This document shows positions 1 through 64,000 of a stretch of 64,000 nt of DNA, piece by piece. The notes under the pieces were generated by a model. The model was given only the letters and a program-made list of their open reading frames with translations. It did not search any database and was not told the DNA's origin. This DNA comes from Allorhizobium sonneratiae (GTDB lineage: Bacteria; Pseudomonadota; Alphaproteobacteria; Rhizobiales; Rhizobiaceae): contig NZ_JAMKOJ010000003.1 of NCBI RefSeq assembly GCF_023700755.1, positions 248,001-312,000 of the forward strand. The letters are read 5' to 3'. The translations under genes and the position numbers were made by a program. Every line of letters starts with the position of its first letter. Position 1 is the stretch's first letter.

Positions 1-351
1 GCCGCCTTCCTCCAGTTCGGCAAACAGCGGCTGCACATTGCGCAGCGCCACTTCGCCTGTGGTCGAATAGCGGGTGTGACCGATCGAGGCCGAGCCCGGC
101 AGTTTGGCCAGGGTTGCCGGATTGGTGTAATGATCGCCGACGAGCCCCATATGTTTTTCCGTATGGAACTGGCGTCCGTCAAAGGAGACGATGCCAGCGG
201 CTTCCTGGCCGCGATGCTGCAATGCGTGCAGGCCGAGTGCCGTCAGCGTTGCGGCGTCCGGATGACCCAGAATGCCGAAAACGCCGCATTCTTCATGCAG
301 CGCATCGCCATCGATGTCTTCGAGGAAGGAAGAGGAGAGAGAGTGGGTCAT
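1..351 (-). CDS. purF: Amidophosphoribosyltransferase, N-terminal part (cut by window edge)
   Basis: Catalyses the first committed step of purine synthesis, making phosphoribosylamine from PRPP and glutamine in the cytoplasm. Only the first 117 codons are present; the rest lies beyond position 1. The start ATG at 351 is followed by a short propeptide and EECGVFGI, in which Cys22 is the expected N-terminal nucleophile of the class II glutaminase domain. The family motifs HRGQEAAGI and IGHTRYSTTG follow. The gene lies downstream of radA and cvpA on the same strand, an arrangement common in rhizobia. Identification is firm from the glutaminase half; the transferase half cannot be judged here. 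Confidence 0.95.
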   Translation of the reverse strand, partial: MTHSLSSSFLEDIDGDALHEECGVFGILGHPDAATLTALGLHALQHRGQEAAGIVSFDGRQFHTEKHMGLVGDHYTNPATLAKLPGSASIGHTRYSTTGEVALRNVQPLFAELEEGG

Positions 352-696
352 TGCAGCAAGCCTTTGTTCCAGACAGGGCTAAAAACTCTGCGAATGCGGA
401 AAGTCATTGGCTTTCCGGCATCCGATCTCATCATCATAGGATAGAGTCGATGGTCTGGACCCTATCGGCCTGCCATCGTTCCGATCCTGCCCATGCCTTA
501 TTCAGCGCCACGCGTCAAATGGCTTTGCTGCCGGAACGGGTCTTTTCTCGGGATGGGTGAACAAAGCGTCATCCATTCCGCCTCAACATTCAATCTATAT
601 TACCAGTTCCGGAAGAAATGGGAACGCTGATGCCTCATGTCCAGTGCGGTACCGTTCAAGTGACAGAGCGTTCACACTCTCTGCTCCGTTCAGCCC
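352..696. other. purF-cvpA intergenic region
   Basis: This 345-base gap should carry the purF promoter and leader, reading on the minus strand. The only structure seen is a small hairpin with 7-bp arms CGGAAAG/CTTTCCG at 397-403 and 411-417, about 50 bases upstream of the purF ATG. No convincing ORF or known riboswitch was recognised. Confidence 0.4.
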
Positions 697-1311
697 TCAA
701 TTGCCCGTGGCGGGGGCCGCATTCTGCTGGCTCTGGGTCTCGCTCGGGCTTGGCGTCTCGCTCTGGTTTTGCGTCTGTGCCGGGCTTTCCTTGCTCGTCT
801 TGCCAAGAATGCGGTCACGCAGTTCCGGAGCAATGTCCTTCGGCAGAACGGCTTCAAGCTTCAGTACCAGCGCATCGAGGAAAGGCTTCGACTTGGCGTC
901 GTTCACCCAGTCCGGCCGTTGCTTGGCATCGACCAGCCAGTTCCAGAAGGCGACCGCCACGACAAGAAGCAGAATGCCGCGTGCGGCACCGAAGAGAAAG
1001 CCCAATGTACGGTCCAGCGCGCCGATGCGGCTGTCGATGATGAAATCGGCAATGCGGGACGTGATGATCGAAATGATGATCAGGGCTATCAGAAATACCG
1101 CGCCGATCGCGCCGACCATGGCGATGCGGTGATCGGTCGTGTGTTTCTCGATGAAAGGCAGGATGAAAGGATAGAGATAATAAGCGGCTGCCAGCGAGCC
1201 GACCCAGCTCGCAATCGACAGGATTTCCCGGGAAAATCCGCGGATCATCGCCAGAAGCGCTGAAAACAGCACAACGCCAATGACGATGATATCGAATATG
1301 GTTATGGGCAT
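697..1311 (-). CDS. cvpA: CvpA family membrane protein
   Basis: An inner-membrane protein of the CvpA (colicin V production) family, 204 residues, whose biochemical role is unsettled. The ATG at 1311 gives the family N-terminus MPITIFDIIVIGVVLFSA; an upstream in-frame extension to 1392 looks untranslated. An AGAGG-like ribosome site lies about 7 bases before this start. Hydrophobic segments fall at about residues 5-25, 30-48, 62-82 and 100-125. The polar C-terminal tail after residue 165 is rich in Gln, Ser, Thr and Pro. It sits between radA and purF, the usual rhizobial setting for cvpA. Confidence 0.88.
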   Translation of the reverse strand: MPITIFDIIVIGVVLFSALLAMIRGFSREILSIASWVGSLAAAYYLYPFILPFIEKHTTDHRIAMVGAIGAVFLIALIIISIITSRIADFIIDSRIGALDRTLGFLFGAARGILLLVVAVAFWNWLVDAKQRPDWVNDAKSKPFLDALVLKLEAVLPKDIAPELRDRILGKTSKESPAQTQNQSETPSPSETQSQQNAAPATGN

Positions 1312-1401
1312 GGCCAACCTCTCACTCTCAGACCGCCGCGATCCTTCCCGCGTCCGCTTCTGGCGGCACTCCATACACCACGAATTCGTCAAGTAAAAGG
1401 A

Positions 1402-2802
1402 TCATTCCGCTGCCTCCTGTTGACCTTGCCTTAACTTTGATCCGGCAATCAGCGCAACAAGATCGGGCAGGCTCTCCATCTGGCTGAGGCCGCGACCGCC
1501 TTTCGGCAGGTCGGGAGAAGACGACGGCAGCACGGCGGACGCAAAGCCGAGCTTTTCCGCTTCCTTGAGGCGCTGGGCCGTATGAGCCACAGGTCTTGCT
1601 GCGCCCGACAGGCTGACCTCACCGAAATAGACGCAGTCAGCGGGCAGTGCCACACCGGCAAGCGAAGAGACAAGTGCTGCGGCAATGGCCATATCGGCGG
1701 CGGGTTCGGCAATCCTGTAGCCGCCAGCGACATTCAGATAAACGTCGTGCTGCCCAAGCCTCACCCCGCAATGGGCCTCCAGCACGGCCAGAATCATGGC
1801 AAGACGGCTGGAATCCCAGCCGACCACGGCCCGGCGCGCGGTGCCGAGCGAGGTGGGCGCGACCAGTGCCTGCACCTCGACCAGAACCGGCCTTGTGCCT
1901 TCCATACCGGCAAAGACGGCAGCGCCGGGAGAGGCGGCATTGCGCTCGCCGAGAAAAAGTTCTGAGGGATTGGCCACTTCCCGCAGGCCCTTGTCCGACA
2001 TTTCGAACACGCCGATCTCGTCAGTCGGGCCGAAACGGTTCTTCACCGTGCGCAGAATGCGGTAATGATGGCCGCGATCGCCCTCAAAATAGAGCACGGC
2101 ATCGACCATATGCTCAACCAGACGCGGACCGGCGATCTGGCCTTCCTTGGTAACGTGTCCAACGAGAACCATGGTCGTGCCCGTCTGTTTGGCGAAACGG
2201 ATCATCGCCTGCACGCCGGTGCGCAATTGCGTTACTGTGCCGGGGGCGGAATCGGCGGTGTCGCTCCACAATGTCTGGATGGAATCGATGATGACGAGGT
2301 CGGGCCGTTTGCCCTCCGACAGCGTGGCAATAATATCCTCGACATTGGTTTCGGCGGCCAGAAGCACGTCGGTCTCGGCGGCATCAAGGCGCTGGGCCCG
2401 CAGGCGGACCTGCGCCACCGCCTCTTCGCCTGAGACATAAATGACCCGCTGTCCTCGGCGCGATAGCGCCGCTGCCGCTTGCATCAACAAAGTGGATTTG
2501 CCGATGCCCGGATCGCCGCCGATCAGCACGGCAGAGCCGCGCACGAAGCCGCCGCCGGTGGCCCGGTCCAGTTCGTTAATGCCGGTCGGGATGCGCGGGG
2601 CCTCTTCGATCTCGCCCGAAAGCGAGGTCAGCGCCACCGGTCGGCCCTTTTTCGCCGCCTTGCCGGGGCCTGAACCGATGCCACCCATCGGATCTTCCTC
2701 GACCAGCGTGTTCCACGCGCCGCACCCGTCGCATTTGCCGACCCAGCGGCTGTGCGCCGTGCCGCAATTCTGACAGATAAACTGGGTTTTCGCCCGCGCC
2801 AT
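1402..2802 (-). CDS. radA: DNA repair protein RadA
   Basis: A RecA-like ATPase that helps branch migration and processing of recombination intermediates. All family parts are visible in 466 residues. There is an N-terminal zinc finger with Cys10, Cys13, Cys24 and Cys27. A Walker A motif GGDPGIGKST spans residues 95-104, the KNRFG motif specific to RadA/Sms follows at about 255, and a Lon-protease-like C-terminal domain completes it. Length is normal. The gene is followed closely by cvpA on the same strand. In rhizobia I know of, the next gene upstream is usually alr and then dnaB; here about 7.5 kb of other genes intervene. Confidence 0.97.
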   Translation of the reverse strand: MARAKTQFICQNCGTAHSRWVGKCDGCGAWNTLVEEDPMGGIGSGPGKAAKKGRPVALTSLSGEIEEAPRIPTGINELDRATGGGFVRGSAVLIGGDPGIGKSTLLMQAAAALSRRGQRVIYVSGEEAVAQVRLRAQRLDAAETDVLLAAETNVEDIIATLSEGKRPDLVIIDSIQTLWSDTADSAPGTVTQLRTGVQAMIRFAKQTGTTMVLVGHVTKEGQIAGPRLVEHMVDAVLYFEGDRGHHYRILRTVKNRFGPTDEIGVFEMSDKGLREVANPSELFLGERNAASPGAAVFAGMEGTRPVLVEVQALVAPTSLGTARRAVVGWDSSRLAMILAVLEAHCGVRLGQHDVYLNVAGGYRIAEPAADMAIAAALVSSLAGVALPADCVYFGEVSLSGAARPVAHTAQRLKEAEKLGFASAVLPSSSPDLPKGGRGLSQMESLPDLVALIAGSKLRQGQQEAAE

Positions 2803-2910
2803 GCATCAACCTTGGGGTTTGAAACCAGAACAAAAAGTGAATATTGTTCTGGGTACCTGAAAACCTGACCGGATGCAAGGGGCGGGCGGGAACCCTTATG
2901 AGATCATGTG

Positions 2911-3609
2911 TCAGTAACAATTCCACACGACATAGCCGCCGGTGGTGACGCCGTAGCTGGCGAAGGTTTCCTGAGCATTGGCGTAATAGGAGGCATAGAC
3001 GATGCTGGGCACAATGGCGGCCTTGGCCGTGGCATACTCGTCCCAGGTGACGCCAGCCGAGGTTTCCCAGTTGTTTTCGCTTTCGGTGCCGGTGGTGTAA
3101 AGCTGCGGCGAGAGATAATCGATATCCTCATTGGCAAAGAAGCTTTGCATCAGGCTCGCCGCATCGGTGATGCCATAGGGAGCAGAATGGCTGACGGTGA
3201 CCAGAACCTTCAAGCCTGCCGCTTTGGCAATGGCGAAGGATTGCGCGAAGGCACTTTCCAGTCCGCTGTCACCTTCTTCGACATCATAGGCAATGCCTTT
3301 GAAGGCCGTGCATTGGCCGCTTTGAATAGCCGAATTGATTTCTTCCAGAACCTCGGGTGTGAAGGCCCCGTTGCTATTGCCGCCGCCGAAGCAGATATAG
3401 GGCGTGCCCTGCAATTGAGCTGCGACCGGATTGCTGCTGAGCAGGGCTTGCGTCGTATCGGCCCAGCCACTGAAGGCAATGCCTGCATTGGCGCCTGATG
3501 GTGGCGTGCAGGTGCACCATGTCTGGTTCCAATAACCGATCAGGCTGTCGTTGCCATGCTGCTCAGGCTGTAAATCCGCCTTTTCATGCAGTGTTTGCAA
3601 AATTGTCAT
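2911..3609 (-). CDS. Small GH18-like (chitinase-fold) protein
   Basis: A 232-residue protein that I place tentatively in the glycoside hydrolase 18 TIM-barrel superfamily. Supporting patterns are GYWNQTW near the N-terminus, a strand ending FGGG at about residue 77, FKGIAYDVEEG at about 105-115 where GH18 enzymes carry DxxDxDxE, YLSPQLYTTG at about 167, and a closing VVWNC. The catalytic motif is only partly kept (YDVEEG), so activity is uncertain. No signal peptide or membrane segment is seen, so secretion is not obvious. A good AAGGA ribosome site precedes the ATG at 3609. It is divergent from an AraC-type regulator that may control it. Confidence 0.5.
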   Translation of the reverse strand: MTILQTLHEKADLQPEQHGNDSLIGYWNQTWCTCTPPSGANAGIAFSGWADTTQALLSSNPVAAQLQGTPYICFGGGNSNGAFTPEVLEEINSAIQSGQCTAFKGIAYDVEEGDSGLESAFAQSFAIAKAAGLKVLVTVSHSAPYGITDAASLMQSFFANEDIDYLSPQLYTTGTESENNWETSAGVTWDEYATAKAAIVPSIVYASYYANAQETFASYGVTTGGYVVWNCY

Positions 3610-3685
3610 TGATCAATCCTTGTTTCTGTATCGAGCCGATCACGGTCGCTTTGGTTCTGAATGATGCACCAATCAAGGATTGAAT

Positions 3686-3705
3686 TCTGTACCATCTGAT
3701 ACAGA
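3686..3705. promoter_or_regulatory. Inverted repeat between the GH18-like gene and the AraC gene
   Basis: TCTGTA at 3686-3691 and TACAGA at 3700-3705 form a 6-bp inverted repeat with an 8-base spacer in the divergent intergenic region. It may be an operator for the AraC regulator, although AraC proteins often prefer direct repeats. Position is the only support. Confidence 0.3.
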
Positions 3706-3773
3706 CGGTGACCTGTGTGTCACTGTCACTTTTCTTCAAGACAAGAAGCAGCTGCCCCTGTTATTTTCAATGG

Positions 3774-4643
3774 ATGGACAGCTATTTCCTTACCCGGTTG
3801 TATCGCGATACGTCACCTCCTCTGCGCGAGGAGGTGGAGTTCTGGCGTGATGAGCGGCTGTCGGGTATGGAGTGTATGACGGCCAGTTTTTTAACCCATC
3901 GCTTTGCCCCGCACGCCCATGAGCATTTCGGTATTGGCGCGATGGAGATGGGACGCAAACGCGCCACCATTCGCGGTTGCCGGGATGTGGCCGGCCCCGG
4001 CGATCTTTATCTGATCAATCCGGAGGAAATGCACGATGCTGCCGTGGATACAGGCGGCTGTCGTTACCGGATGATTTATCCGTCTGTTTCGCTGGCGCGC
4101 TCAATCTTGAACGATGCCGGTGAGCAGTGCTTTTCCGGCACACCCTTCTTTGCCAAGCAATTGCTGTCGGACCCGGGACTGGCCATGGCCTTTTTGCAGA
4201 CCCATCGCCAGTTGCAGGCAGGGGTGTCCGATCTGGAAGCGGGTGAAAGGATGTTTTCCTTGCTGACCATGATTTTTCGCCGTCATGGGCAAAGCGGCGT
4301 CGAGGTCAGGCCCTATCGCGATCATCGGGCGGCAAGGCGGCTGCGCGATTATCTCGATGCCCATTTCGCCGAGGAGGTCAGTCTTGAAGCCTTGGCCGCT
4401 AGCGTCGATCTAAGTCGCGCTCATATGATCCGGGCTTTTCGCGCCTGCTGGAATATCACGCCGCATGCTTATCAGACGCATCTTCGGGTCAGGCAGGCGA
4501 AAAAACTGATGGGCGAGGGTAGGGAGATTGCCGAGGTGGCCTTTCTCTGCGGTTTTGCCGATCAGGCGCATTTGACGCGCCAGTTCAAGACGCGCACCGG
4601 GCTCACGCCCGGACAGTATCGCCGGGCGGTTCTGGTGATTTAA
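3774..4643 (+). CDS. AraC family transcriptional regulator
   Basis: A 289-residue regulator with an N-terminal cupin sensing domain (about residues 20-160; the HAHEHFGIGAME strand carries the His-rich cupin pattern) and a C-terminal pair of helix-turn-helix units (about 185-285, ending LTPGQYRRAV). The start at 3774 was chosen because MDSYFLTRLY begins the conserved part; the reading frame is open back to 3708 but the extra 22 residues look unlike protein. It is divergent from the GH18-like gene and convergent with the amino-acid transporter genes, so the GH18-like gene is the most likely target. The ligand is unknown. Confidence 0.85.
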   Translation: MDSYFLTRLYRDTSPPLREEVEFWRDERLSGMECMTASFLTHRFAPHAHEHFGIGAMEMGRKRATIRGCRDVAGPGDLYLINPEEMHDAAVDTGGCRYRMIYPSVSLARSILNDAGEQCFSGTPFFAKQLLSDPGLAMAFLQTHRQLQAGVSDLEAGERMFSLLTMIFRRHGQSGVEVRPYRDHRAARRLRDYLDAHFAEEVSLEALAASVDLSRAHMIRAFRACWNITPHAYQTHLRVRQAKKLMGEGREIAEVAFLCGFADQAHLTRQFKTRTGLTPGQYRRAVLVI

Positions 4644-4665
4644 TCGGTGATCTCTCGTGTTCCTC

Positions 4666-5325
4666 TCAATGCCCGACGGGCGCTGCCGCCATTTTACGCT
4701 CCAGATATTTTGCCGTGCGCGACAGCGGATAGCAGATGGCGAAATAGATCAGCGCCACCACGCCATAGACGGTAAAGGGCTGGAAGGTGGCATTGGTGAC
4801 CATGGTGCCCGCCTTGGAGAGTTCGACAAAGCCGATGATCGAGGTGAGCGCCGTACCTTTAACCACCTGCACGGAAAAGCCGGCTGTCGGCGGAATGGCG
4901 ATCCGGAGCGCCTGCGGCAGGATGATCAGCCGCATCTGCTGGGCATAGGTGAGGGCCAGGCTTTTGCCCGCCTCCCACTGGCCTTTCGGCACGGCTTCGA
5001 CGCAGCCGCGCCAGATTTCGGCGAGAAAAGCCGCTGTCCACAGGGTTAGCGCCACGGCCGCCGCCAGCCAGGCCGGAACGTCGATGCCGAACAGGCCAAG
5101 GCCGAAAAAGGCGATGAAGAGCTGCATCAAAAGCGGCGTGCCCTGAAAGAATTCGATAAAGCCCTTGGCAAACAGCCTCGCCGCTTTTGCGGCTGAAATT
5201 CTGAGCATCAGCAGGATCAGGCCGACAATGCCGCCGCCGATGAAGGAGACAAGCGACAGCAGCAGAGTCCAGCGGGCGGCAAGCAGGAGATTGCGGACAA
5301 TGTCCCAGAGGGTGAACTGCATCAT
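4666..5325 (-). CDS. Polar amino-acid ABC transporter permease (HisM/GlnP type)
   Basis: An inner-membrane permease of the His/Glu/Gln/Arg/opine subfamily, 219 residues, with about five membrane helices. The cytoplasmic EAA loop, which contacts the ATPase, is seen as EAGKSLALTYAQQMRLIILP at about residues 137-156. It is the last gene of a four-gene minus-strand operon: GntR regulator, binding protein, permease, permease. Its ATG overlaps the preceding stop (ATGA at 5325). No ATP-binding subunit is encoded beside it, which is unusual, so the ATPase would have to be supplied from elsewhere. Substrate cannot be read from the sequence. Confidence 0.9.
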   Translation of the reverse strand: MMQFTLWDIVRNLLLAARWTLLLSLVSFIGGGIVGLILLMLRISAAKAARLFAKGFIEFFQGTPLLMQLFIAFFGLGLFGIDVPAWLAAAVALTLWTAAFLAEIWRGCVEAVPKGQWEAGKSLALTYAQQMRLIILPQALRIAIPPTAGFSVQVVKGTALTSIIGFVELSKAGTMVTNATFQPFTVYGVVALIYFAICYPLSRTAKYLERKMAAAPVGH

Positions 5326-5993
5326 CGTGTCGTGACCTTCGGAAAAAGATGACTGCCGATCAGTGCCAGCAGTTGACGCAGGAGAATGGCGAGCAGCAGA
5401 TAAAGTACGGTCGACACCGTGTAAGCCTCGAAGGCGCGGAAGGTGCGCGACTGGATGTAATTGGCGGCATAGGTCAGATCCTGCGCGGCAATCTGCGACA
5501 CCACGGCGGACCCCAGCATGACAATGACCAGTTGCGACGACAGTGCTGGCCAGATGCGCTGCAGCGCCGGAATAAGAATGATCAACCGGAAGGTTTGCAG
5601 CGGCTTCAGCGCCAGCGCAGCACCGGCCTCGAACTGGCCTTTCGGCGTTGCCTCAATACCTGCACGGATAATTTCACAGGCGTAAGCCGCCAGATTGACC
5701 ACCATCGCCAGATTGGCCGCTTCCATTTCCGTCAGCTTGAAGCCGATGGAGGGCAGGCCGAAGAAAATGAAGAACAACTGGATCATGAAGGGCGTGTTGC
5801 GGATCAGCTCCACATAGACGCCAACGGGTGCGGAGAGCCATTTCGGTCCAAGCGTGCGGCACCAGGCCGAAACCATGCCGAGGCTGATGCCGATCAGGCC
5901 GCCCACCAGCGTCAGTTCAACCGTGACGCCGATGCCCTTGAGAATGATTGGGTAATATTCGCTAATCCAGCCGAAATGAAACACGTAATGCAT
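5322..5993 (-). CDS. Polar amino-acid ABC transporter permease (HisQ/GlnP type)
   Basis: The second permease of the transporter, 223 residues and about five membrane helices. The N-terminal pattern VTVELTLVGGLIGISLGM and the EAA loop EAGAALALKPLQTFRLIILI at about residues 141-160 are typical of the polar amino-acid family. It overlaps the downstream permease by 4 bases, which suggests coupled translation and a heterodimeric channel. It lies 61 bases after the binding protein gene. Confidence 0.9.
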   Translation of the reverse strand: MHYVFHFGWISEYYPIILKGIGVTVELTLVGGLIGISLGMVSAWCRTLGPKWLSAPVGVYVELIRNTPFMIQLFFIFFGLPSIGFKLTEMEAANLAMVVNLAAYACEIIRAGIEATPKGQFEAGAALALKPLQTFRLIILIPALQRIWPALSSQLVIVMLGSAVVSQIAAQDLTYAANYIQSRTFRAFEAYTVSTVLYLLLAILLRQLLALIGSHLFPKVTTR

Positions 5994-6054
5994 GGAACAC
6001 TCCAGTCCGCGCCCCGCCTGATGATGTCAGGCGGGGGCTAAGACGCTCACGATC

Positions 6055-6843
6055 TTAAAGCTTGGCCGGAAGGGCCATGGCGAGCCACTTTTGCGAAATC
6101 TTGTTCAGCGAACCGTCGGCAATCGCCGCCTTGATGATCTCGTTGACCTTGGCCTTCAGTGCCGGCTCATTCTTGTTGAGGCCGATATAGCAGGGCGAGT
6201 TCTTGATCAGAAATTTCGGCTCCGGCATTTTCGGCGGGTGCTTGGCGATGATGGCGGCGGCCACGACATTGCCGGTGGCAATCGCATCGACCTGACCGGA
6301 GAGGAAGGCGGAAATCGTGCCGTTATTGTCCTCATAGCGCTTGATGGTGGCACTGGCAGGGGCAATCTTGGTCAGTTCCAGATCCTCGATGGCGCCGCGG
6401 GTAACGCCGACCGTCTTGCCGGCAAGATCGGCTGCATCCTTGATCTTCACATCGGCAGGCGCGAAAACGCCGTTATAGAAGGGCGCATAGGCATCGGAAA
6501 AGTCGATGACCTTTTCGCGCTCTGCATTCTTGCCGAGGCTGGAAATCACCAGATCGACCTTGTTGGTCTGCAGATAGGGAATGCGGTTGGCGCTGCTGAC
6601 CGGCACCAGTTCCAGCTTCACCTTCATCTTGTCGGCAATCAGCTTGGCGGTGTCGATGTCATAGCCTTCCGGCTGCATATCGGAGTTGACACTGCCGAAG
6701 GGCGGAAAATCCTGAGGCACGGCAACACGCAGAGTGCCGCGCGCGGCAATGTCGCTCAGCGCATCGGCATGGGCTGCGCTGCCAAAACCGATGGCGGCGG
6801 TGATCAGGGACGCGGCAAGAAAGGCGCGACGGGCAAAATTCAT
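6055..6843 (-). CDS. Polar amino-acid ABC transporter periplasmic binding protein
   Basis: A 262-residue solute-binding protein of family 3. Residues 1-26 form a clear signal peptide (RRAFLAASLITAAIG followed by AHADA). The mature part begins GTLRVAVPQDFPPFG, and KVDLVISSLGKNAEREKVID is the family's hinge region with the amino-acid-binding pattern. It presumably delivers a polar amino acid or an opine-like compound to the two permeases downstream; the ligand cannot be assigned. The start overlaps the stop of the GntR gene (ATGA), so the regulator and transporter are likely co-transcribed. Confidence 0.9.
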   Translation of the reverse strand: MNFARRAFLAASLITAAIGFGSAAHADALSDIAARGTLRVAVPQDFPPFGSVNSDMQPEGYDIDTAKLIADKMKVKLELVPVSSANRIPYLQTNKVDLVISSLGKNAEREKVIDFSDAYAPFYNGVFAPADVKIKDAADLAGKTVGVTRGAIEDLELTKIAPASATIKRYEDNNGTISAFLSGQVDAIATGNVVAAAIIAKHPPKMPEPKFLIKNSPCYIGLNKNEPALKAKVNEIIKAAIADGSLNKISQKWLAMALPAKL

Positions 6844-7562
6844 GGCATGGTCCTTTTTTTCCTGGAAGGGTGGGCGGGAAGGGAAAGTGACTGGCGCAGA
6901 TCGGCCAGCGGATCGGGGGTACGGGTCAGATCGAGCCCGGTTTCGACATCGTCGAGATGCTGGATGGAAAGCTCGGCAGCAGCGCTGAAATCCTCACGCT
7001 CGATTGCCTCGGCAATGCGGCAATGACCTTCATGCGATTGCAGCGCTTGCAGGTCCGACTGATAGAGCATGGAAATCAGGATCGTGCGTGCCGTCAGCGT
7101 CTGTAGCATGCCGGTCAGGATCGGATTGCCGGCAAGTTCTGCGATGCGGATATGAAAATCGCCCATCAGAAAGGTCAGCCGCTGGCGATCGCCTTCGATA
7201 ATGGCATGTTTTTCATCAGCCAGATGGTCGCGCAACACCTGTTTTTGCGCATCCGTCAGCGGCGTCATATGACGCAGAAGGCCAAATTCGATCACGCGGC
7301 GTGCCGCATAAACCTGCATGGCATCGGTGGCGGAAGGCTCATGCACATACCAGCCGCGCTTGGGGCTGACATGGACGATGCCGCGCGCCTCAAGCCGCAT
7401 CAACGCCTCGCGCACACGGGTGCGCGACACGGAGAAGAGTTCCGCCAGCTGGCTCTCTCCCAGCCGTGCGCCAGGCTTGATCCGCGCCGACAGGATGCTG
7501 TTCAGGATCGCGGTGTCGATGCTCTCAGGTGTTGTGCCGTTCTGTGTCTTTTCATCTTGCAT
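6840..7562 (-). CDS. GntR family transcriptional regulator (FadR/FCD type)
   Basis: A 240-residue repressor-type regulator. The winged helix-turn-helix lies at about residues 20-85 (LGESQLAELFSVSRTRVREA), and the all-helical FCD ligand domain occupies about 95-215. The family's metal-binding histidines are suggested by DFHIRIAELAGN and HLDDVE. It heads the operon for the amino-acid transporter and probably senses the substrate or a metabolite. A palindrome covers its own start codon, consistent with autoregulation. No good ribosome site is seen upstream of the ATG at 7562, so the message may be leaderless or start further downstream. Confidence 0.88.
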   Translation of the reverse strand: MQDEKTQNGTTPESIDTAILNSILSARIKPGARLGESQLAELFSVSRTRVREALMRLEARGIVHVSPKRGWYVHEPSATDAMQVYAARRVIEFGLLRHMTPLTDAQKQVLRDHLADEKHAIIEGDRQRLTFLMGDFHIRIAELAGNPILTGMLQTLTARTILISMLYQSDLQALQSHEGHCRIAEAIEREDFSAAAELSIQHLDDVETGLDLTRTPDPLADLRQSLSLPAHPSRKKRTMP

Positions 7563-7569
7563 ACAAGAT
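7554..7569 (-). promoter_or_regulatory. Putative GntR operator overlapping the regulator's start codon
   Basis: On the minus strand the sequence ATCTTGTATGCAAGAT has 6-bp inverted arms ATCTTG/CAAGAT around a 4-base centre, and the ATG of the GntR gene is part of it. It resembles the TTGTATACAA-like sites bound by FCD-type GntR regulators. Binding by this regulator is inferred. Confidence 0.5.
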
Positions 7570-7858
7570 TGGTAAGCAAGTGATGTGCCAGATCGAATTA
7601 ATCAAGACGCTGATAGAGCCAACTGGGTTAGCAATGTAATTTATACCACTGAAATCCAATAGTTTTCAGTGCTGATGCGGTTTTATCTTTCACGTTAAGG
7701 GACGGGGGCTTAAACTTGTCCCTTCGCTCGGCATGAGATGAAGTTGATTAAAAAATAGGCTGATTGATGGAGGCTGTCTAAAAATGAGGGTCAGTGTGCA
7801 TTATATAAAAATATGAATTGGCATTTTGTTTTTTGTATTATCTTTTAAAAAAATGACT

Positions 7859-8730
7859 TCAATCACCTATCCGATTTTGAGTGAATCCGTGATGGATTTT
7901 GTAATGATGTTTATGTCTTTTAATTTCAATATTTTTTTTGTAGGATAATTCTATGTTTAAATTTGAAAAAGGTCCATGATACGCATGTATTTTTAAATTA
8001 TAACGTTCTCCATATTCGGCGATGACAGATTTTGCGACCATAGAAATGCCATGGCCTTCATGTATCGTCGAAAATAAATGATGATAGGAGCCGCATTCCA
8101 TTATACTCTTTGGACGGCGTTTTAATTGTTGAAACAAGAGGTCAATATTACGTCTTGATATACTTTTTTGCTATGCACATAAAAATCATAATGATCAAGT
8201 GTGGACAGGACGTCAGTTTCTTGAATGCCTGGGGATGATATCAAGACAAGCTGTTCAGTATAGAGTGGAATATGAATTAACGATGGAGACGTATATCCAC
8301 TGCCCATAATGGCAAAATCGAGATCGTCATTCTCGATCATATTTATAAGATTCTCTGTCATTCCAAACTTGATTTCGTATCGGATGTTTGCGGATTTCAA
8401 TTTTTTTATTATTTGATTAACCTTGTCGGTTGGAACAACTTCGATGAGGCCAATCTTTATATCTGAATCCTCCTTCATTGTTGCTATAGATTCTTTTATT
8501 TCGTTGATTCTGGAAATAATGTCAGATGCTCGTCGATATAAATCTTTTCCTGCCTCTGTCGGAACAATTCCGTCGTAGCTGCGATCCAGTATTGTAACGC
8601 CTAATTCGGTTTCGAGTTGTTTTATTCTAAGAGAGATACTGGATTGAACCCTGCCGAGGCGGGACGCCGCCTGGCTGAGGCTGCCTGTCTCGACGGCCGC
8701 GATAAATGCTTCAAGTTCCAAAATAGTCAT
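7859..8730 (-). pseudogene. LysR family regulator, broken by a -1 frameshift
   Basis: The N-terminal part (8730 down to stop at 8122) has a complete LysR helix-turn-helix (MTILELEAFIAAVETGS, then LSQAASRLGRVQSSISLRIK) and half of the effector domain. The C-terminal part continues in the -1 frame to 7859 with ECGSYHHLFSTIHEGHG, a normal LysR second half. Joining the frames at the A6 tract near 8168-8174 restores one protein of about 290 residues, the family's usual length. The frame is therefore either mutated or miscalled at a homopolymer; programmed slippage is less likely. Base composition is markedly AT-rich compared with neighbours. It is divergent from the EamA gene it would control. An in-frame ATG at 8742 is an alternative start. 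Confidence 0.75.
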
Positions 8731-8915
8731 ATGGTGAACCATATTCTTGGTGGAGAGGGCCGGAAAGAATGACAATGCGCGGCCATCGAATTTTTCGATA
8801 CCCATATTAAAATTACTCGTTTTGATAGTCTATATTTCTGCGTTAACAATTTTGCGATGCAACATGAGCAGCCCTGTCTAAGATTGCAGAATTTTAGTCA
8901 TGAAAGGATTAAGCC

Positions 8916-9140
8916 ATGCTCTATCGCGGAAAAACATGCACAAGTAATTTAAAATGCATGGACATGAATACAAGACTATACCTTGTGTCCCTGCCTGGCT
9001 CTTCAATCCCTCTGAAAGCGGCTGTTCTCGATACGCTGGCCCGCAGTGAGTTCAAGGAAATGAGTCATGGACGTCTCAGGAAATGTTGTGACGTCCATTT
9101 TAAGTACGAACGCTACGTTCTTCTTCAGAGAGGACAATAA
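8916..9140 (+). CDS. Small ORF ahead of the EamA gene, unknown
   Basis: A 74-residue ORF with a good AAAGGA ribosome site 7 bases before its ATG. Its stop codon lies just before the EamA start and inside that gene's ribosome site region, so the two could be translationally coupled. I recognise no domain; there are four Cys residues and no membrane segment. It could be a leader peptide, a remnant of a longer gene, or chance. Support is limited to the ribosome site and spacing. Confidence 0.3.
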   Translation: MLYRGKTCTSNLKCMDMNTRLYLVSLPGSSIPLKAAVLDTLARSEFKEMSHGRLRKCCDVHFKYERYVLLQRGQ

Positions 9141-9145
9141 GGATC

Positions 9146-10075
9146 ATGGCCTATCTGTCTCTCGCCCTCGCTGCTGTTTTCTGGGGAGGTAATTATGTTG
9201 TTGGAAAGCTCATGGTGGGAAAGGTTGACCCCATCCTTCTTTCTGAACTCAGATGGTCTCTCACAAGCTGCCTGCTTTTGATATTTAATTTCCGGAGTTT
9301 GAAACAGGCACTCCCGATTATAAGGAAGAGCAAGAAAACAATCATCGCTCTTGGTGTTTTGGGTCAGGTTCTGTTTCCAGTTACCCTATATGTTGGCTTG
9401 CAATATACATCACCACTCAATGCAGCCATTTATCTATCGGCAACACCTTCGATTGTTCTTTCTCTTAATTGGATATTTTTTAAAGACTATATATCCAAGT
9501 CGAATATTTTAGGCGTTATCATCAGTACATTGGGTGTTGTCTGGCTTGTGACCCAAGGCGATGTCACGAACTTGCGGTTCCTGGAAAACATCAATATTGG
9601 TGATTTCTGGACGATGGTCTCTGCTGTTAGCTGGGGCACCTACTGCTCTTTTCTCCGGACAAAACCCAAAGATTTGAAGGGCAATGTGTTTGTCACGGTC
9701 TGTGCGATTGTCGGAGCCGTTGTTCTTATGCCGTTCTGCTTTGTTGCTGCACAAAACGGGGCAGCCATGGAACTGAAACTCGAATGGGGCACGCTGATCG
9801 GCCTATCTTACCTTGTTATTTTTCCCTCCTGGCTTTCCTATTTGCTCTGGAGCAAGGGAATAGCAGAGATTGGTGCAACTAGAGGTGAAATTTTCACACA
9901 TTTCATCCCGCTTTCTGCCGGACTCCTCTCCATCACATTCCTGGGTGTTCGGCTTGAAAATTATCATATTGTCAGCGTCATCGGGATCGTTATCGGTGTG
10001 TATCTTTGTTCGAAGCACGATCACCGTGCCACCGTTATAAAGAACCTATCAAACTCACCTGCCAAACAGTCGTGA
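9146..10075 (+). CDS. EamA/DMT family transporter
   Basis: A 309-residue inner-membrane carrier of the drug/metabolite transporter superfamily, built from two EamA repeats of about five helices each (residues about 1-135 and 148-290). The first repeat shows AAVFWGGNYVVGKLM and LNAAIYLSATPSIVLSLNW, typical of the family. It probably exports amino acids or other small metabolites; the substrate cannot be predicted. AAGGA lies 6 bases before the start. It is divergent from the broken LysR regulator, a common pairing. Codon use is more AT-rich than the core genes, suggesting acquisition by transfer. Confidence 0.85.
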   Translation: MAYLSLALAAVFWGGNYVVGKLMVGKVDPILLSELRWSLTSCLLLIFNFRSLKQALPIIRKSKKTIIALGVLGQVLFPVTLYVGLQYTSPLNAAIYLSATPSIVLSLNWIFFKDYISKSNILGVIISTLGVVWLVTQGDVTNLRFLENINIGDFWTMVSAVSWGTYCSFLRTKPKDLKGNVFVTVCAIVGAVVLMPFCFVAAQNGAAMELKLEWGTLIGLSYLVIFPSWLSYLLWSKGIAEIGATRGEIFTHFIPLSAGLLSITFLGVRLENYHIVSVIGIVIGVYLCSKHDHRATVIKNLSNSPAKQS

Positions 10076-10156
10076 GCGTGACGTCATGGTCTATAAGTCT
10101 TCCCTTGAAATGGAAGTCTATCATCCACCTCTGAAGCCAGCCGGTGATCGGCATTT

Positions 10157-10184
10157 CCAGACGGAAAACCGTTTCACCCTTTTC
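10157..10184 (-). repeat. GAAAAGTGTGAA-type intergenic repeat, copy 1
   Basis: Read on the minus strand this block matches the repeat at 25765-25793 almost base for base, including GTGAAACGGTTTTCCGTC. It belongs to the same family as the three tandem copies at 38441-38584. Confidence 0.7.
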
Positions 10185-10253
10185 TCGGGACAATGCTCTA
10201 AAGCACGTTGCTGCTTATCAGTCTCAGCCAACGTGCCTTAAGTCTTTGATGTG

Positions 10254-10307
10254 TCGCATGTCCGTTATCGTTTTATTCAAGACAATAAAACGCGACATGC
10301 TTTCAAT
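10254..10307 (+). repeat. 54-bp hairpin repeat (CGTTTTATT...AATAAAACG), copy 1
   Basis: Arms CGTTTTATT and AATAAAACG form a hairpin, followed by CGCGACATGCTTTCAAT. The same block occurs inverted at 44600-44654 and, degenerate, at 25871-25921. It lies between the EamA gene and the end of dnaB. Confidence 0.7.
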
Positions 10308-10334
10308 GGAAAATTATGCCGATATGCCTTTATA

Positions 10335-11831
10335 TCACGGTTCCTCATACTGAATGAAGCTCGGGTCGGCGAGATCGGCGAAGCGGGTGAACTCGGCCTG
10401 GAAGGCGAGTTTGACAGTTCCGGTCGGTCCGTGACGCTGCTTGGCGATGATCACATCCGCCGTGCCCTTGACCTTCTCCATCTGCGCTTCCCATTCCGTA
10501 TATTTCGGATCGGCGGGATCGCGCGGCTCCATGTTTTTCACGTAATATTCCTCGCGGAAGACGAAGAGCACGACGTCGGCGTCCTGTTCGATCGAGCCTG
10601 ATTCACGCAGGTCCGAAAGCTGCGGACGCTTGTCGTCGCGACTTTCCACCTGACGGGAGAGCTGCGAGAGCGCCACGATCGGCACGTTCAGTTCCTTGCC
10701 CAGCGCTTTCAGGCCGGTGGTGATTTCGGTGATTTCCTGCACGCGGTTTTCGCCGGATTTCTTTGAGCCGGTCATCAGCTGCACATAGTCGACCACCAGG
10801 CAATCGAGACCGCGCTGGCGTTTCAGGCGGCGGGCGCGGGCTGCCAACTGGGCGATGGAAATACCGCCGGTCTGGTCGATATAGAGCGGTACTTTCTGCA
10901 TGGTCTGGGAAAAGCCCACGAGCTTTTCAAATTCATGCTCGGTGATGTCGCCGCGACGGATTTTCGAGGACGACACCTCGGTCTGCTCCGACATGATACG
11001 GGTGGCGAGCTGTTCAGACGACATTTCCAGCGAATAAAAGCCGACCACGCCGCCATTTTTCGCCTTGAACGAGCCGTCCGGCATCACTTCCGGTTCGTAA
11101 GATGCAGCGATATTCCAGGCGATATTGGTGGCGAGCGAGGTTTTCCCCATGCCTGGACGTCCGGCAAGGATGATAAGGTCGGAGCGTTGCAGACCGCCCA
11201 TCTTGCTGTCCAGCGAGACGATGCCGGTGGAGATGCCGGAAAGATTGCCGTCGCGCTCGAAGGCCGCCCCCGCCATGTCCACGGCCAGCGCCACGGCATC
11301 ATTGAAGGACTGGAACCCGCCGTCATAGCGACCGTTTTCGGCGAGATCGAAGAGGCGCCGTTCGGTATCCTCGATCTGCGCCTGTGGCGGCATGTCGAGC
11401 GGCGCATCATAGGCGATATTGACCATGTCCTCGCCGATCTGGATCAGCGCGCGCCGCAGCGCCAGATCGTAGATCGCTCGGCCATAATCCTCGGCATTGA
11501 TGATGGAGACGGCTTCGGCGGCCAGCCGCGCCAGATATTGCGCCACCGTCAGATCGCCCACCTTCTGGTCGGCGGGCAGGAAGGTCTTGATGGTCACGGG
11601 ATTGGCGGTCTTGCCCATGCGGATGATGTCACCCGCCACCTCGAAGATCTTGCGATGCAGACCCTCGTGGAAATGCAGGGGCTTGAGAAAATCCGAGACA
11701 CGATAAAAGGCGTCGTTATTCACCAGGATCGCGCCGAGCAGCGCCTGTTCCGCCTCGATATTGTTCGGGGCTTCGCGGTAATTCGGCTCGGCCTGCTGGG
11801 CAGGGTTGAGCCTGCGCGCAACGTCATTCAT
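10335..11831 (-). CDS. dnaB: Replicative DNA helicase DnaB
   Basis: The hexameric helicase that unwinds DNA ahead of the replication fork and recruits primase. Its 498 residues match the family. The N-terminal domain (about 20-125) begins APNNIEAEQALLGAIL, and the RecA-like domain has Walker A GRPGMGKTS at about 224-232. LVVDYVQLM (Walker B) and the arginine-finger and C-terminal motifs follow. It stands alone on the minus strand; in many rhizobia alr and radA follow, but here accessory genes do. Confidence 0.97.
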   Translation of the reverse strand: MNDVARRLNPAQQAEPNYREAPNNIEAEQALLGAILVNNDAFYRVSDFLKPLHFHEGLHRKIFEVAGDIIRMGKTANPVTIKTFLPADQKVGDLTVAQYLARLAAEAVSIINAEDYGRAIYDLALRRALIQIGEDMVNIAYDAPLDMPPQAQIEDTERRLFDLAENGRYDGGFQSFNDAVALAVDMAGAAFERDGNLSGISTGIVSLDSKMGGLQRSDLIILAGRPGMGKTSLATNIAWNIAASYEPEVMPDGSFKAKNGGVVGFYSLEMSSEQLATRIMSEQTEVSSSKIRRGDITEHEFEKLVGFSQTMQKVPLYIDQTGGISIAQLAARARRLKRQRGLDCLVVDYVQLMTGSKKSGENRVQEITEITTGLKALGKELNVPIVALSQLSRQVESRDDKRPQLSDLRESGSIEQDADVVLFVFREEYYVKNMEPRDPADPKYTEWEAQMEKVKGTADVIIAKQRHGPTGTVKLAFQAEFTRFADLADPSFIQYEEP

Positions 11832-12182
11832 CGGTCATCATCCATTTCATCTTGAGGGCTTGTTCCTGACTTTAACGGTCGCCACCGGGCCGATAAATGG
11901 CTCATTGTGATTCACACAGTGATTCACAGCCCCCATAACATAAGGGGAATTATTCGGTTGACTGTTGCATGCTGCGAATCAGTTTGGTCCCTCGCAGATG
12001 ATACAGTGAAAGGCTTTGAAGGGTCTATCGACCGCCTGACGAAGGTGGCGGCGATAGAGTTCTCACGTTTTCGTGTGTATGCAGTTTAATATGATTGACA
12101 AGCTCATGTTATGGCGCGAAAACCGGCCCATTCTTTTCAATGCCGCTGAACCTCTTGCGTTCACGTTTTCAAGGACCTTGTA
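11832..12182. other. dnaB-iron transporter divergent intergenic region
   Basis: This 351-base region holds divergent promoters. Apart from the IRO-like motif at 12092-12106 I see no gene; an ORF of 60 codons at 11907-12089 has no ribosome site and no recognisable sequence. Confidence 0.4.
12092..12106 (+). promoter_or_regulatory. IRO-box-like motif (TGA-N9-TCA)
   Basis: TGATTGACAAGCTCA fits the TGA-N9-TCA iron-responsive operator associated with the rhizobial iron regulator RirA. It lies 76 bases upstream of an iron-type ABC transporter gene. The pattern is short and could occur by chance; the context raises its weight. Confidence 0.4.
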
Positions 12183-13325
12183 ATGATACGTCTGTTTTCG
12201 CGTCTTCGGCTGGCTGTCCTTGCCGCCGTCTTTGCCCTGCCTGCTGTTTATGCACAGGCCACCGATTATCCGGTGACCGTCACCGATCTCGCCGGACGCA
12301 AAGTGGAGATTAAATCCGAGCCGAAACGCATTGTTCTTCAGGATGGACGCGACCTCTTCACCCTGGCTCTGCTCGACCGGCAGGATCCGCTGAGCCGTGT
12401 GGTGGTGTGGAATAATATTCTGGCCCGCTCTGACAGCAAGGGCTGGGCGGCCTTTGAAAAGAAATGGCCGACTTCGGCAGCAAAGCCGATCGACATGAAA
12501 TTTGGCGATGACGGTCAGGTGAATATGGAGGAGATCGTCGCCGCCAAGCCGGATCTGGTCATCGTCCATGCGCGGGTGAAGCAGGCGCTGGAAGACGCCC
12601 ATGTTCTGGAAAGCCTGAAAAGCCTGGGCGTTCCGGTGGTGATGATCGACAGCGAGATGGAGCCCGCCGTTAATGCGGTGAAAAGCGTCGAGCTGCTTGG
12701 CAAGGTGCTGAATCGTGAATCCGAAGCCAAGGACTATGTCGATTTCTATCTCAGCCATCAGAAAACCGTCAATGACGCCATTGCCGGGCTGAAAAAGCCG
12801 AAAGTCTTTTTTGAGGCTTTGGCGGGCAAGAAGGGGCCGGAATTCTGCTGCTTCACCCATGGCGATGTCTATTGGGGCAAGCTTGTGCAGGCTTCAGGCG
12901 GCGACAATCTCGGTACGAAAATGCTGAACAGTCGCACCGGCGATGTAACGCTCGAAAGCATTATCGGAGCGGAGCCTGATTTCTACATGATGAGCGGCAC
13001 GCCTTTTGCCGATCCTGCTGCGGTTTCTCCTGCCTTCGGTTTCGATGCCGATCGCAAGGGCATTGAGACGGCCATGGCAAAGCTTGCCGCACGCCCGGGC
13101 TTCAGCAATATCAAGGCAGTGAAATCCGGCAATGTCTATGGGCTTTACCACCAGCTCTATTCCAGCGTCTGGAATATTTATGCCATCGAATACATGGCCA
13201 AGGCTTTCCATCCCGAGGCGATGAAGGCGGTCGATCCCGATGCCGATCTGAACACAATCCTGACGAAGATGACCGGGCTTGGCGATGAAAAGGTGATTTT
13301 CGGCGCCAAACTTGACGCCAAGTGA
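12183..13325 (+). CDS. Iron-siderophore-type ABC transporter binding protein
   Basis: A 380-residue periplasmic binding protein of the FecB/BtuF (Peripla_BP_2) type. A signal peptide spans about residues 1-26, followed by TDYPVTVTDLAGRKVEIKSE, the usual beginning of ferric-siderophore binding proteins, and EEIVAAKPDLVIVH, the conserved half-site. No lipobox is present, as expected for Gram-negatives. It heads a three-gene operon with permease and ATPase, each overlapping by a few bases. Ferric siderophore is the most likely ligand; heme or cobalamin cannot be excluded. A possible RirA site lies upstream. Confidence 0.85.
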   Translation: MIRLFSRLRLAVLAAVFALPAVYAQATDYPVTVTDLAGRKVEIKSEPKRIVLQDGRDLFTLALLDRQDPLSRVVVWNNILARSDSKGWAAFEKKWPTSAAKPIDMKFGDDGQVNMEEIVAAKPDLVIVHARVKQALEDAHVLESLKSLGVPVVMIDSEMEPAVNAVKSVELLGKVLNRESEAKDYVDFYLSHQKTVNDAIAGLKKPKVFFEALAGKKGPEFCCFTHGDVYWGKLVQASGGDNLGTKMLNSRTGDVTLESIIGAEPDFYMMSGTPFADPAAVSPAFGFDADRKGIETAMAKLAARPGFSNIKAVKSGNVYGLYHQLYSSVWNIYAIEYMAKAFHPEAMKAVDPDADLNTILTKMTGLGDEKVIFGAKLDAK

Positions 13326-14413
13326 TGCAGGCTCCCATGTCGGCAAGCCTTGCGGAACCCTCGCAAAAACCGGGTTATGGGTATGACGCCACCTTATGGT
13401 GGCGTCTTGCCGTTATTGGCGGGCTTGTTCTTGCAGCCGTGATGATTGCCATTCTCGACATCATGATCGGTTCGGGAACATTGACCCTTGCCAGGGTGCT
13501 GGCAGCCCTGTTCGATCCGGCAGCGGCGGACAAGGCTTCGGTGTTCATCGTCTGGGATCTGCGCATGCCGATGACGCTGATGGCGGTGATCACCGGCATC
13601 AGCCTGTCGCTGGCAGGGCTCTTGATGCAGACCATTCTCGACAATCCGCTGGCCGAGCCCTTTACGCTGGGCGTGTCGTCCGCCGCCGGTTTCGGCGCGG
13701 CGTTGACTTTGGGGGCAGGCTTTGCCTTTTCCAGCTTTCTGCCCTTTCTGCCACCGGAACTGATGACGGCGCTCAATGCCTTCATCTTCGCATTGCTGGC
13801 GGTACTGCTGGTACTCGGGCTGTCACAGGGCGCGCGCAATGTTCAGGTCATTACGCTTCTCGGCATTGCGCTGCATTTCGTCTTCAGCGCGCTTCTGTCC
13901 TTGGTGCAATATACGGCCAGTGTCGATCAGTTACAAAGCATTGTCTTCTGGCTCATGGGTTCGCTGCAACGGGCGACCTGGCTGAAAGTGTCGATTTCCG
14001 GTGCGGTCTGTCTGGCCGTCTTGCCGGTGGTGCTGTTTCATGCCTGGCAGTTGACGGCCTTGCGCAGTTTTGGCGAACAGGCGACGGTTTTCGGGGTGAG
14101 GGTGCGGCGTCTGCGCACCATCATGCTGGTGCTCTCAGCCCTGCTGGCCGGTTCGGTCACGGCGGTGGTCGGCATTGTCGGGTTTATCGGGCTGGTCGCG
14201 CCGCATGTGGCGCGGATGCTGACGGGTGAGGACCATCGCTTCACCATTGCTGCGACCATGGCAGTGGGGGCGGTGTTTGCCACGGCGGCCTCGCTGCTTA
14301 CCAAGGTCATACTGCCCGGCGCCGTACTGCCACTCGGTATGGTGACATCATTGGCCGGTCTGCCCTTCTTCATCTTTCTGGTGCTGCGCAATACGCGGGG
14401 AAGCCTCGCATGA
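13325..14413 (+). CDS. Iron-siderophore-type ABC transporter permease (FecCD family)
   Basis: A 362-residue integral membrane permease of the BtuC/FecCD family with about nine or ten helices. Family signatures seen are WDLRMPMTLMAVITGISLSLAG, read as two adjoining segments, and DNPLAEPFTLGVSSAAGFGA, plus GFIGLVAPHVARMLTGEDHR near the C-terminal coupling region. The ATG at 13325 overlaps the preceding stop (TGATG); an ATG at 13337 is an alternative. It forms a homodimeric channel with the ATPase encoded next. Confidence 0.9.
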   Translation: MQAPMSASLAEPSQKPGYGYDATLWWRLAVIGGLVLAAVMIAILDIMIGSGTLTLARVLAALFDPAAADKASVFIVWDLRMPMTLMAVITGISLSLAGLLMQTILDNPLAEPFTLGVSSAAGFGAALTLGAGFAFSSFLPFLPPELMTALNAFIFALLAVLLVLGLSQGARNVQVITLLGIALHFVFSALLSLVQYTASVDQLQSIVFWLMGSLQRATWLKVSISGAVCLAVLPVVLFHAWQLTALRSFGEQATVFGVRVRRLRTIMLVLSALLAGSVTAVVGIVGFIGLVAPHVARMLTGEDHRFTIAATMAVGAVFATAASLLTKVILPGAVLPLGMVTSLAGLPFFIFLVLRNTRGSLA

Positions 14414-15210
14414 GCCTTTCCCTTGAGACATATACCGTAACCATCAATGGCAGGCCGATCGTGCACGACGCGGGCATGACGGCAAAACCCGGAGAGATCG
14501 TCGCCATTCTCGGCCCGAACGGGGCAGGCAAATCCACCTTCGTCAAGGGGCTGTGCGGGCTGCGCAAGGCAAGCGGCAATGCAAAGCTCGGCGCGCTTGA
14601 TCTGATTGCCGCATCGCCCGCCGAGCGTGCGCGCAAGGTTGGGTATGTGGCGCAGGATCTTGCCCATCTCGATGTGCAGATGAGCGTGTTTGAGCTGATG
14701 CTTCTGGCGCAAAATGGCGGACGCCATAGTTGGAAGACGGAAAAAGACAGTTTTCATCGTGCCGAACAGATGCTGGAGCGTCTCGGTCTGATGCGCTTTG
14801 CCCGGATGCAGCCGTCACGTCTTTCCGGCGGCGAGCGGCAGATGATCGCTCTCGCGCTGGCGCTGGTGCGCAAACCGGAGCTGCTGATCCTGGATGAACC
14901 GACCTCGGCGCTGGATCTTGCCAACCAGCTGCATATGCTCGATGTGGTGCAGGCGTTTACCCGGCAGGACGGCATCGTGACGCTTGCCATTCTGCATGAC
15001 ATGAATCTGGCCACCCGCTATGCCGACAAGACGGTCATCCTGCATCGGGGCGTGATCCAGCGGGCAGGTCGTACAGCCGATGTGCTCACACCGGAGATGA
15101 TCGCCGAAATTTATGGCGTCGAATGTCGTCTGATCGAACTGGAGGAGGGCGGCTTCCGGGCGATTTATCCGCTCACGGTCCGCGCGAGAGAAACTCCTGC
15201 AAATCTGTAA
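14410..15210 (+). CDS. Iron-siderophore-type ABC transporter ATP-binding protein (FecE family)
   Basis: The 266-residue ATPase that powers the preceding permease. Walker A LGPNGAGKST is at residues 34-43, the signature LSGGERQM at about 138-145, Walker B LLILDEPTSALDLA at about 157-170, and the switch His in LAILHDMNLA at about 195. Its ATG overlaps the permease stop (ATGA), so stoichiometric coupled translation is likely. It is the last gene of the operon. Confidence 0.93.
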   Translation: MSLSLETYTVTINGRPIVHDAGMTAKPGEIVAILGPNGAGKSTFVKGLCGLRKASGNAKLGALDLIAASPAERARKVGYVAQDLAHLDVQMSVFELMLLAQNGGRHSWKTEKDSFHRAEQMLERLGLMRFARMQPSRLSGGERQMIALALALVRKPELLILDEPTSALDLANQLHMLDVVQAFTRQDGIVTLAILHDMNLATRYADKTVILHRGVIQRAGRTADVLTPEMIAEIYGVECRLIELEEGGFRAIYPLTVRARETPANL

Positions 15211-15286
15211 CACGGTTTTGCGGTAAGAATTGCGCAAAACAAGAGTTTATCGCACGGATGTGAATCCATCACATCGAATGGCGCGC

Positions 15287-15330
15287 TACAGCGACCTTTT
15301 TGTGCGCCATATTTGGCGCACGGCGCTGTA
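15287..15330. repeat. RIME-like element, half copy (first palindrome only)
   Basis: TACAGCG...CGCTGTA with inner arms TGCGCCA/TGGCGCA matches the first palindrome of the full elements at 19184, 27707, 41791 and 48146. The second palindrome is missing. It lies between convergent iron transporter and rplI genes. Confidence 0.65.
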
Positions 15331-15367
15331 AGTCTGGCGGCTAACCCCTTATAAAGGCTTATCAAAT

Positions 15368-15394
15368 GAAAACGCCCGGCACGAGGCCGGGCGT
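15368..15394 (-). terminator. Rho-independent terminator of rplI
   Basis: Arms ACGCCCGGC/GCCGGGCGT with a short loop, followed on the minus strand by TTTTCATTT. It sits just after the rplI stop at 15417. Confidence 0.7.
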
Positions 15395-15416
15395 GAAGCG
15401 GGCAGAGATGGTCTGC

Positions 15417-15992
15417 TTATGCTTCTTCGTCTTCGTATTCGGCTTCCGGATTGAAGAAATCTTCCGGACGCAGCGCATCTTCGTCAACGCCGTAGATGGC
15501 GTCAGCGGAGGTGAGGCTTTCGCCCTTGGCCTGACGCTCGGCTTCTTCGGCAGAGCGGGCAACGTTGATTTCAACGGCGATTTCAACTTCCGAATGCAGG
15601 TGCAGCGTGACCTTGTGCAGGCCGATGGACTTGATCGGGTTGTTCAGTTCCACCTGATTGCGGGCAATGTTGAAGCCTTCGCCAGCCAGAGTGTCGATAA
15701 TGTCGCGGGCAGCAACGGAGCCGTAAAGCTGGCCGGTTTCGCCGGCAGCGCGCACGACGATGAAGGACTTGCCTTCCAGAGCCTCGGCCACTTTCTGGGC
15801 TTCGGACTTGCGCTCAAGGTTGCGGGCTTCGAGCGTGGCGCGCTCGGCGTCAAACCGGGTCTTATTGGCGGCATTGGCGCGCAGAGCCTTGCCGGTCGGC
15901 AGAAGGTAGTTACGGGCGTAACCATCGCGCACCTTCACCACTTCGCCCATCTGGCCAAGCTTTGCGATGCGTTCGAGCAGAATGACTTCCAT
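15417..15992 (-). CDS. rplI: 50S ribosomal protein L9
   Basis: A 191-residue large-subunit protein that binds 23S rRNA near the L1 stalk. The N-terminal domain begins [19 protein letters not shown] and carries the [14 protein letters not shown] signature at about residues 23-36, then a connecting helix and the C-terminal RNA-binding domain. The last 40 or so residues are an acidic extension (ending EYEDEEA) that makes it longer than the roughly 150-residue E. coli protein, as in other rhizobia. It follows the DUF2232 gene by 23 bases on the same strand. Confidence 0.97.
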
Positions 15993-16015
15993 TGTCTTAT
16001 CCTTTCAAGTCTTGC

Positions 16016-16999
16016 TTATTGTTTGTTGTCTTGTTGTTTCGGAGGGGTGTCACCGGGACGCGGCGGCGTCAGGGCGACGGTTCGTCTTGTGTCGATCAGG
16101 CCGAGGATCATGATGAACAGTGCAGGGAATACCAGGATGGCGGCCATGTAACAGAGGATCAGCGCCGGCAGACGCCATTCCTTGCCGCGTGTGCGCTCAT
16201 GGATCGAGGCAAAGCCGCCCATGAGGAAGCCTGCGCCAAAGGCCCCGCAGACCGTTGCGCCGATCAGCGCCGGAATGCCGCCGATAAAGCAGGCGATGAT
16301 GCCGGCCAGAAACATGAACGGCGCGTTGCGGTTCATTCTGAGAGCGGAGGGCACATCCTCGCGCGGGCGGGTCGTCTGGCCGGAGGCCGAGACAATGCGT
16401 CCCGCCAGATAAAAGGCGGCAAACAGCATCAGCACCCACATGGCGCCCTGCATGATCGGCAGAACAAGGAGCAGCATCGGCTTGAGCCGGTCAGAACTGC
16501 CGATGGCTGCCGCGGTGGCCGGATCGTTGAGCGACAGCGCCTGCACCAGCGCATCGACCATGCTGCCGACCAGATCGGCCCCATAGCCGATCATCACCCC
16601 AAGAAAGATGACGGCGAAGGAGACGATCATGCACAGATGCATGAGAATGTCGGACAGCGGATACCAGGCCATCAGATTGTCCGGACCGCCGATTTCAGAG
16701 GCCGGGCGCGCCAGATTGGCCAGATGGCTGATCCAGCCTGCGGGCAGCAGAGTGAAAATCGCCATGGCGAGCGCAAAGAGCGGCGAGACGGCAAGCGCGC
16801 CAATGATAATGGCGGTGACGATGGCGATGATGGCGTGCAGATTGCCCCAGCGCAGGCTGACAATCATGACCGGCATGGCCGAGGCTGCATAGAGCATGGA
16901 GGAAAAGGACGGTTGCGCATTGGCCGCCAAAGCCAGGAAGATGGCGGTCACTCCGGCCAATATGCCGGTCAGCAGCAATTTCACATCCGGTTGTTTCAA
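16016..16999 (-). CDS. DUF2232 family membrane protein
   Basis: A 327-residue polytopic inner-membrane protein with about eight hydrophobic segments (for example residues 8-28, 35-52, 55-75, 110-135, 170-195 and 225-255). It matches the DUF2232 proteins found between rpsR and rplI in alphaproteobacteria. The function is unknown. The polar C-terminal tail is rich in Pro, Gln and Thr. Conserved linkage to ribosomal genes suggests co-expression rather than a ribosomal role. Confidence 0.8.
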   Translation of the reverse strand: MKQPDVKLLLTGILAGVTAIFLALAANAQPSFSSMLYAASAMPVMIVSLRWGNLHAIIAIVTAIIIGALAVSPLFALAMAIFTLLPAGWISHLANLARPASEIGGPDNLMAWYPLSDILMHLCMIVSFAVIFLGVMIGYGADLVGSMVDALVQALSLNDPATAAAIGSSDRLKPMLLLVLPIMQGAMWVLMLFAAFYLAGRIVSASGQTTRPREDVPSALRMNRNAPFMFLAGIIACFIGGIPALIGATVCGAFGAGFLMGGFASIHERTRGKEWRLPALILCYMAAILVFPALFIMILGLIDTRRTVALTPPRPGDTPPKQQDNKQ

Positions 17000-17096
17000 G
17001 GTCGCTGTCCTGCGTCTCGCAGTTAGAGGAACGGCGTTTGCCTTCTATCCTCAACATGGGTCAAAATTCACGATCCGATCCGCGCCCGCCGCGAAA

Positions 17097-17130
17097 GGGA
17101 AAAGGCCCCCGCAGACGCGGGAGCCTCGCA
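17097..17130 (-). terminator. Hairpin terminator after rpsR
   Basis: An imperfect 10-bp stem GCGGGAGCCT/AGGCCCCCGC-type, with one G-U pair, is followed on the minus strand by TTTT. It lies between the rpsR stop and the DUF2232 start, so it probably reduces rather than abolishes read-through to rplI. Confidence 0.6.
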
Positions 17131-17143
17131 TTCCGTCTGTTAC

Positions 17144-17392
17144 TTACGCGACGACGTAAGGCAGAAGACCGAGGAAGCGGGCGCGCTTGATGGCGCGGGC
17201 CAGCTCACGCTGCTTCTTCTGCGAAACGGCGGTGATACGCGAAGGAACGATCTTGCCGCGCTCGGAAATGTAACGCTGCAGCAGACGCACGTCCTTGTAA
17301 TCGATCTTCGGGGCGTTGGCGCCGGAGAAGGGGCAGGTCTTGCGACGGCGATGGAAAGGACGGCGAGCCGGAGAAGAGGATACGTCAGCCAT
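17144..17392 (-). CDS. rpsR: 30S ribosomal protein S18
   Basis: An 82-residue small-subunit protein that pairs with S6 on the platform. [15 protein letters not shown], the family N-terminal signature with its Cys, and [20 protein letters not shown] are present. The ATG at 17392 is chosen over an in-frame TTG at 17398 because MADVSS matches the rhizobial start. It follows rpsF by 12 bases and shares its promoter and leader. Confidence 0.97.
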
Positions 17393-17404
17393 AGTCAAAT
17401 CTCC

Positions 17405-17854
17405 TTATGCACGGTCTTCGCGCGGACGGCGCGGACGGTCGCCAAAGCCTTCACGCGGGCCGCGATCACCACGGTCACCGCGATCGCCACGGTCCGGACG
17501 GTCGCCGTCACGGCGCGGACGGTCGTCGCGGTCACGCTTCTGCATCATTGCGGAGGGGCCTTCTTCATGGGCCTCGACGGCAATGGTCATATAGCGCAGA
17601 ACGTCTTCGTTGATGCGCATCTGACGCTCGACTTCATGGATCGCGGCTGCCGGAGCATCGATGTCCATGAGGGCGTAATGTGCCTTGCGGTTCTTCTTGA
17701 TGCGGTAGGTGAGGGACTTGAGGCCCCAGTTTTCTACGCGCCCGACCTTGCCGCCGAAGGATTCGATAACGCCCTTGTACTGTTCTACGAGGGCATCGAC
17801 CTGCTGTGCGGACATATCCTGTCGGGCAAGGAATACATGTTCGTAAAGAGCCAT
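17405..17854 (-). CDS. rpsF: 30S ribosomal protein S6
   Basis: A 149-residue small-subunit protein. The conserved fold runs from [15 protein letters not shown] to about residue 105 and includes the motif [20 protein letters not shown]. The C-terminal tail after about residue 110 is an arginine/aspartate-rich repeat (DRGD units, then RPRRPRED), typical of alphaproteobacterial S6 and probably disordered. The ATG at 17854 is chosen; the frame is open upstream to 17902 without conservation. It is the first gene of the rpsF-rpsR unit. Confidence 0.97.
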
Positions 17855-17979
17855 GGTAAGCTTGCCTTTCTTGCTTTTGTCGTCACCCGGCAGCGGCGCC
17901 AAGCCTCAACGACTGCTCCTGATCGGCCGGGGCCAAAGCAAGAAAAGCGTTTTCCGAGACGGTCGAGAGCGGAGACACG

Positions 17980-18032
17980 GGAGGCCGGATCGCTTGTCGA
18001 TCCTGTCGGCAGAACAAGTCTGCCGGCCCTCC
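17980..18032 (-). promoter_or_regulatory. Structured leader of rpsF-rpsR (possible S6:S18 autoregulatory element)
   Basis: Three stems can be drawn. An outer stem pairs 17980-17986 (GGAGGCC) with 18025-18032 (GGCCCTCC), with one bulge. A hairpin GGATC/GATCC lies at 17987-18003, and a hairpin CGGCAGA/TCTGCCG at 18007-18025. Such a three-way arrangement well upstream of rpsF would suit feedback by the S6:S18 complex, known for rpsF leaders in several phyla. The match to the known motif was not tested. Confidence 0.4.
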
Positions 18033-18074
18033 GTTCAGCCACCAGCCGAATGACCGGGTGTTGTGAACGGGGCG

Positions 18075-18102
18075 CTTATAGAGGTTTTTGACGGAAAGGC
18101 AA
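18075..18102 (-). promoter_or_regulatory. Candidate promoter of rpsF
   Basis: On the minus strand TTGCCT (18102-18097) and TATAAG (18080-18075) are separated by 16 bases, close to a housekeeping promoter. It implies a leader of about 210 bases before the rpsF ATG, containing the stem structures at 17980-18032. Confidence 0.45.
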
Positions 18103-18119
18103 GGTGCAAACGGCAAAAA

Positions 18120-19028
18120 TCAACCGATGCGCAGAACAGTCTGCCCCTGATCCGTGGTGAAATGCCAGGACGGCGCTGATCCGGTCTGGTCCTTGCCGGT
18201 CAGCGATACGGTGATGCTGTCGCTCGATCCCTTGAAGGTGAGTGTCAGCTTGCCGTTTGCCGTCGAGACCATGGCGTCGTCTGCCGTATAGCCGCTGAGG
18301 CGGATCGACAAGGCGCCGTCGGTTGTGACCTTGTCCTTGCCGTCGCCTGCGGCAAAGCCAAGCTCGGCCAAGGGGTTAGTGCCTGTCTGATGAATGTCGA
18401 TGACATCGTCGCCTGTGCCGCCGCTGGCAAAAATCCGGTTGCCTTCGAGATACAGCGTGTCATTGCCCGCGCCGCCATCGATGCCGATCAGCGCCTGACC
18501 CGAGGCCTTGATCGTGTCGTTTCCCTCGCCGCCCTGAATGCCCATCAAAAGCGTGCCGATGAACTGCATGTCGTCATCGCCGGCACCGCCGTCGATATCG
18601 GTGATCGCGCGCGCCTGGGCCTTGATTGTGTCCTTGCCGTCGCCGGTCGAAACGGCATTCACTGCACCCGCCTTGACCGTCAGGCTGTCATCGCCGGCGC
18701 CGGTTTCGACATCGAAAAGGCCACGGGCGGAAAAGGTCAGGCTGTCGTTTCCGTCCGTGCCGGAAGCCGTGGTAACATAGCCGAGGCGTTCATCCACCGT
18801 GGCACTGTTGCCGCTGCCATCCGGTCCGCTCAGGCTCAAAATGGCGATGATGCGCGAGAGCGCCCGCTGGCCAGCCGTTTCTGTTGTTGCGGATCTGTCT
18901 TCTGCGGAGAAGGACGAAGAGGATGACACGCTTGCGGCCGGGCGCGCAAAAAGGGTTTCGGCATAGCGTGCCGCATTGGGATTGAGATAAAAGCTGTTGA
19001 TGCTGGTCATGCGTCCCATTGTGTTCAT
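18120..19028 (-). CDS. RTX-like calcium-binding repeat protein
   Basis: A 302-residue protein whose middle (about residues 100-230) is a run of glycine/aspartate-rich repeats such as GGAGDDDMQF, GGEGNDTIKA, GGAGNDTLYL and GGTGDDVIDI, the hemolysin-type beta-roll that binds calcium. The N-terminal 80 residues are Ser/Ala-rich with no signal peptide, and the C-terminal 50 residues form a small unknown domain. RTX proteins are usually exported by type I systems through a C-terminal signal; no such transporter is nearby. Three in-frame ATGs (19028, 19019, 19010) make the start uncertain. Function is not predictable; a secreted or surface protein is likely. Confidence 0.7.
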   Translation of the reverse strand: MNTMGRMTSINSFYLNPNAARYAETLFARPAASVSSSSSFSAEDRSATTETAGQRALSRIIAILSLSGPDGSGNSATVDERLGYVTTASGTDGNDSLTFSARGLFDVETGAGDDSLTVKAGAVNAVSTGDGKDTIKAQARAITDIDGGAGDDDMQFIGTLLMGIQGGEGNDTIKASGQALIGIDGGAGNDTLYLEGNRIFASGGTGDDVIDIHQTGTNPLAELGFAAGDGKDKVTTDGALSIRLSGYTADDAMVSTANGKLTLTFKGSSDSITVSLTGKDQTGSAPSWHFTTDQGQTVLRIG

Positions 19029-19183
19029 CGCCCTATATTATTTCATTATATAAGACATACAGAAAATGGCGAATGCGAATGGGTGGCACGGTAAGCGATG
19101 CGTTAACGAGGGCGGTTCCCTGGCTTTTTCTGCATATGGTCAGCGCCCTGCTTGAGAGGCCTGTGCCAAATATCATGCCCCGG

Positions 19184-19284
19184 CTACAGCGCCGTGCGCC
19201 ATATATAGCGCACGGCGCTGTAGCACTTTAAATTTGCTGCATAATTTTATCCTTAAATCGATTCCGATTTAAGGAATTATGCAG
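19184..19284 (+). repeat. RIME-like bipartite element, copy B
   Basis: Two palindromes occur in tandem: CTACAGCGCCGTGCGC... with its complement at 19184-19222, and CTGCATAATT...AATTATGCAG at 19237-19284, joined by a 14-base linker. The same pair occurs at 27707-27810, 41791-41893 and, inverted, 48146-48250. It resembles Rhizobium intergenic mosaic elements. Confidence 0.75.
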
Positions 19285-19319
19285 TAAGGCAGGGGCATGA
19301 TGGGGGGGATGCGAGACGA

Positions 19320-20363
19320 TCAGATCGGCATCGGATAGCGCCGGTGAATATCGGCAATGCCCTTCATCACGGTATCGGACAGTGTCACATCGGCTGCGCC
19401 GATATCGGTCTGAAGCTGCTCCATTGTCGTCGCGCCGATGATGACCGAAGCCATGAAGGGCCGTGTCAGGCAGAAAGCCAGCGCCATCTGGCTGGGATCG
19501 AGGCCGTGCTCTTTCGCCAGATCGACATAGGCGCGGGTCGCCTCCTGCTGATGCGGCGTCAGCCGCCCGCCGAGATTGCCGTTGATTGAGCCGCGCGAAC
19601 CGGCAGGCACAGCGCCACCCAGATATTTGCCGCTCAAGATACCGGCGGCAAGCGGCGAATAGGCCAGAAGCCCGACCTCTTCATGATGAGACAGTTCCGC
19701 CAGATCGAGATCGTAAGGCCGGTAGAGCAGATTATATTCGTTCTGGATGCTGGCGACGCGCGGCAGGCCTTTTTTCTCGGCGATGGAGAGGAATGTCTGC
19801 GTGCCCCAGCAGGTTTCGTTGGAAAGGCCGATGGCGCGGATTTTCCCGGCCTTGACGCAGTCCTCAAGCGCTTCGAGCTTTTCGGTGATCTCGTCGAGCA
19901 CCTGGTTGCGATCCTGATTCGACGGATCATAGCCCCAGACACCGCGGAAATGATAATGGCCGCGATTGGGCCAGTGGATCTGGTAGAGATCGATATAATC
20001 GGTGTTGAGGCGGCTCAGGCTTGCATCCACAGCCTGACGGATGGTGTCGGCATTGATCGGTGCGCCGCCGCGGATATAATCGCGACCGGCACCCGCCACC
20101 TTGGTTGCCAGCACGATATCGTCACGCTTGCCGCGCGCCGCAATCCAGCGGCCGATAATCTTTTCGGTGTCGGTATAGGTGTCGGCAGACAATGGCGTCG
20201 TCGGGTAAAGTTCGGCGGTGTCAAAGAAATTCACACCCTTTTCAAGGGCGTAATCCATCTGTTGAAAGGCTTCCGCCTCGCTGTTCTGGCTGCCCCAGGT
20301 CATGGTGCCGAGGCAGATTTCGGAAACGGAAATATCCGTTCGGCCAAGTTGCTTATATTTCAT
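19320..20363 (-). CDS. Aldo/keto reductase (Tas-like)
   Basis: A 347-residue NADPH-dependent oxidoreductase with the aldo/keto reductase barrel. The start MKYKQLGRTDISVSEICLGT, the catalytic Asp and Tyr in VNFFDTAELYP (about residues 46-56), the Lys in VLATKVAG, and DYIDLYQIHWPNR match the E. coli Tas subfamily. The C-terminal cofactor-binding region is VIIGATTMEQLQ. The ATG at 20363 is preferred over 20378, since the four extra codons are not conserved. It stands alone; the physiological substrate is unknown. Confidence 0.9.
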   Translation of the reverse strand: MKYKQLGRTDISVSEICLGTMTWGSQNSEAEAFQQMDYALEKGVNFFDTAELYPTTPLSADTYTDTEKIIGRWIAARGKRDDIVLATKVAGAGRDYIRGGAPINADTIRQAVDASLSRLNTDYIDLYQIHWPNRGHYHFRGVWGYDPSNQDRNQVLDEITEKLEALEDCVKAGKIRAIGLSNETCWGTQTFLSIAEKKGLPRVASIQNEYNLLYRPYDLDLAELSHHEEVGLLAYSPLAAGILSGKYLGGAVPAGSRGSINGNLGGRLTPHQQEATRAYVDLAKEHGLDPSQMALAFCLTRPFMASVIIGATTMEQLQTDIGAADVTLSDTVMKGIADIHRRYPMPI

Positions 20364-20567
20364 AAGATCACGTCTCAAAGTTGATTGTTGGTGAAAGACA
20401 GTCGGGAGGACGGGCGCAATTTAGGCCGAAATTGACAGGAAACAAGTCACTGGAATTGCTTATATAGAGCGCTCTTGCCCTTTTGTTCGCCTGCTCGAAG
20501 GCGCCCATGACTTGACTCCGCCAGTGACTTTGTGGATTGAAGCGTTAAAAATTCAAGGGAGTACCCG

Positions 20568-21512
20568 ATGGGTGTGGCATTTACATTTCCGGGCCAGGGC
20601 AGCCAGGCTGTCGGAATGGGCAAGGATCTGGCGGAAACTTTTGATGTGGCACGCGCCGTTTTCGAGGAAGTTGACGAGGCGCTTGGACAGAAGCTGTCAG
20701 ATGTGATGTGGAACGGCACGGCGGAAGACCTGACGCTGACGGCCAATGCCCAGCCTGCCCTGATGGCCGTATCCATGGCTGTGCTGAAGGTGATGGAATC
20801 CCAGGGCTTTGCCCTGACCAGCCGCTGTTCCTATGTTGCCGGTCACTCGCTCGGTGAATATTCCGCGCTCTGTGCGGCAGGTAGCCTGTCGCTTGCTGAT
20901 ACGGCGAAGCTTTTGCGCATTCGCGGCAATGCCATGCAAAATGCTGTTCCGGTGGGACAAGGGGCGATGGCTGCCATTCTCGGCCTGGAGCATGACGATG
21001 TCGAGGCGGTGTGCAAGCAGGCGCTTGAGGCTGGTCCGGTGCAGATCGCCAATGACAATGGCGGTGGCCAATTGGTGATTTCCGGCGCAAAAGCCGCCGT
21101 CGAAGCGGCTGCTGCTCTCGCCAGCGAAAAAGGCGCCAAACGCGCCATCATGTTGCCGGTTTCGGCGCCTTTTCATTCGGCGCTGATGGCGCCCGCTGCA
21201 GAGGCGATGGCCGAGGCGCTGGCGCAGGTAAAGATGCAGGCGCCCTGTGTGCCGCTGATTGCCAATGTGCGCGCCGCCCCCGTGAGCGATCCCGATGAGA
21301 TCCGGGCGCTTCTGGTGGAACAGGTCACGGGTCAGGTCCGTTGGCGCGAAACGGTGGAATGGTTCGGTCGCAACGCCGTTTCCGTTCTTTATGAAATTGG
21401 TGCGGGCAAGGTGCTGACCGGTCTCGTACGCCGTATCGACAAGAATATCACCGGAACGGCCGTTAATTCGCCTGCCGATATCGAAGCGGCCTTGACGGCG
21501 CTTCTGGCGTGA
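20568..21512 (+). CDS. fabD: Malonyl-CoA:ACP transacylase FabD
   Basis: Transfers malonyl from CoA to acyl carrier protein, feeding type II fatty-acid synthesis. The 314-residue protein begins AFTFPGQGSQAVGMG and has the nucleophile Ser94 in AGHSLGEYSA and His203 in VSAPFHSALM. A strong AAGGGAG ribosome site precedes the ATG. It is first in the fabD-fabG-acpP-fabF cluster. Confidence 0.97.
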   Translation: MGVAFTFPGQGSQAVGMGKDLAETFDVARAVFEEVDEALGQKLSDVMWNGTAEDLTLTANAQPALMAVSMAVLKVMESQGFALTSRCSYVAGHSLGEYSALCAAGSLSLADTAKLLRIRGNAMQNAVPVGQGAMAAILGLEHDDVEAVCKQALEAGPVQIANDNGGGQLVISGAKAAVEAAAALASEKGAKRAIMLPVSAPFHSALMAPAAEAMAEALAQVKMQAPCVPLIANVRAAPVSDPDEIRALLVEQVTGQVRWRETVEWFGRNAVSVLYEIGAGKVLTGLVRRIDKNITGTAVNSPADIEAALTALLA

Positions 21513-21540
21513 CCATTTCCACAAGACAAGGATCATCGCG

Positions 21541-22278
21541 ATGTTTGATTTGACTGGCCGCAAGGCTCTCGTGACGGGTGCGACCGGTGGCATTGGCGAA
21601 GAGATCGCCAGAACCCTTCATGCCCGGGGCGCTGTCGTTGGCCTGCATGGCACTCGGGCCGAAAAGCTTGAGGCGCTGGCCGCCGAGCTTGGTGAGCGGG
21701 TGAAGATTTTCCCGGCCAATCTGGCCGACCGCGATGCGGTCAAGGCGCTTGGCGAAAAGGCCGAAGCCGAGCTTGAGGGTGTCGATATTCTCGTCAACAA
21801 TGCTGGCATCACCAAGGACGGCCTGTTCGTGCGCATGTCCGACGCCGATTGGGACAGCGTTCTCGAAGTCAATCTGACGGCGACCTTTCGCCTGACGCGC
21901 GAGTTGACCCATCCGATGATGCGCCGCCGCTATGGCCGCATCATCAACATCACCTCGATTGTCGGCGTGACGGGCAATCCGGGCCAGGCCAATTACTGCG
22001 CCTCCAAGGCGGGCATGATCGGTTTCAGCAAATCGCTGGCCCAGGAGATTGCCGCCCGCAATGTGACGGTCAACTGCGTCGCTCCCGGCTTCATCGAGAG
22101 CGCGATGACCGGAAAGCTGAACGACAAGCAAAAAGAGACTATCATGGGGGCCATTCCCATGAAACGCATGGGAACGGGAGCGGAAATCGCTGCTGCCGTT
22201 CTCTATCTGGCCTCCTCTGAGGCAAGCTATGTCACCGGCCAGACACTGCATGTGAATGGCGGCATGGCGATGATCTGA
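21541..22278 (+). CDS. fabG: 3-oxoacyl-ACP reductase FabG
   Basis: Reduces 3-oxoacyl-ACP with NADPH in the elongation cycle. This is a 245-residue short-chain dehydrogenase: the nucleotide-binding TGATGGIGE is at residues 12-20, NNAG at 86-89, and the catalytic Ser139, Tyr152 and Lys156 (YCASK). AAGGA precedes the start. It lies 28 bases after fabD. Confidence 0.97.
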   Translation: MFDLTGRKALVTGATGGIGEEIARTLHARGAVVGLHGTRAEKLEALAAELGERVKIFPANLADRDAVKALGEKAEAELEGVDILVNNAGITKDGLFVRMSDADWDSVLEVNLTATFRLTRELTHPMMRRRYGRIINITSIVGVTGNPGQANYCASKAGMIGFSKSLAQEIAARNVTVNCVAPGFIESAMTGKLNDKQKETIMGAIPMKRMGTGAEIAAAVLYLASSEASYVTGQTLHVNGGMAMI

Positions 22279-22548
22279 AAGAGGCCGAATCGGCTTAAAC
22301 GAGTGAGGGACAAGGGGCAAGTCTTCCATTTTGAGACTTTCCGGCGGCCTGAAACCATGTTAATCGGGCGAGGACTGTGAGCCGTTGTTCCGGATGCGGA
22401 AGGCCCGGTCCTGGCGAAGGGCGCAGAAAAACGCTTGAAAAGCCGGTTCAACGGAATTGCCGGTGGCCACCAATGGTCCATCGGTTCAATAAGGGTGGGA
22501 TGTTGTCAAAGCGTCCCTTTTCAAGACAAGAGGTCGAGGAAAACCGAC

Positions 22549-22785
22549 ATGAGCGATATTGCAGAACGCGTGAAGAAGATCGTTGTTGACCACCTGGGCG
22601 TGGAAGCAGACAAAGTTGTCGAAGGCGCAAGTTTCATTGATGATCTTGGTGCGGATTCGCTGGATACGGTGGAACTCGTCATGGCTTTCGAAGAAGAATT
22701 CGGCGTGGAAATTCCCGATGACGCTGCTGACTCCATCCTCACGGTTGGCGATGCGGTGAAGTTCATCGAGAAGGCCCAGGGCTGA
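22549..22785 (+). CDS. acpP: Acyl carrier protein
   Basis: The 78-residue carrier of growing acyl chains, also used for lipid A and phospholipid synthesis. The phosphopantetheine attachment site is Ser37 in [10 protein letters not shown], and the acidic recognition helix follows. [12 protein letters not shown] is the rhizobial start; the frame is open upstream to 22435 but that part is untranslated leader. The 270-base gap before it suggests its own promoter and high expression. Confidence 0.98.
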
Positions 22786-22995
22786 TCTCAAGGCTGATTT
22801 TCAGTCATCCGGTTGCGGAGCGGGTTTTCCTGCTCCGCAAAGGTCCGCTTTCCCGGTCCTGTGTCTGAAGCGGTGATGCATGGTTTTGAAGAAGAAACCA
22901 GCTCACTTGAAGTTGTGATGCATATCCTGAGGTGACGCCTTGGGTGTTTTGCCGGATATGCTCTGTTGTCGATATTTTGCGGGGTTTGTTGGCGC

Positions 22996-24258
22996 ATGAG
23001 GCGTGTCGTTATCACCGGTACCGGCATGGTATCACCCTTGGGTTGCGGTTCTGAACTGACCTGGGCCAATCTTCTTGCTGGTCAGAGCGCCGCACGCAGA
23101 ATTACCGAATTCGAGGTCGATGATCTTGCGGCTCAGATTGCCTGCCGCATTCCCTTTGGCGACGGGTCGAATGGCACCTTCAATGCCGACGACTGGATGG
23201 AGCCTAAGGAGCAGCGCAAGGTCGATGCTTTCATCATTTATGCCATGGCGGCTGCCGATATGGCCCTGGCCGATGCCGGCTGGAAGCCGGAAACCGATGA
23301 GGACCAGATTGCCACAGGCGTGATGATCGGCTCCGGCATTGGTGGCATCGAGGGCATTGTTGAGGCTGGTTACACCCTGCGCGACAAGGGGCCACGCCGG
23401 GTTTCCCCTTTTTTCATTCCCGGTCGTCTGATCAATCTTGCCTCCGGCCAGGTCTCCATCCGCCATAAGCTGCGCGGTCCTAATCACGCGGTTGTGACCG
23501 CCTGCTCCACCGGCGCGCATGCCATCGGTGACGCCAGCCGTCTGATCGCGCTGGGCGATGCTGATGTCATGGTGGCTGGCGGTGCCGAATCGCCGATCAA
23601 TCGTATTTCCATTGCCGGATTTGCCGCCTGCAAGGCGCTCTCCACGCAGCATAACGACAGTCCGGAAAAGGCATCGCGTCCCTATGACCGTGACCGTGAC
23701 GGTTTCGTCATGGGGGAAGGGGCCGGTATCGTGGTTCTGGAAGAGTTGGAACATGCCAAGGCGCGTGGGGCGAAAATTCTGGCCGAGGTCGTGGGATATG
23801 GCTTATCGGGTGATGCCTACCATATCACCGCACCCTCGGAAACGGGCGAGGGCGCCTATCGCTGCATGGCCATGGCCCTGAAGCGCGCCGGAGTGACGCC
23901 GGACGATATCGATTATATCAACTCGCACGGTACATCGACTATGGCCGATACGATCGAGCTTGGCGCGGTTGAGCGGCTTGTCGGTGATGCGGCGCCGAAA
24001 ATTTCCATGTCCTCGACCAAGTCGGCTATTGGCCATCTTCTTGGTGCAGCCGGTGCGGTTGAGACGATCTTTGCCGCCTTCAGCATTCGTGATGGCATCG
24101 TGCCGCCGACGCTCAATCTCGACAACCCGGATGTGGAAACGAAGATCGATCTGGTGCCGCACAAGGCGCGCAAACGTGATGTGAAGGTGGCGCTGTCGAA
24201 TTCCTTCGGCTTTGGCGGCACCAATGCATCGCTGGTGCTGCGCCGTTACGAAGCGTGA
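22996..24258 (+). CDS. fabF: 3-oxoacyl-ACP synthase II FabF
   Basis: A condensing enzyme that elongates acyl-ACP, 420 residues. The catalytic triad is Cys170 in VVTACSTGAH, His311 in NSHGTSTMAD and His347 in SAIGHLLGAAG. The ATG at 22996 gives MRRVVITGTGMVSPLG, the standard start; an ATG at 22966 in frame is ignored. It follows acpP by 210 bases. Confidence 0.97.
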   Translation: MRRVVITGTGMVSPLGCGSELTWANLLAGQSAARRITEFEVDDLAAQIACRIPFGDGSNGTFNADDWMEPKEQRKVDAFIIYAMAAADMALADAGWKPETDEDQIATGVMIGSGIGGIEGIVEAGYTLRDKGPRRVSPFFIPGRLINLASGQVSIRHKLRGPNHAVVTACSTGAHAIGDASRLIALGDADVMVAGGAESPINRISIAGFAACKALSTQHNDSPEKASRPYDRDRDGFVMGEGAGIVVLEELEHAKARGAKILAEVVGYGLSGDAYHITAPSETGEGAYRCMAMALKRAGVTPDDIDYINSHGTSTMADTIELGAVERLVGDAAPKISMSSTKSAIGHLLGAAGAVETIFAAFSIRDGIVPPTLNLDNPDVETKIDLVPHKARKRDVKVALSNSFGFGGTNASLVLRRYEA

Positions 24259-24524
24259 GCCAATAAAGGCGGCGTCCTGCCGCCTCCAGCTTTTCCCTTG
24301 GGTCGCCCGGACTTTGTGCTGATAGGCGCGATGAACCTGCTGGCATGGCCATATGCAAACGGTCTGCTGCAATGAATGTAACATCGGATGTGCCAGAACC
24401 GGTGTCTCTTGTCCGGGTGCCTGCTTCAGGTTTTGCGCATTGCGATGACTGAAGTCAGGGCCTGACCCGCTTTCGCCGCATTGTCGATTCAAAAGGCTGC
24501 GAAAGCTGAACAGAAGGAGAGCCG

Positions 24525-25733
24525 GTGAGCGAGAAGATTGATGAGCGGGAGACGGATGCTGCTGGACATGCCGCATCTCAACCGCAATCCCCCCTTGTTC
24601 CCAAATCACCGAACGAAGCCCTGCGACCGGAAAAAGTGCCGGAACCGCCGCGCCGCTCACGCCATGCTCATAGTCAGCTGGTGACATTCCTGAATTTTGT
24701 CATGACGCTGGTGATTTTTGCCGTGGTGCTGGCCATAGGCGGTTTTTATTACGCCCTGAGCGTCTTTCAGGCGACGGGTCCCTTGAAGACCAATGCCGAC
24801 TTCATCGTGCGCAACGGTGCGGGCATGACTGAAATTGCAGCCAGCCTCGAACGCAACGGTATCATTTCCGATGCGCGCATCTTCCGCTATGTCGGTGGTA
24901 CCTATCTCGGTGAGGGCAAGACGCTCAAGGCTGGCGAATATGAGATCAAGGCCGGGTCTTCGATGAAAGATGTTCTCGATCTTTTGCAATCGGGAAAATC
25001 GATTCTTTATGCGGTGACCTTTCCCGAAGGCTTCACGGTCAAGCAGATGTTCGACAAGCTTGCCGCCGATCCGATGCTGGAAGGTGATTTGCCAAAGGTG
25101 CTGCCTCCTGAAGGCAGTCTGCGTCCCGATACCTATAAATTCACCAGGGGCACTCAGCGTCAGGATATTGTCGATCAGATGCTGGCGGCCCAGAAGAAGC
25201 TGGTGCAGGAAATCTGGACCAATCGCGCCGCCGACCTCAAGCTGAAGTCGCCGGAGGAACTGGTGACGCTGGCTTCCATTGTGGAAAAAGAAACCGGCAA
25301 GGATGATGAGCGGGCTCATGTCGCCTCGGTCTTTCTCAACCGGCTCGAAAAGGGCATGCGTCTGCAATCCGACCCCACGGTGATTTACGGCCTGTTCGGC
25401 GGTGATGGCAAGCCTGCCGACCGGCCGATCTATCAGTCTGACCTGCAAAAACAGACGCCTTACAACACCTATCTGATCAAGGGGCTGCCGCCGGGGCCGA
25501 TCTGCAATCCGGGGCGCGCTGCCCTTGAAGCCGTCGCCAATCCCTGGCGGACGAAGGATCTTTATTTCGTTGCCGATGGTACGGGTGGGCATGTCTTTGC
25601 TGCCACCTTGCAGGAGCACAATGCCAATGTTCGGCAATGGCGAAAGCTCCAGGCCGAGCAGGGGAAGAATGATGACACGACCGGCGATGTCGTGCCAGAC
25701 CCGGAAAGCGTGCCTGTGCCGCAACAGAAGTGA
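24525..25733 (+). CDS. mltG: Endolytic peptidoglycan transglycosylase MltG
   Basis: Cleaves nascent glycan strands in the periplasm and may end glycan chains. The 402-residue protein has a cytoplasmic Pro-rich tail, one membrane helix at about residues 53-78, a LysM-like segment and the YceG catalytic domain. The catalytic Glu is expected at 254 in SIVEKETG, and SDPTVIYGL follows. It starts with GTG behind AGAAGGAGAG. Linkage to fabF is usual in proteobacteria. Confidence 0.95.
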   Translation: MSEKIDERETDAAGHAASQPQSPLVPKSPNEALRPEKVPEPPRRSRHAHSQLVTFLNFVMTLVIFAVVLAIGGFYYALSVFQATGPLKTNADFIVRNGAGMTEIAASLERNGIISDARIFRYVGGTYLGEGKTLKAGEYEIKAGSSMKDVLDLLQSGKSILYAVTFPEGFTVKQMFDKLAADPMLEGDLPKVLPPEGSLRPDTYKFTRGTQRQDIVDQMLAAQKKLVQEIWTNRAADLKLKSPEELVTLASIVEKETGKDDERAHVASVFLNRLEKGMRLQSDPTVIYGLFGGDGKPADRPIYQSDLQKQTPYNTYLIKGLPPGPICNPGRAALEAVANPWRTKDLYFVADGTGGHVFAATLQEHNANVRQWRKLQAEQGKNDDTTGDVVPDPESVPVPQQK

Positions 25734-25764
25734 GGCCGATCAGGCATCAGCTAGAGCAGTTCCA

Positions 25765-25793
25765 GGAAAAGTGTGAAACGGTTTTCCGTCTGG
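25765..25793 (+). repeat. GAAAAGTGTGAA-type intergenic repeat, copy 2
   Basis: GGAAAAGTGTGAAACGGTTT and following bases match copy 1 (10157-10184, opposite strand) and the triple array at 38441-38584. Confidence 0.75.
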
Positions 25794-25870
25794 TAAGACG
25801 TAATAACAAACAGTGAGAGCTTTTCAGTGTTACACAAAAACGCTGAAAAGTTCTCATTTTTGTTTTTTGC

Positions 25871-25921
25871 CGCGTAGACGCAGTCGTTTTATTGAGACAA
25901 GGAAACGCAACATGCTTTGAT
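25871..25921 (+). repeat. 54-bp hairpin repeat, degenerate copy 2
   Basis: Contains GTCGTTTTATTGAGACAAGG then AAACGCAACATGCTTTGA. Compared with copies 1 and 3 the right arm is decayed (GGAAACG for AATAAAACG). Confidence 0.6.
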
Positions 25922-25928
25922 TGCCGGT

Positions 25929-25976
25929 GACTGTAGAATGGCTTAAACCGATTGTGGATTAAGCCATTCTACAGTC
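25929..25976. repeat. Perfect 18-bp inverted repeat
   Basis: GACTGTAGAATGGCTTAA at 25929-25946 is exactly complemented at 25959-25976, with a 12-base loop. No T-run follows, so it is more like a repeat or a cruciform than a terminator. Confidence 0.7.
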
Positions 25977-26059
25977 GGTTTATCAGAGTGCATGTGCATT
26001 AAGCGCCATTGAAAAGTGTAGAGCGCGCGATGCGGCAGAATGCAGGGAGATCGAAACGG

Positions 26060-26950
26060 ATGACTGTGCAGTCGATGACGGGATTTGCCAGAGCAGAGGG
26101 CATGGCAGCGGGCTGCCGTTTTGTCTGGGAACTGCGCTCGGTCAATGGCAAGGGGCTCGATATCCGTCTGCGTTTGCCCTCAGGTTATGAGGGGCTGGAA
26201 AGTGCGGTCAGGACGAGACTGTCCCATCATCTGGCGCGTGGCAATCTGCAGGTCAGTCTAAGCCTGAGCATGTCCGAAAATCGCGTCGAAGCCGTGATCA
26301 ACGAGGATGCGCTGGCGGCGGTGCTGGCCCTGCGTACGCGGCTCGGACCGGAAGTGATCGCCACAGGTCCTATGTCTCTCGACAGCTTTCTGTCCATCCG
26401 CGGTCTGGTCGAGTTTCGCGAGGCTGAAGAGGGGCCAGACATCATCAGCGAGCGCAATGCTGCGCTTCTCGATGGCCTTGACCTTGCCGCCAAGTCTCTG
26501 GTCGCCATGCGGCAGACAGAAGGGCAGGCGTTGAAGACGGTTTTGCTGGGCCATGTCGAGACCATCGAGCGGCTGGCGCGAACCGTGGAAGCCGATCCTT
26601 CACGTCAGCCCGAAGAAATTGCCCGCAAGCTCGCCGGGCAGATTGCCGCCCTGATACAGACAGGCGCTTCGCTCGATCGGGAGCGTCTTCATGCCGAGGC
26701 CGCTCTGCTGGCCACCAAGGCCGATCTCAGAGAAGAAATCGACCGGCTGATTGCCCATGGCCAGGCGGCCCGGGATCTGTTGTCGGTGGGGGGGCCGGTG
26801 GGACGGAAGCTTGATTTTCTGGCCCAGGAATTTAACAGGGAAAGCAATACAATCTGCTCGAAATCCAACAGTGCCGCCGTCACGGCTGCCGGGATAGAAT
26901 TGAAAGTGGTCATCGATCAGTTTCGTGAGCAAGTCCAAAATCTGGAGTGA
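26060..26950 (+). CDS. yicC: YicC family endoribonuclease
   Basis: A 296-residue protein of the YicC/YloC family, reported as an RNA-cleaving enzyme in other bacteria. It begins VQSMTGFARAEG, has ELRSVNGKGLDIRLRLP at about residues 27-43, and ends with the DUF1732 motif around GRKLDFLAQEFNRESNTICS. The ATG at 26060 follows GGGAGA at good spacing; upstream in-frame ATGs lack conservation. It is 3 bases from gmk, as in many proteobacteria. Confidence 0.92.
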   Translation: MTVQSMTGFARAEGMAAGCRFVWELRSVNGKGLDIRLRLPSGYEGLESAVRTRLSHHLARGNLQVSLSLSMSENRVEAVINEDALAAVLALRTRLGPEVIATGPMSLDSFLSIRGLVEFREAEEGPDIISERNAALLDGLDLAAKSLVAMRQTEGQALKTVLLGHVETIERLARTVEADPSRQPEEIARKLAGQIAALIQTGASLDRERLHAEAALLATKADLREEIDRLIAHGQAARDLLSVGGPVGRKLDFLAQEFNRESNTICSKSNSAAVTAAGIELKVVIDQFREQVQNLE

Positions 26951-26953
26951 TCG

Positions 26954-27616
26954 ATGCAAAAAACGACCGCCTCGCCCATCGCCATCGCCCGTCGTGGCCT
27001 GATGCTGGTTTTGTCTTCACCCTCGGGTGCGGGAAAATCGACCATTGCCAGAAATCTGCTCGATATCGACAAGCAGATGGGAATTTCCGTCAGCGTCACC
27101 ACCAGAAAGCGGCGTCCCAGCGAAATTGAAGGTGTGCATTACCATTTCATCTCGCAACGGGAATTTGAACGGCTGCGCGATAGCGAGTCTCTGCTGGAAT
27201 GGGCGGAGGTGCATGGCAATTTCTACGGCACGCCGCGTGAGCCTGTGGAAAACGCCATGGCCGAGGGCCGTGACATGCTCTTTGATATCGACTGGCAGGG
27301 CGCTCAGCAATTGCAGGAGAAGATGGCGGCCGATGTCGTCTCGATCTTCATCCTGCCGCCAACCATGACGGAACTGCAATCGCGGCTGCATCGCCGCGCT
27401 GAAGATACCGAAGAGGTGATCCAGACACGGTTGAAAAATTCCCGCGCTGAGATCAGTCACTGGCGGGAATATGATTACGTCATCGTCAATGACGATCTCA
27501 ACGCCGCCTTCGATGCGGTTCAGTCGATCGTCAAGGCTGAGCGGGTACGCCGCGACCGTCGTCACGGTCTCTTCGATTTTGTCGAAAAACTTGTCACGGA
27601 AGAGCCGGATCTGTGA
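26954..27616 (+). CDS. gmk: Guanylate kinase
   Basis: Phosphorylates GMP to GDP. The 220-residue protein has the P-loop [10 protein letters not shown] at residues 21-30, the GMP-binding region [19 protein letters not shown] and the lid with [12 protein letters not shown]. It is likely co-transcribed with yicC (3-base gap). Confidence 0.97.
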
Positions 27617-27999
27617 TGGATCCGTAGCCTTCAACGCGGATGCATGATGGTTTCGCTTTTTTCATGAGCCGGTTCATATGTGCGGGCCGTTGATCTGAAC
27701 GAAACTTACAGCGCCGTGCGTTTTGTAAAACGCACAAAGGATGCTGTAGCAGTTTGAATTTTCAGCATAATTTTCTCCTTAAACCGATTCCGGTTTAAGG
27801 AATTGTGCAGTAGCCTCCGATGGAGGCATGTGCAGAATTGTACTTGCCTTAAATCAAATTCTGAATGGATAGATAAAGGTTAAGAGTGAATACTTATTCA
27901 TAAAATATTAGAAATATATATTATAAATAGTAATTTAGAAACTTTAAAGGATTTTTTTTTAGGGTGCGCTTAAAATTTTATGTTTGGGGTGTTTTGGAA
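27617..27999. other. gmk-chemoreceptor gap
   Basis: This 383-base gap has a full RIME-like element (27707-27810) followed by about 150 bases of strongly AT-rich sequence upstream of the chemoreceptor, which probably holds its promoter. No ORF is supported. Confidence 0.5.
27707..27810 (+). repeat. RIME-like bipartite element, copy C
   Basis: First palindrome TACAGCGCCGTGCG...GCTGTA at 27707-27748, second CAGCATAATT...AATTGTGCAG at 27763-27810. The first arm pair is partly decayed compared with copy B. Confidence 0.75.
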
Positions 28000-29439
28000 A
28001 TGGGCGCTATTGAAGAAGAAATACAGCCATGGACCGGTGAAAAGCGGAAAATTGGCGAAGAATTATATGGATTACTTCAGAAATACGTTCGAGATATCGG
28101 CACAAAATGTCTGTTGTCTTTCAACCCGGACATGAAAATCGTGCCGGAGCAGATCCTGAAAAGCGAAGAAATCAAGTTTCGGATGCTTTGCGAAGGAAAC
28201 TTCAGCCAAACATACTTCGATGCACAGGGCAAGGTCATCCGTGATATCAACAGCAGTATCGGTCTCAACCGGTTCGTTGTTGAAGCCTGCTCGATTTATG
28301 CCGCAGAATGGACGCTGGCGCTCCTCAAGGAAACCCGCTGGAGTGGTGCCAAGCGCGAAACTTATCTTCGCAGCCTGATGCAGAGTCTCTATACGGATGT
28401 TGCTGTAGCGCTTCATCATATTCTCAGCGACATGTCGATGGAGGCGGAACAACAGCGGCAGGACTTCGACCGTCGCCGTGCTGCCGATAGTGAGGCCGAT
28501 AGCCGCGCCATGGCCATTCTGGGCCAGGCACTAAGCAATCTTGCCAGTGGTCAGCTTGGTATTCGCATTACCGAGGCGTTTCCGGAGAAAGCTGAATCTG
28601 CCCGCCGCGATTTCAACCAGGCAGCCGATGCCTTGCAGCAGGCGATGCTGAAAATTGCCCAAACGGCGGACGATATCCATCATGGCATGGACGAGATTTC
28701 CTCTTCGACCGGAGATCTGTCCCGCCGTACCGAGCAGCAGGCGTCTTCGTTGGAAGAGACGGCGGCGGCTCTCGATGAAATTACCGAAACGGTGCGGCGC
28801 ACCGCAGACGGCGCGGTTCAAGCTACAAAAGCGGCATCAGGTGCACGCCAGGAAGCAACGCGCTCTGGCGAAATCATGAAAGAAGCGCAGGCAGCGATGG
28901 CGGAAATTGCTGACAGCTCCAGCAAGATTACCCAAATCGTCTCGGTTATTGATGAGATTGCCTTCCAGACCAATCTTCTGGCGCTGAATGCCGGTGTTGA
29001 GGCCGCGCGTGCCGGCGATGCAGGCAAGGGCTTTGCCGTCGTCGCATCCGAAGTCCGGGCGCTGGCGCAACGCTCTGCCGAGGCAGCCAAGGAAATCCGC
29101 AGCCTGATCGCCACCAGTTCCGAACAGGTGCAGCGTGGTGTCAATCTGGTGGAAAATACCGGCCAGACCCTGAGTGCCATCGTCGGCAAGGTTGCGGAAA
29201 TGGACAGGCTGATCAGCGAGATCTCGACCTCGGCCAAGGAACAGGCCAACGGTCTGAAAGAGATCAACAGCGCGATCAACCAGATGGATCAGGTGACCCA
29301 GCAGAACGCAGCCATGGTCGAGGAATCGACGGCGGCTGTGGCCGAAATGAACAACCGCACCCAGGAACTGTCGCGGTTGATCCAGCGCTTCTCGCTGAGC
29401 GGTCAGGGCTTCGCTGCACCTATGCGCTATGCGGCCTGA
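28000..29439 (+). CDS. Cytoplasmic methyl-accepting chemotaxis protein with globin-like sensor domain
   Basis: A 479-residue chemoreceptor with no membrane helix, so probably cytoplasmic. Residues about 15-150 resemble the globin-coupled sensor fold ([14 protein letters not shown], then SIGLN...[12 protein letters not shown]). Where HemAT-type sensors have the proximal heme His before RIGL, this protein has Asn84 (RDINSSIGL), so heme binding is doubtful. A HAMP-like linker follows, then the signalling coiled coil with [21 protein letters not shown] at the hairpin tip. No CheR-binding pentapeptide ends it. The ATG at 28000 is chosen; a GTG at 27964 is in frame. No other chemotaxis genes lie in the window. 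Confidence 0.85.
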
Positions 29440-29475
29440 TGATCTGGAACAATCCGGATCGGTAGAGGAAAACTG

Positions 29476-29514
29476 AGAGCATCGTGCCGATTCTGATTTT
29501 CGGCACGATGCTCT
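29476..29514. terminator. Long hairpin between convergent chemoreceptor and rsmA genes
   Basis: Perfect 15-bp arms AGAGCATCGTGCCGA and TCGGCACGATGCTCT with a 9-base loop. It lies between two convergent gene ends and could serve both, though no long T-run flanks it. Confidence 0.5.
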
Positions 29515-29535
29515 AAAGTGTGATGAAAAATCGTC

Positions 29536-30363
29536 TTACAGAAGATTGGCCAGTTGGCAGAATTCTTCGACGGACAGGGTTTCAGCCCGACGTGCCGGAT
29601 CGATCCCGGCGCGGGTGAGCAGAGCTTCGCCGCCAAGACTCTTGAGGCTGGCACGCAGCATCTTGCGCCTTTGGCCGAAAGCCGCTTGGGTCAGTTTTTC
29701 CAGTTTCGCCAGATCGCAGGGCAGGGGCGAGACCCTCGGGGTCAGATGCACCACGGTCGAGGTGACTTTCGGCGGCGGGGTGAAAGCCTGCGGCGAGAGG
29801 TCGAAAACCATCTGCGCTTCGGCTCGCCAGCCACAGAGTACACCGAGACGGCCATAATGATCGTCATTTTCCTGCGCAACGATCCTCTCCCCGACCTCCT
29901 TTTGAAACATCAGGGTTAGCGATTGCCAGAAAGGCGGCCATTGCCGGGGCATCAGCCAGTTGATCAGCAACTGCGTGCCAATATTATAGGGCAGATTGGC
30001 GACAATGCGGACAGGACCCTCCGGGGCCAGGCTTTCGAAATCCGTTTTCAGCGCATCGCCCTCAATCACCTCCAGCCGTCCCGGATAATGGGCGGAAATC
30101 TCGGCAAGGGCGGGCAGGCAACGGCTGTCACGTTCGACGGCGATGACCTTTTTGGCCCCAAGCGCCAAAAGCGCGCGGGTGAGGCCGCCCGGACCGGGAC
30201 CGACTTCAAACACGGTGACATCGCTCAGATCACCAGCGCTGCGGGCAACCTTCTGGGTGATGTTGAGATCAAGAAGAAAATTCTGTCCCAGCGCCTTTTT
30301 GGCGTCCAGTCCATGGCGTGCAATGACGTCTCTCAGCGGCGGCAAGCCATCCAGCGCCGCCAT
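29536..30363 (-). CDS. rsmA: 16S rRNA dimethyladenosine transferase RsmA (KsgA)
   Basis: Dimethylates two adjacent adenines at the 3' end of 16S rRNA during small-subunit assembly. The 275-residue protein shows [11 protein letters not shown], the SAM-binding [16 protein letters not shown] at about residues 50-65, and the catalytic NLPYN at about 123-127. Its start overlaps the pdxA stop by one base (TGATG), the usual pdxA-rsmA coupling. Confidence 0.97.
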
Positions 30364-31385
30364 CAGGCCGCGCCCTTCAGGCTCATCTGGTTGGCCATCC
30401 GCAAGGCCGCGATCAGACTATTTGCCTTGGCGATACCCTGTCCGGCAATGCCGAAGGCCGTACCGTGGTCCGGGGATGTCCGGACAAAGGGAAGGCCGAG
30501 GGTGACATTGACGGAACCATCAAAGTCGAGCGCCTTGGCCGGAATGAGCGCCTGATCGTGATACATGCAGATGGCGACATCGTAGCGGCGGCGGGCTTCT
30601 TCATGGAACATGGTGTCTGCCGAGAGCGGCCCGAACGCATTGATGCCTTCGGCGCGCAACAGATCCAGGGCCGGGGCGATGATTTCCAGATCCTCGCGCC
30701 CCATGGTGCCGTTTTCCCCGGCATGAGGATTAAGGCCGGATACGGCAAGGCGCGGGGCTTCAAGACCGAATCTGTGTTTCATATCGTGATGGACAATCCG
30801 GCCTGTCTTCACGATCAGATCGGTCGACAGCCGGGTTGAAACATCCTTCAGGGGGATATGGATTGTGACTGGTACGGCTCTCAGCGATTGACCTGCCAGC
30901 ATCATCACCGGCATGACTGGCTGGCCAGTGGCCTTGATAGCGAGATCGGCAAGAAATTCCGTGTGGCCCGGAAAGCCGAAGCCAGCCTCATACAGCACCG
31001 ATTTCGCAATCGGATTGGTAACGACAGCGCGCACCTGACCGGACAGGCACAGGGCGACCGCTGTTTCGATTGCCGAAATGGTGCTGCGGGCATTGGCGAC
31101 ATGCGGCAGACCAACAGCAACAACGGCACCTGTTGGCACCGGCAGAACCGGCAAAGCGTCTGCAAACACCGAAAGACTGCCCGCCGCATCGGTTTCTTTG
31201 ATCGGCACATCAAGGTTCAGCATCCGGGCGCGCTGGCTAAGCACGGCCGCGTCACCAAGATAAATGAAAGGCTGCAGTCCGAGCGATTTGCGCTCCAACC
31301 ATGCTGTGAGCGACAGATCGGGGCCGACGCCAGCAGGATCGCCCTGCGTGAGCGCCAGCGGCTGAAGAGAGGAAGAACCGGTCAT
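30363..31385 (-). CDS. pdxA: 4-hydroxythreonine-4-phosphate dehydrogenase
   Basis: A vitamin B6 pathway enzyme that oxidises 4-phosphohydroxy-L-threonine. The 340-residue protein has [15 protein letters not shown] at the N-terminus, the metal-binding region [10 protein letters not shown], and [18 protein letters not shown], all PdxA signatures. It lies between surA and rsmA on the minus strand, 8 bases after surA. Confidence 0.96.
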
Positions 31386-31393
31386 AACGCGCC

Positions 31394-32341
31394 TTAAGGA
31401 TAAATGATCACGGCCTGTTTTTTCAGCTCGTTGAGGAATTTGACCGAATCCGGATTCTGGTTTTCCTTCTCGGCCTTGTTCAGTTCCTGCTCCTCGAACA
31501 CGGCTTTGGCGGCCATATCGTCTGACACCTGTTTCTGGCTGCAGATCGCGAGATATTCGACGCCGCGCGGTGTAACGCGCGTTTCGGTCGTATTGCCCTT
31601 GGCCTTTATGATCAGATCCTTCCAGTCCGGTGGGATTTCCGGCAAGAGGACATGGCCAAGAGTGAGGATAGAAACGTCCTTGTAGCCAGCGGCAAACTGC
31701 ATGGCCTGATCGCAGCCGGGAAATTTGGCGCGCGAGGCATCCGCTTCCGCCTTACGCCTGGCCAGTATGGCGTTACGCTTGTCTGCCGGCACGACGAATA
31801 CAACCTGCTTGAGGAAGTAATCCGTGGTGACGGGGCGTTCCTTGGTCTCCAGCAGGCGGGTCACCATCTGCTGATTGCTCATTTGTCCGCTGGAGTGATA
31901 GCGTGCATTGACCACGCGCGGCCAACTCATCTGGACAGCGATATAGGCCTTGAAATGATCGACGCCAACGCCGGACTTATCGAGGATTTCGCTCATCTGC
32001 TTGACAGTGAGCTTGTTCGACTGGGCAAAGCGGGCAAAGGCGCGGTCAACGTCATCGGTGCTGACTGACAAGCCAACACGGGCAATTTCCTGACGTTTCA
32101 ACTGTTGATCGACCAGCTCTTCCTTGGCCATCTTGGCCAGATCACCCTTTTCATGCCGCAATTTCAAAAAGGCGATTCGATGGGCAAGATCGGTACTGGT
32201 GATGGGGACACGGTTGACAACCGCGACAACATCCGTTCCCGCATGCGCCACCTGACCGATCAGAGGCGGCAAACCAATGGCGGAGGAAAGAATGGCGGCG
32301 CCCAAGAGCGCAGCCCGAACAGTTTTAATCCCGAAGGTCAT
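31394..32341 (-). CDS. surA: SurA-type periplasmic peptidyl-prolyl isomerase/chaperone
   Basis: A 315-residue periplasmic folding factor for outer-membrane proteins. Residues 1-38 form a signal peptide ending AHAG. A SurA N-terminal domain ([20 protein letters not shown]) follows, then one parvulin-like domain, so it is shorter than E. coli SurA, which has two. The ATG at 32341 is preceded by a GGTGAGG ribosome site; the frame is open to 32542 without support. It lies between lptD and pdxA, the order known from proteobacteria, and should help fold LptD. Confidence 0.85.
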
Positions 32342-32926
32342 CAACCTCACCCTTTTAAGCACTGCATTCTCATGCTTGCCCCAAATCTCCCGGCATGACC
32401 GACTGTCCTGCCGGCAGCCAGACCCGAATCTGTCAGGTTCACATAGAACCAGACACACTCCGGATTTCTGTGTTTGCGTTTGTCCTGATCTGGAAAACAG
32501 GTTTCCACTTTCCCTGACAAACTCTTGTAACGTCTTTCTCACAGAGCCATCATGGCCTCTGACGCAACAAGGCCCGGCATCACCGACCTCAGCGTTTCAA
32601 GGATCAACGGCAGGCTGTCGCGCGTTTGCCGAAAGCCATTGTCTTAACCATGACCGATTGCACAAACCATGCGGCGAAACAATGGCCTTGTGCATTATTC
32701 CTTGAAGACGGGACTATTTCGGCAGGACATTATGCTTGGGATAGAGCATCTTATCGCTTCTCGTCTGCGCTGGAAGACCGTGAGGGGCTGGTTTGGGGCA
32801 AAGCCATCCATGCGGTTCGGCTTTTCTTCGATCCGCTCTTCACGCTTGCGCTGTCAACCTCCATCGGGGCAACTGGAATGAACCTGTTGCCCCGAGGATA
32901 CGGAGTGTCGATTGTGCATCCGCCTA
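32342..32926. other. surA-lptD intergenic region
   Basis: At 585 bases this is the longest gap in the window. It contains a 10-bp stem (TCGGGGCAAC at 32864-32873 with GTTGCCCCGA at 32886-32895) just after the lptD stop, which may end or slow lptD transcription. ORFs on the plus strand around 32626-33108 run into lptD antisense and look like chance. The surA promoter probably lies here. Confidence 0.45.
32864..32895 (-). terminator. Hairpin downstream of lptD
   Basis: Perfect 10-bp arms with a 12-base loop, 31 bases after the lptD stop. No T-run follows on the minus strand, so it is at best a weak or factor-dependent terminator. Confidence 0.35.
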
Positions 32927-35254
32927 TCAGTTATAGGTGGTCACATCGGTGTCGCCGACACGCACGTCGCCAAGGGTGCGGAAGGTCAGGCGGGCACCGA
33001 TCGACCAGTCATTGGCGGTTTCGCTGGTCGGGTCATATTTGTATTTATAGACCAGAGAGAAGATGGTCGATTTGTCGTCATAGGAAAAACCGGCGCCGTA
33101 GCGGCTGATATAATGGTTTTTCATATCCCATGCGAGCGAACCGAACACCGACCAGGAATCGGCAATCTTGACCGAGGTGGTATTCTGCAACTCTTGCCGG
33201 TCCGTGTCATAACCATAATCCGGCTGGGCCGCGATCTGGCTGAAGATCATGTCGGTCTTGAAGATGTCGTTACGATAACCGACATCGGAATCGGTCCGTT
33301 TGACCGTGAAGTCCTTGTGATCGAAGCGACCGTTGAGCGAGAAGGACACACCATAAGGCGTATCGAGCCCGACCATGCCAACATAATCGGAGACCGCATC
33401 TTCAAGGCCGGATTCATTGCCGGCATAGACAAGATCGGAGGTTGCGAAGGAGTTCTTGCCGGCAAGCTGGTAGGACTGGCCGAAAATGCTGCGCATCGTA
33501 TAGCCATTGTCCAGCGAACCCGTGTAGCGCAGGCCGACATTGGCCCTGGTGCCGCCTTCAACCCGGTCGTAACCGGAGAACTTGTCCATCTGGAACAGGT
33601 TCGAGGCATCGAAGACGAAGCTCTGGGCGTCTTCATTCGGCAGACCGCCAGCATCCTGCTCATCCGGACGGACAAAGATCTGGGCAATCGGCTCGATCAC
33701 ATGGCTGCCGCCCGGCGTGCTCAGCAGCCAGGGATAGCGCATTTCGAGACCGGCCGTGACCATCGAGCGAGCGATGGCGGCAGAATCATTGTAGTCGCCG
33801 TCATAACCACTCGGAGCACGCATGTTGACGTTGTAAAGATCGCCGCGCGCATCGAATATCGGCGTCAGAAGCAGGCCCTGCGGGGTTTCAAATGTCCGCT
33901 TCCACTGAACTTCGCTGGTCAGGCGGTTGTCATTGCCCTTGAGGCCGTCGAAGCGCTGTTTTCCGTTATCCAGTGTCAGGATATCGTCATTATAGCGCGT
34001 CAACGAGGTGAAGTTCATCTTCGCCGACAATTCGCCGCCCATAACGGGTTCAGGCGCATAATAGCTGTAATCGACAACCGGGCCGACGATCGGTTGTTGG
34101 TGGGTTGCCTCATTGCTTGTGTCTGCATCCTGAACCTGGAAATAATAGGCGCGCATATCGAAGAAGTTACGCTCGCCCAAGCCGGTCAGGAAAACCTGAT
34201 CGGTGATGGTCTGATCGCTCAGCCCTTCCAGATCGTAGGTGCGGGAAAAATTGTTGTCGGTCTGGGCCATCACATTCCAGCCGAAGGTCCAGCGAGGTGC
34301 GATGTTGAACAGACCGGTCGTGCTGACCATGCCGCGAAACTTGTGTTCCGAATCGGAGGTCCCCGAGTCGAACTTGCCCGGATTGGTCTGGTCGATGGCG
34401 GCAAAGCGGAAGGTCGCCTGTCCGTTCTCGTAACGGTGACGCACTTCGGTGTCCATCAGCACGCCCTGAGCGGTGTAGCCGCTCATTTTGATCGTGGCAT
34501 CGGTTTGCGGCGAGATGGCCCAGTAATAGGGCACGGTCACACCGAAGCCCAGCTTCTGGGTCGTGCTCATCGTCGGGAACAGGAAGCCGGATTTGCGCTT
34601 CACCGTGCTGTCAGGCACTTCCATCGCCGGAATATAGGCGACGGAGCGACCGAAAAGCTGAAACTGGGCATGTTCCAGACGAATCGTATGGGTCTTGCCG
34701 TTTTCAATCACCCGCTCGGCCTTGATCTGCCAGAGCGGTGTGTGACCATCTTCGGTGCAGCGCAGACAAGCGGTGTAAACGCCCTTGTAAAGGACCATCG
34801 TATCCTTGTCGATGCGCTCGCCCTTGCGGGCGATCACACTCGTTGCATCCAGGGTCTGAATGCGCAGACTGTCGATGAAGCCCTTGGCAAAATCATTGGT
34901 CACGTCAAGCTTGTCGGCGAAGATATGGTTGCCGTCCGGCTCGATCAGTTCGATCTTGCCATAAGCCATCATCCGACCTGTCTTCTGGTCGTACTCCACC
35001 TTTTCGGCCACCATCTGATAGCCGCCGTAATTCATCTGGACGCCGCCGAGCGCCGTCACCACCTGCGCATCTTTATTATAGGTCAATTCGTTTGCGGCCA
35101 GCATGAGCTTGGCGTTCTGGGGCAGTTCACGCCCCTTCATCGCCGCCTGCTGGGCATACACCGGCACAGCGGATACCGAAGGTGCGCCAAAGGCAGCGCC
35201 CGCCAGCAGAGCCGTGAAAAGCCGTCTCAAATTCTTGCGGTCTTTTGCCGCCAC
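32927..35254 (-). CDS. lptD: LPS-assembly protein LptD
   Basis: The outer-membrane barrel that inserts lipopolysaccharide into the outer leaflet. The 775-residue protein has a signal peptide (about residues 1-35), an OstA jelly-roll domain (about 50-180) and a large C-terminal beta-barrel ending VRVGDTDVTTYN. Two nearby Cys (CLRC at about 155) may form a disulfide, as LptD maturation requires. It starts with GTG at 35254, overlapping the lptG stop (TAGTG). It follows lptF and lptG. Confidence 0.96.
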   Translation of the reverse strand: MAAKDRKNLRRLFTALLAGAAFGAPSVSAVPVYAQQAAMKGRELPQNAKLMLAANELTYNKDAQVVTALGGVQMNYGGYQMVAEKVEYDQKTGRMMAYGKIELIEPDGNHIFADKLDVTNDFAKGFIDSLRIQTLDATSVIARKGERIDKDTMVLYKGVYTACLRCTEDGHTPLWQIKAERVIENGKTHTIRLEHAQFQLFGRSVAYIPAMEVPDSTVKRKSGFLFPTMSTTQKLGFGVTVPYYWAISPQTDATIKMSGYTAQGVLMDTEVRHRYENGQATFRFAAIDQTNPGKFDSGTSDSEHKFRGMVSTTGLFNIAPRWTFGWNVMAQTDNNFSRTYDLEGLSDQTITDQVFLTGLGERNFFDMRAYYFQVQDADTSNEATHQQPIVGPVVDYSYYAPEPVMGGELSAKMNFTSLTRYNDDILTLDNGKQRFDGLKGNDNRLTSEVQWKRTFETPQGLLLTPIFDARGDLYNVNMRAPSGYDGDYNDSAAIARSMVTAGLEMRYPWLLSTPGGSHVIEPIAQIFVRPDEQDAGGLPNEDAQSFVFDASNLFQMDKFSGYDRVEGGTRANVGLRYTGSLDNGYTMRSIFGQSYQLAGKNSFATSDLVYAGNESGLEDAVSDYVGMVGLDTPYGVSFSLNGRFDHKDFTVKRTDSDVGYRNDIFKTDMIFSQIAAQPDYGYDTDRQELQNTTSVKIADSWSVFGSLAWDMKNHYISRYGAGFSYDDKSTIFSLVYKYKYDPTSETANDWSIGARLTFRTLGDVRVGDTDVTTYN

Positions 35255-36339
35255 TAACCATCCTCCTGATGAAGCAGGATCGTCGCTCCCAGCGCCGTCG
35301 CAACAAAGACAGGCAACCAGGAGGCAACGAGCGGAGGCACAACGCCACTGCTTCCGAACGCCTTCACGAGCACTGTCGTCACATAAAGCACGAAGCCCGA
35401 AATGATTCCACCCAGAATCACCGAACGGGACTGATTGAACCGACTGAATTTCAGGGAAACGGTTGCGGCAATCAATGTCATGGCAATCAAAAGCAGTGGC
35501 GTGGACAGAAGAGAATTCATCTGTGTTTCCAGCCCGTTGGTTGAGATGCCATAACTGCGCGCCACCGCAATTTTCTTAGAAATATCATAAAAAGCAACAG
35601 TATCCGGCTGCGATAGGCGCTCCTGTACGAATTCGCGTTTCAGCGTGGTGGGTATTTTCAGCTCCGGCACCCGGCGCGAGACTTCGCCAGGACGGGTGAT
35701 CAAAACGTCTTTAAGCAACCAGTAACCATCTTGCAACTTTGCTGTGCGTGCATCTTCGCGCAGTCTGATCCGGTTCTGACTGTCGAAGTGAATGAAGACG
35801 GCCTGGGACAGCAATGTGCCGTTTTCGAGCACGGCAGTTGCGCCGATGATCATGTCGTCATTGCTGGAGATCTGCCGCATCCATGGAATGGCGGTTCCGG
35901 CATCGCTGGGCTGATCCTGATCGGACCAGCTTGCCTCGATCCGGGTCGCTTCGCTTTGCCCATAGGCGGCGAGCGGATTGATCACCAGAATGGTCAGCAT
36001 GCCGAAGAGGAAGGCACCGAGCAGGAAGGGAAACATGAACTGCCAGACCGAAATCCCGGCAGCGCGTGCCACGACAAGTTCAGAGCGTCGGTTCAGCGCA
36101 ATCAGCGCCGTCATGCCGGCAAACAGGCTGATGAAAGGCACAGTCTGTTGCAGAAGCTGGGGCAGGCGCATCAGCGTCAGCCCGACGATGGCCAGAACCG
36201 ATGCGCCTTTGGCGTCGGAAAACCGTCCGCTCATCTCGCTGAAATCGATGAGGAAGATGATGGCCGCCACACCGATGACAAACCACAGAACCGTCAGGCC
36301 ATAGCGTTTGAGAAAATAGCGGTTGAGGGTCTTGAACAT
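35254..36339 (-). CDS. lptG: LPS export ABC transporter permease LptG
   Basis: One of two inner-membrane permeases that, with the LptB ATPase, pull LPS from the membrane. The 361-residue protein has six membrane helices in two groups of three and a periplasmic jelly-roll domain between (about residues 125-265). MFKTLNRYFLKRYG and LNRRSELVVARAAGISVWQF are family signatures. It overlaps lptF (ATGA) and lptD. Confidence 0.96.
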   Translation of the reverse strand: MFKTLNRYFLKRYGLTVLWFVIGVAAIIFLIDFSEMSGRFSDAKGASVLAIVGLTLMRLPQLLQQTVPFISLFAGMTALIALNRRSELVVARAAGISVWQFMFPFLLGAFLFGMLTILVINPLAAYGQSEATRIEASWSDQDQPSDAGTAIPWMRQISSNDDMIIGATAVLENGTLLSQAVFIHFDSQNRIRLREDARTAKLQDGYWLLKDVLITRPGEVSRRVPELKIPTTLKREFVQERLSQPDTVAFYDISKKIAVARSYGISTNGLETQMNSLLSTPLLLIAMTLIAATVSLKFSRFNQSRSVILGGIISGFVLYVTTVLVKAFGSSGVVPPLVASWLPVFVATALGATILLHQEDG

Positions 36340-37502
36340 CAGCCGCGCCCTCCGCTGCTGGCGCCCTGCCGTTGCAGCCGGGCCTTAAGCTGTTGCAGGC
36401 GGCTCCTCAAGCCTGACTGCATCAGGGATGACTTGCGACGCAACATGATAAGGCTGGCGATCAGGGCGGTTCCGACCGGAACGGCATAGAGCAGAATAAC
36501 GAAATGCCCGTTGGTCTCGGCCTTGTTGCCAACATAAAAAGACATCCAGCGCAACAAAAGTGCCAGAATCAGCGATGAGGCCATGGGGTGAATGCGGCCT
36601 TCACGATGGGAGCGGGCATCACCGGCAATGGCAAGCGACATCAGCGCAAAGGCAAAAGGCAGCATCCATTCCGACAGGCGTTTGTGCAGTTCGGCACGAT
36701 AATCGCCGGGATGGGCTTTATAGTCGTCGTCATTGGGATCAGGATGCAGGAGAAAGCCGAGGCTGCGGTCGCTGGGGCGCAGATTGGCCTTGCCGCGGCT
36801 TTGCGTCAGCGTGGCCAGATCGAAGGAATAGGAATCGAAATGCACGATGGACACGGTCCCGCCAGGCGCTTTGCGCTGGACCTCGCCGTCATGCATGATC
36901 AGCGCCGTTCCGCTTGGATCGACCGCGCCCTCACGCGCATAATAGATGAGTGACGCGGACGGATCGCGATAATCGGCAACGAACAGTCCCTTGAGAACCC
37001 GTCCCGCCAAACGCTGCGAGATCTCGACATAAAGCCCGTCTTCGACCTTGCGGAAGGTCTTTTCCTGAATGACGGTGGACAGAAGATCGGCATAGGCATT
37101 GGCAATCATCTGTCGTGCTTCGGTTTTCACCTTGGGCTGCACCACATTGATGATGACCAGCGTGATCAGGCTCAAGACAATGGCCAGGGTGAGAATCGGC
37201 CGCAGGATCACCGAGCGCGGCGCACCCGCAGCGTCGATCACCGCCAGTTCCGAATCATTGTTCATCGTCGTCAGCGTCTGGGTGATGCCAATGACGATGG
37301 CGAATGGCATGACGATGGGGATGATGGTCGGCAGAATGAGGGTTGCCAGCGTGGCGAATGAGCCGATCGACTGGCCGGTATCGGTCACCAGATTGATTCG
37401 CGCCAGAACCTGGGTGGTCCATATGATGGCCAGAACCGGCAGCAGGGCTGTCAGGAACATCTGCGTCACGCGCCGCAATATGTAATATTCTAGTCTTTTC
37501 AT
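36339..37502 (-). CDS. lptF: LPS export ABC transporter permease LptF
   Basis: The partner of LptG, 387 residues, with the same six-helix plan and a periplasmic domain at about 135-275. The start MKRLEYYILRRVTQMFL at 37502 is typical; an upstream frame to 37568 is not conserved. The motif NNDSELAVIDAAGAPRSVIL contacts the ATPase. It opens the lptF-lptG-lptD unit. Confidence 0.95.
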   Translation of the reverse strand: MKRLEYYILRRVTQMFLTALLPVLAIIWTTQVLARINLVTDTGQSIGSFATLATLILPTIIPIVMPFAIVIGITQTLTTMNNDSELAVIDAAGAPRSVILRPILTLAIVLSLITLVIINVVQPKVKTEARQMIANAYADLLSTVIQEKTFRKVEDGLYVEISQRLAGRVLKGLFVADYRDPSASLIYYAREGAVDPSGTALIMHDGEVQRKAPGGTVSIVHFDSYSFDLATLTQSRGKANLRPSDRSLGFLLHPDPNDDDYKAHPGDYRAELHKRLSEWMLPFAFALMSLAIAGDARSHREGRIHPMASSLILALLLRWMSFYVGNKAETNGHFVILLYAVPVGTALIASLIMLRRKSSLMQSGLRSRLQQLKARLQRQGASSGGRG

Positions 37503-37616
37503 ACCTGACCCTGCCAAGAGTGTTCTATTTGCCCGTGGTCCCGAAAAAACACAAGGCCTGGTCGTCAATCCCCTGTTGAGGAGGAGTGACAGGACGTCAA
37601 CTTCGTCACCAATGTG

Positions 37617-38402
37617 TCAGAAATATCGCAGCTGGCTGAAAAGCCGGTGCAGGGCAAAGACCAGGGCAAAAACCAATGGTGAGGAAAGAAAACCCAGCAC
37701 GGCATCGGACAGATAATGGCCGCCGAAAGCGACCCTGAGAAGGGGCGTGAGAAGCGCAAGCGCAATCAATGGCGGCCCGACCCATCGGCGCCACCGCACG
37801 GGCAGAAGCGGCACGAGACAGATCAGCCAGCCCGCACCGGCCGCTTCACCGGAGATGAAGGAACAATTGTGGCCGCAGCTTCCGGAAAAATCTCCGGCAG
37901 CGACAAAAGCGTCATGTCCGCCGAAGAGATCGGTCTGATAGGGCCGGGGCCTGCCCGACCATTCCTTCAACGCGCCATTGACCAGAAGACCGGGACCGAG
38001 AAGCAGCGACAAGAGCGCCAGTTTGATCGTGCCGATCATCTGCCTTTCTCTCGCTGAGGGGTGCGGGTGATGTGCCTTGACGACCCAGACGCCGATCAGA
38101 ATGACGGCGGCCAAATGCGGAAGGTAAAACAGGATTTTCCGCAACACGCCGAGCAGCGGTTGGTCAGCGAGGAAAAACAGACCGCAGACCTTGCCAGAGG
38201 CAGAAGAACAGGTGACGCGGTCGAAAAACCATCCGGCAACGGCAAGATCGATCTGCGGGTGCAGATAAAACAGTTTCAGGAGCGCAATCCACAGAATCGA
38301 CAGCGCCACCGACCAGAGCAAGGGCGCCTGCGGGATAGGCGCAAAGCGCCAGGGACGGGACGGCGGCAAAGGCCGGTTGGAGAGGTGCATGAAGTTCATC
38401 AT
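37617..38402 (-). CDS. PAP2 superfamily phosphatase
   Basis: A 261-residue inner-membrane phosphatase of the PAP2 type, with five or six helices. Motif 1 is KEWSGRPRPYQ, motif 2 is NCSFISGEAAG, where the usual SGH is SGE, and motif 3 is RVAFGGHYLSDAVLG. Related proteins dephosphorylate undecaprenyl or lipid A, which would fit beside the lpt genes, but the substrate is not assigned. The start at 38402 (or 38390) is preferred. The frame is open to 38672, but that part is made of three short intergenic repeats. Confidence 0.82.
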   Translation of the reverse strand: MMNFMHLSNRPLPPSRPWRFAPIPQAPLLWSVALSILWIALLKLFYLHPQIDLAVAGWFFDRVTCSSASGKVCGLFFLADQPLLGVLRKILFYLPHLAAVILIGVWVVKAHHPHPSARERQMIGTIKLALLSLLLGPGLLVNGALKEWSGRPRPYQTDLFGGHDAFVAAGDFSGSCGHNCSFISGEAAGAGWLICLVPLLPVRWRRWVGPPLIALALLTPLLRVAFGGHYLSDAVLGFLSSPLVFALVFALHRLFSQLRYF

Positions 38403-38785
38403 CAGAAAACCGGTCTTGTGCGGAGTGGATGGGTTATAAGCATCGGACCGAAAAGTGTGAAGCGGTTTTCGGATCATCCGATGCGAGGAAAAAGCATCGG
38501 ACCGAAAAGTGTGAAGCGGTTTTCGGATCATCCGATGCGTGAGGAAACTCATCGGACCGAAAAGTGTGAAGCGGTTTTCGGATGTTTTGGACGTTGCGGA
38601 AAGTGCGATCCTGCGGAATACACTTCTGCGGCTGTTGCATTCATGCGTAAAACCGACATGATCGGCCTTCAAGCGAAGCAGGCGCGCCCATCGGGTTTAT
38701 GTCTGCTGGCGCGGCACGTCTCCTGATCCCGTCGCCAGACCGGATGAGATGTGCGACATCGTCTCGTCAATTGCCGGAGTGCATC
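38403..38785. other. PAP2-pepA divergent intergenic region with repeat array
   Basis: This 383-base divergent region is dominated by three tandem repeats at 38441-38584; the rest should carry the pepA and PAP2 promoters. No further gene is supported. Confidence 0.6.
38441..38584 (+). repeat. Three tandem GAAAAGTGTGAAGCGGTTTTC repeats
   Basis: Copies start at 38441, 38495 and 38550 (spacing 54 and 55 bases). Each is a nested palindrome: outer arms CATCGGA/TCCGATG and inner arms CCGAAAA/TTTTCGG. The third lacks the last outer arm. The same core occurs singly at 10157, 25765 and, degenerate, at 57884. Confidence 0.85.
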
Positions 38786-40276
38786 ATGTCAGCCAAGCTG
38801 GAAATTTCCTTTGCCGAAACCGCGTCCGTCTCGGGCGGTCTCGTTCTCAGTCTCGTCGAATCCGGTGCAAAGGCACCGGCGGGAGGCGGCACGGTCGATC
38901 CGGCAGGCATTTACGCAAAGGCGGCGTCTGCAGCGCATTTCACCGGCAAATCCATGGCTGTTCTCGACATTCTGGCTCCGTCCGGCTCGCCGGCCGACCG
39001 GCTGATCGTCATCGGCGCCGGCAAGGCCGCCGATCTGAGCGGCCATGACTGGCTGCGTCTTGGTGGGGTGGCCGCCTCTAAGCTGAAGAAAGAGAGTGCG
39101 GTAACCGTGTTTCTCGATGCCGAAGGGCTTGAGGTGACGGCCGAGGCCGCCAGCGATTTTGCTCTTGGCATGGTGCTGCGCGCCTATGATTTCGATCGTT
39201 ACAAGACCCGGAAAAAAGACGAGGACGAAACGGCAGCCGCGATTGCCGTGACGATTGTAACGGCAAAGGCCAAGGCCGCAGGCGCGCATTTTGCCGGTGA
39301 TGGCAAGGCGGTGGCTGATGGCGTAGTCCTCGCTCGCGATCTGGTCAATCTGCCGGCCAATGCTTTGGGTCCGGTGGAATTTGCCGCTCGTGCCAAGGAA
39401 TTGGAGGCGCTGGGCGTTGAGGTGGAAATCCTCGATGAAGAGCAGATGGCCAAGCTTGGCATGGGCGCGCTTCTCGGCGTGGCGCAGGGCTCCGTGCGTC
39501 CGCCTCGCCTTGCCATCATGCGCTGGAATGGCGGTGCTGAAGGCCAGCAGCCGGTGGCCTTTATCGGCAAGGGCGTGGTCTTCGACACCGGCGGCATTTC
39601 CATCAAGCCTGCCTCCGGCATGGAAGATATGAAGGGCGATATGGGCGGTGCTGCCGCCGTCACCGGCCTGATGCACACGCTGGCCGCCCGCAAGGCAAAG
39701 GTCAATGCCATCGGCATGCTGGGGCTGGTGGAAAACATGCCCGACGGCAATGCCCAGCGTCCGGGCGATATCGTCACCTCCATGTCCGGTCAGACTATCG
39801 AGGTGATCAACACCGATGCCGAAGGCCGTCTGGTGCTGTGCGATGCGCTTTATTATTGCAGCGAGCGCTTCCAGCCCGCCTTCATGATCAATCTGGCAAC
39901 GCTCACCGGGGCGATCATGGTGGCACTGGGCAGCCATCACGCCGGTCTCTTCTCCAATGATGACACGCTGGCCGACAATCTGCTCAAGGCCGGTGCGGCG
40001 ACGAAGGAAAAGCTGTGGCGCATGCCGCTCGGCGAGGAATACGACAAGATGATCGATTCGAAATTCGCCGATATGAAGAATACCGGCGGCCGTTATGGCG
40101 GCGCGATCACGGCGGCGCAGTTCCTCAAGCGTTTCGTTGGCACAACGCCCTGGGCGCATCTCGATGTTGCCGGAACGGCCATGGGCTCGGTGAAGGATGA
40201 GATCAACCAGTCCTGGGCCAGCGGCTTTGGCGTGCGCCTGCTCGACCGGCTGGTGCGCGACACGCTGGAAGGCTAA
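38786..40276 (+). CDS. pepA: Leucyl aminopeptidase (cytosol aminopeptidase, M17)
   Basis: A 496-residue two-metal aminopeptidase that removes N-terminal residues in peptide turnover. The C-terminal catalytic domain has [26 protein letters not shown] and [10 protein letters not shown], which carry the metal and catalytic residues. The ATG at 38786 follows GGAG at good spacing; the frame is open upstream without conservation. It precedes holC by 6 bases, as in many proteobacteria. Confidence 0.96.
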
Positions 40277-40282
40277 GCGACG

Positions 40283-40732
40283 TTGACCGACGTCCTGTTC
40301 TACCATCTGACGGAAACAAGGCTGGAAGATGCGCTTCCAGCCTTGTTGGAAAAGAGCATCGAGCGAGGCTGGCGGGTCGGCGTGGAACTGCGCGATCCCG
40401 ACCGGCTGGACAAGCTCGACCAGCATTTATGGACCTATCGGGAAGACAGCTTTCTGCCGCATGGCAGCGAAGCTGGGGAAAACCCCGAGATGCAGCCTGT
40501 GCTTCTCTGCCTGTCTGCGGCCAATGCCAATGGGGCAAGTGTGCGGTTTTATATCGACGGAGCGGTGCCGGAAGGGCCATTGACCTATGAGCGTGTCGTC
40601 TTCGTTTTTGACGGCCATGACCAGAGCGAGCTGGAAACGGCCAGAGCGCAATGGAAAGCGTTGAAAACGCAAGGCCATGCGCTGACCTATTGGCAGCAGA
40701 ACAATCAGGGCCGCTGGGAAAAGAAGGCGTAA
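40283..40732 (+). CDS. holC: DNA polymerase III chi subunit
   Basis: A 149-residue clamp-loader accessory that links single-strand-binding protein to the polymerase. The start VLFYHLTETRLEDALPALL and the middle DRLDKLDQHLWTYREDSFLPHG are HolC signatures. It uses a TTG start 6 bases after the pepA stop, so translation is probably coupled. Confidence 0.92.
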   Translation: MTDVLFYHLTETRLEDALPALLEKSIERGWRVGVELRDPDRLDKLDQHLWTYREDSFLPHGSEAGENPEMQPVLLCLSAANANGASVRFYIDGAVPEGPLTYERVVFVFDGHDQSELETARAQWKALKTQGHALTYWQQNNQGRWEKKA

Positions 40733-40744
40733 AACACTTACCTG

Positions 40745-41605
40745 CTAAAGCTTTAACCTGTGGCGGGAGGCCAGAAGCTGGGTGGGCGCTGCGCCATAAT
40801 GCAGGGTGACAACCTTATAACCTTCTGCCCGCAAGCGCTCGAGAAGATGCGGCAGCATGGCAACGGTGCGCCCATGAATGTCATGCATCAGGATAATGCC
40901 GCTCTTGCGCTTTTCCAGTTCCTTCATCGTGCGGTTCAGCACGGTTTCTGGCGTATCCTTGAAATAGTCCTTGCTGTCGATATCGGCGTCGAGCACGACG
41001 ATGTTGTGGGCGGCAAGGGCTGCGCGCAGCCTGCCGGTTTCCGCCAGATAGGGGAAGCGGAAGAAATGCACCTCGTCGACATGGGCTGCCGCTGCCACCG
41101 CTTTCTCCCCCTTCATCACTTCCGCCATTGCCTGATCGAAGGCCATGGCTTTCAGATTGGGGTGGCGGAAGGTGTGGCTGCCGATGGTGTGGCCGCGGGC
41201 CTCGACATCGGCGACGATCTCCGGTCTTGCCTTGGCCATCTCGCCGACCATCATGAACGTCCCTTTGACGTGATAATGATCGAGGATGTCGAGAATTTTC
41301 TCCGTCTTCTTCGCCGCCGGTCCGTCATCGAAGGTCAGGAGAACCTCTTTCGGCTGAAGTTTGAGATCGGCAAGGCTTGAGACCGTCAGCACCCGCCCGG
41401 TGAGTCGGTTATCCGTTTGCCTGTCACCTTCCAGCCATTTGCTCGGTTCCATCGGCACGGGGTCTTTTGCGCCAAGATGTTTCGGCTTTTCCGCCACCGG
41501 GAAAAAGGCTGTCTTCAAGGCGGATGACGCTGCCTTGTCCGGCGGCGTGGCGCAGGCGGCAAGGCACAAAACGAGAGCGGCAGAAGAAAGAAGACGGAGA
41601 ATCAT
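40745..41605 (-). CDS. Lipoprotein polysaccharide deacetylase
   Basis: A 286-residue secreted esterase of the NodB-homology family. The N-terminal signal ends in a lipobox LAAC with Cys18, so it should be a lipid-anchored envelope protein. The catalytic motifs are LLTFDDGP at about residues 88-95 and SHTFRHP at about 142-148, the metal site, and the C-terminal GIILMHDIHG. Likely substrates are peptidoglycan or an extracellular polysaccharide; which one is not visible. It stands alone on the minus strand. Confidence 0.88.
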   Translation of the reverse strand: MILRLLSSAALVLCLAACATPPDKAASSALKTAFFPVAEKPKHLGAKDPVPMEPSKWLEGDRQTDNRLTGRVLTVSSLADLKLQPKEVLLTFDDGPAAKKTEKILDILDHYHVKGTFMMVGEMAKARPEIVADVEARGHTIGSHTFRHPNLKAMAFDQAMAEVMKGEKAVAAAAHVDEVHFFRFPYLAETGRLRAALAAHNIVVLDADIDSKDYFKDTPETVLNRTMKELEKRKSGIILMHDIHGRTVAMLPHLLERLRAEGYKVVTLHYGAAPTQLLASRHRLKL

Positions 41606-42068
41606 GGCGCGATTCCATGTAGAAAAGGATATTCTTACGTAATGCTTTTATGGTTAATAATTTCTTATGATGACCGTGGCCGTATTAAGCTTTTCCACTT
41701 TGCCGCTCGCCATGAGAGCGGTTTCATCCGGCAGGGAAATACTCGGATTTTGTAAAGCCTTTACCTGCCTTGCCAGCCCGCATGATGCTCTACAGCGTCG
41801 TGCGCCCAATATGGCGCACAAAACGCGCTGTAACACTTTTCATCTGCTGCATCATTTTCACCTTAATCTCACCCGATTGAAGGAATGATGCAGTCGCTGT
41901 GCTGACATCGCGCAAATCTGGAGACAGGCGAAGGATTTTGATGTGAAGGCGGCAGGGGTTTAAATAAGCAATGCTGTCAACGCCGATGATAGCGTTTGCA
42001 TAATGACAGGACTATAAATCTGAAAGGGAGAAGGAGGTCGCAGCCGAGCCAGTGTCAGCCCGTCATTG
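41606..42068. other. Deacetylase-ABC-F gap
   Basis: This 463-base gap holds a full RIME-like element (41791-41893) and the deacetylase promoter; nothing else is recognised. Confidence 0.5.
41791..41893 (+). repeat. RIME-like bipartite element, copy D
   Basis: First palindrome TACAGCGTCGTGCGC...GCGCTGTA at 41791-41832, second CTGCATCATT...AATGATGCAG at 41847-41893, with compensating changes (CATCATT/AATGATG) that keep the pairing. Confidence 0.75.
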
Positions 42069-43952
42069 TCAGCCCGCCATGGCCTCTTCATATTCGGCGG
42101 AAAGCTCCAGCCATTTTTCTTCCGCCTCGGAAAGCTTTGCTGCCGCTTCACCGCGCTGTTTTGCCTTTTCTGCGGCTTTCTGCGGTGATTTCTCGTAAAG
42201 GGCGGGATCTGCAAGCTCTGCATCAAGTGCTTTGATCAGTGTCTCAAGTTTCTTCGTCAGGGATTCGATTTCATTGATCTTTTTCTTCAGCGGCGCCAAT
42301 GACTGGCGCTTGTCGGCAGCGGCCTTGCGCTGTTCGGCCTTGTTGACCTGTTCGGCTGCGCTGTCGGTTTTGTCGTCTTTCTTCTTCGGCGGGGCAACGA
42401 TCAGGTTGCGATATTCCTCCATATCGCCGTCGAAACTGGCCACCGTGCCATTATTGACCAGCCACAGCCGGTCCACCGTCGCCTCGATCAGGTGGCGGTC
42501 ATGCGAGATCAGGATGACGGCACCTTCATAATCGTTGAGCGCCTCGATCAGCGCCTTGCGGCTGTCGATATCGAGATGGTTGGTCGGCTCGTCGAGGATC
42601 AAAAGGTTCGGCGCGTGGAAGGCGGCAAGACCCATCAGCAACCGCGCCTTTTCGCCACCTGAAAGATCCTTGGCGGCCGTATCCATCTTTTCGGTGGCAA
42701 GACCCATCTGGGCGACGCGGGCGCGTACCTTGGCCTCCGGCTCCGTCGGCATCAGCCGGCGCACATGGGCCACCGGCGTTTCCTCCGGCATCAGGTCGTC
42801 AAGCTGGTGCTGGGCGAAAAAGCCGATGCTGAGACCCGGCGCAAGCTTCATGTCGCCTGCCATGGCGGACAATCTGCCGGAGATGAATTTGGCGAAGGTG
42901 GATTTGCCGTTGCCGTTGGCGCCCAGCAGCGCAATGCGGTCGTCATTGTCGATGCGCAAATTGATGTTTTTCAGGATCGGCTTGCCGGTCTCATAGCCGA
43001 CCGCGCCGGAGTTTACCGCCACGATTGGCGAAGCGGGCAGTTTTTCCGGCTTGGGAAAGGTAATCGGCTGGACGTGATCTTCGATTACGGCGGCGACGGT
43101 TCCCATCCGCTCCAGCGCCTTGATGCGGCTTTGTGCCTGTTTTGCTTTCGTCGCCTTGGCCTTGAATCGATCGATGAAGCTTTGCAGGTGCTTGCGCGCC
43201 GCATCGTTTTTGGCTTTCGCCTTCATCTGCAATTCGTCGGCTTCGGCTTTCTGGCGCTCAAACTGGTCGTAGCCACCCCGATAGAAGGTGAGCTTCTTCT
43301 GGTCGAGATGGATGATGGCGTTGACGGCATTGTTCAACAGGTCGCGGTCATGGCTGATGATGATCACCGTGTGCGGATAACGCCGCACATAATCCTCAAG
43401 CCACAGCGTTCCTTCGAGATCGAGATAGTTGGTTGGTTCGTCGAGCAGCAGCAGGTCCGGCTCGGCAAACAGCACGGAGGCCAGTGCCACGCGCATGCGC
43501 CAGCCGCCGGAAAAGGACGAGGCCGGACGCAATTGCGCCTCATGATCGAAACCGAGGCCGGAAAGAATGGTGGCCGCGCGCGCTTCTGCCGAATGGGCGC
43601 CGATATCGGCAAGCCGTGTCTGGATCTCGGCGATGCGGTTGGGATCGGTGGCGGTTTCGGCTTCCGCAAGAAGGGCGGTGCGCTCCTTGTCGGCGGCCAG
43701 CACGATGGAAATCAGGCTGTCTTCCGTTCCCGGCGCTTCCTGCGCCACCTGTCCGATGCGGGCGTGTTTGGGAATGGTGACGCCGCCGCTTTCCGCTGTC
43801 ATATCGCCGGTGATCACTTTGAAAAGGGTGGATTTGCCCGCACCGTTTCGCCCCACCAGACCGGCTTTGATGCCGGCGGGCAGGGAAAGCGTGGCGTGAT
43901 CGATCAACAGGCGGCCGGCAATGCGGGCGGAAAGGTCGGAAATCGTAATCAT
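42069..43952 (-). CDS. ABC-F family ATPase (Uup/YheS-like)
   Basis: A 627-residue soluble protein with two ABC domains and no membrane part. Walker A motifs are GRNGAGKST (about residue 35) and GANGNGKST (about 344). Signatures are FSGGWRMRVALA and LSGGEKARLLMG. The linker between them is rich in Lys/Ala, and a coiled-coil tail (about 560-625) follows. ABC-F proteins act on ribosomes or in DNA metabolism; the tail is Uup-like. It is not linked to a transporter. Confidence 0.92.
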   Translation of the reverse strand: MITISDLSARIAGRLLIDHATLSLPAGIKAGLVGRNGAGKSTLFKVITGDMTAESGGVTIPKHARIGQVAQEAPGTEDSLISIVLAADKERTALLAEAETATDPNRIAEIQTRLADIGAHSAEARAATILSGLGFDHEAQLRPASSFSGGWRMRVALASVLFAEPDLLLLDEPTNYLDLEGTLWLEDYVRRYPHTVIIISHDRDLLNNAVNAIIHLDQKKLTFYRGGYDQFERQKAEADELQMKAKAKNDAARKHLQSFIDRFKAKATKAKQAQSRIKALERMGTVAAVIEDHVQPITFPKPEKLPASPIVAVNSGAVGYETGKPILKNINLRIDNDDRIALLGANGNGKSTFAKFISGRLSAMAGDMKLAPGLSIGFFAQHQLDDLMPEETPVAHVRRLMPTEPEAKVRARVAQMGLATEKMDTAAKDLSGGEKARLLMGLAAFHAPNLLILDEPTNHLDIDSRKALIEALNDYEGAVILISHDRHLIEATVDRLWLVNNGTVASFDGDMEEYRNLIVAPPKKKDDKTDSAAEQVNKAEQRKAAADKRQSLAPLKKKINEIESLTKKLETLIKALDAELADPALYEKSPQKAAEKAKQRGEAAAKLSEAEEKWLELSAEYEEAMAG

Positions 43953-43993
43953 GCCCGCGTTTTGGCGGATCGATCACTCAAAGACAAGTGTCT

Positions 43994-44497
43994 TCAGGCC
44001 TGACGGGGCCTGCGCTGATAAAAAATCAGGTCCATTTCCAGCGATGGCTTGCCCAGCACCGTCAGGATCATATGCGCCTGACCGCGATGATGGGTCTGAT
44101 GGTTGAACATATGGGCCAGCGCTTCTCCCATGGGTTGATGCACAGGCTCGGGAGCGCTGACACGCGTATAGGAGAGCATGCCCGCCGTCTTTTCCGGCGT
44201 CAGTGCTGCGCAAAAATCGATCAGGCGCTGATCGGTCTCCTTCCGTGCGGCATGAAGCTCGCTCAGTGTGGCAAAGGGGCGGGCCGCAAGCTGCGCATGG
44301 CTCGGCCCCGTGCCGGTGAGACGGTAAAGCCAGATCTGGTCGGCAACGACGAGATGGGTCAAGGTGCCGAACAGCGAGTGGAAAAAAGCGCCCGTGTCAC
44401 GGTTCAGCTCCTTCTCGCTCAATTCACCCGCCGCTTTATACAGCAAAGCGTTGGCCCATTGATTATATCCGGCAAACATTGTCCAGTGGTCGATCAT
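43994..44497 (-). CDS. DinB family protein
   Basis: A 167-residue four-helix-bundle protein of the DinB/YfiT group, often metal-dependent transferases or detoxification enzymes. The probable metal ligands are His48 (GTLTHLVVADQ) and the pair in FNHQTHHRGQ near residues 132-136. It lies 41 bases downstream of the ABC-F start, on the same strand but upstream in the transcript. Function is not assigned. Confidence 0.85.
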   Translation of the reverse strand: MIDHWTMFAGYNQWANALLYKAAGELSEKELNRDTGAFFHSLFGTLTHLVVADQIWLYRLTGTGPSHAQLAARPFATLSELHAARKETDQRLIDFCAALTPEKTAGMLSYTRVSAPEPVHQPMGEALAHMFNHQTHHRGQAHMILTVLGKPSLEMDLIFYQRRPRQA

Positions 44498-44599
44498 GGC
44501 ATTCTCCTCTTTTGTCCGAACCTATCATGGCTTCGGGTCAATCAAGCTGATGGCAGTCATGATTTTTTCTGATTGGATTTTTGTCTCATCCCTGTTTGA

Positions 44600-44654
44600 T
44601 ATTGAAAGCATGTCGCGTTTTATTGTCCTCAATAAAACGATAACGCATATGCGA
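44600..44654 (-). repeat. 54-bp hairpin repeat, copy 3 (inverted)
   Basis: Read on the minus strand it matches the copy at 10254-10307, with ACAATAAAACGCGACATGCT identical and the hairpin arms kept. Confidence 0.75.
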
Positions 44655-44667
44655 GAAAGCAAGAACT

Positions 44668-44708
44668 AAAGCCTGTCGCCGTGAACGGAATTCACTGCGA
44701 CAGGCTTT
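44668..44708 (+). repeat. 12-bp inverted repeat upstream of the glutathione transferase
   Basis: AAAGCCTGTCGC at 44668-44679 and GCGACAGGCTTT at 44697-44708 pair perfectly. It is 19 bases before the ATG at 44728 and could form a leader hairpin. A half-site GCGACAGGCTT recurs at about 63028, so it may be another repeat. Confidence 0.5.
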
Positions 44709-44727
44709 AGGTTCAATTGGAGAACAG

Positions 44728-45414
44728 ATGATGGCGATCACGCTTTATTCGCTGGCAGGCGCTGATGCCGCGCGTCCCTTTTCACCCCATTGCTGGAAAG
44801 CGGTGATGGCGCTTCATCACAAAGGGCTGGCATTTACGGAAAAGCCGGTGGGCTTTACCGAGGTGCCGAAACTGGAGGGCGGTTATTCCAAGATCGTGCC
44901 GATCCTGCGCGATGAGGATACGCTGGTTGCCGACAGTTTCCAGATCGCACTCTATCTGGAAGAGACCTATCCCTATGCGCCAAGCCTGTTCGGCGGCGAG
45001 GGCGGCAAGGCCATGGCCCGCTTCGTCGAGAGTTATTCCCAGACCACCATCCATCCGCTCGTCACCCGTATTGCGATTTGCGATATTCACGCCATGCTCG
45101 GCCCGGTCGATCAGGCCTATTTCCGTGAAAGCCGGGAGAACCTGCTTGGACGGACGCTGGAAGAGTTTGCGGAAAATCGCGATCAAGCGATCGGTGATCT
45201 GGTGAATGCCCTCAAGCCGCTCAGGCATATGCTGAACCGTCAACCCTTCATTGGTGGAGATGCGCCGCTTTTTGCAGATTATATCGTCTTCGGCGCGCTG
45301 CAATGGCTGAAAGTATCGTCCGGCTCGATCTTCCTGCCGGAAGACGATCCGGTGGCGCATTGGTTCGAGCGGCTGCTCGATCTTCATGAGGGCGTCGGGC
45401 GCAAGGTGGCCTGA
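44728..45414 (+). CDS. Glutathione S-transferase (LigE/beta-etherase-like)
   Basis: A 228-residue protein with an N-terminal thioredoxin-like domain (ITLYSLAGADAARPFSPHCW, then VADSFQIALYLEE) and an all-helical C-terminal domain (about residues 95-220). The N-terminal pattern matches the beta-etherase-related transferases of alphaproteobacteria. The substrate is unknown. An ATG three bases later is an equal alternative start. Confidence 0.85.
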   Translation: MMAITLYSLAGADAARPFSPHCWKAVMALHHKGLAFTEKPVGFTEVPKLEGGYSKIVPILRDEDTLVADSFQIALYLEETYPYAPSLFGGEGGKAMARFVESYSQTTIHPLVTRIAICDIHAMLGPVDQAYFRESRENLLGRTLEEFAENRDQAIGDLVNALKPLRHMLNRQPFIGGDAPLFADYIVFGALQWLKVSSGSIFLPEDDPVAHWFERLLDLHEGVGRKVA

Positions 45415-45516
45415 TCCGCTTTATGACGGTGCGGTGAAATTCAGCAGACCCCCTTGTCTTCGCGAATCGGGGCGGGTAGAAACCGCCCACTTTCCCTATA
45501 TTCAAAGGAAGACACG

Positions 45517-45939
45517 ATGGCGATTGAACGCACCTTTTCGATGATCAAGCCGGACGCAACCAAGCGGAACCTGACGGGCGCGATCACCAAGATTTTCGAG
45601 GAAAACGGCCTGCGCGTCGTTGCTTCCAAGCGCGTATGGATGAGCAAGCGCGAAGCCGAAGGCTTCTACGCCGTGCACAAGGATCGCCCCTTCTTCGGCG
45701 AACTGGTTGAAGGCATGACCTCCGGCCCGACCGTTGTTCAGGTTCTCGAAGGCGAAAACGCCATCCTGAAGAACCGCGAAATCATGGGCGCCACCAACCC
45801 GGCCCAGGCTGCCGAAGGCACGATCCGCAAGCAGTTCGCGCTCTCCATCGGCGAAAACTCGGTACACGGCTCCGACGCTCCGGAAACCGCTGCTGAAGAA
45901 ATCGCTTACTGGTTCGCAGCCACCGAAATCGTCGGCTGA
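45517..45939 (+). CDS. ndk: Nucleoside-diphosphate kinase
   Basis: Balances nucleoside triphosphate pools through a phospho-histidine intermediate. The 140-residue protein has [18 protein letters not shown] and the active-site His117 in [12 protein letters not shown]. The ATG at 45517 is chosen over an open frame from 45454; AAAGGAAG precedes it. A terminator follows. Confidence 0.98.
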
Positions 45940-45965
45940 TTTTTCGACCTGTCTTGACCGATGAG

Positions 45966-45995
45966 AAAGCCGGAGCCGCAAGGCTCCGGCTTTTT
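45966..45995 (+). terminator. Rho-independent terminator of ndk
   Basis: Stem AAGCCGGAGCC/GGCTCCGGCTT with a 4-base loop followed by TTTTT. Confidence 0.85.
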
Positions 45996-46013
45996 GCGTT
46001 ATGCGTGCTGATG

Positions 46014-46526
46014 TTATGTCTTGGCCGGGCAGCCGGTTTCCGGCGAAAAATCCGTTGTGCCGTCGGCCCTGAACACGTTCGGGTTGGGCGTATAGATCGG
46101 CCCGACCACCAGCGGTTTGCCGGGCAGGATGGTCTGGTCCAGTGTCGAGGTCATTGTTGTGTCAATGGTCTGGATCAGCTTGTCCTTGCCATCAACGATA
46201 CGAATATTCACCGCATAGGGCTTGTTCTTGACGATGCAGTGAACCGGCGGGCTTTCCACGGTGATCTTGTCCCAGAAGGGGAAGATTTTTTCCCGCTTCG
46301 TCAAAGGTGCACCGCCTGCCGGATTGTCGAAACGGGCCTCGACATAGCTGTCATCGGGTAGGGGACCGTTGCGCGCCAGCGTCAGAACATAGGTCGCCTC
46401 GGCGATGCGATAGTTGAAGATGAAAATCTTGCCTGCAATCTTCAGCGGATCGTTCTTGTCCTCGCGCTGGCAGCCGGAAACCAGTGCCAGTGTCAGACAG
46501 ACCATGGTGATGGCGATTTTTTTCAT
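46014..46526 (-). CDS. Predicted lipoprotein, unknown function
   Basis: A 170-residue protein with a lipobox VSGC at Cys19, so lipid-anchored in the envelope. The rest contains a beta-rich segment (KIAGKIFIFNYRIAEATYVL) and one pair of Cys near residues 97 and 166. No known domain is recognised. It lies between ndk and a CGNR regulator. Confidence 0.7.
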   Translation of the reverse strand: MKKIAITMVCLTLALVSGCQREDKNDPLKIAGKIFIFNYRIAEATYVLTLARNGPLPDDSYVEARFDNPAGGAPLTKREKIFPFWDKITVESPPVHCIVKNKPYAVNIRIVDGKDKLIQTIDTTMTSTLDQTILPGKPLVVGPIYTPNPNVFRADGTTDFSPETGCPAKT

Positions 46527-46547
46527 CGGTTATTCCCCTCTTTTAGA

Positions 46548-46640
46548 GCATGTCTCCATCCCAAAGGCGACTCCCGGTTTTGGGATGAAGACATGCGGAA
46601 AAACAAAGAGTTAGAGCGGCACCGTGTTTCTATGAAACAC
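46548..46640 (-). repeat. Composite hairpin and AAAAACAAAGAGTTAGAG repeat
   Basis: An 18-bp imperfect palindrome (GCATGTCTCCATCCCAAA at 46548-46565 with its complement at 46578-46596) is followed by AAAAACAAAGAGTTAGAG and CCGTGTTTCTATGAAACAC. The second part recurs at 57921-57963. It includes the end of the CGNR gene. Confidence 0.65.
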
Positions 46641-47181
46641 GAAGCTGCGCTTGAAGATTGTAATGGCGCCTGGCTTTGACGCGGTTGCCGCAGACCGCCA
46701 TGTCGCACCACAACCGGCTTTTGTTCTTGCTGCGGTCGAGAAACAGCCAGCCGCAATGCTGGCAGATTTTCAGGGCCTGCGGCTGTTTCAGGTCGATCAG
46801 CCGCAGAGCGGAATAGGCGGTTTGCGCCTCAAGCGAATTGTCAGACGGGGCTGCCCGCAGCATGGCGGCAATGGCTGTGAGCAGGTCGGCCAGCCTCTGC
46901 CGATCCGTTTCGCCGCCTATACGCGCGCGAAAATAGCGATCTATTTCTTCACGCAGCGATAAAAATCCGGCCCGGTTATCTGAGGCGACCGGCTGTAACG
47001 GGCCGAACAGGTCGCGTTCGGCTGAAAATTCCGTGGCGGCATCGGCAAAGGCGTCAAACTGTGCCGGATCGGCAAAGCGATCGAGGCTGCGTTCCGGGTC
47101 AAAACGCAGGATGACGCTGTTGGCAACGTCCAGTGCCAGCGCACCGCCGGCGAAACGATGGGGTGTCCAGGTAAAGCTCAT
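46630..47181 (-). CDS. CGNR zinc-finger regulator (ABATE domain)
   Basis: A 183-residue putative transcriptional regulator. Residues about 10-135 form the ABATE domain and the C-terminal part the CGNR zinc finger (ICQHCGWLFLDRSKN and CDMAVCGNRVKARRHY). It is divergent from a LivH-type permease, its probable target. The final residues (QLRVS) and the stop codon fall inside an intergenic repeat, so the tail was probably acquired from it. Confidence 0.85.
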   Translation of the reverse strand: MSFTWTPHRFAGGALALDVANSVILRFDPERSLDRFADPAQFDAFADAATEFSAERDLFGPLQPVASDNRAGFLSLREEIDRYFRARIGGETDRQRLADLLTAIAAMLRAAPSDNSLEAQTAYSALRLIDLKQPQALKICQHCGWLFLDRSKNKSRLWCDMAVCGNRVKARRHYNLQAQLRVS

Positions 47182-47191
47182 GCTTGCATTA

Positions 47192-47218
47192 TAACCAGTA
47201 AAATGGTTTTTACCAGTT
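47192..47218. promoter_or_regulatory. Candidate operator for the CGNR regulator
   Basis: TAACCAGTAAAATGGTTTTT followed by ACCAGTTA contains the inner inverted repeat TGGT-TTTT-ACCA and an imperfect outer repeat. It lies midway between the two divergent start codons (47181 and 47241). Confidence 0.4.
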
Positions 47219-47240
47219 AGATATTTGGGATGGCAGGCAT

Positions 47241-48140
47241 ATGGCCTATTTGCTGCAACAGATCCTCAATGCGGTGCCGCAGGCGATGCTTTATGCAACG
47301 CTTGCCTTTGGCTATGCGCTGATTTTCGGCATGACGCGGCGGGTGGATATCACCTATGGGGCGCTGTTTGCCTTTGCCGGACAGATTTTCGTGCTGTTCA
47401 CCGATCGCGGCTGGAGCACTTATTACTGGGTTCTGCCCGCAGCGCTCGGGCTTGGCGCCGCCGCAAGTCTTGCCTATACGCTGGGCTCGTCGGCGCTCAT
47501 TGCCCGCCATGTGATGCGGCCCTTATCGAATGCCTCGTTGAATGCCGTTCTGGTGGCTTCCGTCGGGGTACTCCTCCTTCTGACGGAAACGGCACGGCTT
47601 GCCTCCGACGCACGCGAAATCTGGCTGTCGCCCTTTCTCAACCGGCGGCTGATCGTGATGCGCGATGGAGACGGCTTTGCCGCCAGCCTGACGCTCATTC
47701 AGCTTCTGAACAGTGTTTTGATGCTGGCGCTGCTTCTTGCCGGTGCCTTTGTTATGGAGCGCTCGCAGCTCGGGCGGATCTGGAAGGCGGTGTCAGATGA
47801 CCGGCAGGCGGCGCGCTTTTGCGGGGTGGATACCGACAGGGTGTTTCTGGTCGCCTGTCTTGCCGCGTCCTGCATCGCCTGTTTTGCCGCCTGTCTGGCA
47901 ACAAGCTATTATGGGACAATGGATTTTTCGAGTGGCCTTGTCTTCGGCGTCAAGGTGGCGCTGATTGCCGCCGCCGGTGGCCAGTCACGCCCGCTTCATG
48001 CCGCCCTTGGCGGTGTCGCGGTCGCTTTTGCCGAGACATTGTGGAGCGGTTACGGGCCGATGGTCTGGCGCGATTTTGTCGTCACAGGCGGGCTGGTTCT
48101 GTTGCTGGTTGTAAGCCGCCGCGAACGGATCATTCCCTGA
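47241..48140 (+). CDS. Branched-chain amino-acid ABC transporter permease (LivH family), unaccompanied
   Basis: A 299-residue inner-membrane permease with about eight helices. AMLYATLAFGYALIFGMTRR at the N-terminus and SDDRQAARFCGVDTDRVFL in the cytoplasmic loop are LivH signatures. LivH normally works with LivM, LivF, LivG and a binding protein; none is next to it. It may partner a distant system or be a remnant. It is divergent from the CGNR regulator. Confidence 0.8.
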   Translation: MAYLLQQILNAVPQAMLYATLAFGYALIFGMTRRVDITYGALFAFAGQIFVLFTDRGWSTYYWVLPAALGLGAAASLAYTLGSSALIARHVMRPLSNASLNAVLVASVGVLLLLTETARLASDAREIWLSPFLNRRLIVMRDGDGFAASLTLIQLLNSVLMLALLLAGAFVMERSQLGRIWKAVSDDRQAARFCGVDTDRVFLVACLAASCIACFAACLATSYYGTMDFSSGLVFGVKVALIAAAGGQSRPLHAALGGVAVAFAETLWSGYGPMVWRDFVVTGGLVLLLVVSRRERIIP

Positions 48141-48145
48141 CGCGA

Positions 48146-48250
48146 CTGCATAATTCCTTCAATCGGAAGCGATTTAAGGTGAAAATTATGCAGCAGATTA
48201 AAAGTGTTACAGCGAGTTTTGTGCGCCATATTGGGCGCGCGGCGCTGTAG
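48146..48250 (-). repeat. RIME-like bipartite element, copy E (inverted)
   Basis: Second palindrome at 48146-48192 (CTGCATAATT...AATTATGCAG) and first at 48208-48250 (TACAGCGAG...CGCTGTA), the reverse order of copies B-D. It includes the last 14 codons and stop of moaE. Confidence 0.75.
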
Positions 48251-48704
48251 CCCATTTCTCACGCGCCGTATCGTCGGCGTCACGAGCGGCGACCCATGTG
48301 CCGCTCCGTCCGTCCTTGCTGTGTTCCTTCTTCCAGAAGGGGGCGGCGGTCTTGAGAAAATCCATGACGAAATTGGCCCCGTCAAAGGCGGCCTGCCGAT
48401 GGCTGGCGGCGGCAATCACCAGAACGATCCGCTCGCCTGCGGCAATGCGACCGTAGCGGTGAATGACACGAAGACCCAAAAGCGAAAACCGTGCGATGGC
48501 ATCGTCACCGATCCGCGTCAGTTCGGCCTCGGCCATGCCGGGATAATGTTCAAGCTCCAGCGCATCGAGGTGGCCCTGCTCATCCCGGCACAGTCCGGTA
48601 AAGGCGACAAGCGCGCCGATATCCTTGCGGCCAGCGGTCAGCGCTTCGGTTTCTGCCTCGGTGTTGAAATCCTCGCGGCAGACCCGGATGAACGGCCTCA
48701 CCAT
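48207..48704 (-). CDS. moaE: Molybdopterin synthase catalytic subunit MoaE
   Basis: With MoaD it inserts sulfur into precursor Z to make molybdopterin. The 165-residue protein has VAFTGLCRDE, the substrate-binding region ALELEHYPGMAE, HRYGRIAAGERIVLVI and the catalytic Lys in PFWKKE. The last 14 residues (from ATAPRAQ) are encoded by a RIME-like element, which also supplies the stop codon. It follows moaD with a 1-base gap. Confidence 0.93.
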   Translation of the reverse strand: MVRPFIRVCREDFNTEAETEALTAGRKDIGALVAFTGLCRDEQGHLDALELEHYPGMAEAELTRIGDDAIARFSLLGLRVIHRYGRIAAGERIVLVIAAASHRQAAFDGANFVMDFLKTAAPFWKKEHSKDGRSGTWVAARDADDTAREKWATAPRAQYGAQNSL

Positions 48705-48705
48705 G

Positions 48706-48960
48706 TCAACCCCCGGTCATCGGCGGAAAGAGGCCGATTTCGCGCGCGCCGGAAATCGGCTCGTCATGCTCCACATGCTCCTGATTGACGGCAATGCGGA
48801 TGGCTTTGGGAAATTGCAATGCTTCGGCATAAGCCTCGCCAAGCCCGGCGAGATAGTCGATCAGTTCGGTGCCGTTTGTCACGCTTGCCGGCAGGTCGAT
48901 CTCTTCTTCACCCTTGCCGATCTTTTCCCGCACCCAGGCAAAATAGACGAGCTTGACCAT
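48706..48960 (-). CDS. moaD: Molybdopterin synthase sulfur carrier MoaD
   Basis: The small ubiquitin-like subunit, 84 residues, whose C-terminal Gly-Gly (FPPMTGG) is thiocarboxylated. VKLVYFAWVREKIG is the family start. The ATG at 48960 has GGTGGA at good spacing; an ATG at 48969 overlapping the pgsA end is an alternative. It lies between pgsA and moaE. Confidence 0.93.
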   Translation of the reverse strand: MVKLVYFAWVREKIGKGEEEIDLPASVTNGTELIDYLAGLGEAYAEALQFPKAIRIAVNQEHVEHDEPISGAREIGLFPPMTGG

Positions 48961-48961
48961 C

Positions 48962-49552
48962 TCAATCATCCACCATGTGTTTCAATCCGGCCTTGAAGTA
49001 ATCATAGCCGGTATACATGGTCAAAAGAGCCGCGATCCACAGAAGGGTGATGCCGATCTGCGTCGTGTGCGGCAGCACCTTGTCTCCGGCAGGCCCGGCC
49101 AGCAGAAAGGCCAGCGCCAGCATCTGCACCGTGGTTTTCCATTTGGCAATCCGCGTCACCGGCACGGAAACCTTCAGCTCCGCCAGATATTCGCGCAGCC
49201 CCGAAACCAGAATTTCCCGGCACAGAATGATGATCGCCGCCCAGAGTGACCATCCGGCAATGGTGCGCTCCGTATCGGCGGCCATCAACAGCAGGCAGGT
49301 GGAAACCAGAAGCTTGTCGGCGATCGGGTCCAGCATCCGGCCGATATTCGAGGTCTGGTTCCAGATGCGGGCGAGATAGCCGTCGAAGAAATCGGTGATC
49401 GAGGCGATGATGAAAATCGCCAGCGCCGCCCAGCGGGCCGAATCGGTGCTCTGCAATTTTCCCTCGAGAAAAAAGCACAACACGATCAGCGGAACGGCGA
49501 CAATCCGGCCATAGGTCAACAGATTGGGGATGCTGTAAGTGCGCGATGCCAT
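48962..49552 (-). CDS. pgsA: CDP-diacylglycerol-glycerol-3-phosphate 3-phosphatidyltransferase
   Basis: Makes phosphatidylglycerol phosphate at the inner membrane. The 196-residue protein has about five helices and the CDP-alcohol phosphotransferase motif: ITDFFDGYLAR followed by GRMLDPIADK. The start is ASRTYSIPNLLTYGRIVAVP. It lies between uvrC and moaD on the minus strand, a common rhizobial order. Confidence 0.96.
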   Translation of the reverse strand: MASRTYSIPNLLTYGRIVAVPLIVLCFFLEGKLQSTDSARWAALAIFIIASITDFFDGYLARIWNQTSNIGRMLDPIADKLLVSTCLLLMAADTERTIAGWSLWAAIIILCREILVSGLREYLAELKVSVPVTRIAKWKTTVQMLALAFLLAGPAGDKVLPHTTQIGITLLWIAALLTMYTGYDYFKAGLKHMVDD

Positions 49553-49674
49553 GGGTACTGTCTCTTCTGTTGGTCGGAGGATGGCGTCGAAGACGGGGTA
49601 CCGTCAAGCGGCAGAAACAATTCGGTCAGATTGCCTGCCGGTAAAATTCCTGCCGATAGGAAGAATGTATAGAG

Positions 49675-51705
49675 TCATTCGGCCTGTCCTTCATGAAAAT
49701 GGTTGTAAATTTGTCGTGCAACGGCCTCGGAAATCCCGTCAACGGCGGTGAGATCGCCGATGGCGGCACGTGACACCGCCTTGGCCGTGCCGAAATGCTG
49801 AAGAAGCGCGCGCTTGCGCGTCGGCCCGATTCCGGAAATCTCATCCAGCGGGTTTTTCACCATCTCCTTCTTGCGCCTTGCCCGGTGCGAACCGATGGCG
49901 AAGCGATGCGCTTCGTCGCGCAGGCGCTGGATGAAATACAGCACCGGATCGCGCGGCGGCAGGGTGAAATCCGCCTTGCCCTCGACGAAGAACCGCTCGC
50001 GCCCGGCATCGCGGTCCACGCCCTTGGCGACACCGATGGCCGTGACGCAATCGGCAATGTCCAGCTCGTTGAGAATAGCGCGCACCGCCGTCATCTGGCC
50101 CTGACCGCCATCGATCAGGATCACATCCGGCCAGGCGGGGAAGGCGGCATCCGCACCATCTTCCGTGGCGGCGGCGGCGCTCCGGTCGGGCTTGCCTTCT
50201 TCCTTCAGCAGGCGGGAGAAGCGCCGCGTCATCACCTCGCGCATCATGCCGAAATCGTCGCCGGGGGTGATGTCGGTCGATTTGATGTTGAACTTGCGAT
50301 ACTGGCTCTTGATGAAGCCGTCGAGCCCGGCCACCACCATGCCGCCGACGGCATTGGTGCCCATGATATGCGAGTTGTCGTAAATCTCGATGCGGCGCGG
50401 CGTGTAGGGCAGGGTGAAGGTTTCGGCGAACCCCTGCAACAGCCGCGACTGGGAGGAGGTTTCCGCCAGCTTGCGGCCATGCGCCTCGCGGGCATTGGCC
50501 AGCACATGGCCGACCAGATCCTTCTTCTCGCCGCGCTGTGGCACCAGAACCTGTATCTTGTAGCTGCTTTTTTCCGAGAGTGCCTCGGCCAGCAGGTCCT
50601 GTTCCTCTATGGGCTCGGACAGAAGGATCTGCCGTGGACAGGGTTTGTCGTCATAAAACTGCGCCAGAAAGGCACTCAGCACGTCGGCGCCGGTCATCTG
50701 CGGATCGGCCTTGGGAAAATAGGCGCGGTTGCCCCAGTTCTGCCCGGTGCGGAAGAAGAAGACCTGAATGCAGGTGAGGCCACCCTCGTGATGGATGGCG
50801 AAGATATCGGCCTCCTCGACGCCTGCCGGATTGATGCCCTGATGGCTCTGCACATGGGATAGACCCGCCAGCCGGTCACGGAAGACGGCGGCGCGCTCGA
50901 AATCCAGATCTTCCGCCGCCTCGTTCATCGCCTTCGCCATGGCTTCCTTGACGTTCTGGCTCTTGCCGGAGAGAAAATCTCTCGCCTCGTGAACCAGCGC
51001 GGCATAATCGCCATCGGAAATTTCATGGGTGCAGGGGCCGGAACAGCGCTTGATCTGATAGAGCAGGCAGGGCCTTGTGCGGCTTTCAAACACGCTGTCG
51101 GTGCAGGTGCGCAAGAGAAAGGCCCGTTGCAGCGAATTGATCGTGCGGCCGACGGCGCTGGCCGAGGCGAAGGGACCGAAATAATCGCCCTTGCGGGCGC
51201 GCGCTCCGCGATGCTTGTAAATCGCCGGGGCACGGCTGTCGCCGGTGATCAGGATATAGGGAAAGCTCTTGTCGTCACGCAGAAGCACGTTGAAGCGCGG
51301 TCGCAGGCGCTTGATCAGATTGGCTTCGAGCAGCAGCGCCTCGACCTCGGTGCGCGTGGTGACGAATTCCATATGGGCGGTTTCGCGCACCATCCGGGTC
51401 AGGCGGTTGGAATGCAGCCGCCCCTGCGCATAATTTGTCACCCGCTTTTTCAGACTGCGGGCCTTGCCGACATAAAGCACGTCGCCTGCCGCGTTCAGCA
51501 TCCGGTAGACGCCAGGGCTGTTTGGCAGTTTCTTGACGAATTCGCCGATCAGCTCCGGCCCGGTCAACCCGCTGCCATGCAGGCCGGTTTCATTCCAGTC
51601 CACGCTGGCAAGCGGCGCGGCTACGGTCTCGATGCCGTCATCCTCGTCCTCGTCTTCTGATCCGTCATAGAGAATGCCGCCTTCCGGCTGCTTCCCTGTC
51701 GTCAT
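49675..51705 (-). CDS. uvrC: Excinuclease ABC subunit UvrC
   Basis: Makes the two incisions of nucleotide-excision repair. The 676-residue protein has a GIY-YIG domain (about residues 62-140, [20 protein letters not shown]), a UVR motif (about 255-290), an RNase H-like domain with [11 protein letters not shown], and a C-terminal pair of helix-hairpin-helix motifs. An acidic N-terminal stretch ([11 protein letters not shown]) is unusual but seen in rhizobia. It overlaps the SDR gene by 4 bases (ATGA). Confidence 0.97.
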
Positions 51706-52517
51706 TCCGCAATCTCCATGCCATTGGCGCCGGGCCAGATCAGATGCTGGCCGCCGTCGAGTGCCAGCATTTGGCCGGTGATCGACGGCGTGTCAAAGAG
51801 AAAGCGAATGGTGCGGCCGAAATCGTCAAGCCTTGGTCCCTGTTTCATCGGCAGGCTGTCGATCTGCGCCTGAAAGTCGCTGGGCTTTTGCCGCTCATTG
51901 GCCAGGGTCGGGCCGGGGCCGATGGCGTTGACCCGGACTTTCGGCGCAAAGCTCTGGGCCATGGTGCGGGTGGCCGTCCACAATGCCGATTTTGAAAGCG
52001 TATAGGAAAAGAAGGTGGGTTTCAGCGCCCAGACGCGCTGATCGATGATGTTGACGATCAGGCCGGAGGTTGCCTCCGGCAATTGCCTGTAAAAACCTGC
52101 CGACAAAATAGCCGGTGCGCGCAGATGCAGATCGAAATGGGCGGCAAAGCGCTGCGAATCAAAGGCGCTGGCATCGTCTTCGAGAAAGATCGAGGCATTG
52201 TTGACCAGAAGGCCAAGCGGCCCCAGAGCCTCTGTCGCCGTGGTGATCAAGGCCTCTGTTGCATTTATGTCACGAAGATCGGCGCAAAGCGCCATGGCGC
52301 GCCCACCGGCGGAACGGATATCGCGCGCAAGGGTTTCTGCTTCGTCCCGTGAGGCGTTTGCATGAATGGCAACGGCAAAACCATGGGCCGCAAGATCCTC
52401 GGCAATGGCGCGACCGATCCGTTTGGCCGCACCGGTGATGAGGGCGGTTTTCGGGGCGGTTCCAAGGGGCGTTGTCCCGGCAGTTTCAGGAGTGGTCATC
52501 GCATGAGGCGCAGTCAC
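51702..52517 (-). CDS. Short-chain dehydrogenase (pteridine-reductase-like)
   Basis: A 271-residue NAD(P)-dependent oxidoreductase. The nucleotide-binding motif is [19 protein letters not shown] replaces NNAG, and the catalytic Tyr-Lys pair is in YTLSKSAL. The Ala-Lys-Arg after TG suggests the pteridine reductase/FolM-like group. It starts with GTG at 52517 after GAGGG; an ATG at 52499 is possible. It overlaps uvrC, so the two are likely co-transcribed. Confidence 0.85.
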
Positions 52518-52885
52518 AATTCATCACCCTCTTTTCGGTCTGGCACCCAATATATGGTCGCCGGCGCCTTATTGAAGGCTGATTGTCTGCGATTCACTGT
52601 GGACTGCGGCTTTCTTTCCCGTACATGGTTGCAAGTATTGCCAAGGGTAAACAAAATAAAGCAATCTTCACCATTTGTTATCCTTAACAAAGTCCCTGTG
52701 GCGATTAAGCAACGTCTCATTTTTGCCTGCGCTGCGCCGCAAAAATATCACATTTCGGCTCTTCCAATTCCGCAATTGAACGTCAGTTTCAGTTCGAGAC
52801 GGGCAGGGACATCCGTGCAAAATCTACGTGCCGATAACATGTTCTGAAAACGAACGCGGCATGTTTGTGAAAAGGAGAATTGAGT
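52518..52885. other. SDR-Omp divergent intergenic region
   Basis: This 368-base region must contain both promoters. It is less GC-rich in the middle (about 52600-52700). No ORF, repeat or riboswitch is recognised. Confidence 0.4.
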
Positions 52886-53527
52886 ATGCGTAAATTTCTG
52901 ATGATTATGCTGGCTTCCACCGCAGGTCTTGCCATGGTTGGCGGCGCTGAGGCAGCCGATGCCGTGTCTCAGATCCCGCAGGCGCCTGTTGCTGTCGACA
53001 CCCCGGCTCCGGTTGTTTCCAACTGGGCTGGCGCTTATGTCGGTGGTGAAGGTACCTATACCTGGAGCCGTTCGGGCGGCCCGAACCTTGATGGTCACGC
53101 CCTCGGTGGTGCGCTGTACGGCGGTTACAACTGGCAGACCGATAAGATCGTTTACGGTGCAGAAGCCGATATGGGCTATGCTGGCGGCCATTCCGACGCC
53201 TCCGACGGTTATAGCGGCAAGGAAGGCTGGAACGGCTCTATCCGCGGTCGTCTCGGCTATGATCTGAGCCCCTTCATGGTTTATGGTACGGCTGGTCTCG
53301 CTGCTGCCGACACCAAGATCTCCAACAATGTCGGTTCCGACAGCAAGACGGCCTTCGGTTACACGGTTGGTGCCGGTGTGGAAGCCATGGTGACCAAGAA
53401 CATCACCACCCGCATCGAATATCGCTACACCAACTACGGCAACAAGAACTACGATATCGGCAACACCAGCGTTTCGCGCGGTTTCGACGACCAGAGCGTC
53501 AAGGTTGGTATCGGCGTCAAGTTCTGA
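52886..53527 (+). CDS. Outer-membrane beta-barrel protein (Omp25/RopB type)
   Basis: A 213-residue outer-membrane protein. The signal peptide (about residues 1-23, ending GAEA) is followed by WAGAYVGGEGTYTW, typical of the Omp25/Omp31 barrel family, alternating strands, and a C-terminal Phe (VGIGVKF) for barrel assembly. RIEYRYTNYG is the conserved strand near the end. The ATG at 52886 has AAGGAG; a TTG at 52880 is ignored. It has its own terminator and is probably abundant. Confidence 0.92.
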   Translation: MRKFLMIMLASTAGLAMVGGAEAADAVSQIPQAPVAVDTPAPVVSNWAGAYVGGEGTYTWSRSGGPNLDGHALGGALYGGYNWQTDKIVYGAEADMGYAGGHSDASDGYSGKEGWNGSIRGRLGYDLSPFMVYGTAGLAAADTKISNNVGSDSKTAFGYTVGAGVEAMVTKNITTRIEYRYTNYGNKNYDIGNTSVSRGFDDQSVKVGIGVKF

Positions 53528-53547
53528 TCCTTCAGCATCGTTACAAA

Positions 53548-53579
53548 AAACCCGCCGGAGCGATCCGGCGGGTTTTTTT
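53548..53579 (+). terminator. Rho-independent terminator of the outer-membrane protein gene
   Basis: Stem AACCCGCCGGA/TCCGGCGGGTT with a 4-base loop, followed by a run of seven T. Confidence 0.9.
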
Positions 53580-53595
53580 ATGGGACGCTATTTTT

Positions 53596-54192
53596 TCAAG
53601 CCTGTGGCCGCAACGTTTGATACTGCTCGAATTTTTCGGCAAAGCGGGCGGGCCATGCCGTCAGTTCCACGCGGCCATCTTCCCATTCGCCGGGAAAGCG
53701 CAGCATGAGATAGCCAATGAGGCCTGCCATGGCGAAATGGCCGCCATTCAGCTTCTTGCCCGTTTTCGGCATATTTGCATTGAGATGGTCAAGGCCGCGC
53801 GTGACTTTTTCCCATTGCCGGTCGATCCAGGGCTGATGCACCTTTTCCGGCGGATGGCTGCGCTTTTCATAGACGATCGCCAGCAGGCAGTCGGTGATTC
53901 CGTCAGCCAGCGCTTCCAGCACTTCCGCCTCGGTGCGCTTTTCGGCCTTTTTCGGGTAAAGGCCGCCATCGGACACGCGGTTCAGATACTGCATGATGGC
54001 GCGGCTGTCATAAATCGCCTGACCCTCATCGGTGATCAGCGTCGGGATCTTGCCGAGCGGATTGTTCTCGACCAGTTCAGCCGGATTGGCATTGGTGTCA
54101 ACCTTGATTTCCTCAAGCGTGATGCCGACATGGCGGGCGGCCATGCGCACCTTGGAGGAGTAGGGGGAGGCGGGGGCGTAAAGCAGTTTCAT
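53596..54192 (-). CDS. Glutathione S-transferase family protein
   Basis: A 198-residue protein with the thioredoxin-like N-terminal domain (MKLLYAPASPYSSKVRMAAR and PTLITDEGQAIYDSRAIMQYL) and a helical C-terminal domain. The Ser in SPYSS is the likely glutathione-activating residue. The ATG at 54192 is preferred over 54213 because conservation begins at MKLLYAP and AGGA precedes it. It is 27 bases after rlmJ. Confidence 0.88.
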   Translation of the reverse strand: MKLLYAPASPYSSKVRMAARHVGITLEEIKVDTNANPAELVENNPLGKIPTLITDEGQAIYDSRAIMQYLNRVSDGGLYPKKAEKRTEAEVLEALADGITDCLLAIVYEKRSHPPEKVHQPWIDRQWEKVTRGLDHLNANMPKTGKKLNGGHFAMAGLIGYLMLRFPGEWEDGRVELTAWPARFAEKFEQYQTLRPQA

Positions 54193-54219
54193 GGGGCTCG
54201 GTCCTGTGGTCATTGATGG

Positions 54220-55071
54220 CTATTCTTCGCCACGTAGCCAGAAACAGCGCTGCGAGGCGAATCGATCCTGTGCAAGCACACGCTTCAACTCGGGCAGAAG
54301 CGCATGCAGTTCCTCTTTCAAGGTAAACGGCGGATTGACGATGATGAGGCCGGTGCCGCTCAGCCCCGTCGTGTCGCGGTCGCTTTTCACCGAAAGCTCG
54401 GCGCAGAGCATTTTGGTGATCCCGCTCTCCTGCAATGCCTCGTGGAAGGCGGCAATCGGCGCGCCTTTCTTGATGGGATACCAGAGACAATAGACCCCGG
54501 TGGAAAACCGTCTATGGGCTTTGGCAAGGCCGTCTGCCAGCCGCTCATATTCCCCCTCCAGCTCGAAGGGCGGATCGACCAGCACGATACCGCGCTTTTC
54601 CTTCGGCGGCAGATGGGCACCCAGCGCCAGCCAGCCATCAAGTTCGGTCACCCGCACCTGAAAATCGCCTTCGAACTGGCGCGACAGTGCCCGGTAGTCC
54701 GCGGGATGCAGTTCCATGGCCGACAGCCGGTCCTGCGGGCGAAACAGAAGCCGCGCCAGCTTCGGTGAGCCGGGATAAAGCGTCACACCGCCTTGCGGAT
54801 TAAGGCTCCGAACCGCATCGAGATACGGTTTGAGCACAGTTTCAGCCTCGGCAGACAGCGGCTCGGACAGCAGCCTGCCGATGCCGTCCTGCCATTCGCC
54901 TGTCTTTTGCGCTTCTTCCGACGAGAGATCGTAAAGCCCGATCCCGGCATGGGTGTCGAGCAGGCGGAAGGCCTTGTCCTTCTGCTGCAGATAGGTGATC
55001 AGCCGGGCGAGAACCGCGTGCTTGAGAACATCGGCAAAATTGCCCGCGTGATAGATATGACGGTAATTCAT
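54220..55071 (-). CDS. rlmJ: 23S rRNA (adenine-N6)-methyltransferase RlmJ
   Basis: Methylates A2030 of 23S rRNA. The 283-residue protein begins MNYRHIYHAGNFADVLKHAV, has the SAM motif RLLDTHAGIGLYDL, and the catalytic DPPFE in IVLVDPPFELEGEY. The ATG at 55071 is the family start; the frame is open to 55278 without conservation. It is divergent from the molybdopterin oxidoreductase gene. Confidence 0.95.
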   Translation of the reverse strand: MNYRHIYHAGNFADVLKHAVLARLITYLQQKDKAFRLLDTHAGIGLYDLSSEEAQKTGEWQDGIGRLLSEPLSAEAETVLKPYLDAVRSLNPQGGVTLYPGSPKLARLLFRPQDRLSAMELHPADYRALSRQFEGDFQVRVTELDGWLALGAHLPPKEKRGIVLVDPPFELEGEYERLADGLAKAHRRFSTGVYCLWYPIKKGAPIAAFHEALQESGITKMLCAELSVKSDRDTTGLSGTGLIIVNPPFTLKEELHALLPELKRVLAQDRFASQRCFWLRGEE

Positions 55072-55148
55072 CAAGGCTTCCGATTGCTGTGATGATTTTC
55101 TGGAATGGGGCTTTTTGCGCTCAGATACTTGGCCTATAGCTTGAAGCC

Positions 55149-57263
55149 ATGAACGAGCTGCGCCCCCTCCATAAATCCACCATTGGTCATACGGCCTGTC
55201 CGCATGACTGTCCATCCACTTGCGCGCTGGAGGTCGATCTCGGCCCGGATGGGCGCATCGGCCGCGTGCGCGGCGCAAACGCCAACAGCTATACGGCGGG
55301 CGTCATCTGCGCCAAGGTTGCCCGTTATGCCGAGCGGCTCTATCACCCGGACAGGCTGTTGACGCCGACGCGCCGCAGTGGGGCAAAGGGCGATGGTCAA
55401 TGGCAGGAGATTGGCTGGGACGACGCGCTGGACGAGATCGCCAATGCCTTCGTCAAGGCGGAAGCGGCTTATGGCAGCGAGGCGGTCTGGCCGTATTTTT
55501 ATGCCGGCACCATGGGCCAGGTGCAGCGCGATTCGATCGAGCGGCTGCGGCACGCGAAGAAATATTCCGGCTTTTTCGGCTCGATCTGCACCAATCTCGC
55601 CTGGACGGGCTATGTCATGGGCACCGGGGCTTTGCGCGGGCCGGACCCGCGCGAGATGGCGGTGTCCGATTGCGTCGTCATCTGGGGCACCAATGCGGTT
55701 GCCACCCAGGTCAATGTCATGACCCATGCGATCAAGGCGCGCAAGGAACGCGGCGCGAAGATCGTCGTCATCGATATCTATGACAATCCAACGATGAAAC
55801 AGGCCGATCTTGGCCTGATCCTGAAGCCCGGCACCGATGCGGCGCTCGCCTGTGCGGCCATGCATATCGCCTTTCGCGATGGTTATGCCGACCGGGCCTA
55901 TATGGAGACATTCGCTGACGATCCCGCAGGTCTTGAAGCGCATCTCAGGAACAAGACACCGGAATGGGCTGCCGCCATCACCGGGCTCTCCGTCGAGGAA
56001 ATTGAGACCTTCGCCAAACTCGTTGGCCAGACGAAAAAGAGCTTCTTCCGTCTGGGCTATGGCTTTACCCGCAGCCGCAATGGCGCGGTCTCCATGCATG
56101 CGGCGCTGTCGCTCGCCACGGTGCTGGGCAGCTGGCAATATGAGGGCGGTGGGGCCTTTCATTCCAACAATGATATTTTCCGCATCAACAAGGCCGCGTT
56201 GATGGGCACGGCCTATGCTGATCCCGATATCCGCATGCTCGATCAATCTCAGATCGGCCGGGTGCTGACCGGCGACGCCGAGGCCTTGCGCCATCGCGGC
56301 CCGGTGACGGCGATGCTGATCCAGAACACCAATCCGGTCAATGTCGCGCCGGAGCAGCGGCTGGTGAAACAGGGCTTTCTGCGGGATGATCTTTTCGTTG
56401 CCGTGCACGAGCATTTCATGACGGAAACGGCAGAGCTGGCCGATATCGTGTTGCCCGCCACCATGTTCGTCGAGCATGACGATATCTATCGCGGTGGTGG
56501 CCAGAGCCATATTCTCATTGGCCCGAAGCTGGTGGAGCCGCCGCAGACGGTGCGCACCAATCTCTATGTCATCGAGGAACTGGCCAAACGTCTTGGCGTT
56601 GCCGATTATCCCGGTTTCGGCCTGAGCGAACGCGCGCATATCGAGCATATGCTCAAGGCCAGCGGCAGGCCGGATTTGAGCTTCTTCGAGCAGGAAAAGT
56701 GGCTGGACTGCCAGCCGGAGTTTGAAGAGGCGCATTATCTCAAGGGCTTTGCCCAGCCGGACGGAAAATTCCGCTTCCGGCCCGACTGGGCGGGCGCGCC
56801 CGCACCGAACCGTCCGCCCAAATCCATCGGGCTTCTGGGGCCGGTTGCCAGCCTGCCGGACTTTCCCGATCAGGTCGATGTGATCGAGCTTGCCGATGAA
56901 GACCATCCTTTCCGGCTGGCAACCTCGCCGGCGCGCAATTTCCTCAATTCCACCTTTGCCGAGACGAAAACCTCGGTGGCCAAGGAGGGCAGGCCGGAGG
57001 TGATGGTCAATCCCGAGGACGCCGCAAGGCTGGGGCTTGTTTCGGGCGATATCGCCCGGCTTGGCAATCGTCGCGGCGTCTTGCGCATTCATGTGCGGGT
57101 CACGCAAGAGGTGCGGCCCGGTGTGCTGGTGGCGGAAGGGTTGTGGCCGAACAAGGCGCATCTGGATGGCGAGGGCATCAATGTGCTGACCGGTGCCGAT
57201 GCGCCAGCACCCCATGGCGGTGCGGCCTTTCACGATAACAAGGTTTTTATGGAAAAAGCATGA
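55149..57263 (+). CDS. Molybdopterin-dependent oxidoreductase
   Basis: A 704-residue enzyme of the DMSO-reductase superfamily. Four Cys near the N-terminus (Cys17, Cys21, Cys25 and one at about 54 in GVICAKVARYAERLYHPDR) bind an iron-sulfur cluster. Molybdopterin-binding regions include VIWGTNAVATQVN and the C-terminal dinucleotide-binding domain (about residues 590-700). There is no Tat signal, so it should be cytoplasmic. The substrate is unknown. The moaD and moaE cofactor genes lie 6 kb away. A Nudix gene overlaps its end. Confidence 0.88.
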   Translation: MNELRPLHKSTIGHTACPHDCPSTCALEVDLGPDGRIGRVRGANANSYTAGVICAKVARYAERLYHPDRLLTPTRRSGAKGDGQWQEIGWDDALDEIANAFVKAEAAYGSEAVWPYFYAGTMGQVQRDSIERLRHAKKYSGFFGSICTNLAWTGYVMGTGALRGPDPREMAVSDCVVIWGTNAVATQVNVMTHAIKARKERGAKIVVIDIYDNPTMKQADLGLILKPGTDAALACAAMHIAFRDGYADRAYMETFADDPAGLEAHLRNKTPEWAAAITGLSVEEIETFAKLVGQTKKSFFRLGYGFTRSRNGAVSMHAALSLATVLGSWQYEGGGAFHSNNDIFRINKAALMGTAYADPDIRMLDQSQIGRVLTGDAEALRHRGPVTAMLIQNTNPVNVAPEQRLVKQGFLRDDLFVAVHEHFMTETAELADIVLPATMFVEHDDIYRGGGQSHILIGPKLVEPPQTVRTNLYVIEELAKRLGVADYPGFGLSERAHIEHMLKASGRPDLSFFEQEKWLDCQPEFEEAHYLKGFAQPDGKFRFRPDWAGAPAPNRPPKSIGLLGPVASLPDFPDQVDVIELADEDHPFRLATSPARNFLNSTFAETKTSVAKEGRPEVMVNPEDAARLGLVSGDIARLGNRRGVLRIHVRVTQEVRPGVLVAEGLWPNKAHLDGEGINVLTGADAPAPHGGAAFHDNKVFMEKA

Positions 57264-57856
57264 GCAAGTTCGACAGCACCCGCATCGAGATCGTCGAGGA
57301 CAAGACCCTGTGGAAGGGCTGGAGCCATTTGCGCAAGATGTCCTTCGATTATACGCCTGCCGACGGCGACACCCGCCGCATTAGCTGGGAAGTCTTCGAT
57401 CGCGGTCATGCGGTGGCGCTTTTGCTCTATCATCCGGTCAAGAAAACCGTGATTCTGGTGCGGCAGTTCCGCATTCCGGCCTATCTCATGGGTGACAGGC
57501 CCTTTCTCTTGGAAGTGCCGGCCGGCATGGCCGACGGACAGGCCCCGGATGTTGCCGTCACCCGCGAAGCGCTGGAGGAAACCGGCTTCGGCATCGACAA
57601 GCCGCAATTCCTGTTCTCCACCTATATGTCGCCGGGTGCGGTAACGGAGAAAATCCATTTCTTCTTTGCCGAAGTGACCGATTCGCAGAAAGTTGCCGAG
57701 GGCGGTGGGCTCGATGAGGAAAACGAGGATCTGGAAATGGTCGAACTGCCGCTTGCCGAGGCCTATGCCATGATAGGTCGCGGCGAGATTGTCGATGCCA
57801 AGACTGTTATGCTCTTGCAATGGGCAGCGTTGAACCTGATGGCATCGAAACTCTGA
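57260..57856 (+). CDS. nudK: NudK-like Nudix hydrolase
   Basis: A 198-residue nucleoside-diphosphate-sugar hydrolase, most like the GDP-mannose pyrophosphatase NudK. The Nudix box is in GMADGQAPDVAVTREALEET; its first conserved Glu is replaced by Ala, while REALEETG is intact. The NudK pattern STYMSPGAVTEKIHFFFAE follows. It overlaps the oxidoreductase stop (ATGA), an uncommon pairing. Confidence 0.85.
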   Translation: MSKFDSTRIEIVEDKTLWKGWSHLRKMSFDYTPADGDTRRISWEVFDRGHAVALLLYHPVKKTVILVRQFRIPAYLMGDRPFLLEVPAGMADGQAPDVAVTREALEETGFGIDKPQFLFSTYMSPGAVTEKIHFFFAEVTDSQKVAEGGGLDEENEDLEMVELPLAEAYAMIGRGEIVDAKTVMLLQWAALNLMASKL

Positions 57857-57883
57857 AAACAGCGATTGTCGTTAGAGGTTGTC

Positions 57884-57964
57884 AGGGAAAAGTGGAATCC
57901 GGTTTTGCGTCCGGAAATGCGCAAAAACAAAGAGTTAGAGTGCTTCCGTGTTTCTGTGAAACAG
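57884..57964 (+). repeat. Composite repeat (GGAAAAGTG core plus AAAAACAAAGAGTTAGAG)
   Basis: GGGAAAAGTGGAATCCGGTT (degenerate relative to 25765) is followed by GCAAAAACAAAGAGTTAGAG at 57921-57940 and CCGTGTTTCTGTGAAACA, shared with 46598-46640. It lies between nudK and the BigR operator. Confidence 0.65.
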
Positions 57965-58000
57965 TGAGGCGCTCTGATGCGGCAAATTGGCTCTTGTAAT

Positions 58001-58032
58001 ATATACGATATACAATTATATATATCGTATAT
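58001..58032 (+). promoter_or_regulatory. BigR operator upstream of blh
   Basis: Perfect 12-bp arms ATATACGATATA (58001-58012) and TATATCGTATAT (58021-58032) with an 8-base AT-only-but-one spacer. BigR binds an AT-rich palindrome of this type in its own operon promoter in Agrobacterium and Xylella. It lies 17 bases before the blh ATG, where it would overlap the promoter. Confidence 0.85.
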
Positions 58033-58049
58033 TGAAGAGGATCGAAGCC

Positions 58050-59336
58050 ATGTCGCACGCACTTTCCCAGACCCTGACAATTGGCCCGCAACTGACGGCG
58101 GCAGAGATTGCCGCTTTGCCGGAGCAGGGCTACAAGGCCGTGATCAACCTGCGCCCGGACGCAGAAGAGGGCGCACTTGGCAACAAGATAGAGCGTCGTG
58201 CTTCTGACGATGCGGGTCTTGCCTATCGGTTTCTGCCTGTCACCATGGACGGTATAACCGAGGCCGATATCGATGCATTTCGTGTGCTCACCGCAGAAAA
58301 CGGGCCGGTTTTTGCCCATTGCGGCACGGGCAGGCGGGCGCTGATGCTTCACGTTCTGGCCTCTGTTCTCGATGGCCGCATGAGTGAGGCCGAGGTGCTG
58401 CCCTATGGCGCACAATACGGCATGGATTTGCAGCCCGCCCTGGACTGGCTGGCGCGCCATGCGACAAAGACCCCGCAGGTGAAAGGCTTTTTCGACCCTC
58501 GCACCTGGAGCGTGCAATATGTCGTTTCAGATCCGAAGACAAAGCTGTGCGCCATCATTGATCCGGTTCTGGATTATGATGAAAAATCCGGCCAGACCTC
58601 GACGGAAAATGCCGACCGTATTCTCGCCTATATCGCGGAAAAGGGACTGACGGTGGAGTGGATCCTCGACACCCACCCCCATGCCGATCATTTTTCCGCC
58701 GCGCATTATCTCAAGGGGAAAACCGCTGCGAAAACCGCCATCGGCGATCATGTCGTCGATGTGCAGGCGCTGTGGAAGGGGCTTTATAACTGGCCGGAAC
58801 TGGTGACGGACGGTTCGCAATGGGATCATCTCTTTCATCATGGTGAGACCTTCAAGCTCGGCGCCATCGATGCCAAAGTGCTGTTTTCGCCCGGCCATAC
58901 GCTGGCCTCGATCACCTATGTCATCGGCGATGCCGCTTTCGTTCATGACACGCTGTTCATGCCCGACAGTGGCACGGCGCGGGCCGATTTTCCCGGCGGC
59001 GACGCCCATATGCTCTGGCGCTCGATGGCCGATATTCTGGCGCTGCCGGATGACACCCGGATTTTCACCGGCCATGATTATCAGCCGGGCGGGCGTCAGC
59101 CGCGCTGGGAAAGCACGGTGGCCGAACAGAAAGCCGCCAATCCGCATATCGCCGGGGTGAGCGAGGAAAGCTTTGTGGCGCTGCGTCAGGCGCGTGACCG
59201 CACATTGCCGATGCCGAAGCTGATCCTGCATGCGCTTCAGGTCAATGTGCGCGGCGGCCGCCTGCCGGAACCGGAAAATAACGGTCGCCGTTATCTTAAA
59301 ATTCCACTGGATACTTTGGAGGGAGCGGCATGGTAA
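58050..59336 (+). CDS. blh: Blh: fused phosphatase/rhodanese-like (DUF442) and metallo-beta-lactamase sulfur dioxygenase
   Basis: A 428-residue protein detoxifying sulfide by oxidising glutathione persulfide. Residues about 5-110 are the DUF442 domain with Cys91 in AHCGTGRRAL; residues about 145-380 are an ETHE1-like metallo-beta-lactamase domain with THPHADHF (His209, His211, Asp213, His214). The ATG at 58050 follows GAAGAGG; the frame open to 57987 reads through the operator and is not coding. It heads the BigR-controlled operon. Sulfur dioxygenase activity is known for homologues, inferred here. Confidence 0.92.
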   Translation: MSHALSQTLTIGPQLTAAEIAALPEQGYKAVINLRPDAEEGALGNKIERRASDDAGLAYRFLPVTMDGITEADIDAFRVLTAENGPVFAHCGTGRRALMLHVLASVLDGRMSEAEVLPYGAQYGMDLQPALDWLARHATKTPQVKGFFDPRTWSVQYVVSDPKTKLCAIIDPVLDYDEKSGQTSTENADRILAYIAEKGLTVEWILDTHPHADHFSAAHYLKGKTAAKTAIGDHVVDVQALWKGLYNWPELVTDGSQWDHLFHHGETFKLGAIDAKVLFSPGHTLASITYVIGDAAFVHDTLFMPDSGTARADFPGGDAHMLWRSMADILALPDDTRIFTGHDYQPGGRQPRWESTVAEQKAANPHIAGVSEESFVALRQARDRTLPMPKLILHALQVNVRGGRLPEPENNGRRYLKIPLDTLEGAAW

Positions 59337-59662
59337 ATCCCCTTGACGATCTTGCGCTGAAGCCGGAGATGACGCCCGAATTCATGAGCGAACGGGCGGC
59401 AGAAGTCTCGGGCCATCTGAAAACGCTCGCCCATCCGGTTCGTCTCATGCTGGTCTGTACGCTGGTTGGCGGCGAATATTCCGTCGGCGAGTTGGAGGAG
59501 CGGCTCGACATTCACCAGCCGACGCTTTCCCAGCAACTGACCGTGCTACGCGATGCCGGGATTGTCGAGACCCGGCGCGATGGCAAGCAGATCTTCTATC
59601 GTCTGACGGAAGCCAAGACCCGTCAGTTGATTGCAGCGCTGTTCACGATCTTCTGCGCCTGA
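59330..59662 (+). CDS. bigR: BigR, ArsR-family persulfide-sensing repressor
   Basis: A 110-residue winged helix-turn-helix repressor. The recognition region is LDIHQPTLSQQLTVLRDAGI, followed by the wing RRDGKQIFYRL. Cys43 and Cys109 match the two cysteines that form the redox switch in BigR of Xylella, so oxidation by persulfide should release the operator. It overlaps blh by 7 bases after GGAGGGAG. Here it is second, behind blh, under the operator at 58001-58032. Confidence 0.93.
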   Translation: MVNPLDDLALKPEMTPEFMSERAAEVSGHLKTLAHPVRLMLVCTLVGGEYSVGELEERLDIHQPTLSQQLTVLRDAGIVETRRDGKQIFYRLTEAKTRQLIAALFTIFCA

Positions 59663-59673
59663 GGAGACCGATC

Positions 59674-60081
59674 ATGGTCCATTATCTTTTCTCGCTGCTC
59701 GGCGGCATGCTGATCGGCCTGTCTGCCATCCTGTTCCTGATCCTCAATGGCCGGATTGCCGGGATCAGCGGCATTGTCGGACGTCTGGCCGAGGGCGCAA
59801 GCCCCTGGATCAACGGCGCTTTTGTCATCGGCCTGATGCTCGGGCCGGTCCTTTATCTGGCCCTGACCGGGGCATGGCCGGCAGTCACCATCACCGCCAG
59901 CCTGCCGCTGGCCATTGCCGCGGGTCTGCTCGTCGGTTTCGGCTCGCGCATGGGCTCCGGCTGCACCAGTGGCCACGGGGTGCTGGGACTTGCCCGGCTC
60001 TCGCCACGCTCCTTCGTCGCCGTCATCACCTTTCTGGCGACGGGGGTTGTAACTGTCACTCTGCTGCGTGGGAGCCTCTGA
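59674..60081 (+). CDS. YeeE/YedE family protein, first half-size subunit
   Basis: A 135-residue inner-membrane protein with about four helices, corresponding to the first half of YeeE/TsuA thiosulfate transporters. The conserved motif GSGCTSGHGVLG at about residues 93-104 carries the Cys used for thiosulfate passage in TsuA. The ATG follows GAGGAG and the stop overlaps the next gene (ATGA). It likely moves reduced sulfur species in the BigR response. Confidence 0.88.
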   Translation: MVHYLFSLLGGMLIGLSAILFLILNGRIAGISGIVGRLAEGASPWINGAFVIGLMLGPVLYLALTGAWPAVTITASLPLAIAAGLLVGFGSRMGSGCTSGHGVLGLARLSPRSFVAVITFLATGVVTVTLLRGSL

Positions 60082-60512
60082 TGAAAACCGTTTTCTCCCA
60101 ATCGCTTGCCGCGCTTTTCTGCGGCGCCGTCTTCGGTTTCGGCCTGTCGCTCTCCGGCATGCTGGACCCGATGCGGGTTCAGGGTTTTCTCGATATTTTC
60201 GGGGCCTGGGACCCAAGCCTGATCTTCGTCCTCGGCGGTGCGGTGGTGGTGGCCTTTATCGGCATGGTCTTTGTGCGGCGGATGCGAGAGCCGGTTCTGG
60301 CGGCAAGCTTCAACATGCCGACCAAGCGCACTATCGATCTGCCGCTCGTTGCAGGCTCGGCACTTTTCGGCATCGGCTGGGGACTGGGCGGGTTTTGTCC
60401 GGGGCCGGCGCTGGCCGCCTTGCCGCTCGGTTTCGGCCTGAGTGTGGTGTTTGTGGTGGCCATGGTGATCGGCATGATCGTCCATGACCGTTTTGTTGCC
60501 GGGAGGCTTTGA
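60081..60512 (+). CDS. YeeE/YedE family protein, second half-size subunit
   Basis: A 143-residue inner-membrane protein with four helices that corresponds to the second half of YeeE/TsuA. GGFCPGPALAALPLG at about residues 110-124 holds the conserved Cys. The ATG at 60081 is the last base of the preceding stop region, indicating coupled translation. The two halves probably form one channel. Confidence 0.88.
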   Translation: MKTVFSQSLAALFCGAVFGFGLSLSGMLDPMRVQGFLDIFGAWDPSLIFVLGGAVVVAFIGMVFVRRMREPVLAASFNMPTKRTIDLPLVAGSALFGIGWGLGGFCPGPALAALPLGFGLSVVFVVAMVIGMIVHDRFVAGRL

Positions 60513-61294
60513 TGAGCACAGCTCTTTTTGCCGCGCTCGGCTCCGGCGGACTGGTGGGCTTTACGCTCGGTCTTCTGGGCGGCGGCGGCTCCATTCTGGC
60601 CACGCCCCTGCTGCTCTATGTCGTTGGTGTTGCCTCACCGCATGTTGCCATCGGCACCGGTGCGCTGGCCGTGGCGGTCAATGCGGCGCTGAATTTCGTC
60701 AACCACGCGATGAAGGGCAATGTGCGCTGGCGCTGCGGACTGGTGTTTTCCGCCTTTGGCGTTGTCGGCGCCTTTGCCGGATCGTCACTTGGCAAGGCGA
60801 TCAACGGATCGCAGCTTTTGCTTGCCTTCGGCATTCTGATGGTCGTTGTCGGTGCCCTGATGCTGAAACCGCGCAAAGTGGCGGCGCAAGGCACGCGATC
60901 GGATACGCTCACCATGTGCGCGCTGACGGCGCTCACAGCCATCGCCACGGGTGCAGCCTCCGGATTTTTTGGCATTGGCGGCGGGTTTCTCATCGTGCCG
61001 GGGCTGATGCTGGCGACAGGCATGCCCATGGTCAATGCCGTCGGCACCTCGTTGATGGCGGTGACCACCTTCGGCCTGGCGACAGCGGTTAATTATTCGC
61101 TGTCAGGCATGGTGGACTGGCCGGTGGCTGGCGAATTCATCGCTGGCGGTCTTGCCGGTGGTTTGATCGGCACGCTGCTCGCCACAAAACTCGGCCAGTC
61201 GAAAAACACCCTGAACCGTATTTTTGCCGGGGTGATTTTCGTGGTGGCCGTTTATATCATCTATAAGAGTGTCGGCCAGATCGTTACAGGCTGA
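60512..61294 (+). CDS. TauE/SafE family sulfite exporter
   Basis: A 260-residue inner-membrane protein with about eight helices, in two repeats each starting with a Gly-rich motif (LGLLGGGGSILATPLLLY and GFFGIGGGFLIVPGLML). It would export sulfite or other oxidised sulfur formed by Blh. The ATG at 60512 follows GGGAGG and overlaps the preceding stop (TGATG). Its 3' end overlaps purN by 11 bases in the convergent direction. Confidence 0.9.
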   Translation: MSTALFAALGSGGLVGFTLGLLGGGGSILATPLLLYVVGVASPHVAIGTGALAVAVNAALNFVNHAMKGNVRWRCGLVFSAFGVVGAFAGSSLGKAINGSQLLLAFGILMVVVGALMLKPRKVAAQGTRSDTLTMCALTALTAIATGAASGFFGIGGGFLIVPGLMLATGMPMVNAVGTSLMAVTTFGLATAVNYSLSGMVDWPVAGEFIAGGLAGGLIGTLLATKLGQSKNTLNRIFAGVIFVVAVYIIYKSVGQIVTG

Positions 61295-61940
61295 TCAGGC
61301 GTGCATCCGCGGCTGTAACAGCCTTGTCACGGGTAACGCTTCCGTCATCCAGCATGCGCACCACCCCTTCCGCCACCTGTTTGAGGACGAGCGGATAGCT
61401 CAGATGTTCCACGGTCAAAACCCGGGCGGCAAGGCTGTCTGCCGTGTCGCCCGGCAGGACCGGGACGGCGGCCTGGGCGACAATCGGGCCTTCATCCATG
61501 CCTTCGGTGACGAAATGCACCGTGCATCCGCTGATCCGCATCCCGGCGTCCAGCGCCCGCTGATGGGTGTGCAGCCCGGGGAAAAGCGGCAAAAGCGAGG
61601 GATGAATATTGAGAATGCGGCCCTCATAGCGGCGGATGAAATCACCGGAGAGAATGCGCATATAGCCGGCGAGACAGATGAAATCCGGCTTTACCTCATC
61701 CAGTGCCGCAAGGATTGCCGCTTCATGCTCTGCCTTGCTGGCATAATCCTTGCGGGCAAAGGCCGCAGTTTCAATGCCAAGGGCGGCAGCCTTTGCAAGA
61801 CCTTGAGCCTCCGGCTTATCGGAGATGACCGCAACGATCTCGGCCGGAAAATCAGGGGCTTGTGCTGCTTCGGCGAGTGCCAGCATGTTGGAGCCGGTGC
61901 CGGAAATCAGCACGGCAATCCGCTTTTTTTTATCACTCAC
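61284..61940 (-). CDS. purN: Phosphoribosylglycinamide formyltransferase
   Basis: Transfers formyl from 10-formyltetrahydrofolate to GAR in purine synthesis. The 218-residue protein has [13 protein letters not shown], the catalytic Asn/His region [14 protein letters not shown] and [15 protein letters not shown]. It overlaps purM by 4 bases (ATGA). Confidence 0.97.
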
Positions 61941-63010
61941 AGGCCGAGCACTCCCTTGTAGACGGTGCCGGGTGCACCGTCTTCCCGGGCAATCATCCGG
62001 CCAAGACGGGACACCGTTTCACCTTCTGCGGTGAGGATGGCCGCAACCGCATCGGCGTTTTCCGGTGCCACGACGACGATCATGCCGACGCCGCAATTGA
62101 AGGTACGCAGCATTTCGTTTTGCGCCACGCCGCCGATTTTGGAAAGCCAGGAGAAGACGGGCGGAACGGTGACGGCGGCAAGATCGATTTCGGCGGCCAG
62201 ATGTTTCGGCAGCACGCGCGGAATGTTTTCCGGAAAACCGCCGCCGGTGATATGGGCAAGCGCCTTCAGCGCCTTTGTCTCGCGGATGGCTTTCAGCAAG
62301 GGTTTGACATAGATACGGGTGGGCGTCAGCAGTGCCTGCCCCAGCGTCTGCCCTTCGGCAAAGGGGGCGGGCGCATCCCAGCCAAGACCGGAAAGGGTGA
62401 CGATCTTGCGCACCAGCGAAAAGCCGTTGGAATGCACGCCGGAGGAGGCAAGGCCCAGAATCACATCGCCTTCGGCAATATCGCCGGCGGGCAGAAGTTC
62501 GCCGCGCTCGGCTGCCCCCACGGCAAAACCGGCCAGATCGTAATCGCCGCCGGAATACATGCCGGGCATTTCCGCCGTCTCGCCGCCAATCAGCGCGCAG
62601 CCCGCCTCGCGGCAGCCCGCGGCAATGCCGCCGACAATGGCAGCCCCCTGTTCGGGATCGAGCTTGCCGGTGGCAAAATAATCCAGAAACAGAAGCGGTT
62701 CGGCACCTTGTACCACAAGATCGTTGACGCACATGGCAACGAGATCGATGCCGACCGTGTCATGCAGATTGGCGTCAATGGCGATTTTCAGCTTGGTGCC
62801 CACACCGTCATTGGCGGCCACCAGGATCGGGTCCTTGAAGCCTGCGGCCTTCAGATCGAACAGTCCGCCAAAGCCGCCGATCTCGCCATCGGCGCCGGGG
62901 CGGCGGGTGGAGCGCACGGCAGGCTTGATCTTTTCCACCAGCAGGTTTCCGGCATCGATATCAACGCCCGCATCGCTATAGGTCAGGCCGTTTTTTCCGT
63001 GCTGGCTCAT
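61937..63010 (-). CDS. purM: Phosphoribosylformylglycinamidine cyclo-ligase
   Basis: Closes the imidazole ring to AIR. The 357-residue protein begins [20 protein letters not shown], has the ATP-binding [15 protein letters not shown] and [12 protein letters not shown], and [10 protein letters not shown]. It heads the purM-purN unit on the minus strand. Confidence 0.97.
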
Positions 63011-63409
63011 GGTGTTTCTCCGCTCACTGCGACAGGCTTCAGGTCGTCTTTTGCCGCATGTGCATTATCCTTCATCGATGGGCAATTGCACGCGACATGT
63101 TCTCAAGCCCGCCATGGCATGAGAGTGGGCGCGATGCAAGAGAAAGGGCGATGATCCCGGTAATTTTGCCGCAACGAGCCAGACGCTTGACCCTTTGGCC
63201 GCTCTCATTTTATGTGCATGTGCGAAGAGAGCATGGCATGACGTTTTCGCGCTGGCGGTGGGGACTTTTATGGACGTAACCGGGCTTGAGTCATGCAATT
63301 GCTCTGTTTGTGCAGGATTTTCGCCAAAAAATAGGCGATCAGGTTTCAGAAATCCAGTTTATCCGCCCTATATGATGATCGGATCAGTCGTATCCGGAGA
63401 GGAAAAATC
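63011..63409. other. purM-AI-2E permease divergent intergenic region
   Basis: This 399-base region should hold promoters for both flanking genes. A half-site GCGACAGGCTTCAGG at about 63028 resembles the arm of the inverted repeat at 44697. Short ORFs on both strands (for example 63065-63298 minus) have no recognisable sequence. Confidence 0.4.
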
Positions 63410-64000
63410 ATGACGAGACGTGTCAGCGGTCCCGTTTTCTGGCGGCAGGTGCTGTTCGGCATCGGTATGCTGGCTGTTCTGGTCTTCTTTCTCCTGACCT
63501 TTAGTTCCATTCTTCTGCCCTTCGTGGCGGGCATGGCGCTTGCCTATTTCCTTGATCCGGTGGCTGACCGGCTGGAGAAGATCGGCCTGTCGCGGATGAT
63601 GGCGACGACGCTCATTCTTGTCTCTTTCGTTGTGGTTTTCGCCCTATCGCTGATGCTGATCATTCCGGTGCTGATCGGTCAGCTCAACGACCTTATCCAT
63701 AACATACCGGATTATGTCAGCCAGCTGCAGGGCAAGCTCTCCCATTCCGACGCTGCCTGGGTGCCGGGCTGGCTTAACAGCCAGATCAGCAGCCAGATGG
63801 CGGCGATGAAGGATAATTTTTCCAAATATCTGACGGAAGGCGCGGGCTTTCTCGGCACGCTTCTGTCGCAGTTGTGGAATTCCGGCAAGGCGCTGCTCGA
63901 CATCATCTCGCTTCTGGTGGTGACACCGGTCGTTGCCTTTTACCTGCTGCTCGACTGGGACCGGATGATCGCGAAGCTGGACAGCCTCATCCCGCGCAAT
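63410..64000 (+). CDS. AI-2E family transporter (PerM-like), N-terminal part
   Basis: The first 197 codons of an inner-membrane protein of the AI-2 exporter/PerM family; the rest lies beyond the window. Two early helices (about residues 14-55) include LPFVAGMALAYFLDPVADRL, the family signature, followed by a helix at 60-85, a long soluble segment (about 90-165) and a helix near 170-190. GAGAGG lies before the ATG. In rhizobia it commonly stands divergent from purM. Confidence 0.9.
   Translation, partial: MTRRVSGPVFWRQVLFGIGMLAVLVFFLLTFSSILLPFVAGMALAYFLDPVADRLEKIGLSRMMATTLILVSFVVVFALSLMLIIPVLIGQLNDLIHNIPDYVSQLQGKLSHSDAAWVPGWLNSQISSQMAAMKDNFSKYLTEGAGFLGTLLSQLWNSGKALLDIISLLVVTPVVAFYLLLDWDRMIAKLDSLIPRN

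Follow-up and report, generated by a model that had tools for sequence, protein, structure and literature searches.

The receptor gene and its parts

The window, by which we mean the whole 64,000-nucleotide stretch of Allorhizobium sonneratiae DNA that was analysed, carries a chemoreceptor gene between gmk and ksgA, in a junction that spans 27617-29535. The features at this locus are:

27706-27813, no strand assigned: dispersed repeat in the intergenic DNA upstream of the receptor; 41 or more sites genome-wide (scored: 40 of 155 first-look candidates)
28000-29439, plus strand: chemoreceptor gene, 479 residues (open reading frame; highest 19-residue hydropathy mean 1.18)
28000-28434, plus strand: predicted diverged protoglobin domain without the proximal histidine, residues 1-145 (profile comparison with controls; model of residues 1-148 and its fold matches)
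28165-28179, plus strand: E56..K59-F60, in the place of Q..HW of His-type domains (conservation in 26 family and 35 His-type domains)
28249-28251, plus strand: codon of Asn84, at or one residue past the proximal histidine place (alignments)
28435-28827, plus strand: predicted helical linker (AlphaFold2 model; no Pfam HAMP match)
28828-29298, plus strand: MCP signalling domain PF00015 (Pfam, 185 bits, E 1.2e-54, cut-off 34.6)
29469-29515, no strand assigned: palindromic repeat, also dispersed, downstream of the receptor; 25 or more sites genome-wide (scored: 40 of 61 candidates)

The start codon, ATG at 28000, was set by aligning relatives; an in-frame GTG lies upstream at 27964. Hydropathy gives no membrane segment, so the receptor is predicted to be soluble. 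The MCP signalling domain is the only domain of the protein that passes its Pfam cut-off, and the linker is, as judged by eye, presumably HAMP-like.

A family was assembled around this receptor from 30 sequences (29 loci and the window), which became 22 after removal of copies identical over the compared stretch and, with the addition of L095, L096, L098 and L101, 26 family domains. Five profile-search matches were excluded as members: L015, L021, L099 and L100, which have the histidine, and L014, which lacks it and belongs to another lineage. The comparison set of 35 His-type domains includes L081, which has the proximal histidine and was counted there rather than in the set with Gln or Glu at that position.

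The sensor domain

The initial annotation called the sensor domain globin-type. No Pfam globin model matches the window protein at E <= 1, PF11563 Protoglobin included, and no NCBIfam globin model does so at E <= 0.1 (all the best stretches start at residue 148 or later). Because neither collection recognises a globin, and relatives are annotated merely as 'methyl-accepting chemotaxis protein' in the five annotated plasmid records examined, the globin identity had to be tested. Searches of PDB sequences found no globin with the window protein (phmmer), and with a 20-member family profile (hmmsearch) they gave two weak unrelated matches and no globin.

Comparison of profiles does show a relationship. 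With hhalign, the 26-domain family profile aligns to the 35 His-type sensor domains with a probability of 96.8%, E 2.3e-10 and a score of 68, against 23.5 for the best of 40 column shuffles and 15.7 for the reversed alignment. The family profile, used as a search query, picked out the His-type sensors L099 (E 1.7e-9) and L100 (E 1.0e-8). Protoglobin (PF11563) is weakly matched at E <= 1 by 11 of the 20 members scanned, the best at 2e-5 and the window protein not among them; one family member scores 21 bits against this model, below the cut-off of 25.

An AlphaFold2 model built from the window sequence and 11 relatives has a mean pLDDT of 86.9 and predicts helices at residues 13-41, 50-65, 70-86, 89-111 and 116-176. 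Foldseek returned nothing at E <= 0.001 with this model; its first 25 matches, from E 0.0013 to 0.21, are the globin domains of globin-coupled sensors and one Thermosynechococcus entry listed only as a globin domain. VIA-align superposes the model on the AfGcHK globin (5ohe_A) with Z 15.1 over 139 residues at 2.8 A, and on HemAT (1or4_B) with Z 14.4 over 137 residues at an rmsd of 3.0. As helical bundles without kinship can score a Z of about 13 with this program, we gave the sequence evidence equal weight to the fold matches. Together, the profile comparison, the weak Protoglobin matches of the members and the modelled fold bear out the earlier assignment, and we regard the sensor domain of the window protein as a diverged protoglobin. 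That the domain is no globin, and its resemblance to the IGL of HemAT-like sensors accidental, is barely credible: the empty Pfam, PDB and Foldseek (E <= 0.001) searches would favour it, and the profile score far above its controls, the matches to L099 and L100, and the sensor globins at the head of the Foldseek matches all argue against it.

Loss of the proximal histidine

The same annotation held that the heme-binding histidine appears to be missing and that Asn84, the first residue of NSSIGL in the window protein, occupies its position; a heme-free sensor, it argued, would have to respond to a signal other than oxygen or act by way of partner receptors. The absence stands: histidine is found at position 83 or 84 in none of the 26 distinct members. 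The position is less secure. With the whole family, hhalign places N84 on the proximal histidine in three of four settings and residue 83 in the fourth; with the close subfamily all four settings choose N84, and with the distant subfamily all four choose residue 83 (two of the four settings produced identical output). A joint MAFFT alignment favours I83. Most hhalign settings thus agree with Asn84 and MAFFT and the distant subfamily do not, so that the register in these alignments is uncertain by one residue, with no histidine either way.

All 26 members carry Ile or Val at position 83; position 84 is Ala in 15, Ser in seven, Asn in three and Arg in one. Asparagine is not conserved, and we rejected the idea that Asn84 is special in itself. 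A shifted histidine as a substitute ligand was likewise rejected, positions 76-94 holding histidine only at 77 (in L098) and 86 (in L101). The commonest shared histidine column of the family is position 29 (16/26), where the window protein has Tyr. The family has the N-terminal protoglobin-type fold of HemAT-type sensors and lacks their proximal (F8) histidine.

Further residues that the His-type domains keep unchanged are replaced as well. The Q, H and W of the Q..HW motif are each invariant in the 35 His-type domains; their family counterpart is E..KF, with Glu56 in every member, Lys59 in 24 and Phe60 in 25 of the 26. The Pro that follows IGL is retained in just six members, and the B10 Tyr in 19, with Leu in the window protein. 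Six residues are invariant in the family: W11, G19, E56, G66, F73 and R119. From this pattern of conservation, the sensor site looks as though it has been rebuilt and is not decaying.

Of eight sequence pairs, three yielded a Nei-Gojobori dN/dS for the globin part, with values of 0.052, 0.117 and 0.080, the last of these near saturation (dS 1.6); the remaining five pairs gave no value because their synonymous sites are saturated. The MCP part of the same three pairs has closely similar values (0.046, 0.081 and 0.064). The globin domain is under purifying selection.

Two cysteines, Cys37 (28108-28110) and Cys64 (28189-28191), co-occur in 11 of the 26 members, all of them in the subfamily of the window protein.

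Distribution and phylogeny

A protein search matched eight of 297 Rhizobiaceae genomes and the family-profile search 11 of 394. In the genus group seven of 36 genomes matched, or six without the His-type L021; the same-genus genomes G107 and G702 hold family domains identical to L037 (Allorhizobium undicola) and L028 (Allorhizobium terrae), which suggests that the genus group is Allorhizobium. The order sample gave three matches among 397 genomes, namely the window, L014 (the His-less sensor of another lineage) and the His-type L015. The class sample gave four among 385: the window, two His-type sensors and the member L098, whose globin domain is joined to a different type of MCP. Six plasmid records carry the family, three from Rhizobium and one each from Agrobacterium, Aminobacter and Azospirillum. 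Searching the window genome with the sensor domain returned only the window protein itself, and a single-protein scan of genome contigs found no relative. By these searches the family is sparse and patchy, and is found in alphaproteobacteria, mostly Rhizobiaceae.

A quick tree of 70 domains groups all 26 members into one clade (SH-aLRT 100). Nine sensors with Glu (five), Gln (two), Cys or Arg at the histidine position form a separate clade (99), which sits among the His-type sensors. The stem of the family is long and treekit flagged a possible long-branch join with L015, so the exact attachment point of the family is unsure. We rejected a common event with the sensors bearing Glu or Gln at F8, as the clades are separate in this tree. 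Aligned by hhalign to the Gln/Glu set, the family profile reaches a probability of only 54.6%, against 96.8% for the His-type set, and its two subfamilies reach 1.1% and 8.2%; three of the 24 hhalign runs lacked a usable alignment. A paper describing Glu at F8 in 21 rhizobial sensors cautions that an alignment artefact may be involved (PMC4648194). The nine sensors of our tree align without gaps across the motif.

The window genome has three globin MCPs, the His-type L001, the Gln-type L002 and the window protein. L002 (L134:1763-3505), which has Gln at the proximal histidine position, is followed by a response regulator (cheY), cheA, cheW, cheR and cheB, a che operon. icpA is reported to head the che1 operon of Rhizobium leguminosarum (PMC7617929), and from the matching place we infer that L002 is probably IcpA-like. 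Together the tree and the alignments show two apparently separate lineages of His-less globin receptors, both represented in the window genome.

L014, from another family of the order, is a 441-residue MCP whose globin-like domain reads LISMGVSP where His-type domains read HxxIGLEP; judged by this motif it is possibly a third His-less lineage.

Genomic context

At 21 other gmk loci of the genus the family gene is found at none, within the stretches compared: ksgA is directly next to gmk in five, another reading frame lies between them in three, and ksgA is beyond the compared stretch in 13. In these three (L105, L106 and L107) the frame in the gmk-ksgA junction is methyltransferase-like by eye. 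The smpB-ada-sensor locus of the window genome (L136) has no family gene, and the window gene is 80 kb distant from it.

Elsewhere, smpB lies upstream of the family gene in L027-L030. A His-type globin MCP gene lies about 0.3-1.8 kb from it in L028-L030, three of the 11 named loci, and none was seen in L027. A LysR gene is found downstream in L031, L034, L035 and L037, and catabolic genes are nearby in L024 and L025. The idea of a conserved gene partner was rejected: neighbours vary by locus and none is consistent enough to name the ligand. Five of 17 loci (L024, L025, L031, L035 and L037), which represent two conserved neighbourhoods, are flanked by zinc alcohol dehydrogenase genes, and these fall into two kinds with about 33% identity; there is none in the window between 18001 and 40000. 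We treat these neighbours as a weak lead to the ligand.

The two repeats that flank the window gene differ from each other, and the downstream one contains a perfect 15-nt inverted repeat at 29476-29514. Both may be RIME-like. As dispersed elements they are a possible vehicle for the gene's move. Phage DNA was considered and rejected, megablast giving no phage match.

Discussion

We favour the view, with rather more confidence than doubt, that the window protein is a soluble chemoreceptor whose protoglobin-fold sensor has lost the usual mode of heme binding, and is instead heme-free and responsive to a ligand that is not a gas. The sensor domain would carry no heme, and the reshaped space between its helices would bind the ligand, for which a small organic metabolite, say a short-chain alcohol or other amphipathic compound, is the most plausible candidate. 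This ligand class is suggested by HemAT, the globin domain of which binds ethanol in STD-NMR experiments while its heme spectrum is reported unchanged (PMC7542364). On binding, the dimer's helices would move, and the signal would travel by way of helix H and then the linker as far as the MCP tip, where it would change CheA activity, a route modelled on how HemAT is thought to signal. On the output side, the MCP domain is intact and the genome supplies CheA together with a che operon.

In Atu1027 both aerotaxis and chemotaxis depend on the predicted heme ligand His100, and H100A abolishes function (PMC10851874), so a receptor that has naturally lost this histidine would hardly be expected to work as an O2 sensor of the same sort. 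Against the heme-free reading stand the B10 Tyr of 19 members and the cysteine pair of 11, which could serve as ligands there. A fuller history, in which a heme-globin O2 sensor became a heme-free receptor for small organic ligands, its site rebuilt with Glu56, Lys59, Phe60 and a small residue or Ile/Val in the place of the heme ligand, is a tentative proposal, to which we give somewhat less than even weight.

The main rival is a receptor that depends on a partner. Here the globin domain would be a ligandless, structural dimerisation module, and mixed arrays with a heme-bearing globin receptor would tune the response to O2. The neighbouring His-type genes of L028-L030 fit this idea, as does a survey of 121 genomes in which Protoglobin sensors occur in all five known family holders and in 53 of the 116 others (Fisher p 0.023, a value that ignores kinship among the genomes). 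In the window genome, however, the family and His-type genes are 80 kb apart, and six invariant residues seem more than a scaffold needs. We consider this explanation unlikely, though it is the best of the alternatives.

Less probable again is that the domain retains heme, held by a different residue (Cys64 or Cys37, for example) or loosely, with no proximal ligand. The retained fold, the B10 Tyr and the cysteine pair could be read in this way, but the family has no shared histidine column, 15 of the 26 members lack the cysteines, and the heme-side motif has been replaced. That the domain holds a bilin or another chromophore, as in photoglobins and phycobiliproteins, is highly improbable. ApcE (4xxi), a globin that binds bilin, does appear in the list of fold matches, but its Z of 11.1 is below those of the sensor globins. 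The reported attachment motifs CXQD and CXRD (PMC10151467) are both absent from the domains of the 26 members, on which ground photoglobin identity was rejected, and the window protein has no B12-domain match.

Of the characterised systems, HemAT of Bacillus subtilis and Atu1027 of Agrobacterium tumefaciens share with the window protein an N-terminal globin fold, solubility and a C-terminal MCP output. The family differs from them in lacking the proximal histidine and in its replacement of Q..HW. For Atu1027 itself, direct heme binding is described as not yet shown (PMC13401364). The rhizobial Glu-F8 sensors, including the IcpA-like group, are likewise globin-type MCPs of the same bacteria without a proximal histidine. 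They form a separate clade, however, and retain the IGL-x-P-RW stretch; the one tested matches Pfam Protoglobin strongly, at 117 bits, whereas the window protein does not.

Heme-free signalling by globin folds has precedents. The output domain of RsbR-type sensors is STAS, which is not among the Pfam matches over cut-off in the window protein. Like the window family, RsbR-type sensors have a globin fold without a heme-ligating histidine, and pXO2-61 and pXO1-118 (3pmc and 3pmd) are among the Foldseek matches of our model. RsbR, pXO1-118/pXO2-61 and MabR are reported as non-heme globin-fold sensors in signalling (PMC11617747); the window protein differs from them in its output domain, and its model is nearer to the heme-bearing sensor globins. 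Photoglobins, as far as their description goes, are also non-heme globins of prokaryotic signalling, but are marked by the CXQD motif and fusion to a B12 domain, which were not found in the family and the window protein respectively.

Heme-free globin sensors, rhizobial Glu-F8 sensors and the heme-independent binding of ethanol by HemAT are thus already known. What we add is a real and coherent family of chemoreceptors with a globin fold and no proximal histidine, for which we found no report in the open-licence PMC literature. If the heme-free reading is true, these would be, as far as literature searches indicate, the first globin chemoreceptors to work wholly without heme. Globin-coupled sensors are described as heme-containing (PMC13401364). 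Here the fold and the chemotaxis output persist in a clade without the heme ligand and with a different motif in its surroundings; such a clade offers a natural test of heme-less globin sensing, and one that bears on the report that the binding of ethanol by HemAT leaves the heme uninvolved (PMC7542364).
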